In this document: positions 1-64,000 of the stretch, piece after piece | Layout: the number at the start of each line of letters is the position of its first letter | How positions within the stretch are numbered: the first letter of the stretch is position 1 | From: Mesorhizobium sp. J8 | Lineage (GTDB): Bacteria > Pseudomonadota > Alphaproteobacteria > Rhizobiales > Rhizobiaceae | Assembly: GCF_016591715.1 (NCBI RefSeq) | Contig: NZ_AP024109.1 | Location: 4,092,001-4,156,000 of the forward strand | Reading direction: 5' to 3' | Length of the DNA stretch: 64,000 bases | Notes under the pieces: generated by a model | Seen by the model: only the letters and a program-made list of their open reading frames with translations | Told to the model about the DNA's origin: nothing | The model's database searches: none | Program-made: the position numbers and the translations under genes

Positions 1-1
1 C

Positions 2-2647
2 GCCAACGCGCTGGTGCAGCTTCCGTCCGAACCGAACGCCGCCGCCGAACGCACCCCGATCAGCGAAGGGCTGCGGGTCAGCGCCCAGAACGTCAACGGC
101 TCGCTCGAGCGCGACCGCGACGCCATCATGGACAGGTTCGGCGGCTTCCTGCCTGTCGGCTTCTACTACCGCACTTTCATGGGTCCGCGCCGCGACAGCT
201 GGCTGAAATTCTGGGAGCCGATCATCCGTCGCAAGGCAGGCCTGGGCGTCGTCGACACCAAGGCCCCGCACCGGCATTTCGACAAGACACATCTGCATTG
301 CGACCTGCTCGTCGTCGGCGCCGGCCCGGCTGGATTGAGCGCTGCGATCGCCGCCGCCGAGGCCGGCGCCGATGTTGTGCTGTGCGACGAGAATCCGGAG
401 ATCGGCGGCGCGCTGAGCTATGGCCGCTACGATCCGGCCATCCTCCCCGGCCTGTCGGCGCGGCTCGCGACGCTGCCCAATCTCAAGGTGCTGACCGGCA
501 CCGTCTGCAATGGCTGGTATGAAGACAACTGGCTGCCGCTGATCCAGGGCGATCGCCTCCATCGCACGCGCGCCCGCGAGGTGATCCTGGCGACCGGCAC
601 CATCGAGCAGCCGGCCGTCTTCCGCAACAATGACCTGCCTGGGATCATGCTCGGCAGCGCCGCCCAGCGCCTGATCTGCCACTATGGCGTGCGGCCCGGC
701 CAGGGCGCGATGGTGCTGGCGGCCAATGACGATGGCTACCGGACGGCGCTCGACCTGCTGGATGCCGGCGTATCGGTCGTCGAGCTCGTCGATCCGAGAT
801 CGGTCAGTGAGGCAGGTCCGCTGGAAGCCGAACTCCGCGGCAAAGGCGTCGCCATTCGCAAGGGCGCAACCATCGAAGCGGCGGAAGGCACGGCCGGCAA
901 CCGCCACCTCGCCCGCGTCCGTGTCGGTGGAAACTGGATCGCTTGCGACCTGCTCGCCGTTTCGATCGGCAGCGCGCCGGCATGGCAACTGCCGTGTCAG
1001 GCCGGCGGCAAGGTCGGCTACGACGCTGGCATGCAAACGATGACGATCACGTTGCCGAAAGGTCCCGTCCATCTCGCCGGCGCCGTTGCCGGCGCGGACG
1101 AGATCGAGGACGCCATCGCCAGTGGCCAGCGCGCGTCGGCAGCCGCGCTTTCGCGACTCGGCAATGCAGTCCCGGTAGAACCTCCGGCCACGCCGAAGAC
1201 GATTCGCCCACGCTATGTGCAGCAGATCGCCGCCGACCCTAAGGCGCGCGACTTCGTCGATTTCGACGAAGACCTGCAGGTCAAGGATCTGCTGAACGCG
1301 ACCAAGGACGGCTATCGCGAGATCGAGCTCGTCAAGCGTTTCACCACCGTCGGCATGGGCCCGAGCCAGGGACGCCATTCGGCCTTGGCGACCGCCCGGA
1401 TCGTCGCCGAGGCGACCGGCCGGACGGTCGGCGAAATCGGCATCACCACGGCGCGGCCTCCCGTCGGGCCGGAAACGCTCGGCGTGCTCGCAGGCCACCA
1501 CGAAGTGTTGGAACGCCGCACGGCGCTGCATGCAAGGCACCTCGCGCTGAACGCGGCGATGAAGCCGGTCGGCGCATGGTGGCGGCCTTACTACTATGGG
1601 GACGCAAGCAGCGTTCGCGCGGAAATTCTGGCCGTGCGCGAAGGCGTCGGTCTGCTCGACGTCTCGACGCTCGGCAAGCTGGAGATCCGCGGGCCGGACG
1701 CCGGCGAATTCCTCGATCGCCTCTACACGATGGCGCATGCCAACCAGCCGGTGGGCCGCGTCCGCTACTGCCTGATGCTCAACGAGATGGGCTCGGTGGT
1801 CGACGACGGCGTCGCCTACCGGATGGCCGAGGACCAGTTCTATGTGACGGCGACCACCGGCGCCGTCGCGCGCGTCTATGCCGACATGCTGTTCTGGAAT
1901 GCCGAGTGGCGCCTGAAGGTCGACGTGCTCAACCTCACCGGCGCCTTCTCGGGCCTCAACGTCACCGGACCCAAGGCGCGCCAGGTGCTCGAAGCGCTGG
2001 AGAGCGACATCGACTTCAGCCGTGACGCCTTCCCTTATCTCAGCGGCCGCGAAGGCATGGTCGCCGGCGTGCCGGTGCGGGTGATGCGCATCGGCTTCAC
2101 CGGCGAGCTGAGCTATGAATTGCACTGCCCGTCTAGCCTGGCGCCCAGTCTATGGGATGCGGTGATGGTGGCGGGCCGACCGCATGGTCTGCGTCCCTAT
2201 GGGCTGGAGGCATCGCGCATATTGCGCCTGGAGAAGGGCCACATCCTGATCGGCCAGGATACGGATGCGATCACTACGCCTGATGAACTGGGCTTCGGCT
2301 GGGCCGTCTCGAAGAAGAAGCCGTTCTTCGTCGGCAAGCGCTCCATCGAGATGCGCGCAAGGCTCGGCCAGACCCGGAAGCTGGTCGGCCTGCAATTCCC
2401 CTCCGGCGCGCGGAATATCCCCGGCGAAAGCTGTCTGGTGCTGCGCGGCGGCGCGCCTGTCGGTCAGATCACCTCGGTCGGATATTCGCCGTCGCTCGGG
2501 CATCACATTGCGCTCGCCTATGTCCATGTCGACGACCAGGCTGAAGGCAGCCGCGTGACGGTGAAGTGCCGCAATGGCGAGCTGGTCGAGGCGCCGGTCG
2601 TCGCCCACGCCTTCTTCGACCCGACCAATGCGCGGCAGGAGATCTAG
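2..2647 (+). CDS. soxA: Sarcosine oxidase alpha subunit-like flavoprotein (5'-truncated by window edge)
   Basis: The reading frame is already open at the first bases, so the start and probably about 100 N-terminal residues lie outside the window. The visible part begins in the 2Fe-2S/N-terminal region (SAQNVNGSLERD, then a GFYYRTFMGP segment). A dinucleotide-binding GAGPAGLSAA motif follows near visible residue 105, then a two-dinucleotide-binding flavoprotein domain. The last ~350 residues are a GcvT-like aminomethyltransferase fold. This order is that of the heterotetrameric sarcosine oxidase alpha chain, which oxidatively demethylates N-methyl amino acids and passes the methylene group to tetrahydrofolate. 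The soxG-like gene starts one base after the stop. soxB and soxD, if present, would lie upstream. The true amine substrate may not be sarcosine. Confidence 0.85.
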   Translation, partial: ANALVQLPSEPNAAAERTPISEGLRVSAQNVNGSLERDRDAIMDRFGGFLPVGFYYRTFMGPRRDSWLKFWEPIIRRKAGLGVVDTKAPHRHFDKTHLHCDLLVVGAGPAGLSAAIAAAEAGADVVLCDENPEIGGALSYGRYDPAILPGLSARLATLPNLKVLTGTVCNGWYEDNWLPLIQGDRLHRTRAREVILATGTIEQPAVFRNNDLPGIMLGSAAQRLICHYGVRPGQGAMVLAANDDGYRTALDLLDAGVSVVELVDPRSVSEAGPLEAELRGKGVAIRKGATIEAAEGTAGNRHLARVRVGGNWIACDLLAVSIGSAPAWQLPCQAGGKVGYDAGMQTMTITLPKGPVHLAGAVAGADEIEDAIASGQRASAAALSRLGNAVPVEPPATPKTIRPRYVQQIAADPKARDFVDFDEDLQVKDLLNATKDGYREIELVKRFTTVGMGPSQGRHSALATARIVAEATGRTVGEIGITTARPPVGPETLGVLAGHHEVLERRTALHARHLALNAAMKPVGAWWRPYYYGDASSVRAEILAVREGVGLLDVSTLGKLEIRGPDAGEFLDRLYTMAHANQPVGRVRYCLMLNEMGSVVDDGVAYRMAEDQFYVTATTGAVARVYADMLFWNAEWRLKVDVLNLTGAFSGLNVTGPKARQVLEALESDIDFSRDAFPYLSGREGMVAGVPVRVMRIGFTGELSYELHCPSSLAPSLWDAVMVAGRPHGLRPYGLEASRILRLEKGHILIGQDTDAITTPDELGFGWAVSKKKPFFVGKRSIEMRARLGQTRKLVGLQFPSGARNIPGESCLVLRGGAPVGQITSVGYSPSLGHHIALAYVHVDDQAEGSRVTVKCRNGELVEAPVVAHAFFDPTNARQEI

Positions 2648-3229
2648 ATGGCCGCCGGCACCGCGACGCACGTCTACCCCTTCATGCCTGGCGGCGCGGC
2701 CGATGACGCCAAGCTGGTTTCCGGCGCGGCCGTGCTGAGCGACCTCACGGACCGCCCGCGTTTCGGCTTGAAGGGCGGCGGCAGCGCCGCCTGGCTTGCC
2801 GCGCGGGGCATTCCTCTCCCCGCCGTCAACCGCATCGGCGACCATCGCGGCATGAGAATCCTGCGTCTCGGCAATGAGGACATCCTGCTTCTCGCGGAGA
2901 GTGCGGCTGAGACGCTCGCGCAAGTCAAAACCGCGTGGCAGACCACGGCGGCGCCAAAAGGCTATTCGTCATGGCGCGAGGAAGGTTGGGCATGGATGCG
3001 CCTTTCCGGTCCCCGCCTCGCCGAAGTGATGGGCGCGCTTTGCGCGCTGGATCTGAGACCCGGAAAATTCGGCGACGACGACATCGCGCAGACCCGCGTC
3101 GGCCATATCGAAGCCGTGACGTTCCGTTCGCCGGCGGGTTTCGACATACTCTTCGACATCACCGCTTCGGCCTACTTCGCCCGCGCCGTCGCGGCGGTGG
3201 CCGTCCACACAGACCAGTATAAAGGATAG
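2648..3229 (+). CDS. soxG: Sarcosine oxidase gamma subunit-like protein
   Basis: 193 residues, starting at an ATG directly after the alpha-subunit TAG. It resembles the small gamma subunit of heterotetrameric sarcosine oxidases: a weakly conserved GcvT-related fold with a SSWREEGWAWMRLSGP-type central strand and a C-terminal HTDQYKG tail. The gamma subunit has no catalytic site and stabilises the complex. The junction with the alpha gene implies translational coupling. The call depends partly on position, because gamma subunits diverge quickly. Confidence 0.8.
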   Translation: MAAGTATHVYPFMPGGAADDAKLVSGAAVLSDLTDRPRFGLKGGGSAAWLAARGIPLPAVNRIGDHRGMRILRLGNEDILLLAESAAETLAQVKTAWQTTAAPKGYSSWREEGWAWMRLSGPRLAEVMGALCALDLRPGKFGDDDIAQTRVGHIEAVTFRSPAGFDILFDITASAYFARAVAAVAVHTDQYKG

Positions 3230-3231
3230 TC

Positions 3232-4140
3232 ATGCCCCGCCCGCAAGGAACCATCGCCCCGATCCTGACGCCGTTCGAAGACGATGGCCGCATCGCGCGC
3301 GATCTCTGGATCTCCCACGCCAAATGGGTGCTCGGCCAGGGCGCGCATTTCCTCTCGCCCTTTGGCACGACGGGCGAAGCGCTGTCCGTGTCCTTGCGCG
3401 AGCGCATGCAGGCGCTGGAATGGCTGGTCGAGGCCGGCATCGCGCCGGACCGGCTGATGCCCGGCACCGGTGTGACCGCGCTTCCCGAAACGGTCGAATT
3501 GTCGGCTCATGCCGTCGGTCTCGGCTGCGCCGCTGTCATGGTGCTGCCGTCGTTCTTCTACACCGGCGCCGGCGACAACGGCCAGGCGCGCTATTACAGC
3601 GAGCTGATCGAGAAGGTGGCGAAGCCTTCGATGCGCGTGATCCTCTACCACATTCCGCAGAATTCCGGCGTGCCGGTCAGCCCTGCGCTCACGGCCAGGC
3701 TGAGCGAAGCGTTCCCGGACACCGTCGTCGCCTATAAGGACAGCGCCGGCGACTGGAACAACACCGCCGCCGTCATCGCCGCCGCGCCTACCATTTCGGT
3801 CTTCCCGAGCTCGGAGGCGCAGCTCACCAAGGGTCTCGCCAGCGGCGCGGCCGGCTGCATTTCGGCGACCGTCAATCTGAACGCCGCCGCCATTCGCAGC
3901 CTCTATGACGCGGCCAAGAAGGGCGAGGATGTCGCCGAGGCGGACGCCGCGATCAAGGCGTTCAGGAAAGTGATTCAGGATGCCGGGCTGATCCCGGCGA
4001 TGAAGGCCGTGCTTGCGGTCAAGTCCGGCGACAGACGCTGGCTGAACCTGCGCGCGCCGCACGAGAATGCGACGCTGGAAAACGGCCAGGCGCTGCTTGC
4101 CGCCCTCGGCAGTGCCGCCGATCACATCGGCCGTAGTTGA
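3232..4140 (+). CDS. Dihydrodipicolinate synthase (DapA) family aldolase/lyase
   Basis: 302 residues, a class I aldolase of the DapA/N-acetylneuraminate lyase family. It carries the GTTGE phosphate/carboxylate-binding loop (residues 45-49), the catalytic tyrosine Y139 in ILYHIP, and the Schiff-base lysine K169 in VAYKDSAG. Lysine biosynthesis is unlikely: it sits two bases after soxG and just before a 2-hydroxyacid dehydrogenase, inside a catabolic run. A role in making or cleaving a 2-oxo acid (pyruvate plus an aldehyde or imine) fits better, followed by reduction by the next gene product. The specific substrate cannot be read from the sequence. Confidence 0.85.
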   Translation: MPRPQGTIAPILTPFEDDGRIARDLWISHAKWVLGQGAHFLSPFGTTGEALSVSLRERMQALEWLVEAGIAPDRLMPGTGVTALPETVELSAHAVGLGCAAVMVLPSFFYTGAGDNGQARYYSELIEKVAKPSMRVILYHIPQNSGVPVSPALTARLSEAFPDTVVAYKDSAGDWNNTAAVIAAAPTISVFPSSEAQLTKGLASGAAGCISATVNLNAAAIRSLYDAAKKGEDVAEADAAIKAFRKVIQDAGLIPAMKAVLAVKSGDRRWLNLRAPHENATLENGQALLAALGSAADHIGRS

Positions 4141-4147
4141 GGTCGCG

Positions 4148-5116
4148 ATGTCGGCGCGCCCCACCGTCATCCTGCACACCGACAAGCCGGCGGGCGCGCT
4201 TGCCGTGCTCGCCGCTATGCATCCGGACCTCGATGTCCATGCCTGCGACACCTATGCCGGCCTCCCCGCTTTGATCGAGCGGACCGCCGCGGAAGTGGTC
4301 TATTCGATCCGCTTCGACGGCACGCCGCGCTATCCGCGCCAGGCCCTTGTCGAGAGCCCGACGGTGAAATGGGTATCGATCGGCGGTTCAGGCACCGACC
4401 ATCTCGGACGTTGGGATCCCGCGCATGTGACGGTGACGAATTCGGCCGGCGTCGCGGCCGGCATGCTGGCCGAATATGCGCTCGGCGCCATGCTCTCTTT
4501 CTCGCTCGACCTGCGCGGCTTCGAGCGCCGGCAGCAGGGCCGCCAATGGGGCGGCGGCCGTGTCGAACCGATCGAGGGCAAGACCATCCTTATCCTCGGC
4601 CTCGGTAAGACCGGCGAGGCCGTTGCGCGCCGTGCGCAGGCGATAGGCATGCGCACGCTGGGCATTCGCGCGCGACCGAAACCGATGCCCTCGCTCGACG
4701 AAGTGCATGGTCCCGACGCGATGCTGCCACTGATTGCCCGCGCCGATTTCATCGTCTGCTGCGTGCCGCTGCTGCCTACAACGCGCGGCCTGCTTGGCGA
4801 GGCCGCTTTTGCCGCGATGAAGCCGTCTGTCGTTCTCATCGACATTTCGCGCGGCGGCGTCATCGAGGAAAAGGCCCTCCTTGCCGCGCTTGATGCGGGC
4901 CGGATCAAGGGCGCGGCGCTCGATGTCTTCGCGACCGAACCGCTCCCGGCCGAGCATCCGCTCTGGGGCTACGACAATGTTGCCGTCACACCGCATTGCG
5001 CCGCGGTCTATAACGGCTGGGACATCAAGTCGGTGCGCATGTTCGCCGACAATCTGGCGCGCTACCGCCGCGGCGAGCCGCTGGAGAATGTGGTCAATCC
5101 GGAACGCGGGTACTGA
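4148..5116 (+). CDS. D-isomer-specific 2-hydroxyacid dehydrogenase
   Basis: 322 residues from the ATG eight bases after the DapA-like stop. The frame stays open further upstream, but that part overlaps the preceding gene and looks non-coding. It has the GLGKTGEA nucleotide-binding loop, the catalytic arginine in DISRGGVI, the glutamate in DVFATEPLP and the histidine in TPHCAAV, the triad of the phosphoglycerate/glyoxylate/hydroxypyruvate reductase superfamily. It should interconvert a 2-oxo acid and a D-2-hydroxyacid with NAD(P)H. It probably belongs to the same transcript as soxAG and the DapA-like gene. A hairpin-forming repeat follows its stop. Confidence 0.85.
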   Translation: MSARPTVILHTDKPAGALAVLAAMHPDLDVHACDTYAGLPALIERTAAEVVYSIRFDGTPRYPRQALVESPTVKWVSIGGSGTDHLGRWDPAHVTVTNSAGVAAGMLAEYALGAMLSFSLDLRGFERRQQGRQWGGGRVEPIEGKTILILGLGKTGEAVARRAQAIGMRTLGIRARPKPMPSLDEVHGPDAMLPLIARADFIVCCVPLLPTTRGLLGEAAFAAMKPSVVLIDISRGGVIEEKALLAALDAGRIKGAALDVFATEPLPAEHPLWGYDNVAVTPHCAAVYNGWDIKSVRMFADNLARYRRGEPLENVVNPERGY

Positions 5117-5118
5117 AA

Positions 5119-5160
5119 GCAATTCCAGGAAAGTGCAGCGGTTTTCCGTCCGGAATTGCG
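5119..5160. repeat. Rhizobial-type intergenic palindromic repeat
   Basis: An imperfect palindrome lies between the hydroxyacid dehydrogenase stop and the MttB ribosome-binding site. Outer arms are GCAATTCC (5119-5126) and GGAATTGC (5152-5159). Inner arms are GGAAA (5128-5132) and TTTCC (5143-5147). The 3' edge, CCGGAATTGCG, recurs at 57179-57189. From memory, sequences of this type occur in many copies between genes in Mesorhizobium and relatives. In RNA it could form a stem that partly separates the two gene groups. Confidence 0.65.
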
Positions 5161-5185
5161 AGAACAAGAATTGAAGGGGAATGCT

Positions 5186-6727
5186 ATGTCGCAGGACAGG
5201 CGCGGCGGTGGCCGCAGATCGAAGCTCGGGCGCGGTGGCGGCGGCATCGCGCAGCTGCCGTGGCAGAGCGTCAAGAATCCCTACCCGCCCATGCAGCTCC
5301 TCGACGAGGAGCGCATGGATCAGTTGCACAAGACCTCGATGCGCATCCTGTCCGAGCTCGGCATCCGCGTCATGAGCGAAAAGGTTATGGACCTGTTCGC
5401 CAAGGCCGGCGCCATCGTCGATCGCGAGGAGCGGACCATCCGCATCGACGAGAGCATCGTCGCCGAGGCGCTGCGCAACGTGCCGTCGTCCTTCACGCTG
5501 ACCAGCCGCAATCCGGACAAGCAGGTCCATTTCGGCGGCAATTCACTGGTCTTCGGGCTGGTCGCCGGTCCGCCCAATGTGCATGACCGCATCAACGGCC
5601 GCCGGCCGGGCAACCTCCCCGACTACCAGAACTTCATCCGGCTGGCGCACCACTTCAACGCTATCCACATCATCGGCAACCAGGTGGTGGCGCCGATCGA
5701 GCTGCCGGCGAATTCCCGCCATCTCGACACCTACCACGCCAACCTGACATTGAGCGATCTCTCCTTCCATTGCACGGCGATCGGCCGCGCCAGGGCGATG
5801 GACGGCATCAACATGATGGCGATCGCGCGCGGCATCTCGGTCGAGCAGATGCGCGCCTCGCCGGGCGTCACCACGATCATCTCGATCAACTCGCCGCGCC
5901 TGTTCGACGACGCGATGGCGGAAGGCCTGATCGCCATGGCCGAGCACGGCCAGCCGGTGACGGTGACGCCCTTCACGCTGATGGGCGCGATGACGCCGGT
6001 GACGCTGGCCGCAGCACTTTGCCAGCAGAACGCCGAGGCGCTGTTCGGCGTGACGCTGACGCAGCTCGTCAATCCCGGCACACCGGTTATGTACGGCGCC
6101 TTCACCTCCAATGTCGATATGAAGTCGGGCGCGCCGGCCTTCGGCACGCCGGAAAACGCGAAGGCCAACATCATCGCCGGGCAGTTGGCGCGCCGCTACA
6201 ACCTGCCCTACCGCACCTCCAACGCAAACGCCTCCAACGTGGTCGACCTGCAGGCGGCCTACGAGACCGAGATGGCGACCTGGGGCGCGGTGCTCGGCGG
6301 TGCCAATCTGATCTACCATGCCGCCGGGTGGCTGGAGGGCGGACTGACCGCGTCCTACGAAAAGCTCGTGCTGGACGTCGAGATCCTGCAGAACATGATG
6401 GAGTTCCTGCGGCCGCTGCCGTTCCAGGAAGACGACCTCGGCTTCGAGGCGATCAAGTCGGTGCCGGCCGGCGGCCATTTCTTCGGCGCCGAGCACACCA
6501 TGTCGCGCTACACCACCGCCTTTTATCAGCCGATGCTCTCCAACTGGCAGAATTACGGCGCCTGGCAGGAGGCCGGCGGCAAGGACGCGCTGGAGCGGGC
6601 GACCGAGCTCTGGCAACAGGCGCTGCACGACTATGAGGAACCGGTCATGGATCCCGCGATCCGCGAGGAGCTCGACGCCTATGTCGCGCGCCGCCGCGAA
6701 GAGATCGCCGCCAATCCGGAAGCTTAG
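5186..6727 (+). CDS. Trimethylamine methyltransferase (MttB) family protein, non-pyrrolysine type
   Basis: 513 residues from the ATG preceded by GAAGGGGA at 5173-5180; an upstream in-frame start at 5156 lies in the repeat and lacks a ribosome-binding site. It resembles COG5598 (MttB) over its full length. Archaeal MttB has an in-frame amber codon read as pyrrolysine; here there is no internal TAG. The protein therefore falls with bacterial non-Pyl members such as the glycine betaine methyltransferases, which move a methyl group from a quaternary or tertiary amine to a corrinoid protein. No corrinoid-binding protein is encoded in the window. The soxAG context suggests a role on an N-methylated compound. 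Confidence 0.85.
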   Translation: MSQDRRGGGRRSKLGRGGGGIAQLPWQSVKNPYPPMQLLDEERMDQLHKTSMRILSELGIRVMSEKVMDLFAKAGAIVDREERTIRIDESIVAEALRNVPSSFTLTSRNPDKQVHFGGNSLVFGLVAGPPNVHDRINGRRPGNLPDYQNFIRLAHHFNAIHIIGNQVVAPIELPANSRHLDTYHANLTLSDLSFHCTAIGRARAMDGINMMAIARGISVEQMRASPGVTTIISINSPRLFDDAMAEGLIAMAEHGQPVTVTPFTLMGAMTPVTLAAALCQQNAEALFGVTLTQLVNPGTPVMYGAFTSNVDMKSGAPAFGTPENAKANIIAGQLARRYNLPYRTSNANASNVVDLQAAYETEMATWGAVLGGANLIYHAAGWLEGGLTASYEKLVLDVEILQNMMEFLRPLPFQEDDLGFEAIKSVPAGGHFFGAEHTMSRYTTAFYQPMLSNWQNYGAWQEAGGKDALERATELWQQALHDYEEPVMDPAIREELDAYVARRREEIAANPEA

Positions 6728-6739
6728 GAAAGCCGCCCG

Positions 6740-8230
6740 ATGCCCTATGATCTGGTCATCCGTCGCGCGACGCTGATCGCGGGCGACGGCTCGAAACCCT
6801 TCGAAGCCGACATCGCTGTCACCGGCGACCGGATCGCGGCGATCGGCCGGCTGGACGAAGGGCACGGCATCGAGGAAATCGATGCTCTGGGCAAGGTGGT
6901 TGCGCCCGGCTTCATCGACGTGCACACCCATGATGACGGTGCGCTGCTGGCGCCGCGCGGCATGGACCCGAAGATCAGCCAGGGCGTGACGACGGTGATC
7001 GCCGGCAATTGCGGCGTCAGCCTGGCGCCGCTGCTGCTCGACAGGACGCCGCCGCCGCCGTTCACGCTGGTCGGCGGCCGCGAGAATTTCCGCTTCGACC
7101 GCTTCGCCGATTATGTCGCCGAGCTGAAGCGCCGCGGCATCGCCACCAACGCTGCCCTGCTTGTCGGTCACACTACGCTACGCCAGCGCTGCATGCCGGT
7201 AACCGACCGTCCGGCCAACGAAGCCGAAACGGCGGCAATGCAGCAAGCAGTCGCCGAGGCAATGACCGAAGGCGCGTTCGGCCTCAGCACCGGGCTCGAC
7301 TACCCGCCGGCAGTCAACTCCTCGACCGAGGAGATCAAGGCGCTGGCAGCGACTGCGGCAGGTCTCGGCGGTCCTTATGTCACGCACACGCGCAACTATT
7401 TCGAGACGATGGACGAGGCGATCGAGGAAGCGATCGACATTGCCGAGCACGCCGGCGGAAAGCTGTTCATCTCGCACCACCAGTGCACCGGCCGCGCCAA
7501 TTTCGGCAAGAGCCGGCCCTCGCTGGAACGGATCGACCGCGCGCGCGAGACGATGGACATCGGCATGGATGTCTATCCCTACGCCGCGAGCTCGACGGTG
7601 CTTCGGCTGGAACGCTGCGACACCGGGCTGAAGATCCTGATCACCTGGTCCGATCCGCATCCGGAGATGGCAAGGCGCGAGATCGCCGACATTGCCCGCG
7701 AATGGAACTGCACCGAGCGCGAAGCTGGCGAGCGCCTGCTGCCGGCCGGCGCGGTCTACTTCCAGCTCGATGAGGACGACGTGCGCAACATCATCGCCCA
7801 TCCGCGCACCATGATCGGCTCGGACGGCCTGCCGCACGACATCCATCCGCATCCGCGTCTGTGGGGCACCTTTCCGCGCGTGCTTGGGCACTATGCCCGC
7901 GATGTCGGCCTGTTCAGCCTGGAAGAAGCGGTGTTCCGAATGACCGGCCTGCCCGCGCGGGAGTTTGGCATCGCGCAACGCGGGCTTCTGGCCGAAGGCA
8001 ACTTCGCCGATCTCGTCATCTTCGATCCCGAGACGATCATCGACACCGCGACCTTTGAGGAGCCGCGCCGGCCCGCCGCCGGTATTGAGCATGTCTTTGT
8101 GAATGGCGTATCGGTGTGGCGAAAAGGCAGAGCCACCGGAGCGCTGCCGGGCGCGGTCCTCAAGCCTCTGGCCTCGAAGCCGAGCGTCAGGGGCGCTTGC
8201 AACTGCGGCGCGGATCACAGCACCTCGTAA
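6740..8230 (+). CDS. N-acyl-D-amino acid deacylase (D-aminoacylase) family amidohydrolase
   Basis: 496 residues, amidohydrolase superfamily. It has the HxH metal motif (H62, H64 in DVHTHDD), the D-aminoacylase cysteine C91 in IAGNCGVS, later histidines in VTHTRNY and SHHQCTG, and an aspartate in IGSDGLPHD. Family members hydrolyse N-acyl-D-amino acids or related amides. It starts 12 bases after mttB and its 3' end overlaps the convergent isochorismatase-fold gene by 16 bases. It is one of several amide/ureide hydrolases clustered here. Substrate unknown. Confidence 0.87.
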   Translation: MPYDLVIRRATLIAGDGSKPFEADIAVTGDRIAAIGRLDEGHGIEEIDALGKVVAPGFIDVHTHDDGALLAPRGMDPKISQGVTTVIAGNCGVSLAPLLLDRTPPPPFTLVGGRENFRFDRFADYVAELKRRGIATNAALLVGHTTLRQRCMPVTDRPANEAETAAMQQAVAEAMTEGAFGLSTGLDYPPAVNSSTEEIKALAATAAGLGGPYVTHTRNYFETMDEAIEEAIDIAEHAGGKLFISHHQCTGRANFGKSRPSLERIDRARETMDIGMDVYPYAASSTVLRLERCDTGLKILITWSDPHPEMARREIADIAREWNCTEREAGERLLPAGAVYFQLDEDDVRNIIAHPRTMIGSDGLPHDIHPHPRLWGTFPRVLGHYARDVGLFSLEEAVFRMTGLPAREFGIAQRGLLAEGNFADLVIFDPETIIDTATFEEPRRPAAGIEHVFVNGVSVWRKGRATGALPGAVLKPLASKPSVRGACNCGADHSTS

Positions 8231-8880
8231 ATCCGGTCGACCGTCTCCAGCGTGTAGGCGAACTCAACCGGCCGCGTGCAGCGCCAACCATCGAAAGTCT
8301 GGCCGGAGAGCGCTTTCAGTGCCTGCGGCAGACGCAATATGCCGCCGCCATAGAGCCGATTCGCCATGTCGAGCATGCCGGTGCGATGCATCGCTTCCGT
8401 CATGCTGCCGCAGGCTTCCTTGACCAGCCAGACGCGAAAACCCTGATAAACCGCGTCGAACACGCTTTCGGTCACGCAGCTGTCGGTCAGCACGCCGGCG
8501 ACGATCAGGTTCTCCGTGCCGAGCGCGGCGAGCTTTTGCGAAAGATCGGTCCGCCGAAAGGCGCTCGGCCAATGCTTGTGGATGACGATGTCGCCTGGCA
8601 GCGCCGCCACTTCGGCGCAGATCGCGGCGCCCTCGCTGCCGGCGACGGCGGAGCGGAATTCCTCGGTCAGTATTTCTTCCTGACGCGCATAGCCGTCGCG
8701 TTCTTCCGGCTTTACCCAGGCCTGCGCGTGGATGACGGGTACGCCCGCCTTGCGGGCGGCTTCGATAAGCGCGGCGGCGTTGGCGAGCACCGCGTCATAG
8801 CCGATGACCGGCCATGCCGCGCCGGGGCGGTATTCGTTCTGCAGGTCGATGACGAGCAAGGCGGTCTTGGCGAGGTTCAT
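8215..8880 (-). CDS. Isochorismatase-family cysteine hydrolase
   Basis: 221 residues with the catalytic triad of the family: D12 (VIDLQNEY), K102 (HKHWPSAF) and C135 (LTDSCVTES), plus the usual GVLTD turn before the cysteine. Relatives include nicotinamidases, N-carbamoylsarcosine amidohydrolase and the ureidoacrylate hydrolase RutB. In this operon, after two carbamoylases and a hydantoinase, an amide- or carbamoyl-hydrolysing role is more likely than isochorismate hydrolysis. Its ATG overlaps the stop of the upstream M20 gene (ATGA). It is the last gene of the 15.3-8.2 kb operon. Confidence 0.87.
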   Translation of the reverse strand: MNLAKTALLVIDLQNEYRPGAAWPVIGYDAVLANAAALIEAARKAGVPVIHAQAWVKPEERDGYARQEEILTEEFRSAVAGSEGAAICAEVAALPGDIVIHKHWPSAFRRTDLSQKLAALGTENLIVAGVLTDSCVTESVFDAVYQGFRVWLVKEACGSMTEAMHRTGMLDMANRLYGGGILRLPQALKALSGQTFDGWRCTRPVEFAYTLETVDRIYEVL

Positions 8881-10151
8881 GGCTGATCCGGGTCGTCGAA
8901 GCGCGTGATGAAACGCAAGAGCAGCCGGATCGCCTGATCGAGATCGGCGATCTCCATCGCTTCATGCGGGTTGTGGCTGCCGTTCTCGTTGCGCACGAAG
9001 AGCATCGCGGTCGGAATGCCGGCGCCGGCGAACGTGGCCGCATCGTGCCCGGCTCCACTCGGCACATGCGGCGGGCGCATCCGCAATTCGGTCGCGGCGC
9101 GATCGAGCTTCGCGATCAGCGCCGGCGACATGGTCGCCGGTTTCCAAGTGAAGCGCGGCCCAAGCTCGAAGGTGACGCCGCGTTTGGTACCGACTTCGGC
9201 AAGGATGCCATGAAGCCGCGTTTCAATCCGCTCCAAGACGGCCGCTTCGGCGCTGCGCACGTCGAGCGTAAAGCCGAGCTCGCCGAGAACCCGGCTGCCG
9301 CCGTGCTGCGTGGGATCGGACTGCACGCGGCCGAAGGTGATCGTCGCTTCATGGCCTTCGCGTTCGAGCGCGTCCCATTCCGCCTCGAGCCCCGCGATCA
9401 GATCGGCGAAGCCAAGCACGGCATCATGCCGGGCAAAGCGCGGCTCGGCGCCGGAATGGGCGTAGGCGCCAAGGCATCTGGCATCGATATAGCGGAAGCC
9501 GCCAGCGATCCCGGTGACGATACCGACCGGCGCGCCGGCGGCGACCAGACGCGGTCCCTGCTCGATATGCACCTCGACGAAGGCTGCAATCCGGCGGGCA
9601 TCGATGCCGGGCATGCCGCGCCGCACGGCATCGGGGTCAAAGCCTTCCTCGCGCATGTGTTCGGCCAGCGTGCGGCCGCTGTCCGAGCGCTTCGCTTCGA
9701 GCGCCTGGGGATCGAGTAGGCCGAGCGCCGCCTGGCTGCCCGGATAGGACAGCGGAAACCAGACCGCTTCCTCGGCGCGAGTCGCCAGCACGATGAGGTC
9801 GCGCGGCAACCGGATGCCTTGCGCGGCCAGTTCGGCCATCACCGCCAAGCCCGCCACGATGCCGGCGGCGCCGTCGAAATTGCCGCCATGCGCCACGCTG
9901 TCGAGATGCGAGCCGACGACGATTGCAGGCAATTCCGGACGACTGCCTTTGAGCGTCAGGTAGAGATTGCCGGCAGCATCGGCGCGCACGGCGGCGCCGA
10001 GTTTTTCCCCCTCGTTGCGCACGAGATCATGGGCGAAGCGCTCGCCCGGCCCGTAGGCGGCGCGCGTGATGCCAGGCGCGTCCGTCGTAGCTTCAGCGAG
10101 CTTGTTCAGGATGCGTTCCGCCAGCCTGCCACCGTCCGTCAGTGCGCTCAT
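8877..10151 (-). CDS. M20-family hydantoinase/carbamoylase (Zn-dependent N-carbamoyl amino acid or ureide amidohydrolase)
   Basis: 424 residues from the ATG that overlaps the stop of the upstream oxidoreductase gene. The GSHLDSVAHGGNFDG motif (H82, D93) supplies metal ligands, and ATRAEEAVWFP carries the catalytic/metal glutamates of the family. Members include L-N-carbamoylase, beta-ureidopropionase-type enzymes, allantoate and ureidoglycolate amidohydrolases. ATGA overlaps link it to both neighbours, so it is translationally coupled. It complements the D-specific carbamoylase of the same operon, giving either both stereochemistries or a second nitrogen-releasing step. Confidence 0.87.
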   Translation of the reverse strand: MSALTDGGRLAERILNKLAEATTDAPGITRAAYGPGERFAHDLVRNEGEKLGAAVRADAAGNLYLTLKGSRPELPAIVVGSHLDSVAHGGNFDGAAGIVAGLAVMAELAAQGIRLPRDLIVLATRAEEAVWFPLSYPGSQAALGLLDPQALEAKRSDSGRTLAEHMREEGFDPDAVRRGMPGIDARRIAAFVEVHIEQGPRLVAAGAPVGIVTGIAGGFRYIDARCLGAYAHSGAEPRFARHDAVLGFADLIAGLEAEWDALEREGHEATITFGRVQSDPTQHGGSRVLGELGFTLDVRSAEAAVLERIETRLHGILAEVGTKRGVTFELGPRFTWKPATMSPALIAKLDRAATELRMRPPHVPSGAGHDAATFAGAGIPTAMLFVRNENGSHNPHEAMEIADLDQAIRLLLRFITRFDDPDQP

Positions 10152-11308
10152 GAAGCGACCTGTCGTGCATCGCTCTCGGCACCGCGCAGCCGGTGCGGCG
10201 TCAGATCGTCCAACGACACGCCTTGCCTCGCGACATCGTCCGGCAGGCCCCCGGCGGCGATCAGGCTGGCGCAAACCCGCGACAACGCCGGCGAGGTCTT
10301 GATGCCGTAGCCGCCCTGCCCGACCAGCCAGACGAAATCCGGAAACTCGTCATCGGGCCCGACCACCGGCGAGCCGTCGGCGACGAACGTCCTCAAGCCC
10401 GCCCAGGAACGCGACACGCGCCGCACCTCGATCGTCGTCGCCCGTTCCAGACGCTCGGCGCCGATCGCGACATCGATATCCTCCGCATAGGCGTCCATCG
10501 GCTCCGACGGCGTGGCATCGGCCGGCGAGACGAACAACTGCCCGGCATCCGGCTTGAAATAGAATTCCGCGCCGACATCGTTGACCAGCGGCCAGTCGGT
10601 GATGTCGACACCTTCAGGTGCGGGAATGTTGAAGGCAGTGCGGCGCTTCGGCTGCAGTCCGACCGGACGCACGCCCGCCATCGCGGCGATCTCGTCGCCC
10701 CAGGCGCCGGCCGCATTGACGATCAGCGGCGCAAGGAATGGCCCCGCTTCCGTCTCGACCCGCCACTGGCCGCCCTGCCGCCCGATGCCTCTCACGCCCG
10801 CCTTAGTGACGATGCGCGCGCCGCGCGCCCGCGCGCCGCGCAAGAAGCCCTGGTGCAACCCGTTGACGTCGATATCCATCGAATGCGGTTCGATGTAAGC
10901 GCCGGCAAGATAATCCCGGCGCAGCACCGGCACGCGGGCGATCGCTTCCTCCGGCGTCATCGCAACGATCGAGGGCACCAGCGCCTGCGCGGCCGCCAGA
11001 TCCTCGCGCAAAAGGTCGAGCTGGTCGGTGCGCGCCACGGTGATCATGCCGCGCTTGCTGAGCAGTGGATAATCGCAAAAACCCGTCGGCGGCTCAGTCA
11101 GGAAGGCGCGGCTGGCGAGCACGATACGACGGATGACGCCGTTGCCATAGTTCTCAGTGAAGCTCGCCGCCGAGCGTCCCGTGGTGTGGTAACCGCAATG
11201 GCTCTCGCGCTCGAGCAGCACGACCTTTTTGTCGCGCGAAATCTCGAAGGCCGCACCTGCGCCGGCCACGCCGCCGCCGATGACGATGATTTCGGTCTGC
11301 TCGCTCAT
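10148..11308 (-). CDS. FAD-dependent oxidoreductase, DadA/glycine oxidase-like
   Basis: 386 residues. An N-terminal GGGVAGAGAA Rossmann motif with a following acidic residue (LLERES) binds FAD. GYHTTGRSAASFTE is the second flavin-contacting segment of the DAO family, and a C-terminal GPDDEFPDFVWLVGQGGYGIKTSP region closes the FAD site. It should oxidise an amine or D-amino acid to an imine, which RidA (first gene of the operon) could then hydrolyse. The next gene overlaps it by ATGA. The upstream neighbour encodes an iron-sulfur flavoprotein that might act as its electron partner; that is inference. Confidence 0.87.
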   Translation of the reverse strand: MSEQTEIIVIGGGVAGAGAAFEISRDKKVVLLERESHCGYHTTGRSAASFTENYGNGVIRRIVLASRAFLTEPPTGFCDYPLLSKRGMITVARTDQLDLLREDLAAAQALVPSIVAMTPEEAIARVPVLRRDYLAGAYIEPHSMDIDVNGLHQGFLRGARARGARIVTKAGVRGIGRQGGQWRVETEAGPFLAPLIVNAAGAWGDEIAAMAGVRPVGLQPKRRTAFNIPAPEGVDITDWPLVNDVGAEFYFKPDAGQLFVSPADATPSEPMDAYAEDIDVAIGAERLERATTIEVRRVSRSWAGLRTFVADGSPVVGPDDEFPDFVWLVGQGGYGIKTSPALSRVCASLIAAGGLPDDVARQGVSLDDLTPHRLRGAESDARQVAS

Positions 11309-11326
11309 GGATCCCCCAAAAACTGC

Positions 11327-12613
11327 TCAGCGCGGCATCGCGGGCGGCTCGCCCAGACGGCCACTTCTGGCGCGGTCGCGCGCGCCTCGGCCTTCGGCCA
11401 GATTCTCGGCCAGCGAATTCTGCACGGCGCAATCCCGCAAAGCGAGGTCGCTGACAAAAGGCACCGGCTTGCCGGCGATGGCCATGCCTGTCAGCCGCGC
11501 CCAGACGGCGCGCCGCTTGCGCACCTGATGCGACTGCAATTCGCTGATCTCCGCGATGTTAGTCTCCCGCTTGATCTGCAGCACGCCAGCCCCGACGGCC
11601 GCGTCGAACAGCTCCCGCCCGCGCTTCGTGCGTACGATGATGCCGTTGAGCGGCTCATCTTCGACAGCCGGGCCGCCGTTCAGCCAGGAATCCGATACCG
11701 CGATATCCGCCACCTGGCCGATCGCGTCGGGGCAGATCTTGCAGCGCGGCTGGATCATCCATCTGTCCTCGTCTTCCCACAACTGCCTGTAGCTGATCTC
11801 GAAGGCGCGGCCGTCCTTGGTTTCGATGCGGTTGGGGCCGGGGTTGCCGTGCCCTCGGTAGCGGAAGAGAGACAACTCGTCCTCGCGAAGGCCAAAACGC
11901 TCCAGCACCTGTTCCGATTTGGTCAGGTCCGAGGCACCGCCGCAGACGAAGGCGAGCGCATAGCGCATGTGCTCGTCGACGCGGGGATCGAGCCGCGCCA
12001 GATTGCGTACCGCGGTGATGTCGCAGGGCTTGGCGATCAGCGCGAATGGCTCGCCGCGATCGAGGATGTCGTTGAAATCCACCAGCGTCGCCGCCGGCCC
12101 ATAGCGCGAGCCAGCGCCTTCGAGCACCGAAGCGGCGTCGAAGCTCAGCTTGCGTTCCGTGCGCATCGGCATCGAGCGCGACGCCGCAACATGCAACACG
12201 AAGTTTACGCGTCCCGAATTGAGCAGGAACTGTCCGAGCGCCGTCAGCGTGCCGCCGCCGGAGCCGATGAAGCGCACCGTGGGATCTGCGGCGGAACCGA
12301 GCACCAGCCTTTCGACCGGTCCCCAGACGGCATCCCTCACCGCAGCCTCATCGATCTGTGGCGGACCGGCGATGCGCGTTCCGGGGCAGACGGCGTTGAT
12401 CCTGGCCAATATCGGCTTGTCCAATGCCCGCAACGCCACCGGCCGCTCGCGTCCTTCCGGTGTCATCACCATCTCGACGTCGCCAGGCCTGGCCATCGAC
12501 CGGCAGAGGCCGCAGCCGATGCAAAGACCGCTCTCGACGATCTCGCCGAGCGTCAGCGGATCGATCGAGCGCGGCGGCGTGCCTTGGCTTTGGCTGGTTT
12601 CGATCAGGCCCAT
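11327..12613 (-). CDS. Coenzyme F420 hydrogenase/dehydrogenase beta subunit (FrhB/FdhB) family iron-sulfur flavoprotein
   Basis: 428 residues. The N-terminal CIGCGLC motif with a later CPG, and a C-terminal CKICPD ... ADIAVSDSW segment, match the FrhB/FdhB C-terminal domain family. Archaeal members couple [4Fe-4S] clusters and FAD to F420; plant and bacterial members include 7-hydroxymethyl chlorophyll a reductase, which does not use F420. No F420 biosynthesis gene is in the window, and rhizobia are not known for F420, so F420 use is doubtful. Placed between the D-carbamoylase and the amine oxidase, it may carry electrons to or from a ring or an imine intermediate. Confidence 0.85.
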   Translation of the reverse strand: MGLIETSQSQGTPPRSIDPLTLGEIVESGLCIGCGLCRSMARPGDVEMVMTPEGRERPVALRALDKPILARINAVCPGTRIAGPPQIDEAAVRDAVWGPVERLVLGSAADPTVRFIGSGGGTLTALGQFLLNSGRVNFVLHVAASRSMPMRTERKLSFDAASVLEGAGSRYGPAATLVDFNDILDRGEPFALIAKPCDITAVRNLARLDPRVDEHMRYALAFVCGGASDLTKSEQVLERFGLREDELSLFRYRGHGNPGPNRIETKDGRAFEISYRQLWEDEDRWMIQPRCKICPDAIGQVADIAVSDSWLNGGPAVEDEPLNGIIVRTKRGRELFDAAVGAGVLQIKRETNIAEISELQSHQVRKRRAVWARLTGMAIAGKPVPFVSDLALRDCAVQNSLAENLAEGRGARDRARSGRLGEPPAMPR

Positions 12614-12620
12614 CGCGATC

Positions 12621-13535
12621 TCAGACCGGTTCCGAGATGCGCCGGTACTGGTCGGGGCGTCGGTAGAGCGCGAAATTGAAATTCACTTTGCGACACGTTT
12701 CGATCAGGTCGAGATCGGCGCGATGCACGATGATCTCGTCGTCGAGCGACATCGCCTGTGCGGCGATCTCCCCGGTCGGCGCAATGATGCAGGAGCCGCC
12801 GATCAGCGCCTGACCGTCTTCGAGACCGGCCTTGGCTGCGGCGCCGATCCAGAGCGTGTTCTGATAGGCGCCGGCCTGCATCGGCAGATGGTTATGGAAC
12901 ATTCGCAGATGCGCCAGCGCCGGCGCCTCGTCGAGCAAGAGCGGCGTGTTGTAGCCGAGCAGCGCCACCTCGGCGCCGTTGAGGCACAGCATGCGATAGG
13001 TTTCCGGCCAGCGGCGGTCGTTGCAAATGGCGAGGCCGACGCGCACGCCGCGATATTCATAGACAGGAAAGCCGAGATTGCCGGGTTCGAAGTAACGCCG
13101 TTCGAGATGGGTGGTCGTGCCCGCTTCCGGCTCGCTCGACCCCGGCACATGCATCTTGCGATAACGGCCGATGAAGGCGCCGTCCGGCCCGACCAGATCC
13201 ATGGTGTTGAAATGACGCGTGCGGCCGTCTTCCTGCGCAAGCTCGCAATAGCCCAGCGCGAAACCAACCTTCAGCCGAGCGGCCGCATCATAGAGCCGCC
13301 GCGTCTCCGGCCCCGGCATCGAGGCTTCGAAAAATGCATCGATCTCGGCCTGGTCGTCGATGCGCCAGCGCGGGAAGAACGTGGTGAGCGCCATCTCCGG
13401 AAACACCGCGATCTCGGCGCCTGCGGTCGCTGCCGTCTCAAGCAGATGCACCAAGCGCCCGACCGTCTCGGCGCGCGTGGCGCTGCGCTGGATCGGTCTG
13501 GTCTGGCAAACGGCGATGGTCAGGCATCGAGCCAT
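12621..13535 (-). CDS. N-carbamoyl-D-amino acid hydrolase (nitrilase superfamily)
   Basis: 304 residues from the ATG; a TTG nine bases upstream also lies in frame. The length equals that of Agrobacterium D-carbamoylase. The nitrilase catalytic triad is present at nearly the same positions: E47 (VFPEMAL), K127 (YRKMH) and C171 (AICNDRRWPE). ALTTFFPRW and RRYFEPGNLGFPVY are characteristic of D-carbamoylases. It should release CO2 and ammonia from N-carbamoyl-D-amino acids formed by the preceding D-hydantoinase, whose 3' end overlaps its start region. The FrhB-like gene follows seven bases later. Confidence 0.9.
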   Translation of the reverse strand: MARCLTIAVCQTRPIQRSATRAETVGRLVHLLETAATAGAEIAVFPEMALTTFFPRWRIDDQAEIDAFFEASMPGPETRRLYDAAARLKVGFALGYCELAQEDGRTRHFNTMDLVGPDGAFIGRYRKMHVPGSSEPEAGTTTHLERRYFEPGNLGFPVYEYRGVRVGLAICNDRRWPETYRMLCLNGAEVALLGYNTPLLLDEAPALAHLRMFHNHLPMQAGAYQNTLWIGAAAKAGLEDGQALIGGSCIIAPTGEIAAQAMSLDDEIIVHRADLDLIETCRKVNFNFALYRRPDQYRRISEPV

Positions 13536-14950
13536 GGCGTCCAATCCTCGACTGGTTTTCCCGAAAGCTCTGGATCTGCGGCGTTGCGAGCCACGAAGCG
13601 GCCAAAGCCCGGCTGCGTCTGCAATTCACCATCGGCAACCACCGGCACGCCGCGCACCAGGACGGTGGTCGGTCGGCCAGTGACAACCCTGCCCTCATAG
13701 GGCGTGAAATCGACGCGCGAATGCAGCGCCTTGTGCCCGAGCGTCCAGCGGGCCGCGGGATCCCACAGCGCCAGGTCGGCATCGAGCCCAATCGCGATGC
13801 GGCCCTTGCGGTCGGCGAAGCCGTAGATCGAGGCCGCATTGCGTGAGGTGAGGTCGAGATAGCGTTCAAGCGTCAGCCGGCCGGTCAGCAGTCCTTCCGA
13901 AAACAGCAGCGGCAGGCGGGTCTCGATGCCGGGGATGCCGCTCAGCGTCGTGGTGAAGCCGGGCGTCTCGGAGCGGCCGATCTTGTCGGCGAAGTAATAT
14001 GGCGAATGGTCCGACGACCAGAGGTCGATGCCCCCATCGATCAGCTCTTGCCACAGATGCTCATGGCTGCGTGGCGAGCGCGGCGGCGGCGAGAACACGA
14101 AGCGTGCCGCGTCGATCGCCGGGCGATCGAGATCGGCAGCTCCCAGAAACAGATATTGCGGACAGGTCTCGGCGATCGCGTCGACGCCACGCACCTTCGC
14201 CCGCGCCACCTCCTCCGCCGATTGCCACGACGAGACATGTACGATCGTCATGCGCGCGCCGGTCATCTCGGCGAAGGCAAGCGCACGATGCGTCGCCTCG
14301 CGCTCCATCGTCTCGCTGTGGGCGACGACATGATAGCGGATATCGGTGCGGCCGAGATCGATGAGACGCTGGCGCGTGCGCCGGATCGCCGCGTCGTTCT
14401 CGGCATGCACCATGACGATCCAGCCCAGCCGCCGCGCCGCATCGAGAACCCTGAAGAAGAGGTCGTCGTCGACGGCAAAACCCTGATAGGTCATGAACAG
14501 CTTGACGGAGGCGATACCGCGCCCGGCAAGCGCGTCGAGTTGGGCCTCGACATCGGCGCCGGTGCCCATGGTCACCACGGCATGCAGCCCATAGTCGATC
14601 ACGGAGCGCCCCGCCGCACGCTCCAGTGCGCGGTCGATGGCGCCGACCGTCGTCATGTCCTGTCCAGGCATGCCGAACGGGACGATGCAGGTCGTGCCGC
14701 CAAACGCTGCTGAGACCGTGCCAGACTGGAAATCGTCGGCATTGCCCGCCCCGCCCCAGACCGGCTGGTCGAGATGGCAATGCGCGTCGATGCCGCCGGG
14801 CATCACCCAACGGCCGCCGGCGTCGATCGATTTCCCCCCGGTCAGGCCTTTGCCGATGGCGGCGATCCGGCCACCGCCGATGCCGATATCGTACTCGGCC
14901 CAGCCGTCGTCGAGCGCCACGCGCCCGCCTTTGATCACCAGCTCATGCAT
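13520..14950 (-). CDS. D-hydantoinase / dihydropyrimidinase
   Basis: 476 residues with the complete binuclear metal site of cyclic-amide hydrolases: H57 and H59 (DAHCHLD), the carboxylated lysine K150 (SVKLFMTY), H182 (MVHAEND), H238 (TIVHVSS) and D314 (SSDHSPY). It opens hydantoins or dihydropyrimidines to N-carbamoyl amino acids. Genes for a RidA protein and an N-carbamoyl-D-amino acid hydrolase flank it in one transcription unit, supporting hydantoin-type rather than housekeeping pyrimidine metabolism. Thymine/uracil breakdown partners such as PydA are absent. Confidence 0.92.
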   Translation of the reverse strand: MHELVIKGGRVALDDGWAEYDIGIGGGRIAAIGKGLTGGKSIDAGGRWVMPGGIDAHCHLDQPVWGGAGNADDFQSGTVSAAFGGTTCIVPFGMPGQDMTTVGAIDRALERAAGRSVIDYGLHAVVTMGTGADVEAQLDALAGRGIASVKLFMTYQGFAVDDDLFFRVLDAARRLGWIVMVHAENDAAIRRTRQRLIDLGRTDIRYHVVAHSETMEREATHRALAFAEMTGARMTIVHVSSWQSAEEVARAKVRGVDAIAETCPQYLFLGAADLDRPAIDAARFVFSPPPRSPRSHEHLWQELIDGGIDLWSSDHSPYYFADKIGRSETPGFTTTLSGIPGIETRLPLLFSEGLLTGRLTLERYLDLTSRNAASIYGFADRKGRIAIGLDADLALWDPAARWTLGHKALHSRVDFTPYEGRVVTGRPTTVLVRGVPVVADGELQTQPGFGRFVARNAADPELSGKPVEDWTPWLDA

Positions 14951-14989
14951 TGGCCAGCTCTTCTGTTCAAATCGGCCGTGCCGGCCGGC

Positions 14990-15340
14990 TCAGGCGACAG
15001 CCGCCGTCACCATGATCTCGACGCGATATTGGTCGCCGGCAAGCCGCGCTTCCACCGTCGCGCGCACCGGCATGGCGCTCCTGTCGATCCAGGCGTCCCA
15101 GGCGGCATTCATCATCTCGAAGTCGGCGATGTCACGGAGCCAAATCTGTGCGCTGAGCAGCTTCGACTTGTCGCTGCCGGCCTTGGCGAGAAGCGCGTCG
15201 ATCTTGGCCAGGATCTGCTTGGTCTGGCTGGTGGTGTCGCCGGAAAGATCGTCAGCGGTCAGCCCGGCCACATAGACGATGCCATTATAGCGGAGCACCC
15301 GGCAGAAGCGCTGGCCGTTTTCGAGGCGTTCGATCGTCAT
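14990..15340 (-). CDS. RidA family protein (imine/enamine deaminase-like)
   Basis: 116 residues of the RidA/YjgF/UK114 family, with the conserved arginine in PVRATVEARL that binds carboxylated substrates. RidA proteins hydrolyse reactive 2-imino or enamino acids. As the first gene of the - strand operon, ahead of a hydantoinase and a DadA-like oxidase, it may clear the imine produced by the oxidase, or act on a ring-opening intermediate as RutC does in uracil breakdown. It was included because the frame, the C-terminal motif and the operon position agree. Confidence 0.87.
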   Translation of the reverse strand: MTIERLENGQRFCRVLRYNGIVYVAGLTADDLSGDTTSQTKQILAKIDALLAKAGSDKSKLLSAQIWLRDIADFEMMNAAWDAWIDRSAMPVRATVEARLAGDQYRVEIMVTAAVA

Positions 15341-15489
15341 GCTGTTCCCCTTCTGCTGGTTTCCAGATCTGGTTTTTGCCTATGGTAAGGAGGGTGCAAA
15401 ACGACTGTAAAGCCCGCGCCACGCCGCGACGCCGCTTTCCTTTGCCGGCATGGCCAAAAAAATTGAAGCCATAGCCGCGTCAATCTTCG

Positions 15490-15509
15490 TTTGTGGCGAT
15501 CGCCACAAA
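15490..15509. promoter_or_regulatory. Perfect 20-bp palindrome in divergent promoter region
   Basis: TTTGTGGCGATCGCCACAAA reads the same on both strands. It lies in the 234-base gap between ridA (- strand operon) and the MFS gene (+ strand operon). Its position 150 bases upstream of ridA and about 65 bases upstream of the MFS start suits an operator for a dimeric repressor or activator controlling both operons. No regulator gene is found within 24 kb on either side in the visible region. Function is inferred. Confidence 0.6.
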
Positions 15510-15574
15510 GTGTAGCTTCTCATAGGGCTGCCGTCGGTCAACGGTGCCGCCAGGGAGCCGCCGCAGCCGCATTC

Positions 15575-16828
15575 ATGAGGTCGATCGCTCAATCCGCGAT
15601 GAGGCTTTGGCACAATGCGGAGCGCTCCCGTGCCATGCTGCCGATCATGGTCGGCGTCTGCCTGGCCTGCATCGGCAGCGCCATGCTGACCACAGCGGTA
15701 TCGCTGCATCTCGGCAAGCCGGGTATTTCTCCGCAGGTCGTGCAGATCGTGCTGACCGCATATCCCGTGGGCTTCCTCGTCGGATGCCTGGTCACGCGCC
15801 CGGCGGTCGCCCAATACGGCCATGAGCGCACTTTCGTGGTGATCCTGGTGTTGGCGCTGCTGGCGGCTTGCGGCTTCGTCTTCACCGATTTCCTGCCGAG
15901 CTGGATCTGCTTCCGTCTGCTCGGCGGCCTGGCGATGGCGTCGCTGTTCGTCGTCTGCGAAAGCTGGATCAACCTCTATGCCGAGCAGCATAACCGCGGC
16001 GCGCTGTTTTCCATCTACATGTTGACGACGGCGATCGCCGTTCTGTTGGGACAAGTTCTGGTCGGCATGGTCGGCCCGCAATCGCCGCATCTGTTCCCCG
16101 TCGCCGCCGCGACGGTGCTGCTGGCGCTGATCTCCAAATTCGTCGGCGGGCGCTGGCCGGCGCTGCCGGCAACGCCTGGCGAGGCAGAACATGCCGCCGC
16201 CGCGAGACCGGTCAGGCGCCTCGGCCCGCTGGCGCTGTTCCGACTGGCGCCGGTGACGGTCGTGGCGATCTTCCAGGGCGGCATCACCAACATGAACATC
16301 TTCGTGCTGACGCCTATCTACGGCACCCAGATCGGTCTGCCGGCGGCGACGACGGTCGGACTGGTCACGACCATCAGCATCGCCGGCATGTTGGCGCAGA
16401 CGCCTGTCGGCTGGCTGTCGGACCGGTTCGAACGGCGCATCATCCTGCTTGTCCAGGGCATCCTGTCGGTCGCGCTCTGCGCCGCGATCGCCTGGGTCGG
16501 CAATTCTTCGGTGCCGCTGCTCTTTGTTCTGTTCTTCATCTATGGTTGCACGGCGCTCACCGTCTATCCCGTGGCCATGGCCTTCGGCGCCTCGCAATTG
16601 CACAGCCGGCACATGGTCGGCGCTTCCGGCACGCTGCTCCTGCTCTATTCGATAGGCAATGTCGCAACGCCCGGGATTTCGGCCGGCCTGATGGAGCATA
16701 TGGGCGCGCCGGCCATGTTCCTGCTTCTGGGCGGCGGCGCCGTGCTGGTGACACTCGCTGCCTGCTACAATCTGTTGCGCCGTCCAGTCACCGTGGCGAC
16801 CCTGCAGGCGATCGAGGAGCGGGTCTGA
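15575..16828 (+). CDS. MFS transporter
   Basis: 417 residues and about 12 hydrophobic segments, with a GWLSDRFERR loop of the major facilitator type between segments 8 and 9. ATG codons at 15575, 15599 and 15635 are all possible starts; the frame opens as early as 15491 but that part covers the palindrome. The protein begins with ML.IMVGVCLACIGSAMLTT, as in small YcaD-like permeases. As first gene of the + operon encoding an allantoinase-like enzyme and dehydrogenases, it is the likely importer of the pathway substrate. Its stop overlaps the following ATG (TGATG). Confidence 0.82.
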   Translation: MRSIAQSAMRLWHNAERSRAMLPIMVGVCLACIGSAMLTTAVSLHLGKPGISPQVVQIVLTAYPVGFLVGCLVTRPAVAQYGHERTFVVILVLALLAACGFVFTDFLPSWICFRLLGGLAMASLFVVCESWINLYAEQHNRGALFSIYMLTTAIAVLLGQVLVGMVGPQSPHLFPVAAATVLLALISKFVGGRWPALPATPGEAEHAAAARPVRRLGPLALFRLAPVTVVAIFQGGITNMNIFVLTPIYGTQIGLPAATTVGLVTTISIAGMLAQTPVGWLSDRFERRIILLVQGILSVALCAAIAWVGNSSVPLLFVLFFIYGCTALTVYPVAMAFGASQLHSRHMVGASGTLLLLYSIGNVATPGISAGLMEHMGAPAMFLLLGGGAVLVTLAACYNLLRRPVTVATLQAIEERV

Positions 16829-17592
16829 TGACCGATCAAGCCAAGAACCGCCTGCAAGACAGCGTCATCCTGATCGCCGGAGCGGCGAGCGGCATTGGCG
16901 CCGCGATCGCTCGCCGCTGCGTCGCCGAAGGCGCAAAGGTTGTCTGCGCCGACTACGATCTGGAGCCGGTGACGAAGCTTGCCGAAGCGCTCGGACCTTC
17001 CGCCGCTGCTTGCCAGTGCGACGTGACGAAGATCGACTTCGCCAGATCGGCGGTTGAATTCGCGGAGCAAAAATTCGGCCGCCTCCACGGGCTCGTGCAC
17101 AATGCCGCGGCGCCCTCGACCAGCGCCACCGTTGTCGATCTCGACGAAAGCGCCTGGCGACACGAGATCGATGTCGGCCTGACCGGTGCCTTCCTGATGA
17201 GCAAATTCGCCGTGCCGCTGATTGCGGCGAGCGGCGGCGGTTCGGTCGTCTTCATCGGCTCGCAATTCGGCCGCGTCGCCACCTCCCGCGCCGTCGCCTA
17301 CTGCGCCGCCAAGGCCGGCCTGATCCACCTTGCCAAAGCGATGGCCGTCGACCACGCGCCCGACAAGATCCGCGTCAACAGCCTGTCGCCCGGCGCGGTG
17401 GCGACGACACGCCTGTTGCGCCGGTTCGCCGATTATGAGGCGGCCAATGCAGGCCTCGGGCCTGCGCACCTGCTCGGCCGCATCGCCGAGCCCGACGAGA
17501 TCGCCGCGGCAGCGGCTTTCCTGCTTTCCTCCGACGCTTCCTTCGTCACCGGATCCGACATGCTCGTGGACGGCGGCTATGCGACGCGTTGA
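16828..17592 (+). CDS. SDR family NAD(P)-dependent oxidoreductase
   Basis: 254 residues, classical short-chain dehydrogenase. It has a nucleotide-binding AGAASGIG motif (a variant of TGxxxGxG), an HNAAAPS segment, an S...Y-x-x-x-K active site (FIGSQFG and AYCAAKAGL) and a typical GSDMLVDGGYAT C-terminus. It should interconvert an alcohol and a carbonyl. Its start codon overlaps the MFS stop by one base, so it is coupled to the transporter, supporting a role in the same catabolic pathway. Confidence 0.87.
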   Translation: MTDQAKNRLQDSVILIAGAASGIGAAIARRCVAEGAKVVCADYDLEPVTKLAEALGPSAAACQCDVTKIDFARSAVEFAEQKFGRLHGLVHNAAAPSTSATVVDLDESAWRHEIDVGLTGAFLMSKFAVPLIAASGGGSVVFIGSQFGRVATSRAVAYCAAKAGLIHLAKAMAVDHAPDKIRVNSLSPGAVATTRLLRRFADYEAANAGLGPAHLLGRIAEPDEIAAAAAFLLSSDASFVTGSDMLVDGGYATR

Positions 17593-17622
17593 GCCCGAAA
17601 CCTCACTTCCGAAGGAGCTCCT

Positions 17623-18645
17623 ATGACTCTCCTCGTCACCGGCGGCACCGGCTTTGTCATGAGCGTGGTCGCCCGCGCATGGCTCGATCGCGACCCTCTG
17701 GCCCGCGCCGTCATCCTCGACCGCTCCGGCCTGGACGCGGCCGCCGAAAAGCATTTCGCTCCGGTGCGCGACCGGCTCACGGTGATATCCGCCGACATCC
17801 TCGACCCGAAGGCCTGGTCCGACGTGCTCGACGAGCAAGGCATCACGGCGATCGTCCATGGCGCGACGATCACGCCGATCTCGCGCGGCAGCGCATCGGA
17901 GGCAAAGCGCCAGCCGGAGGCCGAGGACCCGTCCCGCATCGTCGACGTCAATCTGATGGGCACCGTGCGGATGCTGGACTGGGCGCGCACAAGACCGGGT
18001 ATCAAGCGCTTCATCTATGTCAGCTCCGGCTCCGTCTACCGCCATAACGGCCCAGACTGGAGCGGTGAACCGCTGCCCGAAGACGGCTATGTCGCGCCGC
18101 TGACGCTCTACGGCATCTCGAAATTCGCTTCCGAGATGGTCACCAACCGCTATGCCGACCTGTTCGGCCTTTCGGCGGTCTCGGTTCGGCTTGCCTCGGT
18201 CTACGGTCCCATGGACCGCGCCACCGAGAGCCGCAATTTTCGCCATGTTCCCAACCGCGTCGCGCATATGGCGTTGGCCGGTGAGACGATCCGGCCGAAC
18301 AGCCTGGAACCGGTGGGCGACTATGTCGCCTCGACCGACGTCGCCGCCGCGATCCTCGCGCTGATCGATGCTCGGCACCTCAATTACCGCCACTACAACA
18401 TCGGCTCCGGTTCCAGCCAGACCATCGGCGACATCATCGGCTGGGCAGCCGAACGCGTGCCGGGACTGAAGGCCGAGGTGACGCCGGGCGAAGATGCCAA
18501 TATCGTTCAGGATGTGGCGCTGAAAGGCGGCATGTGGGGCGCCTATGACATCGCCCGCATCATGCGCGACACCGCATGGCGGCCGCGCCCGGGCAAGGAA
18601 GCCTTCCACGCCTACATGGACTGGATTGCCGCCAACGAAAGCTGA
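17623..18645 (+). CDS. NAD-dependent epimerase/dehydratase (extended SDR)
   Basis: 340 residues with a strong AAGGAG ribosome-binding site ahead of the ATG. The N-terminus has TGGTGFVMS, close to the extended-SDR TGGxGFIG, and the catalytic YxxxK occurs as LYGISKFASEM. Extended SDRs act on sugar nucleotides or as oxidoreductases. The surrounding catabolic genes and the absence of sugar-nucleotide genes make a dehydrogenase or lactonase-supporting role more likely here. The exact reaction is unknown. Confidence 0.83.
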   Translation: MTLLVTGGTGFVMSVVARAWLDRDPLARAVILDRSGLDAAAEKHFAPVRDRLTVISADILDPKAWSDVLDEQGITAIVHGATITPISRGSASEAKRQPEAEDPSRIVDVNLMGTVRMLDWARTRPGIKRFIYVSSGSVYRHNGPDWSGEPLPEDGYVAPLTLYGISKFASEMVTNRYADLFGLSAVSVRLASVYGPMDRATESRNFRHVPNRVAHMALAGETIRPNSLEPVGDYVASTDVAAAILALIDARHLNYRHYNIGSGSSQTIGDIIGWAAERVPGLKAEVTPGEDANIVQDVALKGGMWGAYDIARIMRDTAWRPRPGKEAFHAYMDWIAANES

Positions 18646-18673
18646 CCCAAGCCGAGCCGAAGGAGGACGAGAG

Positions 18674-19606
18674 ATGCCGATCGATCCGCAGCAATTGTCG
18701 CAGCCGCGCGACTTTGTCGGCTACGGCCCGAATCCGCCCTTCGTCGCCTGGCCGGGCGGCGTCAAGCTCGCCATCAACCTCGTGCTCAACTACGAGGAAG
18801 GGTCGGAGTACAACTGGCTGGAAGATGGCCGCAACGACAATTGGGGCGAATACAATCTGACCGGCAGCATGCCGGTGCGCGATCTCGGCACCGAGACGCA
18901 TTATGAATATGGCAGCCGCGCCGGCGTCTGGCGCCTGGCCAGGTTGTTCGACCGCTACGACATTCCGGTCACCTTTTCCGCCTGCGCCGTGGCGCTCGAA
19001 CGCAACCCGCCTTTGGTCGAGTGGATGAAGGCGCGACGGCACGACCTGATGGGCCACGGCCTGCGCTGGATCGACTACACGACGATGGAGCGAGCTGAAG
19101 AAGAGCGCCATCTGCACGAAGCGATCGCGCTTTACGAGAAGCTGCTCGGCAAACGGCCGCTCGGCTGGAATTGCCGCTCGCTGCCCAGCGTCAACACGCG
19201 TGATCTCCTGGTCGAGGAAGGCGGCTTCCTCTACCACTCCGATCCCTGCAACGACGACCTGCCCTATTTCCTCGATCACCGAGGTACCGAGATCCTGGTC
19301 GTCCCCTACTCCAAGACGCTCAACGACAGCCGCTATCTCGTCGCGCCCGGCTACGGCAATCCGCGCGACTTCGCCGAGGACTGCCGCTCGGCCATCGACT
19401 ATATGCTCGACGAGGCGGACGAGACCGGCGGCCGCATGCTCACCATCGGCATCCACGCCCGCTGGACGGGCCAGCCCAACCGGGCATCCGGCCTGCGCGA
19501 AGTGATCGAGCATGTCCGGCAAAGCGAGGGCGCCGCCTTCATGCGCCGCGAGGACATTGCCCGCTTCTGGCACGCGAACCATGCCCGCTTCGAACAGCGC
19601 GGCTGA
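18674..19606 (+). CDS. PuuE-like allantoinase / polysaccharide deacetylase-family hydrolase
   Basis: 310 residues from the ATG preceded by AAGGAGG at 18659-18665. It matches the cofactor-independent allantoinase PuuE (NodB-like fold) along its length: RDFVGYGPNPP at the N-terminus, LVLNYEEGSEYN, YEYGSRAGVWRLARLF, GHGLRWIDY and EEGGFLYHSD, ending in MRREDIARFWH. PuuE opens the hydantoin ring of allantoin. No uricase or other purine-degradation gene is nearby, so the ring substrate could differ from allantoin. The next gene starts three bases after its stop. Confidence 0.85.
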   Translation: MPIDPQQLSQPRDFVGYGPNPPFVAWPGGVKLAINLVLNYEEGSEYNWLEDGRNDNWGEYNLTGSMPVRDLGTETHYEYGSRAGVWRLARLFDRYDIPVTFSACAVALERNPPLVEWMKARRHDLMGHGLRWIDYTTMERAEEERHLHEAIALYEKLLGKRPLGWNCRSLPSVNTRDLLVEEGGFLYHSDPCNDDLPYFLDHRGTEILVVPYSKTLNDSRYLVAPGYGNPRDFAEDCRSAIDYMLDEADETGGRMLTIGIHARWTGQPNRASGLREVIEHVRQSEGAAFMRREDIARFWHANHARFEQRG

Positions 19607-19609
19607 GCG

Positions 19610-20944
19610 ATGTTCGACACGCTGATCCGCGGCGGAACGGTGGTGAATGCCGAGGGCGTCAGCCGCGGCGACATCGGCATTGCCGCGGGCAAGGTCGAAG
19701 CAATCATCGCACCCGGCGAAGCCGCTGAAGCCGGCACGGTCGTCGACGCCTCTGGCAGCTTCATCCTGCCCGGCCTTGTCGACGCGCACGCGCATCTGCG
19801 CGACCCCGGCCTGACCCACAAGGAGGATTTTTCCTCCGGCACCCATGCGGCCGCACTGGGCGGCGTGACCACGGTGCTCGACATGCCGACCGACGAGCCT
19901 TGGACCGCGACGGCCGAGCAACTCGCCGACAAGATGGCGATGGCCGAAGGCCGCATCCATGTCGATGTCGGCCTGCAGGCCGTGCTCAGCCGCGACCTGT
20001 CGGCCGTCTCTCGCCTGCTCGAGCGCGCGCCGGTGTCGTTCGAATTGTTCACCGCCGACGTGCCGGACGCCTTCCTATTTGCCACGCTCGACAGCGTCGC
20101 CGAGGCGCTGAAAGCATTCGCCGGCGCCGATACGCTCATCGGCATCTCGCCCGGCGATCAATCGATCCTGACCGGCAGCTCCGAGCGCGATCGCTCCGGC
20201 ACGACCGACGCCTTCCTGGACAGCCGGCCGCCGCTGGCGGAAGCCAATGGCATCGCCCGCGCGCTGGTCGCCGCGGCTTCTGCCGAAGCGAGGATCCACG
20301 TCAGGCAGATCAATTCCGAACTCGGCGTCGAGACCTGGAGCCGGCTGCGCGGCATTGCCGACGCCAGCATCGAGACCACGCCGCAGAACCTGTTCTTCAC
20401 GGCTCAGGACTACGAAGCGCAAGGACCCAACCTGAAGGCCTCGCCGCCCTTGCGCTTCGCACACGACGTCGACGCGCTTCGCGCCGCGCTCAGCGCCGGG
20501 TTGATCGACATCGTCGCCACCGATCACGCCCCGCACGCGCCGGCCGAAAAGGCGGCGGCTTATGCTGCCTTCGCCGACATCCCGGGCGGCATGCCCGGAT
20601 TGCAGACGCTGCTTCCCACCATGCTGAGGCTGGTCGACGATAGGGTCGTCGTCTTGCCAGACCTGGTGCGCATGTGCTCCCGCAACCCGGCCGAACGCTT
20701 CGGCCTAGGCCGGCGCAAGGGATGCATCGCCGCCGGATACGATGCCGATCTGCTGATCATCGATCCCCGCCGATCCAGCACCATCGCCAATGCGGATCAG
20801 GTGTCGCTGGCCGGCTACACGCCTTTCGACGGCTGGACCGTGAAGGCGGTGCTGACCAACGTCTTTCTGCGCGGCATCGAGATCGTGCGCGACGGGCAAT
20901 TGGTCAGCGCGGCGCAAGGCAAGATCGTCACCCGGGAGAGCTGA
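19610..20944 (+). CDS. Dihydroorotase/allantoinase-like amidohydrolase with altered metal site
   Basis: 444 residues with the fold signature of cyclic-amide hydrolases: DAHAHLRDPG (H60, H62) and VATDHAPHAPAEK (D304). Three other usual metal ligands appear replaced. The carboxylysine position in SFELFTAD is glutamate E145. The histidine expected in a HAED-like segment is missing near residue 180 (IGISPGDQS). The histidine of the HxSS segment aligns with Q233 (IHVRQINSE). The enzyme may be mononuclear, have changed chemistry, or be a regulatory partner. It sits between the PuuE-like gene and an SDR. Confidence 0.83.
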   Translation: MFDTLIRGGTVVNAEGVSRGDIGIAAGKVEAIIAPGEAAEAGTVVDASGSFILPGLVDAHAHLRDPGLTHKEDFSSGTHAAALGGVTTVLDMPTDEPWTATAEQLADKMAMAEGRIHVDVGLQAVLSRDLSAVSRLLERAPVSFELFTADVPDAFLFATLDSVAEALKAFAGADTLIGISPGDQSILTGSSERDRSGTTDAFLDSRPPLAEANGIARALVAAASAEARIHVRQINSELGVETWSRLRGIADASIETTPQNLFFTAQDYEAQGPNLKASPPLRFAHDVDALRAALSAGLIDIVATDHAPHAPAEKAAAYAAFADIPGGMPGLQTLLPTMLRLVDDRVVVLPDLVRMCSRNPAERFGLGRRKGCIAAGYDADLLIIDPRRSSTIANADQVSLAGYTPFDGWTVKAVLTNVFLRGIEIVRDGQLVSAAQGKIVTRES

Positions 20945-20947
20945 ACC

Positions 20948-21721
20948 ATGGCCCTGCTCGCCAACAAGACCGCCATCGTCACCGGAGCGAGCTCCGGCAT
21001 CGGCCGCGCGATCGCGCTGAAATTCGCCGCCGAAGGCGCCGACGTCGTCATTGCCGACACGGTCGAGCAACCGATCGAAGGTGGCCGGAATACAGTCGAG
21101 TTGATCCGCTCCGCCGGCGGCAATGCCGTTTATATGTCAGCCGACATCTCGGATTGGAACGCCGTGGACGCGTTTGTCGGCGCAACCATCGATCGCTTCG
21201 GTCGGCTGGACGTGATGGTGAACAATGCCGCGATCTACACCAGCACCAACCTGATCGAGACGACGCCGGAACAATGGAACCGCGTCATTGGTGTCAATTT
21301 GACCGGCTTCTTCTACTGCAACAAACGCGCCGTCACGCAGATGCTCACCCAGGCGCCGGTCAACGAGGTGCGCGGCCGCATCATCAACATCTCCTCGCAG
21401 CACGGCATGGTCGCATGCCCCGGCGATTTTCCCTACTCCGTCAGCAAAGGCGCCATCGTGCAGATGACGCGCCAGATCGCGGTAGACCATGCCGACGACC
21501 TGATCGTCTGCAATGCCATCGCGCCGGGCAAGATCATCACCGGCAAACCGGGCGTCGCCAACGACCCTGACGCCCTCGACTATTCGCGCCGCCGCACGCC
21601 CTGGCCGCGGCTCGGGCACCCGAACGACGTCGCTGGCGCGGCGCTGTTTCTCGCCAGCGACATGGCAAGCTACGTCACCGGCATCAACCTTATGGTGGAC
21701 GGCGGCTGGATGGCGGGCTGA
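20948..21721 (+). CDS. SDR family oxidoreductase
   Basis: 257 residues. VTGASSGIGRAIA is the nucleotide-binding motif, NNAAIYTSTN the structural NAG-equivalent, ISSQHG and PYSVSKGAI the catalytic Ser/Tyr/Lys set, and MVDGGWMAG the usual C-terminus. It resembles glucose-1-dehydrogenase-like and 3-oxoacyl reductase-like SDRs. It is the last gene of the tightly packed + operon (3-base gap after the dihydroorotase-like gene). It likely performs a second oxidation or reduction in the same route. Confidence 0.87.
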   Translation: MALLANKTAIVTGASSGIGRAIALKFAAEGADVVIADTVEQPIEGGRNTVELIRSAGGNAVYMSADISDWNAVDAFVGATIDRFGRLDVMVNNAAIYTSTNLIETTPEQWNRVIGVNLTGFFYCNKRAVTQMLTQAPVNEVRGRIINISSQHGMVACPGDFPYSVSKGAIVQMTRQIAVDHADDLIVCNAIAPGKIITGKPGVANDPDALDYSRRRTPWPRLGHPNDVAGAALFLASDMASYVTGINLMVDGGWMAG

Positions 21722-21815
21722 CAGCCCAGGCCCTGCATCCGAGGGCAGGAACCTTTGCGGAAACCGCTCGTTGACCCTGCTGCGAGGGGGCCAACGATAT
21801 CTGGGACCCGTTGCC

Positions 21816-23018
21816 TTGGACGCAAAAACCGACAGAAAAGAGCGCAAAACCGCTCCCGCCGAGGAAGCGCGGGCTCAGCCCAGGTCCGACCAGCAGCAAC
21901 GGCCGCCGGGCGACGAAAAGCGGGCGGACAACAGGCGCGACGACGAGCGAGCGCAAGACACGCCGCCGAATGGCAGTGCGTCGGACGGCAACAAACCCGG
22001 CCTCATCAGGCGCCATCCCTATATCGCGGCGGTCGTCGCCATCCTCATCCTGCTTGTCATCGCGGCGGTGGTCATCTGGTGGATCAACGCGCGGCAGTAT
22101 GAATGGACCGATGACGCCTTCATAGACGCACGCACAGTGACGGTCGGCGCGGAAATTGCCGGACGCATCACCGATGTCGCCGTCACCGACAACCAACCGG
22201 TCGAGGCCGGCGCCGTGCTTATGCGCATCGACGACAGCGATTATCAGGCCTCGCTCAAACAGGCGCAGGCCGGCGTGGTGGCGGCGCAGGCCGAGATCGC
22301 GAACGTCCAGGCCCAGATCCAGGCGCAGAACGCCAAGATCGACGCCGCCGAAAAGCAGGTGGCGCAGGCGCAGGCGGCGCTCGAATTCGCCAGATCCGAG
22401 GACCAGCGCAATCGTGAGCTCCTGGCCAAGGGCACCGCGACCCAACAGCAGGCGCAGCAGGCCGCTTCGACCCTGCGCCAGGATCAGGCGGCGCTGGACA
22501 CGGCCAACGCCAACGTCGAGGCCGCGAAAACTCAGGTGGCGGTTCTGCAGGCTCAAGGCAAGAGTGCGGAAGCCAAGCTTCGCCAGGCTGAGGCCGCCGA
22601 GAACCAGGCCAGGATCACCCTCACGCGCACGACCATCACGGCGCCGGTCGCCGGCCATGCCACCAACATCACGGCGGCAAAAGGCACCTATGCGCAGCCC
22701 GGCCAGGTGCTGATGATGTTCGTGCCCGACAACGTCTGGGTGAAAGCCAACTTCAAGGAGACACAGCTCGACCTGATGCGGCCGGGCCAGCCCGTCGACA
22801 TCGCCATCGACGCCTATCCGGAAAGGACTTTCCATGGCCATGTCGACAGCGTCCAGGCGGGCAGCGGCACGGCGTTCAGCCTGCTGCCTGCCGAAAACGC
22901 CACGGGCAATTTCGTCAAGGTGGTGCAGCGCGTGCCGGTGAAGATCGTGTTCGACCAGCCGCCCGGCGTCTATCTCGGTCCCGGCATGTCGGTGGTTCCG
23001 ACGGTCAAGGTACGATGA
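21816..23018 (+). CDS. HlyD/EmrA-family membrane fusion protein
   Basis: About 400 residues. No ATG is suitable; a TTG at 21816 is the best start (GGGA nine bases upstream), with another TTG at 21771. A charged cytoplasmic N-terminus is followed by one membrane segment (about residues 69-90), a lipoyl-like half-motif (VTVGAEIAGRI), a long Q/A-rich coiled coil (AQAGVVAAQAEIANVQ...) and a beta-barrel ending in PGMSVVPTVKV. It should bridge inner-membrane pump and outer-membrane channel. Its TGA overlaps the start of the EmrB-like gene (ATGA). No TolC-like gene is adjacent. Confidence 0.85.
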   Translation: MDAKTDRKERKTAPAEEARAQPRSDQQQRPPGDEKRADNRRDDERAQDTPPNGSASDGNKPGLIRRHPYIAAVVAILILLVIAAVVIWWINARQYEWTDDAFIDARTVTVGAEIAGRITDVAVTDNQPVEAGAVLMRIDDSDYQASLKQAQAGVVAAQAEIANVQAQIQAQNAKIDAAEKQVAQAQAALEFARSEDQRNRELLAKGTATQQQAQQAASTLRQDQAALDTANANVEAAKTQVAVLQAQGKSAEAKLRQAEAAENQARITLTRTTITAPVAGHATNITAAKGTYAQPGQVLMMFVPDNVWVKANFKETQLDLMRPGQPVDIAIDAYPERTFHGHVDSVQAGSGTAFSLLPAENATGNFVKVVQRVPVKIVFDQPPGVYLGPGMSVVPTVKVR

Positions 23019-24631
23019 GCGATGCCGCAGTAGCCCGGGGCAACGAAAGCCGGTCCGCCGCCGGCGGGCGCAACCCTTGGCTGATCGCGATCGTCGTCTC
23101 GATCGCGACCTTCATGCTGGTGCTAGACACCTCGATCGCCAATGTCGCGCTGCGTAACATCGCCGGAAGCCTGGCCGCCGGCATGGACGAGAGCACATGG
23201 GTGATCACCACCTATCTCGTCGCCAACTCGGTCATCATCCCGGTCAGCGGCTGGCTGACCAGCGTCATCGGGCGCAAGCGCTACTACATGATCTGCGTGG
23301 CGACGTTCACGCTGGCCTCGCTGCTGTGCGGGCTGGCGCCCAACCTGCCGACGCTGATTGCCTTCCGCATCCTGCAGGGGCTCGGCGGCGGCGGCATGGC
23401 GCCGAGCGAGCAGTCGATCCTCGCCGATACTTTTCCGCCCGAAAAGCGTTCGCAGGCCTTTGCCCTCTACGGCATTGCGGTGATCGTCGCGCCGACGGTC
23501 GGGCCAACCATCGGCGGCTGGCTGACCGACAATTTTTCATGGCACTGGATCTTCTTCATCAACGTGCCGTTCGGCATCATGTCGCTGGCGCTCGTGCAAT
23601 GGCTGGTGATCGAGCCCGACATTCTCGAACGCGAGCGCCGCGAGCGGTTGAGCAAGGGGCTGAAGGTCGACTGGATCGGCTTCATCCTGGTGGCGATGGC
23701 GCTCGGTTGCCTCGAAGTCTTTCTCGACGAAGGCCAACGCAACGACTGGTTCGCCTCGACCTTCATCACCACTTTCGCCGTGATCTCGGCCGTGTCGTTC
23801 CTCCTGCTCGTGCCCTGGGAGTGGACGAGGCGCGATCCGATCGTCGACATCCGCCTGCTGTTCAGCCGGCAGTTCGGCATGTCGTTCCTCGTCATGATGG
23901 CGGTGGGCGCCGCGCTCTTCAGCACCACGCAGCTTTTGCCGCAGCTGCAGCAGACGACTTTCGACTACACCGCCACCCTTTCCGGCCTGTCGATGATGCC
24001 GGGCGGCATCGCCATGCTTCTGCTGATGCCGGTCTCGGGCTTTGCCGCCGGCGTCGTCCAGCCACGCTATCTCATCATGATGGGCATGTCGGTGGTCGCG
24101 GTTGCGCTCTGGCACATGACCTCGCTGACGCCCGACGCCAGCTTCAGCTTCTTCGCCTACGCGCGCGTCTACATGATGATCGGCCTGCCGTTCCTGTTCA
24201 TCCCGATCTCCACCGCCGCCTATGTCGGTCTGCCGCCGCAGAAGACCGATCAGGCGTCCTCGCTCATCAATGTCGCCCGCAACATCGGCGGCAGCATCGG
24301 CGTGTCGCTGTCCAACACGGTGATTGCCCAGAACGCCCAGTTCCACCAGTCGGTGCTGGTCAGCCACACCGCGCAATCGAGCGACACCTATCAGCAGACG
24401 CTTCGCCAGGTGACGGACCACTTCGTCGCCGAGGGTTCGCCGCTGGTCGAAGCCAGGCAGCAGGCCGTCGGCTGGATCGGGCAGGAGATCGGCCGCCAGG
24501 CTTCGCTGCTCGCCTATGTCGACGTCTTCTTCTACTGCGCGATAGCCACGGCGCTGCTGGTGCCGCTCGCCTTGCTGCTCAGGTCGCCGAAGCCCGGGCG
24601 AGCCAAACGGCAGGACAGCCCTGCGGCCTGA
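23015..24631 (+). CDS. DHA2-family (EmrB/QacA) multidrug efflux MFS transporter
   Basis: 538 residues, about 14 membrane segments. VLDTSIANVALRNI and WVITTYLVANSVIIPVSGWL are hallmarks of EmrB-type drug/H+ antiporters. GLGGGGMAPSEQSI and the motif-C-like GIAVIVAPTVGPTIGGW also fit. It forms a two-gene operon with the EmrA-like adaptor through an ATGA overlap and should expel hydrophobic compounds across the envelope. It may serve the preceding catabolic region or be independent. Confidence 0.9.
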   Translation: MSDAAVARGNESRSAAGGRNPWLIAIVVSIATFMLVLDTSIANVALRNIAGSLAAGMDESTWVITTYLVANSVIIPVSGWLTSVIGRKRYYMICVATFTLASLLCGLAPNLPTLIAFRILQGLGGGGMAPSEQSILADTFPPEKRSQAFALYGIAVIVAPTVGPTIGGWLTDNFSWHWIFFINVPFGIMSLALVQWLVIEPDILERERRERLSKGLKVDWIGFILVAMALGCLEVFLDEGQRNDWFASTFITTFAVISAVSFLLLVPWEWTRRDPIVDIRLLFSRQFGMSFLVMMAVGAALFSTTQLLPQLQQTTFDYTATLSGLSMMPGGIAMLLLMPVSGFAAGVVQPRYLIMMGMSVVAVALWHMTSLTPDASFSFFAYARVYMMIGLPFLFIPISTAAYVGLPPQKTDQASSLINVARNIGGSIGVSLSNTVIAQNAQFHQSVLVSHTAQSSDTYQQTLRQVTDHFVAEGSPLVEARQQAVGWIGQEIGRQASLLAYVDVFFYCAIATALLVPLALLLRSPKPGRAKRQDSPAA

Positions 24632-24778
24632 CCGGACGGCAAGCCAATCGGCGCACCCAGCTCCAGAGCCATTTGCCGGTAACGACAAAGTGTCCGGCGC
24701 AAGCTTTGGCCTGGCATAGTGGAGCTCCAGTCCGGTGCTACTTTCGCCTCGGGGGAACTCGAAACAATGGAGATCGCA

Positions 24779-25060
24779 ATGAAAGTAGCAGCTCGTCTTC
24801 TTGCCTCTTTCGCTCTCGCAGGATTTGTCGCCACCGGAGCCATGGCGGCGACGTCGACCACGACAACGACAGCGCCCGCCGCCGGCACGACAACGACGAT
24901 GGCGCCGACGACGAAGAAACCGAAGTCGACCATGACGCCCGAAAAGACCGCGATCTCGAAACAATGCTCGGCGCTTGCGGATCAGAAAGGTCTTCACGGC
25001 AAGGATCGCGAGAAGTTCCGCTCGGCCTGCAAGAAGAACGGCGGCAAGGCGCCGAGCTGA
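24779..25060 (+). CDS. PsiF-repeat secreted protein
   Basis: 93 residues. The ATG at 24779 follows GGAG at 24769-24772 by six bases, favouring it over ATGs at 24767 and 24719. A signal peptide ends near GAMA (residue 22-23). A threonine-rich linker with runs of T follows, then one PsiF-like repeat: KQCSALADQKGLHGKDREKFRSAC. E. coli PsiF is phosphate-starvation inducible and normally has two such repeats; function is unknown. It is a probable periplasmic protein, followed by its own hairpin terminator. Confidence 0.75.
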   Translation: MKVAARLLASFALAGFVATGAMAATSTTTTTAPAAGTTTTMAPTTKKPKSTMTPEKTAISKQCSALADQKGLHGKDREKFRSACKKNGGKAPS

Positions 25061-25148
25061 TCCGTCGGATCACCGTGTCGGCACGCCCCTGTTTCATCGC
25101 ACAGGGAAACCGTCGGCCCGACCGGTTAGGGTGATTTCATAGCGCTCG

Positions 25149-25172
25149 GGCCCCGGCAAGTCCGGGGCCTTT
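25149..25172 (+). terminator. Rho-independent-like terminator after the PsiF gene
   Basis: A perfect 8-bp stem, GGCCCCGG (25149-25156) and CCGGGGCC (25162-25169), with loop CAAGT, is followed by TTTC. It lies 90 bases after the PsiF-like stop. The short T-run makes it a moderate terminator. Confidence 0.65.
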
Positions 25173-25286
25173 CACGTCTTCCAGGGTCGCCAGAAATGGC
25201 AGCGTCCGAAAGTCCGACTCGTGCAAAAAGGATGCTTGCGCGTCAATTTCCGCCGGGCGATGGTGCGGCAACCTTGGAGGGGGATC

Positions 25287-25718
25287 ATGCGCAACATCAC
25301 GATATCCGCGCTGTTGGCGATAGCCACCGTCTATGCGACCGCGGCCAACGCTTTAGACAGCAGCAATACCCCGGTCGTCGTCACGCCGCTTGCGTCGAAG
25401 ACGACGACCGCGTCCGGCCAGCCGATCACGCTGCCGCAAAAGAATATCGAGGTTCAGGTCTCATCCTACCAGATAGCGCCGGGCGCGACCTTGCCGGTGC
25501 ACAAGCATCCCTTCCCGCGCTACGCCTATGTCGAGCAGGGCACGCTCAAGGTCACCAATGTCGAGACCGGCGCTGCCAACACCTATAAGACCGGGGACTT
25601 CATCATCGAGATGATCGGCCAATGGCACCAGGCCACCAATATCGGCCCCGATCCCGTGAAGCTTCTGGTAATCGACCAGGTCGAACAAGGCGCCAAGAAC
25701 ACGATCCTGAAGCAGTAG
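25287..25718 (+). CDS. Secreted cupin-domain protein
   Basis: 143 residues from the ATG preceded by GGAGGGGG at 25276-25283. A signal peptide precedes ATAANA. The cupin core has an HxH metal pair in LPVHKHPFPRYAYVEQGTL and a later histidine in GQWHQATNIG, forming a small beta-barrel that may bind a metal. Single-domain periplasmic cupins of this kind have no assigned role. It is convergent with the AhpD-like gene 19 bases away. Confidence 0.8.
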   Translation: MRNITISALLAIATVYATAANALDSSNTPVVVTPLASKTTTASGQPITLPQKNIEVQVSSYQIAPGATLPVHKHPFPRYAYVEQGTLKVTNVETGAANTYKTGDFIIEMIGQWHQATNIGPDPVKLLVIDQVEQGAKNTILKQ

Positions 25719-25737
25719 CGAGCGTCCTTCTCTCGAT

Positions 25738-26193
25738 TCACCCCCAGGCGCCCACCGGTTGCCGCGTGGTGGCGTTGAGGCGGTTGAAGGCGTTGATCAG
25801 CGCGATCTGGATCACCAGAGCGGCGAGCGCCTTGTCGTCATAGTGGCGCGCGGCCTCGTCCCAGATGCCGTCCGGCACTGCATCGGAGCGGTCGGCCAGT
25901 CGCGTTGCTGCTTCCGTCAGCGCAAGAGCGGCGCGCTCTGCATCGGTGAAATACGGCGTCTCCCGCCATGCCGACACGGCGAAGATCCGCTCGTCCTTCT
26001 CGCCCGCCTTCTTCAGCTCGCGAGCATGCATGTCGACGCAGACGGCGCAGGCGTTGATCTGACTGGCGCGCAGGTGAATGAGCTTGCGCGTCACATAAGG
26101 CACGTCGCCGGCTTCGGTCGATTTGTCGAGCGCGAGCAGCGCCTGCAGCGCGCCGGGAATAAGCATCACCGGATTCTTCAATCTTGCTTCCAT
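25738..26193 (-). CDS. Carboxymuconolactone decarboxylase (AhpD-like) family protein
   Basis: 151 residues. The CxxC-xxx-H motif C49-A-V-C52-V-D-M-H56 is that of AhpD-type alkylhydroperoxidases, suggesting a thiol-based peroxidase or reductase rather than a decarboxylase. Several such proteins are induced by oxidative or electrophile stress. A cluster of AGTTAT/ATAACT half-sites sits 48-78 bases upstream of its start, a likely operator. Confidence 0.87.
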   Translation of the reverse strand: MEARLKNPVMLIPGALQALLALDKSTEAGDVPYVTRKLIHLRASQINACAVCVDMHARELKKAGEKDERIFAVSAWRETPYFTDAERAALALTEAATRLADRSDAVPDGIWDEAARHYDDKALAALVIQIALINAFNRLNATTRQPVGAWG

Positions 26194-26240
26194 CGTCGGT
26201 CTCCTCGGCCAATAAGGCTCGCATCGTTCAATAACCTACC

Positions 26241-26271
26241 AGTTATGAGTTATCCATAACTTTGCAGTTAT
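26241..26271. promoter_or_regulatory. Cluster of four AGTTAT half-sites (candidate operator)
   Basis: Within 31 bases AGTTAT occurs at 26241-26246, 26248-26253 and 26266-26271, and its complement ATAACT at 26256-26261. The middle pair forms AGTTAT-CC-ATAACT. The AT-rich block stands out from GC-rich surroundings and lies between the divergent AhpD-like and cutC genes, closer to the former. It is likely a repressor site overlapping the promoter; the regulator is not identified. Confidence 0.55.
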
Positions 26272-26391
26272 GCATTGTCAAGCGGGTTGCATGGCTGGTC
26301 ACTTCGATGGCTGGACCGATCGTTGCGGCTTTCGCGGCGGCGCGCCCGGTGCTAGGGCTGCCCATCTTCTCGAAAGCATGGATGGAAGCCG

Positions 26392-27147
26392 GTGGCGGAC
26401 GCGCAAAGACCCCTGATCGAAATCTGCGTCGAAGGCATTAACGGGCTGCTTGCCGCGCAGGCCGCCGGCGCCGACCGGGTCGAGCTCTGCGCCAGCCTGA
26501 TCGAAGGCGGCATCACGCCGAGCATAGGCACGGTGCGCGCCGCGCTCGAAAGCGCGGCTATTCCCTTCCATGTCATCGTGCGCCCGCGCGGCGGCGATTT
26601 CCTCTACAGCGAGGCCGAATACCGCTCGATGCTCACCGACGTCGAAGCGCTGCGCGAGCTGGGCGTCGCCGGCGTCGTCGTCGGCTGCCTCACCGCCGAC
26701 GGCACCATCGACGAGGCGCGCATGAGCGCATTGGTTGAGGCTGCCGGCCCGCTCAACGTCACCTGCCACCGCGCTTTCGATATGACGCGCGATCCGTTCG
26801 AGGCGCTCGAAGCGCTGATCCGCTGCAAGGTCGGCCGCGTGCTGACCAGCGGCCAGCGCGACACGGCGGTCGAAGGCATTGAGCTTCTGGCGGAGCTCGT
26901 CCGCAAGGCCGGCGATCGCATCATCATCCTCGGCTGCGGTGCCCTGGCGCCAGACACGATCGGCGCGGTGCATAAGCGCACCGGATTGACCGAAATGCAT
27001 TTTGCCGCCCTTGCCGATGTTCCGAGCGCGATGCGCTACCGCAACCCGCAAGTCGGCATGGGCGGCACCGACCTCGACCGCGAATACCGCAACACGGTGA
27101 CCGACCAGGCCAAGGTGGCGGCGACGATCAGGGCCGCGAGAGCGTGA
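26392..27147 (+). CDS. cutC: CutC family copper homeostasis protein
   Basis: 251 residues starting at GTG (GGAAG five bases upstream); no in-frame ATG lies ahead. It matches the CutC TIM barrel: EICVEGINGLLAAQAAGADRVELC near the N-terminus, IRPRGGDFLYS-like VRPRGGDF, and CHRAFDM in the barrel core. CutC was linked to copper tolerance in E. coli, though its true biochemical role is disputed. Its stop overlaps the GNAT start by one base. Confidence 0.9.
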   Translation: MADAQRPLIEICVEGINGLLAAQAAGADRVELCASLIEGGITPSIGTVRAALESAAIPFHVIVRPRGGDFLYSEAEYRSMLTDVEALRELGVAGVVVGCLTADGTIDEARMSALVEAAGPLNVTCHRAFDMTRDPFEALEALIRCKVGRVLTSGQRDTAVEGIELLAELVRKAGDRIIILGCGALAPDTIGAVHKRTGLTEMHFAALADVPSAMRYRNPQVGMGGTDLDREYRNTVTDQAKVAATIRAARA

Positions 27148-27653
27148 TGGCTGAGACGGCCAAAGATCTGCTGCCGATCGAACGCCTCTCGCCCGGCGAT
27201 GAAGCCGCCATCCTCGTGCTCAACAACGAGCACGCGGCGGAACTTTCCTGGCTGGAGGCGGATCGGTTGTCCTTCCTCATCAGGCAAGCCTTCTACACGC
27301 GCCGCGTCGGCGCGCTCGAAGCCTTCATCATGACCTTCGACCAGGATGCAGACTACGACAGCCCCAACTTCCTCTGGTTTCGCCAGCGCTACCCGCGCTT
27401 CGTCTATGTCGACCGTGTGGTGGTCGCCGCCGCGGCGCGCGGCCGCGGCCATGCCCGACGGCTCTATGAGGATCTGTTCGAGCAGGCCCGGCGCGCCGGC
27501 CACACGATCGTCACCTGCGAGGTCAACGCCGATCCGCCCAATCCGGCTTCCGACGCCTTCCACGCAGCACTCGGTTTCACCGAGGTCGGCGATGCGGTGA
27601 TCCACGGCGGCAAGAAATCGGTGCGTTATTGGGCAAAACCCATCGCCGCCTGA
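27147..27653 (+). CDS. GNAT family N-acetyltransferase
   Basis: 168 residues from the ATG at TGATG; a GTG one codon upstream is also in frame. The acetyl-CoA binding segment VVVAAAARGRGHARRLYEDL carries the R-x-x-G-x-G/A pattern of the GNAT superfamily. It is translationally coupled to cutC. The acceptor substrate is unknown. Confidence 0.82.
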   Translation: MAETAKDLLPIERLSPGDEAAILVLNNEHAAELSWLEADRLSFLIRQAFYTRRVGALEAFIMTFDQDADYDSPNFLWFRQRYPRFVYVDRVVVAAAARGRGHARRLYEDLFEQARRAGHTIVTCEVNADPPNPASDAFHAALGFTEVGDAVIHGGKKSVRYWAKPIAA

Positions 27654-27723
27654 GCGCCGCGACATCGCTGGCCAGGAAAACAAGCTGAAGCTAATATAGA
27701 CGCTCCGCTGCGGGGGCGACATC

Positions 27724-28211
27724 ATGGCGAGCAATGTCTTCCGCTTCAACGAGAGCTGGAACATCCCCGAAGGCACGCCGCAGGAAGTGTGGGACGTGCT
27801 GTCGGACGCCCAGTTGCTGCCACTTTGGCGGGGCGACGCCTATAAGGAGTCGAGCCGCTCGACAAGGAGGGCAAGGGCGTCGTCGGTGCCCGCGCCAGGG
27901 CAAGAGCGCGCGGCGCCTTGCCTTATGAGCTAAACTTCATCATCGAGGCCGCCGAGCTCATACCCGGCCGGCTGGTGGTGGTGAAGACCTTCGGCGATTT
28001 CGACGGGCTGTGGCGGGCGGAGCTGTCGCCGTCCGGGGCCGGCACGCATGTCGATCTGGTCTGGCAGGTCACGGTCGAAAGGCCGATCCTCAAGCTGCTC
28101 GCACCGATTCTGAGACCAGCCTTCGCCTGGAACCATCGCTGGACCACGCCGCGCGGCGAAGCCGGGCTCCGACGCTACCTCGCTGCGCAGCGAGCGACGA
28201 AACCTGCTTGA
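27724..28211 (+). pseudogene. SRPBCC/START-like domain gene disrupted by a frameshift
   Basis: The first part (from ATG 27724) encodes MASNVFRFNESWNIP...[21 protein letters not shown]. The natural continuation, [18 protein letters not shown] then [19 protein letters not shown]..., lies in the next frame. Adding one base near 27849-27850 would join the two into a normal SRPBCC protein of about 162 residues, ending at 28211. So a single-base deletion, or a sequencing error, separates the halves. SRPBCC proteins bind lipids or other hydrophobic ligands. It follows cutC and the GNAT gene. Confidence 0.75.
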
Positions 28212-29234
28212 TCACCAGTTGCGGTTGAGCCAGCCGCGGGCGGGCTTTTCGACGATGTAATAGCTCGCGAGCGCGCAGGCGAACACGGCCGCCAGCATCG
28301 GGATCGGCGCGCTGCCGCGCTCATCTACGAATTTGTAGAAAGGCTGCTGCCAGAGATAAAGCGAATAGGACCACAGCCCGAGCATCACCATCGGCCGCGA
28401 CGACAACGGCCCTTTCAGAGAGCCGCCGGCGAAGTCGAGCGTGTTGACCGCCAGCGCCAGCAGCGGCACGGCGACGGTGTAGTGCAGAGGCGTCGGCACC
28501 CGGTCGCTGAACAGCAGGACGCCGCAGGCCGCGGCCGCGGCAGCCACATGGCGGCTCTTCAGGAAAGCCGGCAGGCGCCCATCGGCCTTGAGCAGGCAGA
28601 TCGCGGCCGATAGCAGGATCGAGGCGATATGCACGTCGGTACGCCAGTAGGTGGTCTCGTAGCCCATGCCGAGAACCCCGTACGAAATGGCGCCGTTGGC
28701 CATCGCCAGCAACGCCAGCACGACCAGCAGCCGCACGACATTCGTCCTTCCGGGAACCACCACGCTGATCAGCGCCAAAAGGACATAGGAGTGCTCCTCG
28801 ACGCAGAGCGACCAGATATGGTCGAGCGCGCCGGCGCGATTGATGAAGATGCCGGCATAATTGTAGGTGAAGGTCAGCGCCGTCAGCGCCGCCTTCCACT
28901 TGAAGGCGATATAGGTGCCGGCAAGGCCGATCATGGCGGCAACCACGAACACAAGCAGCGCGGGATAGATGCGCGAGAAACGGCGCTTGAAGAATTTCTT
29001 CAGCGGAAAACGCTCGATGAACAGGATCTCGCCCATCAGCCGGCCGCTCAGCACGAAGAAGAACTCGACGCCGAGGACACCGAGATTGATTCCCGGGACC
29101 GGAAAGAAATGGCCGATCAGCACCAGGGCGATCGACAGGCCGCGCCAGCCATCGAGATAGGCCAGCCTTGTCCTGGCTTCCCTGTCGGCTGCGGTCCGCG
29201 GCAGGACGACGGACGCTGCGGAGATGTCGGTCAT
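28212..29234 (-). CDS. Acyltransferase 3 (OafA/YrhL-type) membrane protein
   Basis: 340 residues from the ATG MTDIS; an in-frame start 19 codons upstream is weaker. About ten hydrophobic segments. LAYLDGWRGLSIALVLIGHF with catalytic H42, LGVLGVEFFFVLSGRLMGEI, the RRFSRIYPALL loop and the C-terminal IVEKPARGW are all features of the family. Such enzymes O-acylate exopolysaccharide, lipopolysaccharide or nodulation factors. No sugar pathway gene is adjacent, so the acceptor is unknown. Its 3' end abuts the SRPBCC pseudogene. Confidence 0.87.
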   Translation of the reverse strand: MTDISAASVVLPRTAADREARTRLAYLDGWRGLSIALVLIGHFFPVPGINLGVLGVEFFFVLSGRLMGEILFIERFPLKKFFKRRFSRIYPALLVFVVAAMIGLAGTYIAFKWKAALTALTFTYNYAGIFINRAGALDHIWSLCVEEHSYVLLALISVVVPGRTNVVRLLVVLALLAMANGAISYGVLGMGYETTYWRTDVHIASILLSAAICLLKADGRLPAFLKSRHVAAAAAACGVLLFSDRVPTPLHYTVAVPLLALAVNTLDFAGGSLKGPLSSRPMVMLGLWSYSLYLWQQPFYKFVDERGSAPIPMLAAVFACALASYYIVEKPARGWLNRNW

Positions 29235-29355
29235 ACCGTGCCTTCGCAACTCGAGGTCCGCACGCGAAGCCTCGCCCGCATCCCGGACCATCTGGTGTTC
29301 CCGCCGAATTTATTTTGCAGTGCGGGATAACTTTGTGCAAGTGCGAAGCTGAAAT

Positions 29356-29376
29356 TTGACCGGCGTTTCCGGTCAA
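29356..29376. other. Perfect 8-bp inverted repeat between acyltransferase and cox genes
   Basis: TTGACCGG (29356-29363) and CCGGTCAA (29369-29376) flank a CGTTT loop, upstream of the acyltransferase gene and downstream of coxM. It might be a second stem of the coxM terminator region or a regulator site. Confidence 0.4.
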
Positions 29377-29389
29377 GCCTCCGTTATGG

Positions 29390-29415
29390 AAAAAAAGGGG
29401 CCGAGCTGGCCCCTT
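29390..29415 (-). terminator. Rho-independent terminator of the cox operon
   Basis: Read on the - strand, AAGGGGCC, loop AGCTC, GGCCCCTT is followed by a run of T (the A run at 29390-29396 on the + strand). The 8-bp GC-rich stem plus T-run is a textbook intrinsic terminator, 23 bases after the coxM stop. Confidence 0.85.
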
Positions 29416-29437
29416 CCTTGATCCGCGGCATTGCCGC

Positions 29438-30235
29438 TCAGGCGTTGGCCGCGGCCACGGCGCGCTTGGCCATCACTGCGATCAGATTGGCGCGATAGTC
29501 GGCGGAGGCATGGATATCGCTCATCAGCCCCTTTGCCGGCACTTTGAGGCCGCCGAGCGCCGCGGCATCGAAATTCTTCGCCAGCGCCGCCTCGATCTCC
29601 TTGGAGCGGAAGACACCGTCCTCCCCGGCACCGGTCACCGCCGCCCTCACCCCGTCCTTGCCCTTGGTCACGAACACGCCGACGATGGCGTAGCGCGAAG
29701 CCGGGTTGCGGAACTTCTGGTACGCCGCCTTGGTCGGCGCGGTGAAGCTCACCGCGGTGATGATCTCGCCTTCCTTCAACGCCGTCTCGAACAGGCCCTT
29801 GAAGAATTTTTCCGCGGCGATCTCGCGCTTGTTGGTGATGATCGTCGCCCCCAGCGCCAGCAGCGCAGCCGGATAGTCGGCCGCCGGATCGTTGTTGGCG
29901 ATCGACCCGCCGATCGTGCCCTTGTAGCGCACGGCCGGATCGCCGATCAGCGATGCCATATGCGCGAGCGCCGGACAGGCCTTCTTCAGCTTTTCGTCCG
30001 TGGAGACGGCGTAATGCGTCGTCGCGGCGCCGATGGTGATCGTCTTGCCGGACACCTTCACGCCCTGCAGGTCCTTGAGCCGCGAGACGTCGACGAGGTC
30101 CGAGGGCGCCGCGAGCCGCGTCTTCATGGCGGGAATCAAGGTCATGCCGCCGGAGAGCAACTTGGCATCGCCGTTCTTCAAGAGCTTGGCGGCATCGGCG
30201 ACGGAGGAAGCGCGATGGTAATTGACCGAATACAT
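29438..30235 (-). CDS. coxM: Aerobic CO-dehydrogenase-type medium (FAD) subunit, CoxM/CutM
   Basis: 265 residues, FAD-binding subunit of the xanthine-oxidase family. The N-terminus MYSVNYHRASSVADAA, the flavin-binding GGMTLIPAMK loop, and the TIGGSIANNDPAADYPAALLAL segment match CoxM. It passes electrons from the iron-sulfur subunit to an acceptor. It is the third gene of the coxS-coxL-coxM order and is followed by a strong terminator. As the operon is form II, CO may not be the substrate. Confidence 0.87.
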   Translation of the reverse strand: MYSVNYHRASSVADAAKLLKNGDAKLLSGGMTLIPAMKTRLAAPSDLVDVSRLKDLQGVKVSGKTITIGAATTHYAVSTDEKLKKACPALAHMASLIGDPAVRYKGTIGGSIANNDPAADYPAALLALGATIITNKREIAAEKFFKGLFETALKEGEIITAVSFTAPTKAAYQKFRNPASRYAIVGVFVTKGKDGVRAAVTGAGEDGVFRSKEIEAALAKNFDAAALGGLKVPAKGLMSDIHASADYRANLIAVMAKRAVAAANA

Positions 30236-30247
30236 GCTCGTTCCTCC

Positions 30248-32596
30248 TCAGTGCTTCGTCGCGCGGATGGTTGCCCACACCGTCACCGGCGACGCCGGCA
30301 TGGCGATGTCGACGACACCGAGCGCATCGGTGATGGCGTTGATGACCGCCGGCGGCGAACCGATGGCGCCAGCCTCTCCGCAGCCCTTGACGCCGAGCGG
30401 ATTGCCCGGGCATGGCGTGTTCGAGGTCGAGACCTTGAAGGACGGCAGGTCGCCCGCGCGCGGCATCGTGTAATCCATGTAGCTTGCCGTCAGAAGCTGG
30501 CCGCTGGAGTCGTAATGCGCGCCTTCCAGCAACGCCTGGCCGACGCCTTGCGCGATGCCGCCATGCACCTGCCCCTCGACGATCATCGGATTGATGATGT
30601 TGCCGAAATCGTCGGCCGCGACGAACTGGATGATTTCCGTCAGCCCGGTTTCCGGATCGATCTCGACCTCGCAGATGTAGCAGCCGGCCGGGAAGGTGAA
30701 ATTGGACGGATCGTAGAAGGCCGTCTCCTTCAGCCCGGGCTCCATGCCCGCCGGCAAATTATGGGCGGTATAGGAGGCAAGCGCCACCTGGAACCAGGGC
30801 AGGCTCTTGTCGGTGCCCGCGACCTTGACCTCGCCATTCTCGATGACGATGTCGCCCTCGTCCGCTTCCAGCAGATGCGCGGCGATCTTCTTGGCCTTGG
30901 CCTCGACCTTGTCGAGCGCCTTGACGATGGCCGACATGCCGACGGCGCCGGAGCGCGAGCCGTAAGTGCCCATGCCCATCTGCACCTTGTCGGTGTCGCC
31001 ATGCACGATCGAGACGGAGTCGATCGGCACGCCGAAGCGCTGGGTGACCAGCTGCGCGAAGGTCGTCTCATGGCCCTGGCCGTGACTATGCGATCCGGTC
31101 AGCACCTCGATAGTGCCCACGGCATTGACGCGCACCTCCGCCGATTCCCACAGCCCGACGCCGGCGCCGAGCGAGCCGACCGCCGATGACGGTGCCAGCC
31201 CGCAGGCTTCGATGTAGCAGCTCATGCCGATGCCGCGCAGCTTGCCCTGCTTGGCGGCGTCGGCGCGGCGCATGGCGAAGCCGGCATAGTCGGCGGCCTT
31301 CATAGCCGCATCGAGCGATGCGTTATAATCGCCCGCGTCATAGGCCATGATCACCGGCGTCTGATGCGGGAAGGACGTGATGAAGTTCCGGCGCCTGAGC
31401 TCCGCCGGCGATACGCCAAGCTCGCGCGCCGCGGTCTCCATCATCCGCTCGAGCACGTACGTGGCCTCCGGCCGCCCGGCACCGCGATAGGCATCGACGG
31501 GCGCGGTGTTGGTGTAGACGGCGCGCACATTGGCGTGGATCGCCGGGATGTTGTACTGGCCCGACAGGAGCGTCGCGTAAAGATAGGTCGGCACGCAGGA
31601 CGAGAACAACGACATGTAGGCGCCGAGATTGGCGATTGTGTCGACCTTGAGGCCGGTGATGCGGTTGTCCTTGTCGAAGGCCATCTCCACCGTCGAGACA
31701 TGGTCGCGGCCATGCGCGTCCGACAGGAAGCTTTCAGTGCGGTCGGCGACCCATTTGACGGGAACGCCGGTCTTCTTCGATGCCCACAGGCAGACGATCT
31801 CTTCCGGGTAGATGTAGATCTTGGAGCCGAAGCCGCCGCCGACATCGGGCGCGATGACGCGCAGCTTGTTTTCCGGCGCGACATTGTAGAAGGCGCTCAT
31901 CACCAGCCGCGCGACATGCGGGTTCTGCGATGTCGTCCAGCAGGTATAGTGGTCCTCCGCCTTGTCGTAGTGCCCGAGAGCCGCCCGCGGCTCCATCGCA
32001 TTCGGCACCAGCCGGTTGTTGACGATCTTCATGCGCGTGACATGAGCCGCCGACTTGATCGCCGCGTCGGTCGCCTTGCCGTCGCCAAGCTCCCAGTCGA
32101 AGATCAGGTTGTTCTCGGCCTCGGCATGGACCTGCGGCGCGCCGGGCTGGATGGCTTTCGTGGCATCGACGACGGCCTTCAATTCCTTGTAGGTGATCTC
32201 GACCGCTTCTGCCGCGTCGCGCGCCTGGCCCTTGGTGTCGGCGATCACGATGACGACGGCATCGCCGACATAGCGCACCTTGTCGACGGCCAGAGGCGAC
32301 CACGCGCCCATCTTCATCGGCGTGCCGTCCTTGGAGTGGATCATCCAGCCGCAGATCAGGTTGCCGATGCCGTCGGCCTTGAGCTCCTTGCCGGTGAGCA
32401 CGCCGACGACGCCGGGCATCGCCTGCGCCTTTTTCACGTCGATCTTCTTGATCTGCGCATGAGCGTGCGGGCTGCGCACGAACACGGCATGCTTCATGCC
32501 GGGCACCACCATGTCGTCGACATAGCGGCCGCCGCCGGTGATGAACCTCTTGTCTTCCTTGCGCGCCACGCGAGCGCCGACGCCTTCGATACCCAT
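30248..32596 (-). CDS. coxL: Molybdopterin-binding large subunit, form II CO-dehydrogenase type (CoxL-like)
   Basis: 782 residues. The active-site loop reads AYRGAGR (about residues 365-373), which marks form II; form I CO dehydrogenases have AYxCSFR there. The MPT-binding [14 protein letters not shown] segment and the catalytic glutamate in [15 protein letters not shown] are present. Form II enzymes are widespread in rhizobia and several oxidise compounds other than CO, so the physiological substrate is uncertain. It lies 12 bases upstream of coxM and is separated from coxS by a long hairpin. Confidence 0.88.
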
Positions 32597-32617
32597 TGCG
32601 GAAATCCTCCGGAAATT

Positions 32618-32707
32618 AGGGGAGTAGGGCAGTAGGGGAGTAAGGCAGTAGGGAAATCGGTGTCTTCTTCACCTACTCCCTTACTGCCCTACTCCCTTAT
32701 TCCCCTA
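32618..32707. repeat. Long inverted repeat built from GGGAGTA/GGCAGTA units between coxS and coxL
   Basis: The left arm (about 32616-32653) contains tandem 7-8-base units of the type GGGGAGTA, GGGCAGTA, GGGGAGTA, AGGCAGTA. The right arm (about 32671-32707) holds their complements, CCTACTCCC, TTACTGCC, CTACTCCC, TTATTCCCC. Arms of roughly 37 bases pair imperfectly across a loop of about 17 bases. It lies after the coxS stop and before the coxL ribosome-binding site, so in mRNA it would form a stable stem. It could be a partial terminator, a processing site, or a mobile repeat. Confidence 0.7.
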
Positions 32708-33205
32708 AGCTGCCTGTTTCGCCTTGCCCTTGGCGCCCTTCGCCATCGTTTCCGATGCGGCGAGGATCGCCTTCACGATGTTGTGGTAGCCCGTGCAGCG
32801 GCAGATGTTGCCTTCGAGCTCGGCGCGCACCGTCGCCTCGTCCAGGCCCTCCGGATGGCGCGCTATCATGTCGGTCGCCGTCATGATCATGCCCGGCGTG
32901 CAGAAGCCGCATTGCAGCCCGTGATGCTCCTTGAATGCGGCTTGCACCGGATGCAGCTCCGCGCCGTCGGCCAGTCCCTCAATGGTGACGATGGTCGAGC
33001 CCGACGCCTGCGCGGCGAGCATCGTGCAGGATTTCACCGCCTTGCCGTCGACATGCACGACGCAGGCGCCGCATTGCGACGTATCGCAACCGACATGCGT
33101 TCCGGTGAGACCCAGGTGCTCCCGCAGGAAATGCACCAGCAACGTTCGGTCTTCGGCGCTCCCGCTGACCCGTTTCCCGTTCACAGTCAACGACACGTCC
33201 GACAT
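32705..33205 (-). CDS. coxS: 2Fe-2S small subunit, CO-dehydrogenase type (CoxS-like)
   Basis: 166 residues from the ATG preceded by AGGGAGG; longer in-frame starts lie in the divergent promoter region. The N-terminal plant-ferredoxin cluster ([15 protein letters not shown], then C) and the C-terminal cluster (CGFCTPG ... CRCTGYHN) give two [2Fe-2S] centres that relay electrons from molybdenum to FAD. Gene order S-L-M agrees with form II. Divergent from the FIST gene. Confidence 0.9.
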
Positions 33206-33420
33206 ACAGCCTCCCTGGGTATTAACCTCGGTCCTCACCCTGCCGATGCCGCGCTTGTGCTTCGGCAGTACGTTATTCGCGCACCGTACAACGGGCAAAA
33301 CAGCGCTGCCAGCGCCGGCTCCATTGTACTTTCGATCATGGCAAAAGCTATGTGCAGCGCAGCAACCCGCCCCATTGCCAAAACCGGGATTGAAGGCAAA
33401 GATGCCTTCGACGCGAAGCG

Positions 33421-33433
33421 TGCCTGACAGGCA
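33421..33433. promoter_or_regulatory. Perfect inverted repeat in the coxS / FIST divergent region
   Basis: TGCCTG-A-CAGGCA, 13 bases, lies about 50 bases upstream of the FIST reading frame and 215 bases upstream of coxS. The 278-base region holds nothing else obvious apart from ribosome-binding sites. It is a candidate regulator site, with low confidence. Confidence 0.35.
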
Positions 33434-33483
33434 TAAGAAAAGACACGCACAAACAGCGTTGGAGGAAATCGCGGAGGAGGCAG

Positions 33484-34653
33484 CTGGCCAGTTCGAGCAC
33501 ACGCTATGCATCGGGCCTTTCGGCGCTCACCACGGATGAGCCCGACCCGGATTCCTTTGCCCGGGCCATCGCTGCGGAAGCGGCGATCGTCGATGCCGGC
33601 TTCGCGCTTCTGTTCTTCTCCCAAAGCCTGGTCGACGCGGCGGCGCTTGCGCAGGCGCTGAAGGTCCACGCGCCGTCGCTCGCCTATGCCGGCTGCTCGA
33701 CCGCCGGCGAAATCACGCCGCAGGGGCTGGAGGAAGGGCATGCCCTCGCACTGCTTTTACCGTCGGCGTCGTTTTCGATCGTCAGCACCACGGTCGAAAA
33801 CCTCTCCTCCTCCGGCATGGACGGGATAACCGGCGAGGTCGTGGAGCTGCGCCGCCTGCTGCGATCCCGCGCCGGCCGGGAGCGGGCGAAGAGCGTCTTT
33901 GCCCTCTGCTTCATCGACGGCCTTTCCTATGCCGAGGAAGCGGTGACCTCGGCCATCCACTGGGGGCTTGACGACATCCCGCTGATCGGCGGCTCGGCGG
34001 GCGACGACCTGAAATTCGAGACGACCAGCCTGATCTCGAACGGCAAGGTCACGTCGGACAGCGCCATCATCGTGCTGGTCGCGACCGAGATCCCTTTCCA
34101 CGTCTTCAAGACCGACAATTTCATTCCGACCGACGAGAAGCTGGTGGTGACGGCGTCCGATCCGGACCATCGCATCGTGCACGAATTCAACGCCGCCAAC
34201 GCGGCGGAGGAATATGCAGCCTCCGTCGGCACTGTGGCCCAGGCGCTGACGCCGCTAAGCTTCGCCTCCCATCCCGTGGTCGTGAAGGTGGCGGGCGAAT
34301 ATTACTGCCGCTCCATCCAGCGCATGCATGTCGACGGCTCGCTGTCGTTCTTCTGCGCCATCGACGACGGCGTCGTCCTTTCCATAGCCCAGCCGAAGAA
34401 CATGGTGGAAGCGACACGCGCCGCGTTGGAGGATGCCGAACGCAAGGTCGGCGGCATCGACATGATCCTGGGCTTCGACTGCGTGCTGCGCCGGCTCGAT
34501 GCGCGCAACCGCCAGGTCTACCGTGACATTTCGGAACTCTACCGGACCAACAAGGTCATCGGCTTCGGCACCTATGGAGAGCAGTATCGCTCCATGCACC
34601 TCAATCAGACCTTTACCGGCATCGCCTTCGGCGAGCGCCGGGCGGCCGAGTGA
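33484..34653 (+). CDS. FIST-domain sensory protein (NosP-like), probable non-ATG start
   Basis: The frame gives about 389 residues of FIST N- and C-terminal domains: [66 protein letters not shown] and the C-terminal [17 protein letters not shown]. No ATG, GTG or TTG lies in the open frame between the stop at 33391 and the ATG at 33817, which would cut off most of the FIST N domain. A CTG at 33484 just after AGGAGG is the likeliest start; its spacing is short. FIST proteins bind small ligands; NosP members bind haem and nitric oxide. The stop overlaps the kinase gene. Confidence 0.75.
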
Positions 34654-34658
34654 GCGAG

Positions 34659-35993
34659 ATGCCGCTTCGCGACATAAACGACCTCGAAAGGCTTAAGAAG
34701 ATCAACGCGGCCCTTCTCAGCCGGGTCGAGCGCTCGATGGACCAGCAAGGCAACGCCTTCTCGCTGTTCCAGACCGCCATCTCGCTGGAAAACCGGGTGC
34801 GCAATCGCACCGAGGAGTTGCACGCCACGCTGCGCCGGCTCGAGCAGTCGAACATCGACCTCGTCGCCGCCAAGGAGACGGCCGAGTTGGCGAACCTTTC
34901 CAAGACCAGGTTCCTGGCCGCCGCCAGCCACGACGTGCTGCAGCCGCTCAACGCCGCGCATCTGTCGGTCTCGGCGCTGGCCGAGGTCCAGACCAGCGAG
35001 GAAGGCCGCAAGCTGGTGCGTCAGGTCGAGCGCTCGCTGGAGACGATGGAAGACCTCCTGCGCACCCTGCTCGACATCTCCAAGCTCGACGCCGGCGTGG
35101 TGCAACCGGAAATCGTCGACATCAGCCTTGAGACGCTGTTTTCCTCGCTTCGCTCGGACTTCTTGCCCGAGGCGGAAAAGAAAGGCCTGTCGCTGAAATT
35201 CCGCCCGGTCAATGTCGTCGTGCGGACAGACCGCACGCTGCTCAGGCGCATCCTGCAGAACATCCTCTCCAACGCACTGCGCTATACCCGCTCCGGCGGC
35301 GTGCTGGTCGGTACCAGGCATCGCGGCGATACCATACGCATCGACGTCGCGGACACCGGCTGCGGTATTGCCGAGGACCAGCGCGAAGCGGTGTTCGAGG
35401 AGTTCCACCGCGGCACCGTGACGCTTGCCGATGCAGGGCTCGCCGGCGGGCTTGGCCTCGGCCTCGCCATCGTGCGCCGCATGGCCGCCGCGCTCGGCCA
35501 CCCCGTGACCTTTTCCTCGAAGGTCGGGCGCGGCACCATCTTCCACATCGACGTGCCGGTCGGCATGGCAGCCGAACCGGTGGCGGCCGTTGCCGACATG
35601 GAGCGCCCTCGTGGTTACGGCCTGTTCGGTACCAAGGTGCTTTTGGTCGAAAATGACGTCGACGTGCTCTCTGCCATGACCTCGCTGCTGGAACGCTGGC
35701 AATGCCAGGTGCGCGCCGCCACCTCGACCGACGATGCGCTCGACCTGCTCGGCGACACCGCCTGGGTGCCCGACATCGTCATCGCCGACCAGCATCTCGA
35801 CGGCGGCGACCTCGGCACCGCGACGATCGCCGACGTGCGCGACTATCTCGGCCGCCCCGTGCCGGCGCTGATCGTCACCGCCGACAGCTCCGAGCTCGTC
35901 GCCAAGGCCGCCCGCGCCGCCGGCATAGAGCTGATGCGCAAACCGCTGAAGCCGGCGCAACTGCGCGCGCTGCTGGCGCATCTTCTGGCTTAG
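34659..35993 (+). CDS. Hybrid sensor histidine kinase (HisKA-HATPase-REC)
   Basis: 444 residues from the ATG; a GTG at 34650 overlaps the FIST stop and is also possible. An N-terminal coiled coil (VERSMDQQGNAFSLFQTAISLENRVRNR trimmed region) precedes the HisKA box ASHDVLQPL (His near residue 91). HATPase motifs NALRYT, DTGCGI and GGLGLGLAIV follow, then a receiver domain with aspartate in DIVIADQHLDG and lysine in MRKPLKP. No sensor or membrane segment is present, so input probably comes from the co-transcribed FIST protein, as NosP controls NahK. It is convergent with the LuxR-type regulator gene. Confidence 0.87.
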   Translation: MPLRDINDLERLKKINAALLSRVERSMDQQGNAFSLFQTAISLENRVRNRTEELHATLRRLEQSNIDLVAAKETAELANLSKTRFLAAASHDVLQPLNAAHLSVSALAEVQTSEEGRKLVRQVERSLETMEDLLRTLLDISKLDAGVVQPEIVDISLETLFSSLRSDFLPEAEKKGLSLKFRPVNVVVRTDRTLLRRILQNILSNALRYTRSGGVLVGTRHRGDTIRIDVADTGCGIAEDQREAVFEEFHRGTVTLADAGLAGGLGLGLAIVRRMAAALGHPVTFSSKVGRGTIFHIDVPVGMAAEPVAAVADMERPRGYGLFGTKVLLVENDVDVLSAMTSLLERWQCQVRAATSTDDALDLLGDTAWVPDIVIADQHLDGGDLGTATIADVRDYLGRPVPALIVTADSSELVAKAARAAGIELMRKPLKPAQLRALLAHLLA

Positions 35994-36002
35994 GCGCCCG
36001 CC

Positions 36003-36686
36003 CTAAAACCCGGCCTGGTCCCGAAACAGTTCCGCATTGTCCAGCTTCGAGACCTCGATCACCGCCTGCGTGCGGCTATAGACGTTGAGCTTGCGCAGGA
36101 TCTCCGAGACATGCGCTTTCACGGTGGTCTCGCCCACCTGCAACTCATAGGCGATCTGCTTGTTCAGCATGCCCTGGCGCAGCATCTGCAGGACCCTCAG
36201 CTGCTGCGGCGTCAGCTTGGCCAGACGCTGCACCATGTCGGCGCGGTCGGTGCTGTCGGGCTCCGGCGGCTGGCTTTCGTAGTTTTCCGGCACGTAGACG
36301 GCGCCATCCATCACCGAGCGGATGGCGGCGGCGAGATCGCTCTTCCTTGCCGATTTCGGGATGAAGCCGGCGGCGCCATAGGACAGCGCCTCGGAGATGA
36401 TCTTCGGCTCCTCATAGCCCGACACGATCACCACCGGCAGCCGCGGATAGCGGGTCCTGAGCTGCAGCAGGCCTTCGAAGCCATGCACGTCGGGCATGCT
36501 CAGATCGAGCAGCGCGAGGTCGAACGGCTTTGCGTCGGCAAGGAGCTCGATGGCTTCCGCGATCGAGCGCGCCTCGACCGTGTCGACGTCCGGATAGGCC
36601 ATCTGCACCGCGCTGTGCAACGCCTCGCGAAACAGCGGGTGGTCGTCGATGATCAGGAAGCGGGCGCGATCGCTGACGGGGGTCAT
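36003..36686 (-). CDS. LuxR-family (NarL/FixJ-type) response regulator
   Basis: 227 residues. The receiver domain has the acidic pair IIDDHPLFR, phosphoacceptor D61 (LLDLSMPD) and K111 (FIPKS). The C-terminal helix-turn-helix LTPQQLRVLQMLRQGMLNKQIAYELQVGETTVKAHVSEILRK region (quoted parts only) is of the GerE type. It ends nine bases from the kinase gene and is its probable output partner, directly or through the kinase's receiver. It resembles AgmR/ErbR-like regulators paired with FIST kinases in pseudomonads. Confidence 0.87.
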   Translation of the reverse strand: MTPVSDRARFLIIDDHPLFREALHSAVQMAYPDVDTVEARSIAEAIELLADAKPFDLALLDLSMPDVHGFEGLLQLRTRYPRLPVVIVSGYEEPKIISEALSYGAAGFIPKSARKSDLAAAIRSVMDGAVYVPENYESQPPEPDSTDRADMVQRLAKLTPQQLRVLQMLRQGMLNKQIAYELQVGETTVKAHVSEILRKLNVYSRTQAVIEVSKLDNAELFRDQAGF

Positions 36687-36721
36687 TGCACGGGTTCAGG
36701 CATCGGTTCGGTTTCAGCCGG

Positions 36722-36738
36722 CACAGGATAGTCCTGTG
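36722..36738. promoter_or_regulatory. Inverted repeat upstream of the response regulator gene
   Basis: CACAGGA-TAG-TCCTGTG is a perfect 7-bp inverted repeat, 36 bases upstream of the response regulator start. A second, looser pair, ATTGG (36753-36757) and CCAAT (36772-36776), follows. The location fits an autoregulatory operator. The rest of the 206-base gap to the FAH gene shows nothing clear. Confidence 0.45.
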
Positions 36739-36892
36739 ACCATGGCCAGATTATTGGCAAATAGTATACGCCCAATGGTACCGTGCATTGTCACTGAAAC
36801 GACAGGCCGATGTGCCGGGACGCCCCCGGTCTTGCCCGCCCGGCAAAATCGGCGGAAGGTGGGCGCGATTCATACCAACACAGAGAAAAACC

Positions 36893-37591
36893 ATGCCAGA
36901 ATTCGTCGTCCCGCCGCCGCCGGTCGCCTCGGTTGCCGTCGCAGACTCGGCGGAGCGGTTTGCCGTGCGCCGCATCTTCTGCGTCGGCCGCAACTACGCC
37001 GCGCATGCGCGCGAGCTCGGCAATGACGAGCGCGACCCGCCCTTTTTCTTCACCAAGCCCGCCGATGCGGTTGTCGACAGCGGCGCCGAGATCCCCTACC
37101 CGCCGCTGACCTCGAACCTGCACCACGAGATCGAGCTGGTCGTTGCCATCGGCAAGGGAGGCTTTCACGTTCCCCGCGCGGATGCGCTCGCCCATGTCTG
37201 GGGCTATGGCGTCGGCATCGACCTGACCCGCCGCGACCTGCAGGATCAGGCGAAGAAGGCGGCACGTCCCTGGGACTGGTCGAAAGCTTTCGACCAGTCC
37301 GCGCCTTGCGGCCCGCTGATTCCGGCCGCGAAATCAGGGCATCCGGAGAAAGGCCGCATTTGGCTCGCTGTCAACGGCGCGGTGAAGCAGGACGGCGACC
37401 TAGCCGAATTGATCTGGCCGATCGCCGACATCGTCTCGATCTGCAGCGAGGCGGTCGAGTTGCAACCAGGCGATCTGATCTTCACCGGCACGCCGGCAGG
37501 CGTCGGCGCGGTCCAGACCGGCGACAGGATCACCGGCGGCGTCGACGGCATCGGCGAGATCGCGGTGACCATCGGGCAGCCGAGGCGATGA
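36893..37591 (+). CDS. Fumarylacetoacetate hydrolase family protein (fumarylpyruvate hydrolase-like)
   Basis: 232 residues from the ATG MPEFVVPP. The FAH core is evident: FCVGRNYAAHARELG, FFFTKPADAV, HHEIELVVAIGKGG with the metal-binding glutamates, and a C-terminal DLIFTGTPAGVGAV. Length and the downstream glutathione-dependent isomerase gene suggest a fumarylpyruvate or fumarylacetoacetate hydrolase in gentisate or homogentisate-type ring cleavage. The ring-cleaving dioxygenase is not in the window. Its stop overlaps the next start (ATGA). Confidence 0.85.
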   Translation: MPEFVVPPPPVASVAVADSAERFAVRRIFCVGRNYAAHARELGNDERDPPFFFTKPADAVVDSGAEIPYPPLTSNLHHEIELVVAIGKGGFHVPRADALAHVWGYGVGIDLTRRDLQDQAKKAARPWDWSKAFDQSAPCGPLIPAAKSGHPEKGRIWLAVNGAVKQDGDLAELIWPIADIVSICSEAVELQPGDLIFTGTPAGVGAVQTGDRITGGVDGIGEIAVTIGQPRR

Positions 37592-38238
37592 GCGACCCCG
37601 TCCTCCACAATTATTACCGCTCCTCCACCTCCTACCGGGTGCGGATCGCGCTGGCGATGAAAGGCCTGGACTATACCTATGTGCCGCATCATTTGCGCCA
37701 CGGCGAGCATCTCGAGCCCGCCTATCTCGCCGTCAATCCGCAAGGGCTGGTGCCGGCGCTGGTGCTGGATGGCGGCAGGCTTTTGACGCAGTCGCTGGCG
37801 ATCATCGAATATCTCGATGAGATCCAGCCGGAGCCGCCGCTGCTGCCGAAGGATGCGCTGGGTCGGGCACGAGTGCGGATGCTGGCGCAGATGATCGCCT
37901 GCGACATCCACCCCGTGAACAATCTGCGCGTGCTGACCTCGCTGCGCACTGTGTTCGGCGCCGGCGACGAGGACGTCGTCAACTGGTTCCGGCACTGGGT
38001 GAACGAAGGTTTCCAGCCGCTTGAAAAGATTCTCGCCTCCTCGCCCGAGACCGGCGCGTTCTGCCACGGAGACGCGCCGGGCCTCGCCGACATCTGCCTT
38101 GCCGCCCAGGTCACCAACAACGCCCGCTTCGGCGTCGACATGGCGCCCTATCCGGTGATCGCGCGCATCAACGCCGCCTGCATGGCGCTGCCGGCGTTCC
38201 AGAAGGCCGCGCCGCAGAACCAGATCGATGCCGAATAG
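37588..38238 (+). CDS. maiA: Maleylacetoacetate/maleylpyruvate isomerase (zeta-class glutathione S-transferase)
   Basis: 216 residues. The zeta-GST signature SSTSYRVRIALAMKGLDY opens the protein, followed by NPQGLVPALVLDGG and the QSLAIIEYLDE glutathione site; the C-terminal half has the DIHPVNNLRVL segment typical of MaiA. It isomerises cis-dioic products of aromatic ring cleavage with glutathione. An ATGA overlap couples it to the FAH-family gene, giving the usual last two steps of the pathway. The DUF4262 remnant overlaps its 3' end. Confidence 0.88.
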   Translation: MSDPVLHNYYRSSTSYRVRIALAMKGLDYTYVPHHLRHGEHLEPAYLAVNPQGLVPALVLDGGRLLTQSLAIIEYLDEIQPEPPLLPKDALGRARVRMLAQMIACDIHPVNNLRVLTSLRTVFGAGDEDVVNWFRHWVNEGFQPLEKILASSPETGAFCHGDAPGLADICLAAQVTNNARFGVDMAPYPVIARINAACMALPAFQKAAPQNQIDAE

Positions 38239-38698
38239 GGAAGCCAAAGACGCCGAGGAGGCCAAGGCACTCGCCGACATCGAAGAGTACGGCTGCCATA
38301 TCCTCTATGTGTTGGAGGCGGACGAGCATCCGCCCTTCGCTTACTCGGTCGGGATAGAGCACAATTTTGGCATCCCTGAATTGGTCGTCATAGGGCTCAA
38401 GCCGGAGCTTTCGATGACCATCATCAACGAGTATTGCCGACGCGTGCGCGGCGGCGAGAGGTTCGGCGTCGGAGAGCGCGCATCAGGTTTCCTGGGTGGT
38501 GGTTTCGACATTCAATTCGGCGCAGTCCATCCCGACCACTACCCGGAACATTTCGGCTGGGATATATGATTCTACGATGGAGCGGATTTCCGGATTATGC
38601 AGCTTATTTTCCCGACAACTTCCGGGATTTGGCCGTGGGATCCGGAAGCCGACGAATGGGTTCGCAAACGGCAGCCACTGCTTGATACCCCGCCATAA
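38228..38698 (+). pseudogene. DUF4262 protein interrupted by an in-frame TGA
   Basis: From ATG 38228 the frame encodes a DUF4262 N-terminal part (EYGCHILYVLEADEHPPFAYSVGI, GGGFDIQFGAVHPDHYPEHFGWDI) and meets TGA at 38567-38569. In the same frame the expected family C-terminus continues immediately: FYDGADFRIMQLIFP, then WPWDPEADEWVRKRQPLLD, ending at TAA 38696. One nonsense substitution explains this. The gene could be a pseudogene, read through at low level, or reflect an error. The family's function is unknown. Confidence 0.8.
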
Positions 38699-39928
38699 CT
38701 AACGGCCCACTCTGAGCGTCACCGCCCAGAACACCAGCGCCGTCAGCCCGATGGCGCCGCCAAGGGCGCAAACACCGGTCCAGCCCCAGGCGCCGTAGGT
38801 CATGGTCGAGGCGATGGAGCCGAGCGCGCTACCCAGCGAATAGAAGATCATATAGCCGCCGACCAAGCGGCTGCGGGCGTCCGGCCGGCGGGCGAAGATC
38901 AGGCTTTGATTGGTGACGTGCACCGCCTGGATGGCGAGGTCGAGCATGAATATGCCCAGCACCAGCAACCAGAGCGTCTTGCTCATGAACGCGATCGGCA
39001 GCCAGGCGGCGGCCATCAGCGCGAGACCGAGGCCGGTGACCAATTGCCCCTGCCCGCGATCGACGAGGATACCGGTCCAGCGCGCGCCGAGCGCGCCGGC
39101 GACGCCGGCCAGGCCGAACAATCCGATCGCTGTATGCGACAGCGAAAAAGGCGGCGCTGCGAGCGGCAGCACCAACGGCGCCCACAGCACGTTGAAACCG
39201 GCGAAGATCAGCAGCGCCAGCACCGCGCGCACACGCAGCAAGGGTTCCTCGACGAACAGAAGCAGCACCGACCCGAGCAGCCTGGCGTAGGATGTTGGCG
39301 GCCGCGCCGCCTCGTGGCGGGGCAGCACCCGGAACAGGATCGCCGTCATCACCAGCGTGAGTACTGCCGAGACAAGATAGACGGAGCGCCAGCCGGCAAA
39401 ATCGGCGATCAGTCCGGCAACGAAACGCGCAAGCAAGATGCCGAGAATGACGCCGCTGGTTACGGTGCCGACCGCGCGCCCCCGCTCCTCGGGCGCCGCC
39501 AGATCGGCGGCATAGGCGACCAGCACCTGCACGACGACGGCGAGCAGGCCGACCGCGGCGTGGCTTGCAAGCAGCATCGCGGCACTCGGCGAAAGACCGA
39601 TAACGATCAGCGCCAAGGCCGAAAGCACGGCTTGGGTCACAACCAGCTTGCGACGGTCGAACAGGTCGCCGAGCGGCACGATGAAGAACAGGCCGAGCGC
39701 GTAGCCGATCTGCGTCATCGTCACCACGATGCCGACCGAGGCGGGGTCGATCGAAAAGTCGTGGGCGATGGCATCGAGCAGCGGATGGGCGAAATAGACA
39801 TTGGCGACGCTCAAGCCGCAGGCAACCGCGAAGATCAGCGCAGTCAGGCGCGGCAATCCGGCCTTGGCCTTTCCTCCCACGGCGCCTTCGAACTGTCGCA
39901 GATCGGCTCGTTGCAGCTGCAGATTCAT
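38699..39928 (-). CDS. MFS transporter (YnfM/AraJ-like)
   Basis: 409 residues; the ATG at 39928 has GGAGAG five bases upstream, better than the ATG at 39940. Twelve hydrophobic segments. FAVACGLSVANVYFAHPLLDAIA, GYALGLFFIVPLGDLFDRRKLV (motif A) and GVILGILLARFVAGLIADFAGWR (motif C) are typical of drug/sugar efflux MFS proteins. It is divergent from an HxlR regulator across a nested palindrome, so it is probably that regulator's target. Confidence 0.87.
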   Translation of the reverse strand: MNLQLQRADLRQFEGAVGGKAKAGLPRLTALIFAVACGLSVANVYFAHPLLDAIAHDFSIDPASVGIVVTMTQIGYALGLFFIVPLGDLFDRRKLVVTQAVLSALALIVIGLSPSAAMLLASHAAVGLLAVVVQVLVAYAADLAAPEERGRAVGTVTSGVILGILLARFVAGLIADFAGWRSVYLVSAVLTLVMTAILFRVLPRHEAARPPTSYARLLGSVLLLFVEEPLLRVRAVLALLIFAGFNVLWAPLVLPLAAPPFSLSHTAIGLFGLAGVAGALGARWTGILVDRGQGQLVTGLGLALMAAAWLPIAFMSKTLWLLVLGIFMLDLAIQAVHVTNQSLIFARRPDARSRLVGGYMIFYSLGSALGSIASTMTYGAWGWTGVCALGGAIGLTALVFWAVTLRVGR

Positions 39929-39940
39929 CGGGCTCTCCAT

Positions 39941-39997
39941 TCGGTTGCAACTTGAAACCGTTGCGAAATATGCAGAACGGTTTTATATTGCAACCGA
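39941..39997. promoter_or_regulatory. Nested palindrome in the MFS/HxlR divergent promoter
   Basis: Two perfect inverted repeats share the same centre (39969). Outer arms are TCGGTTGCAA (39941-39950) and TTGCAACCGA (39988-39997). Inner arms are AAACCGTT (39955-39962) and AACGGTTT (39976-39983). The 57-base element fills the 80-92-base gap between the two start codons and is a convincing binding site for the HxlR protein. Confidence 0.7.
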
Positions 39998-40020
39998 AAT
40001 CAGGAGGCTGGACCAACGAA

Positions 40021-40479
40021 ATGGTTAAGCGGACGAGCCATCAAAGCGCGGATTGCTTCATCGCCCGGCCGCTCGACGCGATCGGCGACTGGTGGTCGCT
40101 GCTCATCGTGCGCGACGCCTTCGACGGCTTGCGGCGTTTCGGCGAATTCCAGAAAAGCCTCGGCGTGGCCAAGAACATCCTGTCGGCGCGCCTGCGCAAT
40201 CTGGTCGCGCATGGCATCCTCGAAATCGTTCCGGCACCGGACGGCAGCGCGCATCATGAATATGTGCTGACCGAAAAAGGCCGTGGCCTGTTCTATGTGC
40301 TCGTAGCTCTGCGCCAGTGGGGAGAGACCTATTTCTCCGGCCCGGGCGAGCCCTACACCTTCATGGTCGACACCCGGACCGGCAGGCCGATCCGCCGCCT
40401 GGAAGTTCATGCCGAGGACGGTCGCCTGCTGGCGCCGGGTGAAACGCGGCTGGCCGATTTCCGCCAGCAGCCGGAATAA
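40021..40479 (+). CDS. HxlR family transcriptional regulator
   Basis: 152 residues from the [11 protein letters not shown] (AGGAGG 14-19 bases upstream); a longer in-frame start overlaps the palindrome. The HxlR winged-helix core reads [34 protein letters not shown] in parts, with an N-terminal cysteine (residue 11) of the kind used for redox or aldehyde sensing in some members, then [15 protein letters not shown] and a wing [10 protein letters not shown]. It probably represses the adjacent MFS gene. Confidence 0.87.
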
Positions 40480-40574
40480 TGATCGGTCCGCCAGCCGCGG
40501 CGCTGGCAGAATCGATTTCCGGTCGACCGTCCGCGGAATCGGCTATCGTCACCTCAAAACGTGGGAGTTTGCCG

Positions 40575-41618
40575 ATGAAAGCCGTCGTGTTCGAGAAATT
40601 CGGCGAGGCGCCGACGATCCAGACCGTGCCTGATCCGAAGCCGGCCGCCGACGGCGTTGTCATCAAGGTCGAGGCGACCGGCCTATGCCGCAGCGACTGG
40701 CACGGCTGGATGGGCCATGACGACGGCATCACGCTGCCGCACGTTCCCGGCCACGAGCTGGCCGGCGTCGTCGTCGCCGCCGGCAAGCAGGTCAGCCGCT
40801 GGAAGGCCGGCGATCGCGTCACGGTGCCCTTCGCCGTCGGCTGCGGCCGCTGCTTCGAATGCACCTCAGGCAACCATCAGGTCTGCGAGCACCAGTCCCA
40901 GCCCGGCTTCAACGCCTGGGGCTCATTCGCGGAATATGTCGGCATCGAGCATGCCGACACCAATCTCGTGCGCCTGCCCGAGGAAATGGAATTCGCCACC
41001 GCAGCCAGCCTGGGCTGCCGCTTCGTCACTTCGTTCCGCGCCATCGTCGACCAGGGCCGGGTGACGCCCGGCGAATGGGTCGCGGTGCATGGCTGCGGCG
41101 GCGTCGGCCTGTCGGCGATCATGATTGCCAGCGCCATGGGCGCCAATGTGATCGCCATCGACCTCACCGACGAGAAGCTGGACTTCGCCAGGAAGATCGG
41201 CGCGGTGGCGACGATCAACGCCTCGACGACGCCGAACGTGGTCAAGGCCGTCAAGCAGATCACCAATGGCGGTGCGCATATGTCGATGGATGCGCTCGGA
41301 CATCCGACCACATCCTTCAACTCGATCTCGAACCTGCGTCGTCGCGGCCGCCACGTTCAGGTCGGGCTGATGCTGGGCGAGCATGCCCGCCCGCAGGTGC
41401 CGATGGACAAGGTGATCGCCTTCGAGCTCGAGATCCTTGGCAGCCACGGCATGCAGGCCTACCGCTATTCCGCGATGATGGAGATGATCCGCACCGGCAA
41501 GCTGAAGCCCGAATTGCTGGTGGGCAAGAAGATCAGCCTCGAGGAAGCGCCCGCCGCGCTGATGGCAATGGGCGGTTTCGAGGGGATCGGCATCGGGGTG
41601 GTGACGAAGTTTCAATAG
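40575..41618 (+). CDS. Zinc-dependent alcohol dehydrogenase (MDR family)
   Basis: 347 residues from the [13 protein letters not shown]. Catalytic zinc ligands are C in [10 protein letters not shown] and the GHE of VPGHELAG; the structural zinc lobe has [17 protein letters not shown] (four cysteines). The nucleotide-binding loop reads GCGGVGLSA. It should oxidise a primary or secondary alcohol with NAD(P). It lies 95 bases after hxlR on the same strand and could belong to the same unit, or be independent. Confidence 0.88.
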
Positions 41619-41624
41619 GCATGC

Positions 41625-42488
41625 CTACCGCGCGAACTTCTTCGCCCCGAACACGCAGGCCACGACGCCGAGCGTGACGACCACCATCATCGGGCTGACC
41701 TTTTCGTGCAGCAGGCTCGCCGCCAGCGCGAGGCCGAAGAAGGGCTGCAGCAATTGCAGCTGCCCGACGGCGGCGATGCCGCCTTGCGCGAGGCCGCGAT
41801 ACCAGAACACGAAGCCGATCAGCATGCTGAACAGCGAGACATAGCCAAGGCCGATCCAGGCGCCGGAGCCGATGGCCGCGAAGGATGGCGGCAGCGTCGC
41901 GAAGCTCAACGCCAGCATGACCGGCAGCGACAGCGCCAGCGCCCAGCAGATCACTTGCCAGCCGCCGAGCTTGCGCGACAGCTTGGCCCCTTCGGCGTAG
42001 CCCAGCCCGCAGACGATGATGGCGCTGAGCATGAGGCCGTCGCCGACCGGCGACGCGGTCACGCCTTGCGCCAAGGCAAAGCCGGCGACCAAAGCGCTGC
42101 CCAGGCACGAGAACAGCCAGAAGGCCGGGCGCGGACGCTCGCCGCCGCGCAACACGCCGAAGATCGCGGTCGCCAGCGGCAGCAGGCCGACAAAGATGAT
42201 CGAATGCGCCGAAGTGACATGCTTCAACGCCAGCGCCGTCAGCAACGGGAAGCCGACCACAACACCCAGCGCAACGACGATGAGCGAGATCAGGTCGCCG
42301 CGCTCCGGACGCTTCTCGCGGAACATGAGCAGCATCGCGATCCCGAGCAGGCCGGCGATCGCCGCTCGGGCCGCCGTCAGGAAGGTCGGGTCGAAATCCA
42401 TCACCGCCACCCGCGTCGCCGGCAGCGACCCGCTGAAGATCAGCACCCCGATGAAGCCGCTGAGCCAGCCGTCGAAACTCTTTTCCAT
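41625..42488 (-). CDS. EamA/DMT-family transporter
   Basis: 287 residues with ten hydrophobic segments arranged as two EamA repeats. GVLIFSGSLPATRVAVMDFDPTFL and the C-terminal LLQPFFGLALAASLLHEKVS are typical of RhtA/YdcZ-like exporters of amino acids and other metabolites. It is divergent from a MocR-type regulator 102 bases away, a common arrangement in which MocR controls the transporter. Confidence 0.87.
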   Translation of the reverse strand: MEKSFDGWLSGFIGVLIFSGSLPATRVAVMDFDPTFLTAARAAIAGLLGIAMLLMFREKRPERGDLISLIVVALGVVVGFPLLTALALKHVTSAHSIIFVGLLPLATAIFGVLRGGERPRPAFWLFSCLGSALVAGFALAQGVTASPVGDGLMLSAIIVCGLGYAEGAKLSRKLGGWQVICWALALSLPVMLALSFATLPPSFAAIGSGAWIGLGYVSLFSMLIGFVFWYRGLAQGGIAAVGQLQLLQPFFGLALAASLLHEKVSPMMVVVTLGVVACVFGAKKFAR

Positions 42489-42549
42489 GATCCGCTCCGT
42501 TTGTGCTTCGGTACCGGCGCGAGCCATGGTTTTGCCAGAGACAATGGGG

Positions 42550-42569
42550 TACAATTCTACAAAACTGTA
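42550..42569. promoter_or_regulatory. TACAA direct repeats in the EamA/MocR divergent region
   Basis: TACAATTCTACAAAACTGTA carries two TACAA direct repeats (42550, 42558) and a terminal TGTA. MocR regulators often bind paired direct repeats next to their own gene. The element lies just upstream of the preferred mocR start (42591) and overlaps the alternative ATG at 42570, supporting the shorter protein. Confidence 0.45.
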
Positions 42570-42590
42570 ATGGTCGGCAGGGAAGTACAG

Positions 42591-44009
42591 ATGGACATAT
42601 CGGGCCCAAATGTCAGCGGCGCCACCCTCGTCGAAACCGTCATGGCGGCAATCCGCCAGCGTATCGCGGCACGCACGCTGACACCTGGAGCCCGCCTGCC
42701 CTCGATACGGGCCATGGCCAAATCCATGCAGGTGTCGAAGTCGACCGTGGTCGAGGCCTATGAGCGCCTGGCGGCCGAGGGCACGATCCGTTCGCGACCG
42801 GGCTCGGGTTTCTACGCAGCCGGTCAGCTTGCGCCATTGTCGCTGGCCGAGATCGGTCCTCGGCTTGACCGCGCCGTCGATCCGCTCTGGGTGTCCAGGC
42901 AGTCGCTCGAAGCGGGCGAGGACATGCTGAAGCCCGGCTGCGGCTGGCTGCCCGCGTCCTGGATGCCCCAGGCCGCCTTGCGCCGGGCGCTGCGCACCGC
43001 GGCCCGCGCGGACGATATCGCGCTTGCCGACTACGGCACGCCGCTCGGCCTGCCGCCGCTGCGCCAATTGCTGGCAAGGCGCATGGCCGGGCATGGCGTC
43101 GAGGTTTCGCCGGACCAGATCATGCTGACCGACTGCGGCACCCAGGCGATCGACCTTTTGTGCCGTTTCCTGATCGAGCCCGGCGACGCGGTCCTGGTCG
43201 ATGATCCCTGCTATTTCAACTTTCACGCCCTGCTGCGCGCCCATCAGGCCAAAGTGGTCGGCGTGCCCTACACCCCTTCGGGGCCGGATATCGAGCTCTT
43301 CGCGGCGGCGCTCGCCGAGCACGGGCCGCGCCTCTACATCACCAATTCCGGCATCCATAACCCGACCGGCGCGATCCTGTCGCCGGTCACCGCGCATCGG
43401 CTGCTGAAGCTCGCCGACCAGGCGGACCTCACCATCGTCGAGGACGATATCTTCGCCGACTTCGAGCACAGCCCTGCCCCGCGCCTCGCGGCCTTCGACG
43501 GACTGCAGCGCGTCGTCCAGATCGGCTCCTTCTCCAAGACGCTGTCGGCTTCGATACGCTGCGGCTTCATCGCGGCGCCAGCCGACTGGATGGAAGGCCT
43601 GACCGATCTCAAGATCGCCACGACATTCGGCGGCACCCGGCTGTCCGCCGAACTGGTGCTGACCCTTTTGAAGGACGGCAGCTACCGCAAGCATGTGGAG
43701 CAGTTGCGCACCCGCCTGTCGCGCGCCATGGCCGAGACCGCCGGCAGGCTGAAGGCGATGGGTATAACGCCCTGGATCGACCAGCCAGCCGGCATGTTCC
43801 TCTGGTGCCGCCTGCCCGACGGCATCGACGCGGCGGAAGTCGCGCGCCATGCGCTGTCGGCCAATGTCGTGCTGGCGCCCGGCAACGCCTTCAGCCTGTC
43901 GCACACCGCCGGCCGCTTCATGCGCTTCAACGTCGCGCAATGCGCCGACGAGCGTATTTTCACCGTCTTGGAAAGAGCGGTCACAGCGTCCCGCCGCAAG
44001 GCGGCGTAG
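42591..44009 (+). CDS. MocR/GntR-type regulator with aminotransferase-like domain
   Basis: 472 residues, start chosen by GGAAG at 42581-42585. The N-terminal GntR winged helix spans residues ~10-75 (PGARLPSIRAMAKSMQVSKSTVVEAYERL). A linker leads to a fold-type I aminotransferase domain with DYGTPLGLPPLRQLLARRM, NSGIHNPTGAI and the PLP lysine K316 in GSFSKTLSASIRCGF. Such regulators respond to PLP adducts of amino compounds. It should control the divergent EamA exporter and perhaps itself. Confidence 0.9.
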   Translation: MDISGPNVSGATLVETVMAAIRQRIAARTLTPGARLPSIRAMAKSMQVSKSTVVEAYERLAAEGTIRSRPGSGFYAAGQLAPLSLAEIGPRLDRAVDPLWVSRQSLEAGEDMLKPGCGWLPASWMPQAALRRALRTAARADDIALADYGTPLGLPPLRQLLARRMAGHGVEVSPDQIMLTDCGTQAIDLLCRFLIEPGDAVLVDDPCYFNFHALLRAHQAKVVGVPYTPSGPDIELFAAALAEHGPRLYITNSGIHNPTGAILSPVTAHRLLKLADQADLTIVEDDIFADFEHSPAPRLAAFDGLQRVVQIGSFSKTLSASIRCGFIAAPADWMEGLTDLKIATTFGGTRLSAELVLTLLKDGSYRKHVEQLRTRLSRAMAETAGRLKAMGITPWIDQPAGMFLWCRLPDGIDAAEVARHALSANVVLAPGNAFSLSHTAGRFMRFNVAQCADERIFTVLERAVTASRRKAA

Positions 44010-44103
44010 TGCGACCACCGGTTGCCCTATCGGGCTTTGGCTGGTAGGGAACCGCCAACAGCCATGCCGGCGGGCATGCGCACCGTCATCGGGACCGACA
44101 GCC

Positions 44104-44133
44104 ATGGGATCCAGCAAGTCAGCAGACAAGTAG
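44104..44133 (+). CDS. Nine-codon leader peptide, CmlA-attenuator type
   Basis: The reading frame encodes MGSSKSADK followed by TAG. This closely resembles the leader of the chloramphenicol-inducible cmlA gene, recalled as MSTSKNADK, whose nascent peptide stalls the ribosome. It lies 98 bases upstream of a CmlA-like exporter gene and one base before a hairpin. A GGGA sits eight to twelve bases ahead of the ATG. The match of peptide, position and target gene supports translational attenuation; induction itself is inferred. Confidence 0.75.
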   Translation: MGSSKSADK

Positions 44134-44134
44134 G

Positions 44135-44159
44135 CCGCAACAGCGCTTCGTTGTTGCGG
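44135..44159 (+). promoter_or_regulatory. Stem-loop following the leader peptide (attenuator)
   Basis: CCGCAACA (44135-44142) and TGTTGCGG (44152-44159) form a perfect 8-bp stem with a 9-base loop, two bases after the leader stop. Further down, TCTGTC (44163-44168) can pair with GACAGA (44187-44192), while the overlapping AAGACA (44185-44190) can pair with TGTCTT covering the exporter start codon (44232-44237). These are mutually exclusive pairings of the type used in attenuators. It could also terminate the mocR transcript. Confidence 0.6.
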
Positions 44160-44230
44160 CAGTCTGTCCCGTTTCTCTCGATCCAAGACAGATCGCCGCC
44201 AAATCTCACCATTTGCGCGGATTTTTCCTC

Positions 44231-45424
44231 ATGTCTTCTCCGAACCAGCCGACATGGACCTTGTCCATGCCAGCAGCCCTGCTGCTTTTGTCTCCCTTCG
44301 ACGTCCTGGCCTCCCTCGCCATGGATATCTACTTGCCCGTCGTGCCGATCATGCCAGGCGCGCTCGGCACTTCGCCGGCCGTCGTGCAGCTGACGCTCAG
44401 CCTCTACATGATCTGTCTTGGCCTTGGCCAACTTGCCTTCGGGCCCATCTCCGACAGGACGGGCCGGCGCCCGGTGCTGATCGGCGGCGCGCTGGCGTTC
44501 ACGGCTGCATCCTTCCTGCTCGCCGTCACCTCGCTTGCACCGGTCTTCCTTGCCCTTCGCATCGCGCAGGCGCTCGGTGCTTCCGCCATGCTCGTCGCTG
44601 TCTTCGCCACCGTCCGCGACGTCTATGCGCAAAGGCCGGAAGGCGCCGTCATCTACGCCACGCTCGGCGCGCTGCTCTCCTTCGTGCCGGCGCTGGGGCC
44701 GATCGCCGGCGCCTTGGTCGCCAATGGCTTCGGCTGGCGGGCTATCTTCGTCACGCTCGGCATCCTGGCGGCAGTGGCGACGCTCAACGCCTGGCTGAAT
44801 TGGCGCGAAACGCGCCCGCTGGCCGATGGCGCTGCCCGGACTGGTCTCGGCTCGATCCTGCGCAGCTTCGGCTTCTGGACCTACACGCTGGCCTTCGCCA
44901 CCGCCATGGGCTCGTTCTTCGTGTTCTTTTCGACGGCGCCCAGGGTGCTCATCGGCAGGGCCGGCTTTTCCCAGATCGGCTTCAGCCTGGCTTTCGCCAG
45001 TGCGGCACTTGTGATGATCGTCATCGCACGCTTCGCGAAGCGTTTCGTCGCCCGCTGGGGCGTCGAAGGCAGCGTCAGGCGCGGCATGGCGATGCTGCTC
45101 CTGGGTGCTGTCCTGCTGGCTACAGGACAATTGTTCGCCGACCCGTCCTTCGCGAGCTTCGTCATGCCGATGTGGGTCATCGCCATCGGCATCGTCCTCA
45201 CCGCGTCGGTCACGGCTAACGGCGCGCTGGCGCCGTTCGGCGAGACCGCCGGCACGGCCGTCGCGCTTTATTTCTGCCTGCAGAGTGTGATTGTTTCGGC
45301 GGCGGGCACGCTGTTCGTCTTCCTGCTGGGCGGCGACACGGCATGGCCGCTGATTGGCTTTGCAGCAAGCTTCGCACTGGCGACTCTCTTTGCGTTGGGA
45401 CGAGCGAGACCGAAACAGGCCTAG
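44231..45424 (+). CDS. CmlA/Bcr-family MFS exporter (chloramphenicol efflux-like)
   Basis: 397 residues, twelve membrane segments. Extended similarity to CmlA is clear: LLLSPFDVLASLAMDIYLP, GPISDRTGRRPVLIGGALAF (motif A), LRIAQALGASAML, FATVRDVYAQRPEGAVIYA and MGSFFVFFSTAPRVLIGRAGFSQ. CmlA and FloR expel phenicols across the inner membrane. A cmlA-like leader peptide and hairpin precede it. The gene looks native to the chromosome, with base composition like its neighbours and no integron site visible. Confidence 0.87.
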   Translation: MSSPNQPTWTLSMPAALLLLSPFDVLASLAMDIYLPVVPIMPGALGTSPAVVQLTLSLYMICLGLGQLAFGPISDRTGRRPVLIGGALAFTAASFLLAVTSLAPVFLALRIAQALGASAMLVAVFATVRDVYAQRPEGAVIYATLGALLSFVPALGPIAGALVANGFGWRAIFVTLGILAAVATLNAWLNWRETRPLADGAARTGLGSILRSFGFWTYTLAFATAMGSFFVFFSTAPRVLIGRAGFSQIGFSLAFASAALVMIVIARFAKRFVARWGVEGSVRRGMAMLLLGAVLLATGQLFADPSFASFVMPMWVIAIGIVLTASVTANGALAPFGETAGTAVALYFCLQSVIVSAAGTLFVFLLGGDTAWPLIGFAASFALATLFALGRARPKQA

Positions 45425-45475
45425 AGAATGCTGAGGCGACCCGGGTCGGTCGAGATTCAGCTCAGGCCGAATCGA

Positions 45476-45551
45476 GAACGATGGGTTCCGAGAACCGGAG
45501 CGGAGCGTACTTGAAGTACGTGAGCACCGGAAGCGCAGGAAACCATCGTTC
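45476..45551. repeat. Palindromic intergenic element (RIME-like)
   Basis: Outer arms GAACGATGG (45476-45484) and CCATCGTTC (45543-45551) enclose a central near-palindrome CGTACTT-G-AAGTACG (45506-45520) and inverted CCGG-containing segments. It fills the gap between the convergent CmlA-like and MaoC genes. Its mosaic of nested inverted repeats is similar to the RIME class of rhizobial intergenic elements; that naming is from memory. It may also end both transcripts. Confidence 0.6.
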
Positions 45552-45584
45552 GCAGGCCGGCCTCACCTGAATATCGGCTATTGC

Positions 45585-46079
45585 CTAGGCCCGTTTCTTG
45601 CGGCGCTCGTACATCATCACCAGCGTTTCGGCGGTCAGCGCCGGCTTCTGTTCGCCTTCGATCTCGACGGTGTTGGCCGCCTTCATCAGATACTGGCCGG
45701 GGCCGAGATCCTCCATGGAAAGCAGCGTGGTGCGCAGGCGGATGCGCGCACCGGCCTTGACCGGCGCCAGGAAGCGCACCTTGTCGAAGCCGTAGTTGAA
45801 GGCGGCCTGGGTGTTCTCCGGCACGATGCCCATCTCCAGCGCCAGCGCGCCGATGATCGACAAGGTCAGATAGCCATGCGCGATCGTGGTGCGGAACGGG
45901 CTCTGCCGTTTGGCCCGCTCCGGGTCGACATGGATCCACTGATGGTCGCCGGTGCATTCGGCGAATTGGTCGATGCGCTGCTGGTCGACCGTCGTCCAGT
46001 CGGACACGCCGAGCTCCTGCCCGGACATCGTGCGCAACTGTTCGAAGGTCGGCGGCGTCCTCGGCCGTGTTTCCGTCAT
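45585..46079 (-). CDS. MaoC-like (R)-specific enoyl-CoA hydratase, NodN-like
   Basis: 164 residues from the ATG MTETRPRTPP. The hot-dog fold active site shows as FAECTGDHQWIHVDPERAK (hydratase Asp/His) followed by TIAHGYLTLSIIG. The N-terminal MSGQELGVSDWTTVDQ is typical of NodN-like members. These hydrate trans-2-enoyl-CoA and can feed polyhydroxyalkanoate synthesis, which agrees with the phasin gene next door. A 176-base gap with no other clear feature separates the two. Confidence 0.85.
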   Translation of the reverse strand: MTETRPRTPPTFEQLRTMSGQELGVSDWTTVDQQRIDQFAECTGDHQWIHVDPERAKRQSPFRTTIAHGYLTLSIIGALALEMGIVPENTQAAFNYGFDKVRFLAPVKAGARIRLRTTLLSMEDLGPGQYLMKAANTVEIEGEQKPALTAETLVMMYERRKKRA

Positions 46080-46255
46080 TCCGGCTTTCCCGTCACTCTT
46101 GCTGTCTCCCGACCATGAGCGGCGATCGCTGTCAATTCGCCGCCCCGCGATTTTCGCCGGTAGAGTTGATGCTTTTAGGGCAGGCCGAGAACGCTCGAGC
46201 GGCTGCGCCGGTTGCATCGCATGTCGGTCTATGAAGGGCCGAGACGCCGGACAGC

Positions 46256-46684
46256 CTATTTCTTTTCGTAGCCGGCGCGGATTTCCGCCATCGCATCCCT
46301 GATCCGGTCGCGCAGGATCTCGACCGATTCGGTGCTGGATTTGCGCACAAGGTCAGCCACTTCGCTGGCATTCTTCAGCGTCGTCTCGAACGACTTGCGG
46401 GCAAATTCGGCCTGCTTGCTCATCAGCTCCTGCGGATTGCCGGGCGTCTGGTAGCTCTGCGCCATCCGCGTGATCTCATGCAAGGCATTCTGCACCATCT
46501 CATGCTGCCTCGCCAGCACCGAGGATGCGCCGGCAGCGCTTGCCCTCGCCGACTTTTCCAGGGCTTCGAGGTTCTTGCGGTGGTGATCCAAGATGGCTTG
46601 GACGTCGACATTCGGCAGCTTGAGGTCGCGGCCGAATCTGCTGAACATGTCGAGGAAGGAGTCGGATTCCGGTTGTTTTGCCAT
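46256..46684 (-). CDS. Phasin family protein
   Basis: 142 residues from the ATG preceded by GGGAGG. It is predicted largely helical and amphipathic, with the phasin pattern DVQAILDHHRKNLEALEKSARA, HEMVQNALHEITRMAQSY, and a C-terminal VEILRDRIRDAMAEI. Phasins coat polyhydroxyalkanoate granules. Neighbouring MaoC-like hydratase supports that role. PHA synthase and depolymerase are not in the window. Confidence 0.85.
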   Translation of the reverse strand: MAKQPESDSFLDMFSRFGRDLKLPNVDVQAILDHHRKNLEALEKSARASAAGASSVLARQHEMVQNALHEITRMAQSYQTPGNPQELMSKQAEFARKSFETTLKNASEVADLVRKSSTESVEILRDRIRDAMAEIRAGYEKK

Positions 46685-46749
46685 TCTGTGCCTCCCTGGC
46701 GGCCGCGATGCGGCGCCCTCGAAGGAGAATAGTGCTCCTTGGGCCAGCG

Positions 46750-48069
46750 TCAATTGACCAGAAACAGCCGCTCGGCCGTGTAGAGCGCCAGCCCGGCCAG
46801 CCCGCCGATGATCATGCCGTTGAAGCGGATATATTGCAGGTCCTTGCCGATATTCGTCTCGATCAGCCGCGTCAGCTGCGCCAGGTCCCAGCGCTTGACC
46901 TGGTCGGCGATGAATGTCGACACGCCGCTCTTCTGGCTCTCCACGAACGAAGACAGCGCGACGACAAAGCCTTGGTTCATGTCGGCCCTGATCTGCGCAT
47001 CGTCGGCCAGATGCGTGCCGACCTCGACGAACATGTTGGCGAGATGCTCGCGGATCGTCGAATTCTCGGCATTGGCGTCCTGTTCGATGAACAGGCGCAG
47101 GCTCGTCCACGCGTCGCCGGCTAGTGCCCTCACCTCCGGCCGGCCGAGAAAATCGCGCTTCAGCTTCTCGGCGCGCCTTGCATATTGCTTGGAGGTCCTG
47201 AGCCGTTCGATGAAGCCGAGCGCGAACCGATCGAACTCGGCGCGCATCGGGTGATCGGGATCGGCCCGCACCTCGTCAAGCAGCGAACCCGCCGAAGCGA
47301 CGATCTTCTTCAAGAGATAGGCATCGGCGCGAAACAGGTTGAACAGCGACGGCAATTCCTCGCGGATCTTTTCGCGCATCGTCGCCAGCGCCTGCTCGTC
47401 GTTGAGGAAGCGCCCGACCACCCGGGTGAACTCGTCGAAGAGCTTCTGGTGGCGGCGGTCGTCGGTCAGCGCCGACAAAAGATCCGCCGCGAGAGGCGCC
47501 AACGGCACCTTCTCGATCTGCTCCAGCATGCGGCTGGTGACGAAGTCGCGCAGGCCGGATTGCTCCACCGCCGTCAAGGTCTGCGGCACCAGCCGCGCTA
47601 CGAATCGCGACAGGCCGGCGGCGCGCTCGGCATCGGCCAGCCAGTCGGCGACCAGAGCAGCGAAGTCCACCTCGGCAAGCTTTGCGCGCACCGGCTCCGG
47701 CGCCAGGAAATTGGCCTCGATGAAGCGGCCGAGATTGTCGGCGATGCGGTGCTGGTTCTCCGGAATGATGGCCGTGTGCGGGATCGGGAGTCCCAGCGGC
47801 CGCCTGAACAGCGCCACCACGGCATACCAGTCGGCGATGCCGCCGATCGTCGCCGCCTCGGCGAAGGCAGCGACGAAGCCGAGCCACGGATAGGTTCCCT
47901 GGAAGGATTTCGCCAGAGCGAAGACGAGAATGCAGAGCGCGAGCGTTGCCGCGGCAACGAATTTGGTCCTGCGCAATGCCGTGAGCTTCGCTTGCGCGTC
48001 GGCATCGAATCGAACCGGCGCGAGGGCCGGAGCTGATTGTGACATCGAAAGGCCGTTTCCTGTTTGCAT
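46750..48069 (-). CDS. DUF445 (YjiN-type) membrane protein
   Basis: 439 residues from ATG 48069 (GAGGCGG upstream); ATG 48045 is an alternative. Two N-terminal hydrophobic segments (VAAATLALCILVFALA and a second containing GFVAAFAEAATIGGIADWYAVVALF) and one at the C-terminus (IGGLAGLALYTAERLF) bracket a long soluble helical part. ADWYAVVALFRRPLGLPIPHTAIIP is the DUF445 signature. Function is unknown; the family is widespread in proteobacterial inner membranes. Confidence 0.85.
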   Translation of the reverse strand: MQTGNGLSMSQSAPALAPVRFDADAQAKLTALRRTKFVAAATLALCILVFALAKSFQGTYPWLGFVAAFAEAATIGGIADWYAVVALFRRPLGLPIPHTAIIPENQHRIADNLGRFIEANFLAPEPVRAKLAEVDFAALVADWLADAERAAGLSRFVARLVPQTLTAVEQSGLRDFVTSRMLEQIEKVPLAPLAADLLSALTDDRRHQKLFDEFTRVVGRFLNDEQALATMREKIREELPSLFNLFRADAYLLKKIVASAGSLLDEVRADPDHPMRAEFDRFALGFIERLRTSKQYARRAEKLKRDFLGRPEVRALAGDAWTSLRLFIEQDANAENSTIREHLANMFVEVGTHLADDAQIRADMNQGFVVALSSFVESQKSGVSTFIADQVKRWDLAQLTRLIETNIGKDLQYIRFNGMIIGGLAGLALYTAERLFLVN

Positions 48070-48193
48070 CCGCCTCTATCTAGTGGCCGCGCTGCTAAAA
48101 CGCTTGCTCGAAACTTGGCAGGCATGCCGGGCCGCCATATGCGCCGGCACGCACAAAAAGTTGACACGATTATTCAGCTATGTACCGGTCCAG

Positions 48194-48210
48194 TCTGGAA
48201 TTGTTCCAAA
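48194..48210. promoter_or_regulatory. ICE-like palindrome upstream of rirA (candidate Irr site)
   Basis: TCTGGAATTGTTCCAAA has TGGAA-TTG-TTCCA symmetry and matches 14 of 17 positions, counting three unspecified, of the iron control element TTTAGAAnnnTTCTAAA bound by Irr. It lies 46 bases upstream of the rirA start. In Agrobacterium Irr is reported to repress rirA, which fits. A TTGACA at 48161-48166 may be a -35 box. Confidence 0.55.
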
Positions 48211-48255
48211 CTATGGGCCATATTCGGCTCAAGCTAATATTTCCATGAGGATACC

Positions 48256-48717
48256 ATGCGGCTCACGCGCCAGACCAATTATGCGATGCGCATCCTGATG
48301 TATTGCGCCGCCAATACCGACAGGCTGAGCCGCATCCCGGAGATCGCCGCCGCCTATTCGGTGTCCGAACTGTTCCTGTTCAAGATCCTGCAGCCGCTTG
48401 TCGAGGCCGGCCTGGTCGAGACCGTGCGCGGCAGGAATGGCGGTGTCAGACTTGGGCGCCCAGCCGAGCAGATCAGCCTGTTCGATGTCGTGCGCGTCAC
48501 CGAAGAGAGCTTCGCCATGGCCGAATGCTTCGAGAACGACGCCGCCGAATGCCCACTGGTCGACAGCTGCGCCCTGAATTCGGCGCTGCGCGAGGCGCTC
48601 AACGCCTTCTTCGCGGTGCTTTCCCGCTACACGATCGCCGATTTGATCGCCGCGCGCCCGAATGTGCGCAGCTTGCTCGGCATCGACCTCCTGGAGCAGC
48701 GCGCGCCAGCGGCCTAG
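48256..48717 (+). CDS. rirA: Rhizobial iron regulator RirA (Rrf2 family)
   Basis: 153 residues. The N-terminal Rrf2 winged helix (MRLTRQTNYAMRILMYCA, SVSELFLFKILQPLVEAGLVE in parts) and the three cluster cysteines C91, C99 and C105 (AECFENDAAECPLVDSC) match RirA. With a [4Fe-4S] cluster it represses iron-uptake genes when iron is sufficient, typically through IRO boxes. The haem-uptake operon lies directly beside it and carries such a box. Its TAG stop and that of hmuV share the palindrome CTAG. Confidence 0.94.
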   Translation: MRLTRQTNYAMRILMYCAANTDRLSRIPEIAAAYSVSELFLFKILQPLVEAGLVETVRGRNGGVRLGRPAEQISLFDVVRVTEESFAMAECFENDAAECPLVDSCALNSALREALNAFFAVLSRYTIADLIAARPNVRSLLGIDLLEQRAPAA

Positions 48718-49502
48718 GCGGCGGACTGCGGCAATACGAACGGCACGCCGCCGGTCGGCAGAGCGCCGACCTTCAGCCTGCAGTCGAACACCTTCTCGAT
48801 CAGCGCGTCGTTCAGCACATTCTTGGGCGTCCCTGCGGCCGCCAGTTGGCCGCCATGCAGCACGAAAATCCGGTCGGCATACATGGCCGTCAGGTTGAGG
48901 TCGTGCAGGATCGCCACCACGCCGCCGCCGCGCCGGGCGAAATCGCGCGCGATGTTCATGATGATGAGCTGGTGCTTGACGTCGAGGCTGGAGACCGGCT
49001 CGTCGAGGAAGAGATAGCGCGGCCGCCCTTCGAGCACCGGCGCCCAGACCTGGCAGAGCACGCGGGCAAGCTGCACGCGCTGCTGTTCGCCGCCGGAGAG
49101 CTCCTGGTAGAAGCGTCCGGCAAATCCGTCGAGATCGACGCGCGCCAGCGCCCGTTCCGGTAGCCGCGCATCCTCGCCGGGCAACACGCCGGAGCGCCCG
49201 CCGATCAGGCCGAGGCGGACGATCTCGCGCACGGTGAATGGGAAGGACAGCGCCGTCGCTTGCGGCAGCACCGCGCGCAACGTGGCTGCCTCGGCCGCCT
49301 TCATGGCGGACACGTCGCGGCCGTTGAGGGTGACGGCGCCGGTATAGGCGAGCTCACCGGTCAGCGCCTTGAGCAAGGTCGTCTTGCCGGACCCGTTCGG
49401 TCCGACGATGGCCGAGACCTCGCCGGGCCGCGCCAAAAAGTTGACATGCGAGACGATGCGCTTGCCGCCGGTCGCCACCGAGATGTCGCGCGCTTCGATC
49501 AT
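48714..49502 (-). CDS. hmuV: Haem ABC transporter ATP-binding protein HmuV
   Basis: 262 residues from the ATG seven bases after the hmuU stop. Walker A GPNGSGKTT, signature LSGGEQQRVQLARVL, Walker B YLFLDEPVSSLD and the switch histidine in ILHDLNLT are all present. It energises haem import through HmuU. It is the last gene of hmuPSTUV and overlaps rirA by four bases at the 3' end. Confidence 0.93.
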   Translation of the reverse strand: MIEARDISVATGGKRIVSHVNFLARPGEVSAIVGPNGSGKTTLLKALTGELAYTGAVTLNGRDVSAMKAAEAATLRAVLPQATALSFPFTVREIVRLGLIGGRSGVLPGEDARLPERALARVDLDGFAGRFYQELSGGEQQRVQLARVLCQVWAPVLEGRPRYLFLDEPVSSLDVKHQLIIMNIARDFARRGGGVVAILHDLNLTAMYADRIFVLHGGQLAAAGTPKNVLNDALIEKVFDCRLKVGALPTGGVPFVLPQSAA

Positions 49503-49509
49503 GGCAGGC

Positions 49510-50610
49510 TCACAAATCGACGACGCCGCGCTTGCGCAGCAGGATCCACAGGAAGAACGGCGCGCCGGCGACCGCCGTGACGATGCCGATCGGCAGTTCG
49601 GCGGGGGCAACGACGGTGCGGGCGACCGCGTCGGCAATGAGAAGCAGCGATGCACCGAGCAAAGCGGAAGCCGGCAGCAAATAGCGGTTGTCCGGCCCGA
49701 TCGCCAGCCGCAGCACATGCGGCACGACGATGCCGATGAAGCCGATGCCGCCGCTGACCGCGACCGATGCGCCGACCGCCGCCGACACGCCGACGATGGC
49801 CGTATATTTCAGCCGCTGCACCGGAATGCCGAGATGACCGGCCGTCGCCTCGCCCAGCGCCAGCGCATTGAGGCCGCGCGACAGGAACGGCATGGCGGCC
49901 AGCGCCAGGATGATCACCGGCCCGACGGTGCCGATCTTCGGCCATGTCGCGCCGGCCAGCGAGCCGAGTTGCCAGAACGTCAGATCGCGCAGCTGCCGGT
50001 CGTCGGCCATGAAGATCAGGACACCCGTCAGCGCCATGGCAAGGGCGCTGATGGCGATGCCGGCAAGCAGCATCGTGGCGACCGACGTCCGTCCCTGGCG
50101 CGTGGCGATGGCGTAGAGCAGCAACGTCACCGCGAGCCCGCCGAAGAATGCCGCGAGTGGCAGTGCGAGCGTGCCCAGCGCAAGCGTGGCGGGCGCCAGC
50201 CATGTGGTTCCGAGCACGATGATCGCCACCGCGCCGAGGCTCGATCCCGCGGAAACCCCGATCAGGCCGGGATCGGCAAGCGGATTGCGGAACAGTCCCT
50301 GCATCACCGCGCCGCAAATGGCGAGCGCGGCGCCGATCAGCACGCCGAGCAGAACGCGCGGCATGCGGATGTCATAGACGATCAGCCGATCGCGCGCCGC
50401 AAGTGCGCCATCCGACGGCACGGCGCCGGTAAACCAGTCGCGGATGACACGAACGGCGGACGCATCGGAAGCACCCGACGTCAGCGACAGGAATACCGAA
50501 AGGGCCAGCGCCAGGCACAAAAGCGCTATGACGAACCTTGCCCGCGCCGAACGGTCGCCATCGGCTGCCATCGCGCGGCTCGGCGCGCCTGCTATCGACT
50601 GTTCGGCCAT
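49510..50610 (-). CDS. hmuU: Haem ABC transporter permease HmuU (FecCD family)
   Basis: 366 residues, about ten membrane segments of the BtuC/FecCD family. The segments FRNPLADPGLIGVSAGSSLGA, LGSLAGATWPKIG, ALALGEATAGHLGIPVQRLK and GGIGFIGIVVPHVLRLAIGPDNR (quoted in parts) are diagnostic. It forms the inner-membrane channel for haem. A six-base gap separates its start from the hmuT stop. Confidence 0.92.
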   Translation of the reverse strand: MAEQSIAGAPSRAMAADGDRSARARFVIALLCLALALSVFLSLTSGASDASAVRVIRDWFTGAVPSDGALAARDRLIVYDIRMPRVLLGVLIGAALAICGAVMQGLFRNPLADPGLIGVSAGSSLGAVAIIVLGTTWLAPATLALGTLALPLAAFFGGLAVTLLLYAIATRQGRTSVATMLLAGIAISALAMALTGVLIFMADDRQLRDLTFWQLGSLAGATWPKIGTVGPVIILALAAMPFLSRGLNALALGEATAGHLGIPVQRLKYTAIVGVSAAVGASVAVSGGIGFIGIVVPHVLRLAIGPDNRYLLPASALLGASLLLIADAVARTVVAPAELPIGIVTAVAGAPFFLWILLRKRGVVDL

Positions 50611-50616
50611 CGCCGC

Positions 50617-51510
50617 TCAGTCCGCGGCCTGGTTGCCATAGAGCTCGACCGCGAGATCGTGGATGGCCCCCGCCGTCCTCGGCCCGAAGCCGAGCAGGTA
50701 GCCGCCCTGCATGCTGATCATCTTGCGGTTCGTGCCCGCCGGCGTCGAAGCGACGGCAGGATTGGCGAACAACTCATCCTCCGAGATCGGCGGACCGGCA
50801 CCCTTCATGGTCAGGATGACATCCGGCCTGGCGCTGACGATCGCCTCGTCCGTCATCCCCTTGTAGCCGGAAAAGCCCTCGACCGCGTTGACCGCGCCGG
50901 CAAGCTTGATGATGCCGTCGGCCGCGGTGTCGCCGCCCGCGGCAAGAATCTTGCCGCCTTGCGTCGACAGCACGAACAGCACGCGCTTGCGCTCCTTGAT
51001 CGCGGCCGTCTGCTTTTCCGCCGCCGTGAGCTTCGCATCCGTCTCGGCCGCCAGCTTCTCCGCCTTGGCCTCGACCCCCAGCGCCTTGCCGACGACGCGG
51101 ATCTTTTCGAGGATGCCTTCATGATCGTAGCGGTCGGGCACCTCGATGAAGGGAACGCTCGACTTCTTCAGCACGTCGACCGCTTCCTTCGGGCCGCTGC
51201 CATGCAGCGCCAGGATTCCGCTCGGATTGACCGACAGCACCCCCTCCGGCGACAGCGCCCGCATGTAGCCGACATCCGGCAGCTTCGCCGCCGCCTCTGG
51301 ATAGGTGCTGGTCGAATCGCGCGCCACCAGACGACCCTCCTCGCCGAGCGCGTAGACGATCTCGGTGATCGAGCCGCCGATCGAGGCGATCCGCGAAGTG
51401 TCCGAAAAGATGGTCGTGCCTTCTTCCGCCTTGGCCGGCTGCATGGCGACGGCAAGCAGAACGCCGAGCACCGGCGCAAGCGCCGCCCGGAAACTGAGAA
51501 CAAAACGCAT
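50617..51510 (-). CDS. hmuT: Periplasmic haem-binding protein HmuT
   Basis: 297 residues with a signal peptide ending near QPAKA (residue 27). IASIGGSITEIVYALGEEGRLVARDSTSTYP is the N-terminal lobe of the haem-binding class, with the conserved tyrosine of the STYP segment a likely haem ligand, and LFVLSTQGGKILAAGGDTAADG lies in the C-lobe. It delivers haem to HmuUV. Eleven bases separate it from hmuS. Confidence 0.92.
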   Translation of the reverse strand: MRFVLSFRAALAPVLGVLLAVAMQPAKAEEGTTIFSDTSRIASIGGSITEIVYALGEEGRLVARDSTSTYPEAAAKLPDVGYMRALSPEGVLSVNPSGILALHGSGPKEAVDVLKKSSVPFIEVPDRYDHEGILEKIRVVGKALGVEAKAEKLAAETDAKLTAAEKQTAAIKERKRVLFVLSTQGGKILAAGGDTAADGIIKLAGAVNAVEGFSGYKGMTDEAIVSARPDVILTMKGAGPPISEDELFANPAVASTPAGTNRKMISMQGGYLLGFGPRTAGAIHDLAVELYGNQAAD

Positions 51511-51521
51511 TGGATGCTACC

Positions 51522-52583
51522 TTATGCAGCGGTCGGGCTGGGAATGCGGGGCAGATTCTCGGCGAGAAAACGCCAGTCCTCGCGCTCGCCTTCGCCTTCA
51601 TGGCGCTTGCCGAAGAACTGGATGATCATGCCGCCATTGGCGTCGTAGGCCTCCAGCGAGGTGACATGGCCGTCCTTGGTCGGCTTGCGCACCGCCCAGA
51701 CCTCGTGGATGTGGTCGGTCCTCAGATGCAGATGGAAAGTCTCGTCGAGCACGTTGATCCACGGACCCATCGGCTTGACCGATCTGATCGGGCCGGAATG
51801 GATCTGGATGCAGCCGCGATTGCCCACGAAGCACATGATCGGCATCTCGCCTGCCGCCGCGTGATGGAATAGGGCGCTCACCGCGTTATTGTCGAGCAGC
51901 CAGGCATAGTCCTGGCCCACCATGCGCACCGCCTCGCGGCGGCTGAGCTTCAACGTCTTCAGCATGCCGAAGAACTGATGCACGTCGGTCAGCCGGCTCC
52001 AGCGGTCGCGCAGATCGTCGATCGAGGCGACCGAACCCTGCCCCTCGCCCTCTCCTTCCTCGGCGCTTGGAAGGATCGCGACGGTCGGTTCCTGGTTCGA
52101 CGATTCGAGGCTCGCGACCAGTTTCTGGTAGGCATAGAGGTTGGATGCGGGCTTCAGATGCACCTTGTGCACCGCCTCGCCCGCCGCGTCGAAGAACTGC
52201 AGGCTGCGGCGGATTTCGTTGCCGTCGCGCTTCTCGACGGCAAAGCCATACGCCCAGACTTTCGGGAAAATGCGCAGGTCGATGTTTTCGCCAAGCACCA
52301 TGGCGTTGTGGTTGCCGGTGACGACCTTGTCGTAGACGCCGATCTTTTCGTGCACGGCGCTTTCGTTGCGCGTGAGCGCCATCACCTCGCCGACCGCCTC
52401 GAGACCGATCAAAAGATCGTTGACGCGAGGCTCGACGCGAACGGCGCTGATGCCGCAATGCGCGGCGACCAGTTCCGCTTCCGAAATGCCCAATTGCGCC
52501 GAAAGATCGCGCTCCCGCATCTTGGGATTGTCCTGCCTCGCCCGCCGGATTTCCTCCGGCGACGGCTTAACGCGCTGGTCCAT
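51522..52583 (-). CDS. hmuS: Haem-degrading/trafficking factor HmuS
   Basis: 353 residues from the ATG with AGGTGA eight bases upstream; a GTG nine bases earlier is possible. Two HemS/ChuX-type repeats are visible, with repeated AVHEKIGVYDKV and RNRGCIQIHSGPI segments. The haem-contacting histidine is likely in the second repeat (LFHHAAAGEM) or its partner. HmuS binds haem in the cytoplasm after import. Gene order hmuP-S-T-U-V is typical of rhizobia. Confidence 0.92.
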   Translation of the reverse strand: MDQRVKPSPEEIRRARQDNPKMRERDLSAQLGISEAELVAAHCGISAVRVEPRVNDLLIGLEAVGEVMALTRNESAVHEKIGVYDKVVTGNHNAMVLGENIDLRIFPKVWAYGFAVEKRDGNEIRRSLQFFDAAGEAVHKVHLKPASNLYAYQKLVASLESSNQEPTVAILPSAEEGEGEGQGSVASIDDLRDRWSRLTDVHQFFGMLKTLKLSRREAVRMVGQDYAWLLDNNAVSALFHHAAAGEMPIMCFVGNRGCIQIHSGPIRSVKPMGPWINVLDETFHLHLRTDHIHEVWAVRKPTKDGHVTSLEAYDANGGMIIQFFGKRHEGEGEREDWRFLAENLPRIPSPTAA

Positions 52584-52632
52584 GTCGTTCACCTGTATTG
52601 CCTGATGTTCGTCTATCGCCCGCCGATTGCGG

Positions 52633-52839
52633 TCACTTGTTGAGGATCAGCTTGCCCTGGCGGGTGATCTTCAGGCGGTAGAGCGCGCCATGGTGCTCGA
52701 TGCCGATCTCGTGCTCGCCCTGGAACAGCGTGTTGCTGGAGAGCGTCCTCACCGCCAACGGCACACGTTCGTAACGCATCTGCGTGTCTTCCGGGCGGCG
52801 GACGCGATAGCGGAAATCGTTGGGATTGTGCGTGTTCAT
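52633..52839 (-). CDS. hmuP: Hemin uptake protein HmuP/HemP
   Basis: 68 residues, complete. It matches the small HemP/HmuP family in its C-terminal half: VRTLSSNTLFQGEHEIGIEHHGALYRLKITRQGKLILNK (motif read in segments). In Bradyrhizobium and Sinorhizobium HmuP is needed to activate expression of the haem receptor gene. Here hmuR is directly divergent across 200 bases containing an IRO box. Confidence 0.9.
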   Translation of the reverse strand: MNTHNPNDFRYRVRRPEDTQMRYERVPLAVRTLSSNTLFQGEHEIGIEHHGALYRLKITRQGKLILNK

Positions 52840-52903
52840 CGGGTCGGTCCTTTCCTCTGACGGCCACCTCGGCCGCAGCCTGATAAAATGCCGATTAAAT
52901 TCT

Positions 52904-52918
52904 TGACTCGAATAATCA
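52904..52918. promoter_or_regulatory. IRO box in the hmuP / hmuR divergent promoter
   Basis: TGACTCGAATAATCA fits TGA-N9-TCA, the iron-responsive operator bound by RirA-type regulation in rhizobia. It lies 65 bases upstream of hmuP and 122 bases upstream of hmuR. AAATG (52947-52951) and CATTT (52958-52962) form a further small inverted repeat between it and hmuR. Confidence 0.75.
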
Positions 52919-53039
52919 TGTTTACTAGTCAGTGCATTACCGGACTAAATGAGTCAACATTTAAGACGCCGGACGTGATCAAAAATGCGAGCGAGCCATT
53001 GGCCAGCCAGCTACGAGCCTGAAAATCTGGAGTTGGGGC

Positions 53040-55259
53040 ATGGGGTTGGCGACTTGGGGACGGACGGGCCTGGCGGGCGATAGCGCGGGACCGGGCTTCC
53101 GATCGATTGCAAAGGCAATCGCCGCATTGATGGCCGGAGCGGCCGCGCTCGCGATCAGCGTGTCGGCGGCAAAAGCTCAACAGGCAGCGCAGCCGGCGGC
53201 CGACCAGCAGCAGGCCGACCAGAAAAAGAAGGCTGACGAGAAGGCCGCGGCGGAAGGAACCCTGCTCGACAAGATCCTCGTCATCAGCCGCACCGGCGAG
53301 ACGGCGATCCAGTCGCTGGCTTCCGCCAGCCATGTCGACCAGGAACAGCTCGACCGCCGCATGGCGACGACGCCGAATGAGATGCTGCTCGGCGTGCCAG
53401 GCGTCACCGTCCAGGCCGACGCGCGGCGCGTCTCGTCGAGCATCAATATCCGCGGCCTGCAGGATTTCGGCCGCGTCGCCGTGATCGTCGACGGCGCCAG
53501 GCAGGATTTCCAGCGCTCGGACCACGGCACGCAGTCGACCTTCTATGTCGATCCCGAGCTGATAAAGTCGGTCGACGTCATCCGCGGCCCGACCGCCAAC
53601 ACCTACGGTTCCGGCGCCATCGGCGGCGTCGTCTTCTTCGACACCAAGGACGCCGCGGATTTCCTCAAGCCGGATGAGACATGGGCCGGCTCGCTGACCG
53701 GACGCTATGAGAGCAACGGCAAGGGCTGGACCACCAGCGCCACCGGCGCCTACAAGATCAACGACAGTTGGGATGTCCTCGGCAACATCGTCTATCGCGA
53801 CTATGGCGACTACAAGAACGGCGGCGGCGACACCGTTGCCGGCACCGGTTTCGACGTGCTGAGCGGTCTGCTCAAGACCACCATCCGCCCGACCGAGAAC
53901 AGCGAATTGAAGCTCGGCTGGGTCGGCTCCAAGGACGGCTGGACAGAGACCAGCGGCGGCGTGCCGGCCAACGATGTCGACTTGAAGTCGAACACCTTCA
54001 CGGCCCGCTACAACATTACCGACGACGCCAAGAGCTGGCTCGACCTCCACATCAACGCTTCCTACAACAAGACAAACCTAGACCTGACGACGCTTACCGT
54101 GCAGAACCGCTTCGATCCGACCACTGGCCTGCCCGTGGTGCTGCCGGCCGGTTCGCTATCGACCTTCGATGTCGGTACGACCGGCATCGACATCTGGAAC
54201 ACGTCGCGCTTCGAGACGGCGGGCGTCGCCCACGAACTGACCTATGGCGGCGACTGGGTCGGCGACGATGTCGATACCGGCGGCAGCGCCGGCGGCGACA
54301 GCTTCTACACGCCTGGCGGCAAGCGCAACGTCTCGGGCGCCTACATCCAGGACAAGCTGACCTGGGAGTGGCTCGAAGTCATTGGCGGCCTGCGCTACGA
54401 CAACTACAGCCTGAAGGACGACACGAACGAGACCTCCGGCGACAGGGTCTCGCCGCGCATCACGGTCGGCGTCTCGCCCTTCGAAAGCGCCGGCTTGGCC
54501 GGCCTGCAGTTCTACGGCACGTATGCCGAGGGCTATCGCTCGCCCTCGCTGACCGAGACGCTGATCAGCGGCAATCATCCGGCCGGCGTCAGCTTCCCCT
54601 TCCTGCCCAACCCGAACCTGAAGCCCGAAACCGGCAAGACCGTCGAATTCGGCGTCAACTACAAGCAGAACGACATCATCGAGGGCGGCGACGCGTTGCG
54701 GCTCAAGGCCGCCTACTTCCACAACAATGTCGACGACTATATCGACGGCGTGACGCTCTCGCCCTTCGACCCGACCAGCGGCTGCCCGTTCGGCCCCGGC
54801 ATTCCGATCTGCTTCCAGTACCAGAACTTCGCCAAGGCCAAGATCAACGGCTTCGAGCTGGAAAGCGTCTACGACGCCGGCTGGGGCTATGCCGGGCTAT
54901 CGGCCTCGATCGTCAACGGCCACACCATCTCGTATGAAGGCGAGCGCGCGGACCTCGCCACTATCCCCTCCTCGCAGGTGACGGCGCAGCTCGGCTTGCG
55001 CTTCCTCGAGGACAAGCTGACCGTCGGCGGCGAGGTGCAGTATAACGGCAAGCCGAAGGGCAATCCGGTGGCCAAGGACTTCACACTGGTCAACGCCTTC
55101 GCCAGCTACCAGGCGACAGACAATCTCAAGCTTGACTTCCGCGCCGACAATCTGTTCGACGTCAAATACACCAACCCGCTCAACGGAAGCACGACGGCCG
55201 TCGTCTACGAGCCCGGCGTAACGCTGAAGCTGGCGGCAACCATGCGCTTCGGAGGCTGA
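53040..55259 (+). CDS. hmuR: TonB-dependent haem receptor HmuR
   Basis: 739 residues. A signal-type segment (IAALMAGAAALAISVSAAKAQ) is followed by a Q/A/K-rich stretch, a TonB box-like LLDKILVIS, the plug domain (GVPGVTVQADARRVSSSINIRGLQ, VDVIRGPTANTYGSGAIGG) and a 22-strand barrel ending in an aromatic residue near FGG. It belongs to the haemoglobin/haem/transferrin receptor group and imports haem across the outer membrane. The putative secreted protein, tonB and hmuQ-like genes follow on the same strand. Confidence 0.92.
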   Translation: MGLATWGRTGLAGDSAGPGFRSIAKAIAALMAGAAALAISVSAAKAQQAAQPAADQQQADQKKKADEKAAAEGTLLDKILVISRTGETAIQSLASASHVDQEQLDRRMATTPNEMLLGVPGVTVQADARRVSSSINIRGLQDFGRVAVIVDGARQDFQRSDHGTQSTFYVDPELIKSVDVIRGPTANTYGSGAIGGVVFFDTKDAADFLKPDETWAGSLTGRYESNGKGWTTSATGAYKINDSWDVLGNIVYRDYGDYKNGGGDTVAGTGFDVLSGLLKTTIRPTENSELKLGWVGSKDGWTETSGGVPANDVDLKSNTFTARYNITDDAKSWLDLHINASYNKTNLDLTTLTVQNRFDPTTGLPVVLPAGSLSTFDVGTTGIDIWNTSRFETAGVAHELTYGGDWVGDDVDTGGSAGGDSFYTPGGKRNVSGAYIQDKLTWEWLEVIGGLRYDNYSLKDDTNETSGDRVSPRITVGVSPFESAGLAGLQFYGTYAEGYRSPSLTETLISGNHPAGVSFPFLPNPNLKPETGKTVEFGVNYKQNDIIEGGDALRLKAAYFHNNVDDYIDGVTLSPFDPTSGCPFGPGIPICFQYQNFAKAKINGFELESVYDAGWGYAGLSASIVNGHTISYEGERADLATIPSSQVTAQLGLRFLEDKLTVGGEVQYNGKPKGNPVAKDFTLVNAFASYQATDNLKLDFRADNLFDVKYTNPLNGSTTAVVYEPGVTLKLAATMRFGG

Positions 55260-55266
55260 GACAGCC

Positions 55267-55707
55267 ATGAGGCGCTTGACGGCATCCCTTCGTCTGCTGA
55301 CCTCGACGTTCGCGATGTCGCTTGCGATGGCGTCGGCGTGGGCCCAGTCCGCGCCGGCTCCGGCACTCAGTCTCGAGCTCAACGCCGCGCAGCCGTCTGA
55401 AAAGGGCTGCCGGCTCACCTTCGTCGTCAACAACGCGCTCGGCGCCGACCTGTCCAGGGCCGCGTTCGAGATCGCGTTGTTCAATGAGGCCGGCGGTGTC
55501 GACCGCCTCACCGTACTCGATTTCAAGGACCTGCCGGCCGGCAAGACCAAGGTCGCGCGCTTCGACCTTGCCGGCGCCGACTGCGGCAAGCTCAGCCGCG
55601 TGCTGATCAACAGCGCGACCGAATGCGCCGGCAGCGGCGTCGAGCCGGCGGCCTGCATGCGCGGCCTGAAGACCTCGACCAGAACCGCCATCGCCTTCGG
55701 TGTCTGA
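55267..55707 (+). CDS. Putative periplasmic protein of the hmuR operon, unknown function
   Basis: 146 residues with a signal peptide ending near AWAQ (residue 27). The mature part is predicted beta-rich, ending in four cysteines (C51, C103, C119, C129 by my count) that could form two disulfides. I do not recognise the family. It starts seven bases after hmuR and its stop overlaps a possible tonB GTG start, so it is almost certainly co-transcribed with haem-uptake genes. A role in haem handling in the periplasm is inferred from position only. Confidence 0.72.
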   Translation: MRRLTASLRLLTSTFAMSLAMASAWAQSAPAPALSLELNAAQPSEKGCRLTFVVNNALGADLSRAAFEIALFNEAGGVDRLTVLDFKDLPAGKTKVARFDLAGADCGKLSRVLINSATECAGSGVEPAACMRGLKTSTRTAIAFGV

Positions 55708-55714
55708 ACCGGTC

Positions 55715-56782
55715 ATGGGGATGGAGCCGGCACTCGCGCGCAACGCTGTCTTCCGGCCCTTGCCGGGGATCAGTGTCGCGATGCTTGCGGCAAACGATCT
55801 TGATTTGACAATTTCCCGCCTGTCGCGGCAGCTTCCGGCCCGCGCCATGCAGAACACCAGCGACATTCCCGACACCGACGGCGTTTTGACAGCCGCTCCC
55901 GGCGAGGCGTTAGCCGGACCACGCCCGCGCGGCGAGCATGGCAAGTGGACGATCGCCATCGCCACCTCATGCCTGGTTCACGGCGCGGTAGCGGCAGCTT
56001 TGCTTGTGTCACTGTCGGCAAAGTCGGATCTGCAGGATCCGACGCAGACGGACGGCAGCGATCGATCCGGCGCCAACGTTGCCGGCAGCGCCCTCAATCC
56101 TGAGCGACAGGCGATCAACATCGCCTTGGTGCCGCCTCCCCGGCCACCGGCGAAACCTGTGCCGCCAGCCGAAACGGCCCCGCCGGCTGAAAAGACGCCG
56201 CCGGTCGAAGCCGCGAAAACACGAGCCGAGCCTCAGAAACAGCCGGTCGATCCGGACATACTTGTTGCCGAAGCGCCCCGGAACGACTCCGACAGCGTGA
56301 CGCCGGACGCGAAACCGCTCGAACCTGCCCTCACCCGACAGCAGCAAAGCGCCAGTCATCCGCCGGCGCAGCCGCCGGTCCCCGCCGCAAGGCCGGCGGC
56401 CGCCAACCCGCTAACGGCTGAAAAGAGCGGCTCTGCCGATGGTCAGACCCGGTCAGAGCCGGCGCTCAGTGAAGGCAAGAGACAGAACGAAGCCGGCACC
56501 AAGGCGGAAGACAATTACCGCAGCAACGTGATCCGCAAGCTTGGCCGCGTCTATCGGGCCGTGCCGCCCTCGCTGCAGGCGGCGGCGCGCACCAACACCG
56601 TCGTCACCTTCGTCATCGGCAGGCAGGGCACCATCGACGAGCTGCGTGTCGTCGAAAGCTCAGGTTCGGACACTTTCGATCAGATCGTCCTTGGCTTCGT
56701 GCGCAAGGCGGCGCCCTTCCCTCCCATTCCGGCGAAGGTCGGAAACCGCCTGGAATTCACCGGCGCGATCGGCCCGTTTTGA
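55715..56782 (+). CDS. tonB: TonB energy-transducing protein
   Basis: About 355 residues; start uncertain (GTG 55700, ATG 55715 or ATG 55847). One membrane segment (WTIAIATSCLVHGAVAAALLVSL), a long proline/alanine-rich periplasmic stretch (PPPRPPAKPVPPAE and following), and a C-terminal TonB domain with the YRAVPPSLQ, VTFVIGRQGTIDELRVVESSG and FPPIPA motifs. It couples the inner-membrane proton motive force (through ExbBD, not in the window) to HmuR. Confidence 0.87.
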   Translation: MGMEPALARNAVFRPLPGISVAMLAANDLDLTISRLSRQLPARAMQNTSDIPDTDGVLTAAPGEALAGPRPRGEHGKWTIAIATSCLVHGAVAAALLVSLSAKSDLQDPTQTDGSDRSGANVAGSALNPERQAINIALVPPPRPPAKPVPPAETAPPAEKTPPVEAAKTRAEPQKQPVDPDILVAEAPRNDSDSVTPDAKPLEPALTRQQQSASHPPAQPPVPAARPAAANPLTAEKSGSADGQTRSEPALSEGKRQNEAGTKAEDNYRSNVIRKLGRVYRAVPPSLQAAARTNTVVTFVIGRQGTIDELRVVESSGSDTFDQIVLGFVRKAAPFPPIPAKVGNRLEFTGAIGPF

Positions 56783-56832
56783 GAGCCTTCGCCTTCAGAC
56801 CATCAATCCCGGCTCATCATGAAAGGAATCCC

Positions 56833-57147
56833 ATGTACATCGCCATGAACCGCTTCAAGGTCCAGAACGGCTCGGAAGAAGCCTTCGAGGATGTCTGGAA
56901 AAACCGCGATTCCAGCCTCTCCGAAATGAAGGGTTTCAGGGAATTCCATCTGCTGCGCGGGCCCGTCAACGAGACCGAGGGCTACACACTGTTTGCCTCG
57001 CACACGGTCTGGGCAAGCCAGGAGGATTTCGTCGCCTGGACGAAATCGGAAAACTTCCGCGCCGCCCATCGCAACGCCGGCGGCTCGAAGGTTCATTATC
57101 TCGGCCATCCGCAGTTCGAGGGGTTCTCGGTCGTCGAAGGCGCGTGA
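56833..57147 (+). CDS. hmuQ: IsdG-like haem-degrading monooxygenase (HmuQ/HmuD type)
   Basis: 104 residues from the ATG MYIAMNRF (AAAGGA upstream). The ABM fold has the three IsdG catalytic residues: N in MNRFKV, W in DFVAWTKSE and H in FRAAHRNAGG. These enzymes split haem and release iron. Bradyrhizobium HmuQ and HmuD belong to this group. As last gene of the hmuR operon it completes haem import with degradation. A hairpin follows one base before its stop ends. Confidence 0.88.
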   Translation: MYIAMNRFKVQNGSEEAFEDVWKNRDSSLSEMKGFREFHLLRGPVNETEGYTLFASHTVWASQEDFVAWTKSENFRAAHRNAGGSKVHYLGHPQFEGFSVVEGA

Positions 57148-57169
57148 CCGTCGCTGGCTCGCGACGGTC
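57146..57169 (+). terminator. Hairpin after hmuQ
   Basis: GACCGTCGC (57146-57154) and GCGACGGTC (57161-57169) form a perfect 9-bp stem with loop TGGCTC, starting at the hmuQ stop codon. The following GTTCT is a poor T-run, so termination may be partial. Confidence 0.55.
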
Positions 57170-57178
57170 GTTCTAGAT

Positions 57179-57240
57179 CCGGAATTGCGCAAAAACAAGG
57201 AGCTAGAGCGGTTCGCCGTTTCGGTGAAACGGTGAACCGC
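57179..57240. repeat. Rhizobial intergenic palindrome between hmuQ and putA
   Basis: CCGGAATTGCG (57179-57189) repeats the edge of the 5119-5160 element. It is followed by a strong stem: GCGGTTC-G-CCGTTTC (57208-57222), loop GGT, GAAACGG-T-GAACCGC (57226-57240), broken only by a G/T pair. The position, between convergent genes, and the symmetry suit a two-way terminator and a dispersed repeat. Confidence 0.65.
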
Positions 57241-57256
57241 CCAGCCTTGCCGGCTG

Positions 57257-60200
57257 TTATGCAGCCGCAAGCAGACTGGCGTTCCCACCTGCGGCCGTCG
57301 TGTCGACGCAGACCGCGCGCTCATGCGCGTAAGCCGCGGGGTTCAGCACCTCGCTGACCAGCGGCACGATCGGCCCGGCGCGCTCGGCGATCACCTTGCG
57401 CACGATACGCGCCGCCTCCGGTGTGCCGGAGAAGGCGACGACATCGACACGGAGCGAACGCGCCTCAACCGGGTCGGGCCGGCCGTCGATGGCCGCCAGC
57501 GGCAGGCCCTTGCCGGTCAGCGCCGACAGCGCCGCCGGCGCGCCGGGCGCCACCGCCAGCACCGCATTGCCGGCCGCGAGCGCCTGGATCGTCTGGGCAA
57601 GCAGCGTCTCGGCATCCGGGCCGAGGCAAAGCACCCGGCCGCGCGGGGCGAGCGACAGCGTGTTGGCTTCGCCGGTCGGTCCGGGCAGGTCGACCTGACC
57701 GAAATCGAGGGTAGCCGCGGCAGCGATCGCCGCCGCGCCCTTGCCGCGCAGATGCTTCCTCAGGATCGCCACGCGGTCCGGCCGCGTCGACCAGCCGCCG
57801 AGCGCCGGATCCGGCAGATTGTCGGCGAGCTCGGTCGCGGTCACCTTGTGGCCCTCGCCAACCTCGGTGCCGGCCTCCGGCCCCTTGCGGAAGCGGCGCA
57901 GATAATGCGGTCCGCCGGCCTTCGGGCCGGTGCCAGACAGCCCTTCGCCGCCGAAAGGCTGCGAACCGACGACGGCGCCGATCTGGTTGCGGTTGACATA
58001 GATGTTACCGGCATGGATGCCGTCGACGAAATGCTGCACGCGGCCCTCGATGCGGGTGTGCAGTCCGAAGGTCAGGCCGTAGCCCTTGCGGTTGATGGCG
58101 GCGATGACCTGGTCGATTTCGTCGGCGTCGAAGGTCGCGACATGCAGCACCGGACCGAACACCTCGCGCTCCATCTCCTCGATGCCCTTGACGCGGAACA
58201 CATGCGGGGCGACGAAGCGGCCGGTGGCCGGCGCTTCGAGCTTGGCGATCAGCCGGCCTTCCAGCCCCTTCTTCTTGCAATAATCGCTGATCGAAGTTTG
58301 CGCCTCGTCGTCGATGACCGGGCCGACGTCGGTCGAAATAGCCCAGGGATTGCCGACGTTGAGCGCTTCCATCGCGCCCTTCAGCATCTCCAGCATCTTC
58401 TTCTCGACATCCTTCTGGACATAGAGCACGCGCAGGGCCGAGCAGCGCTGGCCGGCGCTCTGGAAGGCGGAAGCGAGGATGTCGCGCACCGCCTGTTCCG
58501 GCAGCGCGGTGGAATCGACGATCATCGCGTTCAAGCCGCCGGTCTCGGCGATCAGCATCGCATCGGGCGCCGCGGTCTCGGCCAGTTGCTTCTCGATCAG
58601 CTTGGCAACCTCGGTCGAACCGGTGAAGCACACACCTGCGATGCGCGGGTCGGCGGTGAGCGGCGCGCCGACGGATGGGCCGTCGCCCGGCAGAAGCTGG
58701 ATGACGTCTTCCGGCACGCCGGCCTCGCGCAGCATCTCGACGGCGCGGAAGGCGATCAACGGCGTTTGCTCGGCGGGCTTGGCGATCACCGAATTGCCGG
58801 TGACCAAAGCCGCCGCGATCTGGCCGGTGAAGATCGCCAGCGGGAAATTCCACGGCGAGATGCAGACGATCGCGCCGCGCGCTTCGGTGCCGGCCTCGGC
58901 GTTGGCCGCTTCGGCCGCGTAATAGCGCAGGAAGTCGACCGCTTCGCGCACTTCGGCGACGCCGTCGGCCAACGACTTGCCGGCCTCGCGGGTGGCGAGA
59001 GCGAAGAACTCGGCGGCATTGGCCTCGTAGAGGTCGGCGGCGCGGTTGAGGATCGCGGCGCGCTCGGCAACCGGGCGCTTCGCCCAGGCGGGCTGCGCGT
59101 CGACGGCGATGCGCACCGCGGTCGCCACCTGCTTGGCCGCCGCCTCATGCACCGTGCCGACGACTTCGTCGGGCTTGGCCGGATTGACGATCTGGCGCTG
59201 CTTGCCGTAGCCGGCGGCACGCGTGACCGGCTTGGCATGCCAGCGGTCCGGCCCGGTGAATTCCGCCCTCGCCTTGTCGATCGCCGCGAGCGTCACCGGA
59301 TCGGTGATATCGAAGCCCTTGGAGTTGCGGCGCCCGGCGCCAAAGATCGCGGCGGGCCGAGCAATCGCCGGATTGGCGGCAGGACCCTGCGTTTCGACAA
59401 CCGCGAGCGGATCGCGCGCGATCTCCTCCGGCTCGACCTCCTCGTCGGTCAACTGATGGACGAAGGAAGAGTTGGCGCCGTTCTCCAGCAAACGCCGCAC
59501 CAGATAAGCAAGCAGGTCCGAATGCGCGCCGACCGGCGCATAGATGCGGCAGCGCGTGCCTTCGGCTTTGCGCACCGTCTCATGCAGCGCCTCGCCCATC
59601 CCGTGCAGGCGCTGGAACTCGAAGCTGTCTCGGTCTTTCGCCATCGACAGGATCGCCGCCACGGTGTGCGCATTGTGCGTGGCAAACTGCGGATAGATGC
59701 GGTCGGTCATCGACAAAAGCTTCATCGCGCAGGCCAGATAGGAAACGTCGGTGTTGGCCTTGCGGGTGAAGACCGGATAGCCGGAGAGCCCAAGCGTCTG
59801 CGCCCGCTTGATCTCGGTGTCCCAATAGGCGCCCTTCACCAGCCGCACCATGATCCGGCGGTCGTACTTTTTTGCGAGCGCATAAAGCCAGTCGATGGCG
59901 AAAGCCGCGCGCGGACCATAGGCCTGAACGACGACGCCGAAACCGTCCCAGCCAGCAAGTTCCGGCTCGGCCAGCACGCGTTCGATGACATCGAGCGACA
60001 GGTCGAGGCGGTCCGCCTCCTCGGCGTCGATGTTGAGGCCCATGCGCGAGTGCCGGGCGGCAAGCGCCAGCGACAAAAGCCGCTCGGCCATCACCGGCAG
60101 CATGGTCTCGCGCTGCGCGACCTCGTAGCGAGGATGCAGCGCCGAGAGCTTGACCGAAATGCCGTGATTGTAGCGGATGTCGGGGCCGTTCGACCCGGCA

Positions 60201-60865
60201 TCGAGCGACGAGATCGCATCCGCATAGGCGCGGTGGTAGCGCAGCGCGTCGGCTTCGGTGCGTGCCGCCTCGCCCAGCATGTCGAAGGAATAGAGATAGC
60301 CTTTCTGCGTCATCGGCCGGCCGCGTTTGACCGCCTCGGCGATCGTGCGGCCGAGCACGAACTGCTCGCCCATCTCGCGCATCGCCGCGGCCACCGCCTT
60401 GCGGATGACCGGCTCGCCGAGCCTCCTCACCATGGCGCGCAGCGTTCCTTCGATGCCACCCTCGCCTTCGTCGAGCACGCGGCCGGTCAGCATCAGCGCC
60501 CAGGTCGAGGCGTTGACGAAGATCGAGCTCGAGCCGCCCGAATGCGCCGACCAGTCATGCGGCGCGATCTTATCGGCGATCAGATCGTCCATCGTCTCGG
60601 TGTCGGGCACGCGCAGCAGCGCCTCGGCCAGGCACATCAGCGCCACGCCCTCCTTGGTCGACAGGCCATAGGCCGAGAGGAAGACCTCCATCAGCCTGGG
60701 ATCGGTCGAGCCGCGCACCGCGCGCACCAGATCGGCGGCGCGAGCCGAGATCGCCTTGCGCTCCTCCGCCGAAAGCCCCGCCGCCGCCGACAGGCGCTTC
60801 ACCGCCTCGTCTTCGTCGAGCAAATAATTGGCGCGGATCTGCTGGCGGATGGCGTCGAGCGGCAT
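57257..60865 (-). CDS. putA: Bifunctional proline dehydrogenase / L-glutamate gamma-semialdehyde dehydrogenase PutA
   Basis: 1202 residues. The N-terminus lacks the ribbon-helix-helix DNA-binding domain of enteric PutA. The proline dehydrogenase barrel spans about residues 90-460 (GISVKLSALHPRYE, DAEEADRLDLSLDV, MVRLVKGAYWDTEIK). The aldehyde dehydrogenase spans about 540-990 with the catalytic cysteine in SAGQRCSALRV and glutamate in AETGGLNAM. A C-terminal ALDH-like extension follows. It converts proline to glutamate. A putative Lrp-type regulator is divergent. Confidence 0.95.
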   Translation of the reverse strand: MPLDAIRQQIRANYLLDEDEAVKRLSAAAGLSAEERKAISARAADLVRAVRGSTDPRLMEVFLSAYGLSTKEGVALMCLAEALLRVPDTETMDDLIADKIAPHDWSAHSGGSSSIFVNASTWALMLTGRVLDEGEGGIEGTLRAMVRRLGEPVIRKAVAAAMREMGEQFVLGRTIAEAVKRGRPMTQKGYLYSFDMLGEAARTEADALRYHRAYADAISSLDAGSNGPDIRYNHGISVKLSALHPRYEVAQRETMLPVMAERLLSLALAARHSRMGLNIDAEEADRLDLSLDVIERVLAEPELAGWDGFGVVVQAYGPRAAFAIDWLYALAKKYDRRIMVRLVKGAYWDTEIKRAQTLGLSGYPVFTRKANTDVSYLACAMKLLSMTDRIYPQFATHNAHTVAAILSMAKDRDSFEFQRLHGMGEALHETVRKAEGTRCRIYAPVGAHSDLLAYLVRRLLENGANSSFVHQLTDEEVEPEEIARDPLAVVETQGPAANPAIARPAAIFGAGRRNSKGFDITDPVTLAAIDKARAEFTGPDRWHAKPVTRAAGYGKQRQIVNPAKPDEVVGTVHEAAAKQVATAVRIAVDAQPAWAKRPVAERAAILNRAADLYEANAAEFFALATREAGKSLADGVAEVREAVDFLRYYAAEAANAEAGTEARGAIVCISPWNFPLAIFTGQIAAALVTGNSVIAKPAEQTPLIAFRAVEMLREAGVPEDVIQLLPGDGPSVGAPLTADPRIAGVCFTGSTEVAKLIEKQLAETAAPDAMLIAETGGLNAMIVDSTALPEQAVRDILASAFQSAGQRCSALRVLYVQKDVEKKMLEMLKGAMEALNVGNPWAISTDVGPVIDDEAQTSISDYCKKKGLEGRLIAKLEAPATGRFVAPHVFRVKGIEEMEREVFGPVLHVATFDADEIDQVIAAINRKGYGLTFGLHTRIEGRVQHFVDGIHAGNIYVNRNQIGAVVGSQPFGGEGLSGTGPKAGGPHYLRRFRKGPEAGTEVGEGHKVTATELADNLPDPALGGWSTRPDRVAILRKHLRGKGAAAIAAAATLDFGQVDLPGPTGEANTLSLAPRGRVLCLGPDAETLLAQTIQALAAGNAVLAVAPGAPAALSALTGKGLPLAAIDGRPDPVEARSLRVDVVAFSGTPEAARIVRKVIAERAGPIVPLVSEVLNPAAYAHERAVCVDTTAAGGNASLLAAA

Positions 60866-61029
60866 GTCGGATCCATGAAAGCGAGCGTGAACGAACGGTC
60901 TGGCGGTCGCCGGACCGGATGGCGCAAGCTACCACAGCTGCTGCTTCCAGTCGGTCCAAAGAAATCGACAAGGCAGTCCGTTCGATCTATCATATAGGTG
61001 CTGTTTCCATCTTTTTGACTGCTATTTCG
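60866..61029. promoter_or_regulatory. putA / putR divergent promoter region
   Basis: A 164-base spacer with an AT-rich 3' half. CTAT-CAT-ATAG (60987-60997) is a small palindrome and candidate site for the Lrp-family protein. No other feature is clear. Confidence 0.4.
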
Positions 61030-61482
61030 ATGATCGAAGACCAATTGGACCGCATCGACCGCAACATCCTCGCCGCGCTCGGACGCGACGGCCGGCTTTC
61101 GATGTCCGAACTGGCTTTGAAGGTCGGCCTGTCGAAGACGCCGGTGCAGGCGCGCGTGAAACGGCTGGAGAAGGACGGCTATATCAGAGGCTACCGCGCC
61201 GTCATTGACCGCGAGCGCATGGGCGAAGGCCATGTCGCCTTCGTCCAGGTGAAGCTGTCGGACACGCGCTCGGCGGCATTGGACGCTTTCAACCGCGCTG
61301 TGCAGGGCGTGCCGGAGATCGAGCAATGCCACATGATGGCATCGAGCTTCGATTATCTCTTGAAGGTCCGCACCATCGACATCGCCGCCTATCGCCGCGT
61401 GCTCGGCGAGCGCATCTCCGCGCTTCCCCACGTTGCCCAGACGTCGACCTTCGTGGCGATGGAGACGGTGAAGGACAAGTAG
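61030..61482 (+). CDS. putR: Lrp/AsnC-family transcriptional regulator (PutR-like)
   Basis: 150 residues from ATG MIEDQLDRID; a longer in-frame start lies in the promoter region. The helix-turn-helix LDRIDRNILAALGRDGRLSMSELALKVGLSKTPVQARVKRLEKDGYI (read in parts) is of the Lrp type, followed by the RAM ligand domain (HVAFVQVKLSD, CHMMASSFDYLLKVRTID). In Agrobacterium and Rhodobacter the equivalent protein activates putA in response to proline. The stop touches the convergent peroxidase gene with no gap. Confidence 0.88.
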   Translation: MIEDQLDRIDRNILAALGRDGRLSMSELALKVGLSKTPVQARVKRLEKDGYIRGYRAVIDRERMGEGHVAFVQVKLSDTRSAALDAFNRAVQGVPEIEQCHMMASSFDYLLKVRTIDIAAYRRVLGERISALPHVAQTSTFVAMETVKDK

Positions 61483-62691
61483 TTAGTCCGACAGCGTCTT
61501 GAGAAAGGCCACCAGCGCCGCGCGCTCGCGCTCGGACAGATCGAGCGGGTGGACCTCCGACACGCCTTCGACGGCGAGCGGCGCCTTCGAATAATGCGCG
61601 ACCACCTCGTCGAGCGTCGAGAACTGGCCGGCATGCATGTAAGGCGGGCGATCGGCCGCGCCCCTGAGCGAGGGTGTCTTGTAAGCGCGCGTAATTTGCG
61701 GCCCGTCCTTGACCATGAAGCGCAGTTCGCGGCAGGCGCTCTCGTCGCCGTCCCGGAACTTGCCGAAGCAGTTGAACGGATCGGCCTCGACCTGCGCGAC
61801 GGCATCGACGCGCCCTCGGTCCAGCGGCAGGCCGTCGACCGGCGGCACGCCGGTGTTGTGGAAGGAATTGTCGGTGAAGCGCGGACCGTTGTGGCAGGTC
61901 ACGCAATTGGCCTTGCCGATGAACAGCTTCAGCCCGAGTATCTCCTCCGGCGAGAACGCCGCGTCCCCTTCCGGCTTGGCGCCGGTCGCGAGATCGATGG
62001 CGAAGCGGTCGAAGCGCGTCTGCCCGGGCTCGATCGAGCGCTCGAAGGCGGCGATCGCCTTGCCGATATTGGCATAGACGCGGTTGACGTCGTCTTGCTG
62101 GCCGGCGGGCATGGCGTTCCACGCCGCCTTTTCGGTATCCGTGCCGAGCGGGCTGGCATTGGCCGGCACGCTGGAAAGATCGGGCAGCGGCCCGAAAATG
62201 CGCTCGTAGCGCTCGCCGAACCGCTTCTTGATGTAATGCGCGAAGGCGGCCCGGTTGCCGGCCTGCTCCAGCGGGTTTTCAAGCGGCGTCAGCGCTTGCG
62301 CCCACAGGCTGTCGCGCCTTCCGTCCCAGAAGAACCACGGATTGCGCGCCACGCCCGCCAGCGGCATGGTGCGGCGGTTTGTATGGCCGACGCCGACCGC
62401 CTGCGGCAGGTCGTCCTGGAACTGGCGGTCGATCTTGTGGCAGGTCGAGCAGGACACCGTGCCGTCGCGGCTCATGCCGACATCGAAGAACAGCGTCGAG
62501 CCGAGCGCGGCGGCGGCCGGCACATCCGCGTACCGGTTCGTGGTGTCCACTTTGAGCGAAGGCAGCGTGTTGAGCACCAGCGACGCGATGGTCTTCTTCT
62601 CGGCGTCGCTGAATTGCGGTTCACCGCAACCGCCCAGCAGGGCGAGTGCGGCCAAAGCCAGGAAGCTTGCGACGCTCGCCAGTCGCTTCAT
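61483..62691 (-). CDS. Di-haem cytochrome c peroxidase (MauG/Ccp-like) lipoprotein
   Basis: 402 residues from the ATG. A lipobox LLGGC near residue 22 indicates a membrane-anchored periplasmic lipoprotein. Two haem c motifs, C81-STC-H85 and C263-VTC-H267, with a following GVARNPWFFWDGRRDSLWAQALTPLENP segment, place it in the cytochrome c peroxidase/MauG family. It reduces H2O2 or oxidises a partner. It lies seven bases after the FixH-like gene on the same strand. Confidence 0.88.
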   Translation of the reverse strand: MKRLASVASFLALAALALLGGCGEPQFSDAEKKTIASLVLNTLPSLKVDTTNRYADVPAAAALGSTLFFDVGMSRDGTVSCSTCHKIDRQFQDDLPQAVGVGHTNRRTMPLAGVARNPWFFWDGRRDSLWAQALTPLENPLEQAGNRAAFAHYIKKRFGERYERIFGPLPDLSSVPANASPLGTDTEKAAWNAMPAGQQDDVNRVYANIGKAIAAFERSIEPGQTRFDRFAIDLATGAKPEGDAAFSPEEILGLKLFIGKANCVTCHNGPRFTDNSFHNTGVPPVDGLPLDRGRVDAVAQVEADPFNCFGKFRDGDESACRELRFMVKDGPQITRAYKTPSLRGAADRPPYMHAGQFSTLDEVVAHYSKAPLAVEGVSEVHPLDLSERERAALVAFLKTLSD

Positions 62692-62698
62692 CGTCCGC

Positions 62699-63142
62699 TC
62701 ACAACACGATGTTGAAGACGACGGAATCGGAACCCGCCGCCGCCGAGATACCGAAGTGCAGCTGCCACCAGCCACTCATCGTGAACTTCACGCCATCGAT
62801 GCGGTAGCGCCCGTCGCCCAGATAATCCGTCGCCTGCGGACTGGTGGGCAGGCCGTGGTCGTGCTGCGGCATCCCGCCCGAAATGGTTATCGCCGCACCC
62901 TCCACCGGCGCGCCGGCGGCGGTCTTCAGCGTCAGCAGCCAAGATTGCAGCTCGCCCTGGCGGACGACCCCGCGCTCCGGCTCGAAGCTCGCCACGAACA
63001 ACCCGTTCGCCGTCTTCTTGGAGCGCGACAGGTCCGGACCGGGCGCCGATTGCGGCAGCATCATATAGACCGCGGCCACGATGCCGACCAGCAAAGCGGC
63101 CAGACCGAGACCCGCAAGGATGTAACGCCATATCGATGCCAA
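62699..63142 (-). CDS. FixH-like membrane protein
   Basis: 147 residues, starting at TTG with AGAGGAA upstream. One N-terminal membrane segment (YILAGLGLAALLVGIVAAVYM) precedes a periplasmic immunoglobulin-like domain with GMPQHDHGLP and YRIDGVKFTMSGWWQL, the FixH/YtkA pattern. Relatives assist metal or cytochrome maturation. Being upstream of and next to the di-haem peroxidase it may act on it or its copper/haem supply. Confidence 0.75.
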   Translation of the reverse strand: MASIWRYILAGLGLAALLVGIVAAVYMMLPQSAPGPDLSRSKKTANGLFVASFEPERGVVRQGELQSWLLTLKTAAGAPVEGAAITISGGMPQHDHGLPTSPQATDYLGDGRYRIDGVKFTMSGWWQLHFGISAAAGSDSVVFNIVL

Positions 63143-63300
63143 ACCCGTTCCTCTTCGGCTGCTAACGTCGCGGGCCGCTCGTCGCGTCCCGCCCTGCCTG
63201 TGCGAAATCGCTTCTGGCGTAAAATTCAGCCTTCGCCAAGCATGGCGCTGCGGGCCGCAAAAAGCTACAGCAACAACATCTTAGGAAGGGAGAAGCGCGC

Positions 63301-64000
63301 ATGGCCAAGGGTATCGCGTCGATCGGCGAATGCATGCTGGAACTGTCGGGCCGGAGCGGTTCGGATTGGCGCATGGGCTTTGCCGGCGACACCTTCAACA
63401 CGCTCTGGGCATTGCACGCCTTGAGCCCCGATCGGCCCGCGACCTATGTGACGGCCTTTGGTGACGACCCCTTCTCGCGCGACCAGATCGACTTCTTCGG
63501 CCGGAGCGGCATCGGCATAGGCAACAGTCCGGTCATCGCCGGCGCGCGCCCCGGCCTATACGCCATCACGCTCACCGGAGCCGAACGCGCCTTCACCTAC
63601 TGGCGCAGCGACGCAGCCGCGCGCCAGCTCGCCTCCGATCCGGCGGCCTTGGCGAAAAGCCTTGAAAACCAGGCGCTTGTCTACTTTTCCGGAATCACCC
63701 TGGCAATTCTGGACGAGGCCGCGCGGAAAACCCTCCTTTCCGCCGTGGCGATCGCCCGCAAGACTGGCGCGCTTGTCGCCTTCGACCCGAATTACCGGCC
63801 GCGCCTGTGGCCGAACCGCGAGGCAGCGCAGGCCGCGATCCTGGAAGCGCTTGCCGTGGCCGACATCGCGCTGCCCACTTTTCCGGACGAGCAGATGCTG
63901 TTCGGCGACGCCACGCCGCAGGAAACGGCTGAGCGCCTTGGCAAGCTGACCGGCGAGGTCGTGGTCAAGAATGGCGAGCAGCCGGCCCTGATTGCGCTGA
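63301..64000 (+). CDS. kdgK: 2-dehydro-3-deoxygluconokinase (PfkB family), 3'-truncated by window end
   Basis: 233 residues are visible and the frame is still open at base 64000. The ATG follows AGGAAGGGAG. The PfkB fold is shown by IGECMLELSG, the N-terminal substrate-binding GDTFNTLWAL, FGDDPFSRDQIDFFGRSGI, and FDPNYRPRLWPNREAA with the typical DxNxR. Members phosphorylate 2-keto-3-deoxygluconate in Entner-Doudoroff-type sugar-acid breakdown. Nothing else of that pathway lies in the window. Confidence 0.87.
   Translation, partial: MAKGIASIGECMLELSGRSGSDWRMGFAGDTFNTLWALHALSPDRPATYVTAFGDDPFSRDQIDFFGRSGIGIGNSPVIAGARPGLYAITLTGAERAFTYWRSDAAARQLASDPAALAKSLENQALVYFSGITLAILDEAARKTLLSAVAIARKTGALVAFDPNYRPRLWPNREAAQAAILEALAVADIALPTFPDEQMLFGDATPQETAERLGKLTGEVVVKNGEQPALIAL

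Follow-up and report, generated by a model that had tools for sequence, protein, structure and literature searches.

In the attenuators of catA/cat, ermC, and fexA, a drug-stalled ribosome on a short leader frees the start site downstream. These attenuators, named in the available portions of PMC5418344 and PMC5890775, follow the same stalling principle as the one proposed here but have other leaders and genes. The attenuator of the cmlA cassettes of class 1 integrons has been known since Stokes and Hall 1991 (available part of PMC8876359), and KNAD, the core of its leader, serves as a chloramphenicol-dependent arrest peptide (excerpt of PMC10192921). For floR, two papers, in the portions available, describe the leader and the stem after it (helix 1:2 below), report induction by the drug, and reach no conclusion on the mechanism, since in these accounts the stem and the ribosome-binding site do not overlap and the role of the stem is unclear; the floR mRNA level is higher with drug (PMC5890775; PMC8256890). 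A family-wide structure appears in no title among the literature matches listed, a literature that leaves most subscription journals outside. The present analysis adds family-wide comparative support for the known cmlA mechanism, which bears on the floR question.

The window analyzed here is a stretch of 64,000 nucleotides from Mesorhizobium sp. J8 (contig NZ_AP024109.1, positions 4,092,001–4,156,000, forward strand), and positions below count from its first base. The leader, stem-loop, and exporter observed together in it are a real attenuator, and the locus is a new chromosomal member of the known cmlA kind; as backed by comparison and modeling, it is probably a drug-responsive translation attenuator with a phenicol-like inducer. 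Its parts, the RNA segments being defined by fold and alignment, are as follows:

42597..44009, + strand, MocR-like regulator (GntR and aminotransferase domains), separated from the leader by 94 bases
44104..44133, + strand, leader peptide gene, MGSSKSADK and stop TAG (frame, relatives, residue counts)
44134..44145, + strand, segment 1, 5' arm of the leader stem
44149..44168, + strand, segment 2, 3' arm of the leader stem (44149–44160) and TCTGTC (44163–44168)
44187..44204, + strand, segment 3, GACAGA and CGCCGCCAAAT
44211..44221, + strand, segment 4, ATTTGCGCGGA, upstream of the exporter start codon
44231..45424, + strand, CmlA/FloR family exporter, 397 aa (NF033134)

Segment 2 has two partners, segment 1 (off) and segment 3 (on). 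Segment 3 in turn has segment 4 as its off-state partner, to which it pairs by its 3' part. The likeness to cmlA lies in a nine-codon K-x-A-D-K leader, a stop adjoining the stem, alternative stem-loops, and a CmlA/FloR exporter downstream; in contrast to cmlA, the window attenuator is chromosomal, its leader is identical to that of cmlA at 6 of 9 residues, its start hairpin consists of CAAAT/ATTTG and CCGC/GCGG instead of the AAGGAG hairpin, and its exporter is ∼51% identical to CmlA1. With floR (L112) it shares a similar leader (MGNSKSADK), a stem after the stop, an exporter ∼64% identical, and helix 2:3 in the blocked fold, whereas the predicted off-state hairpin over the floR start codon lies in another register than that of the window.

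Leader peptide, exporter, and distribution of the element

The first-pass annotation had described a nine-codon MGSSKSADK frame adjoining a stem-loop, and this frame is present with the codons ATG GGA TCC AGC AAG TCA GCA GAC AAG TAG (ATG at 44104, stop at 44131–44133); the spacing of 98 bases given there is corrected to 97 when measured from the stop to the exporter ATG (44231). The cmlA leader given there, MSTSKNADK, is present in the cmlA1 locus (L110) and in the cmlA5 locus (L111). Other Mesorhizobium leaders read MGTSKSADK, MGTTKSADK, or MGALPQSDR, and the KKSD type occurs in Halomonas and relatives and SADE in Myxococcus and Corallococcus. The window thus has the short leader with a K-x-[A/S/T]-D core and a stop adjoining a stem that mark a cmlA-type attenuator. 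The stem-loop (44134–44160) touches the leader stop and has 12 pairs and a 3-base loop; it had been called perfect, but one pair is G-U and nearly perfect is the better term. The folding of 44105–44237 beats 200 of 200 dinucleotide shuffles (z −4.0), so the fold is not due to chance. Zero Rfam 15 matches were obtained in 43500–45500 up to E 5, and the element is therefore a candidate RNA family; its covariance model has a single match in the 6.69 Mb genome, at the window site (E 8.6e-24), in a scan with E up to 1 that scored 150 of 2118 first-look candidates and with the window among the model's own 63 rows.

The exporter was said to be CmlA-like, and it scores 611.7 bits with NF033134 (cmlA_floR), above the cut-off of 450, and below the cut-offs of the narrower models (FloR, 527.3 vs 700; CmlA, 391.6 vs 875). 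D23 and R109 of FloR, reported to contribute to its phenicol recognition (PMC5890775, available part), are both kept. In the comparison at FloR E283, the numbering used puts R at 283 of FloR L112 itself, so that the published position was not located. The window protein would, on its sequence, export phenicols.

Relatives of the exporter were sought in genus genomes at E 1e-60, in species-representative genomes, and in 2980 plasmid records (four regions fetched). The exporter was found in 33 of 146 genus genomes at that threshold, and the species-representative genomes hold at least 79 exporter loci among the matches listed. A leader, stop, and stem lie upstream in 106 of 113 fetched loci, oriented to the exporter strand and including cmlA1, cmlA5, and floR; the 113 are not all independent, some contigs occurring under two names (e.g., L004/L031). 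The stops are TAA in 74, TAG in 22, and TGA in 10, and TGG, which the pattern permitted, is absent. The seven loci in which the pattern was not found are L058, L075, L097, L098, L107 (upstream region lost to a contig end), and L108 and L109 (only 28–29% identity).

The RNA element was detected in 34 of 144 genus genomes, covering all 33 exporter genomes, a co-occurrence that is a matter of consistency and not an independent test because the model was partly built from genus genomes. In a phylum sample, at least 14 of 398 genomes match the element, and in 13 of the 14 the retrieved locus includes a CmlA/FloR relative; G745 (E 3.4e-5) is the one in which it does not, and its match is on both strands. 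In a class sample at least 1 of 385 genomes matches, solely the window. All these scan counts are lower bounds owing to strict filters and to the 8 candidates scored per genome (22 in the genus scan). The 34th genus genome (G005) keeps the attenuator between the same neighbors with the exporter deleted. At this locus (L130, C1 3777500–3783500) the leader and RNA element stand between MocR-like and MaoC genes, and the exporter is a short remnant.

The survival of the attenuator in G005 despite the loss of the exporter, and the nearly invariant leader core among the nearest relatives, would agree with the leader and stem being inherited baggage with a regulatory role absent in the window. This is very improbable, since loci with exporters only 50–60% identical keep the architecture, compensatory changes occur in the helices, and conservation is low in the 40 bases preceding the leader. 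In 65 sequences, the conservation check that the first-pass annotation had proposed gave a majority-base mean of 0.69 for the last five leader codons vs 0.36 in those 40 bases, which bears out its expectation. A regulatory attenuator remains the preferred reading.

The MocR-like gene is on the same strand directly upstream in 16 of the 30 genus loci L001–L030 (tblastn), and, among the 106 loci, 20 (16 of them distinct) have a MocR-like gene ending 56–197 bases upstream of the leader, which in G005 begins one base after the MocR stop. This closeness makes co-transcription possible, and the regulator may represent a second, transcriptional layer of control. The search of 43900–45500 for a sigma-70-like promoter found none.

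Comparative support for the helices

The alignment (A1) comprises 63 dereplicated sequences. Excluded beforehand were L103 (leader frame absent), L084 (start not found), L030 and L106 (exporter start misplaced), and near-identical copies, and the long-spacer loci (L002–L005, L031, L032, L070, and L105) were kept out. On these 63 sequences three helices are supported by comparison, namely 1:2, 3:4, and 2:3, the last of which excludes both others. Helix 1:2, after the leader stop, is paired in 99.0% of cells and has five pairs with two-sided changes. Helix 3:4, formed by CCGCCAAAT with ATTTGNGCGG before the exporter start codon, shows pairing in 86.2% of cells and a covariation of 0.217 vs 0.161 (sd 0.010) in shuffles, of which 0 of 500 equal it, and the best slid version reaches 0.090; its pairs with two-sided changes number 6 vs 4.7 in shuffles, no clear excess. 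In the cmlA group (14 sequences) the hairpin takes another register that includes AAGGAG, with 10 to 14 of the 14 paired at each of eight pairs, and segment 4 of the window aligns with this AAGGAG-bearing stretch of cmlA.

Transcription attenuation, in which the 3:4 hairpin followed by ATTTTTCC is an intrinsic terminator that a stalled ribosome prevents, has to be weighed here. T makes up 5 of the 8 window bases that follow the last paired base of segment 4, and the published rise of floR mRNA with drug (PMC5890775; PMC8256890, available portions) fits such a terminator; however, at least 5 T in these 8 bases occur in only 6 of the 63 family members, the window included, the hairpin is absent from the list of a terminator scan (which a bulged stem may escape), and it sits at the start region, with AAGGAG in the corresponding arm of the cmlA group. 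We consider this mechanism improbable and prefer translation attenuation, although the mRNA rise is not directly predicted by pure translation attenuation and leaves room for RNA stabilization or transcription effects.

Helix 2:3 has as its core GCGGC of the stem 3' arm with GCCGC of segment 3, and an outer extension that reads TCTGTC/GACAGA in the window, GTTCTC/GGGAGC in cmlA1, and GCCTGC/GTAGGC in Halomonas relatives. The outer part is paired in 69.1% of cells, with a covariation of 0.316 vs 0.213 (sd 0.019) in shuffles (0 of 500 equal it) and 0.177 in the best slid version. Pairs with two-sided changes show no excess over shuffles, with 8 vs 8.6 for helix 2:3 and 7 vs 6.8 for its outer part. 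Alignment and folds together thus contain a pairing incompatible with both the leader stem and the hairpin of the start region. The motifs named in the first-pass annotation were all located (TCTGTC 44163–44168, GACAGA 44187–44192, AAGACA 44185–44190, and TGTCTT 44232–44237), and TCTGTC/GACAGA is real, but it is the outer part of helix 2:3, and the core GCGGC/GCCGC is what competes with the stem and the start hairpin. A further pairing spotted by eye, of leader codons (columns 22–27) with the TCTG stretch (columns 85–90), was rejected, as 492 of 500 shuffles pair equally well or better.

Five distinct long-spacer loci (L002–L005 and L105) have an extra 56–80 or about 160 bases between segments 2 and 3; in L002–L005 the spacer is 56–80 bases longer than that of the window and holds an inverted repeat, and in L105 palindromic units lie at the same position. 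In all five, the blocked minimum-energy fold has all 5 core 2:3 pairs and the full fold has none. Related palindromic repeats are inserted into the switch loop of sister species, and the arm pattern of this repeat, CAATTCCRGGAAAAGTG, is repeated exactly at 94 sites of the genome, 73 forward and 21 reverse, of which 0 are in the window.

Modeled switching and the proposed mechanism

By convention, the edge of the ribosome lies 15 bases past the first base of the P-site codon. A stall was modeled by starting the RNA at the first base free of the ribosome, so that codon 8 in the P site corresponds to a start at 44141. The full window leader (44104–44260) folds with pairing probabilities of 0.99 for 1:2, 0.93 for 3:4, and 0.00 for core 2:3, and from 44141 these become 0.01, 0.02, and 0.97. 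A stall at P-site codon 6 (start at 44135) leaves the RNA in the off state (3:4 0.93), and one at codon 7 (44138) brings it half-way (0.52). Among the 63 sequences, 2:3 exceeds 3:4 in 57 blocked folds vs 11 full folds; the 11 include 10 cmlA-type rows, which form their hairpin in another register. The family mean of core 2:3 rises from 0.067 (full) to 0.786 (blocked). The start region becomes more accessible in 58 of the 63 sequences and does not in the other 5; its mean accessibility is 0.358 in full and 0.500 in blocked folds, a gain of +0.142 vs +0.015 (sd 0.111) in 756 shuffles. By stall codon, counted from the stop, core 2:3 exceeds 0.5 in 1 (−4), 37 (−3), 42 (−2), and 40 (−1) of the 49 non-cmlA sequences. 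The on/off switch by mutually exclusive pairings that had been suggested for the window is therefore supported by alignment and blocked folds, except that TCTGTC/GACAGA makes up only the outer part of the on helix.

Stalling by chloramphenicol and linezolid is strongest with Ala as the penultimate residue of the nascent chain and weaker with Ser or Thr (PMC8987054, available part). Residue −3 from the stop, which is penultimate once codon −2 occupies the P site, is Ala in 40, Ser in 18, Thr in 3, and Val in 2 of the 63 leaders, so that A/S/T account for 61 of 63; on the exporter tree, 80 of the 82 leader-bearing rows have one of these three residues there, with 11 changes. Asp at −2 is absent in 15 of the 63 leaders. 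This context rule, as given in that part of PMC8987054, together with the blocked folds, places the predicted stall at codon 8 (GAC, 44125–44127) in the P site with Ala of codon 7 penultimate, and the codon of the drug rule is thus also one at which the ribosome edge melts the stem. Codon −3 is NCA in 58 of 63, and part of the A/S/T pattern may therefore be an RNA constraint; first-position C (Pro) at this codon has zero occurrences in the 63. The wobble base of codon −3 (A1 columns 22–24) is A in 60 of 63, Val codons included, which exceeds what protein coding alone would require.

Linezolid has the same A/S/T context (PMC8987054, available part), and the leader could accordingly sense another ribosome stress or another natural product acting on the peptidyl transferase center instead of phenicols, with an exporter whose natural load may differ. 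We regard this as unlikely, though worth keeping in view, since the exporter scores above the CmlA/FloR cut-off and retains D23 and R109, and a phenicol-like inducer is preferred.

In the mechanism proposed from the folds, the leader would, without drug, be translated and released, segment 1 would pair with segment 2 and segment 3 with segment 4, and helix 3:4 would occupy the stretch just before the exporter start codon and keep exporter translation poor. A phenicol-like drug would stall the ribosome once leader codon 8 is in the P site, and the stalled ribosome would cover the stop together with seven bases of segment 1 from its 5' end; the freed segment 2 would pair with segment 3, probably beginning at the TCTGTC/GACAGA helix, and segment 4 would be released and the exporter made. 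Since TCTGTC/GACAGA is already formed in the off state (0.66 in the 44104–44260 fold), it may act as a toehold. Segment 4 ends 9 bases before the exporter ATG, and the absence of a strong Shine–Dalgarno sequence there is a point against this mechanism.

The AAGACA/TGTCTT pairing over the start codon, the second of the alternatives suggested earlier, has a probability of 0.02–0.90 in nine full-length folds (starts 44040, 44090, and 44104; ends 44240, 44260, and 44290), depending on the ends, and lies partly beyond A1. For RNAs beginning at 44134 or beyond it is at most 0.04 and, as 1:2 is still intact from 44134, it does not follow the 1:2 stem. Similar start-codon pairings, predicted for the full-length RNAs of floR and L044, make it a possible window version of a second lock over the start codon. 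In floR (L112), 3:4 in the window register is 0.00 and the full minimum-energy fold pairs TGACGA/TCGTCA over the start codon; in its blocked fold all five core 2:3 pairs form and accessibility rises from 0.43 to 0.64. L044 has a similar pairing in the full fold, yet the switch is absent in the model. In blocked cmlA1 (L110), 2:3 forms and a short hairpin over AAGG stays. The register of the start-region hairpin seems to differ between lineages (window vs floR L112 and L044).

Origin and relation to the mobile genes

The exporter tree (86 rows) was built by a quick method with several long branches and a midpoint root, leaving out L107–L109, near-identical copies, and the short-frame loci L027, L030, L066, L084, L102, L103, and L106. 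The window had been thought to suggest an ancestor of the mobile cmlA regulon, which the tree does not support, as the window exporter falls within a separate Mesorhizobium clade of 22 rows (support 99), away from cmlA1. The latter pairs with Pseudomonas sp. GD04091 (L085; support 99, 86% identity, leader MSTSKKADK), and floR pairs with Amaricoccus macauensis (80% identity, leader MESAKAADK). The attenuator probably predates the mobile genes because the leader occurs on both sides of the deepest split, and the window is not supported by these sequences as the source of cmlA or floR.

Similar devices precede relatives of the pump in soil and marine bacteria as well as the mobile cmlA and floR. 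Both common mobile phenicol exporters thus have a regulator that occurs on many chromosomes as well, a finding relevant to the origin of inducible resistance, and the named helices could link the floR leader stem to its start region and predict which changes abolish the switch. We would give about even chances to a joint reading in which one old RNA sensor, common to the CmlA/FloR exporters of Pseudomonadota and Myxococcota, predates the mobile genes. Its leader would have been kept by the chloramphenicol A/S/T penultimate rule, with the stall codon placed where the ribosome edge just melts the stem and the outer 2:3 helix as a preformed toehold; it would have been shaped by natural soil phenicols or other peptidyl transferase inhibitors and not by clinical use, with floR and cmlA as independent heirs from different chromosomal lineages.

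A natural hybrid was also encountered (L118, 1420–1720), in which the 5' part of a cmlA cassette with MSTSKNADK is fused to a floR2-type attenuator and exporter. The junction lies at the leader-stem core, and four plasmid records (H41–H44) cover at least 80% of the 301-base query.
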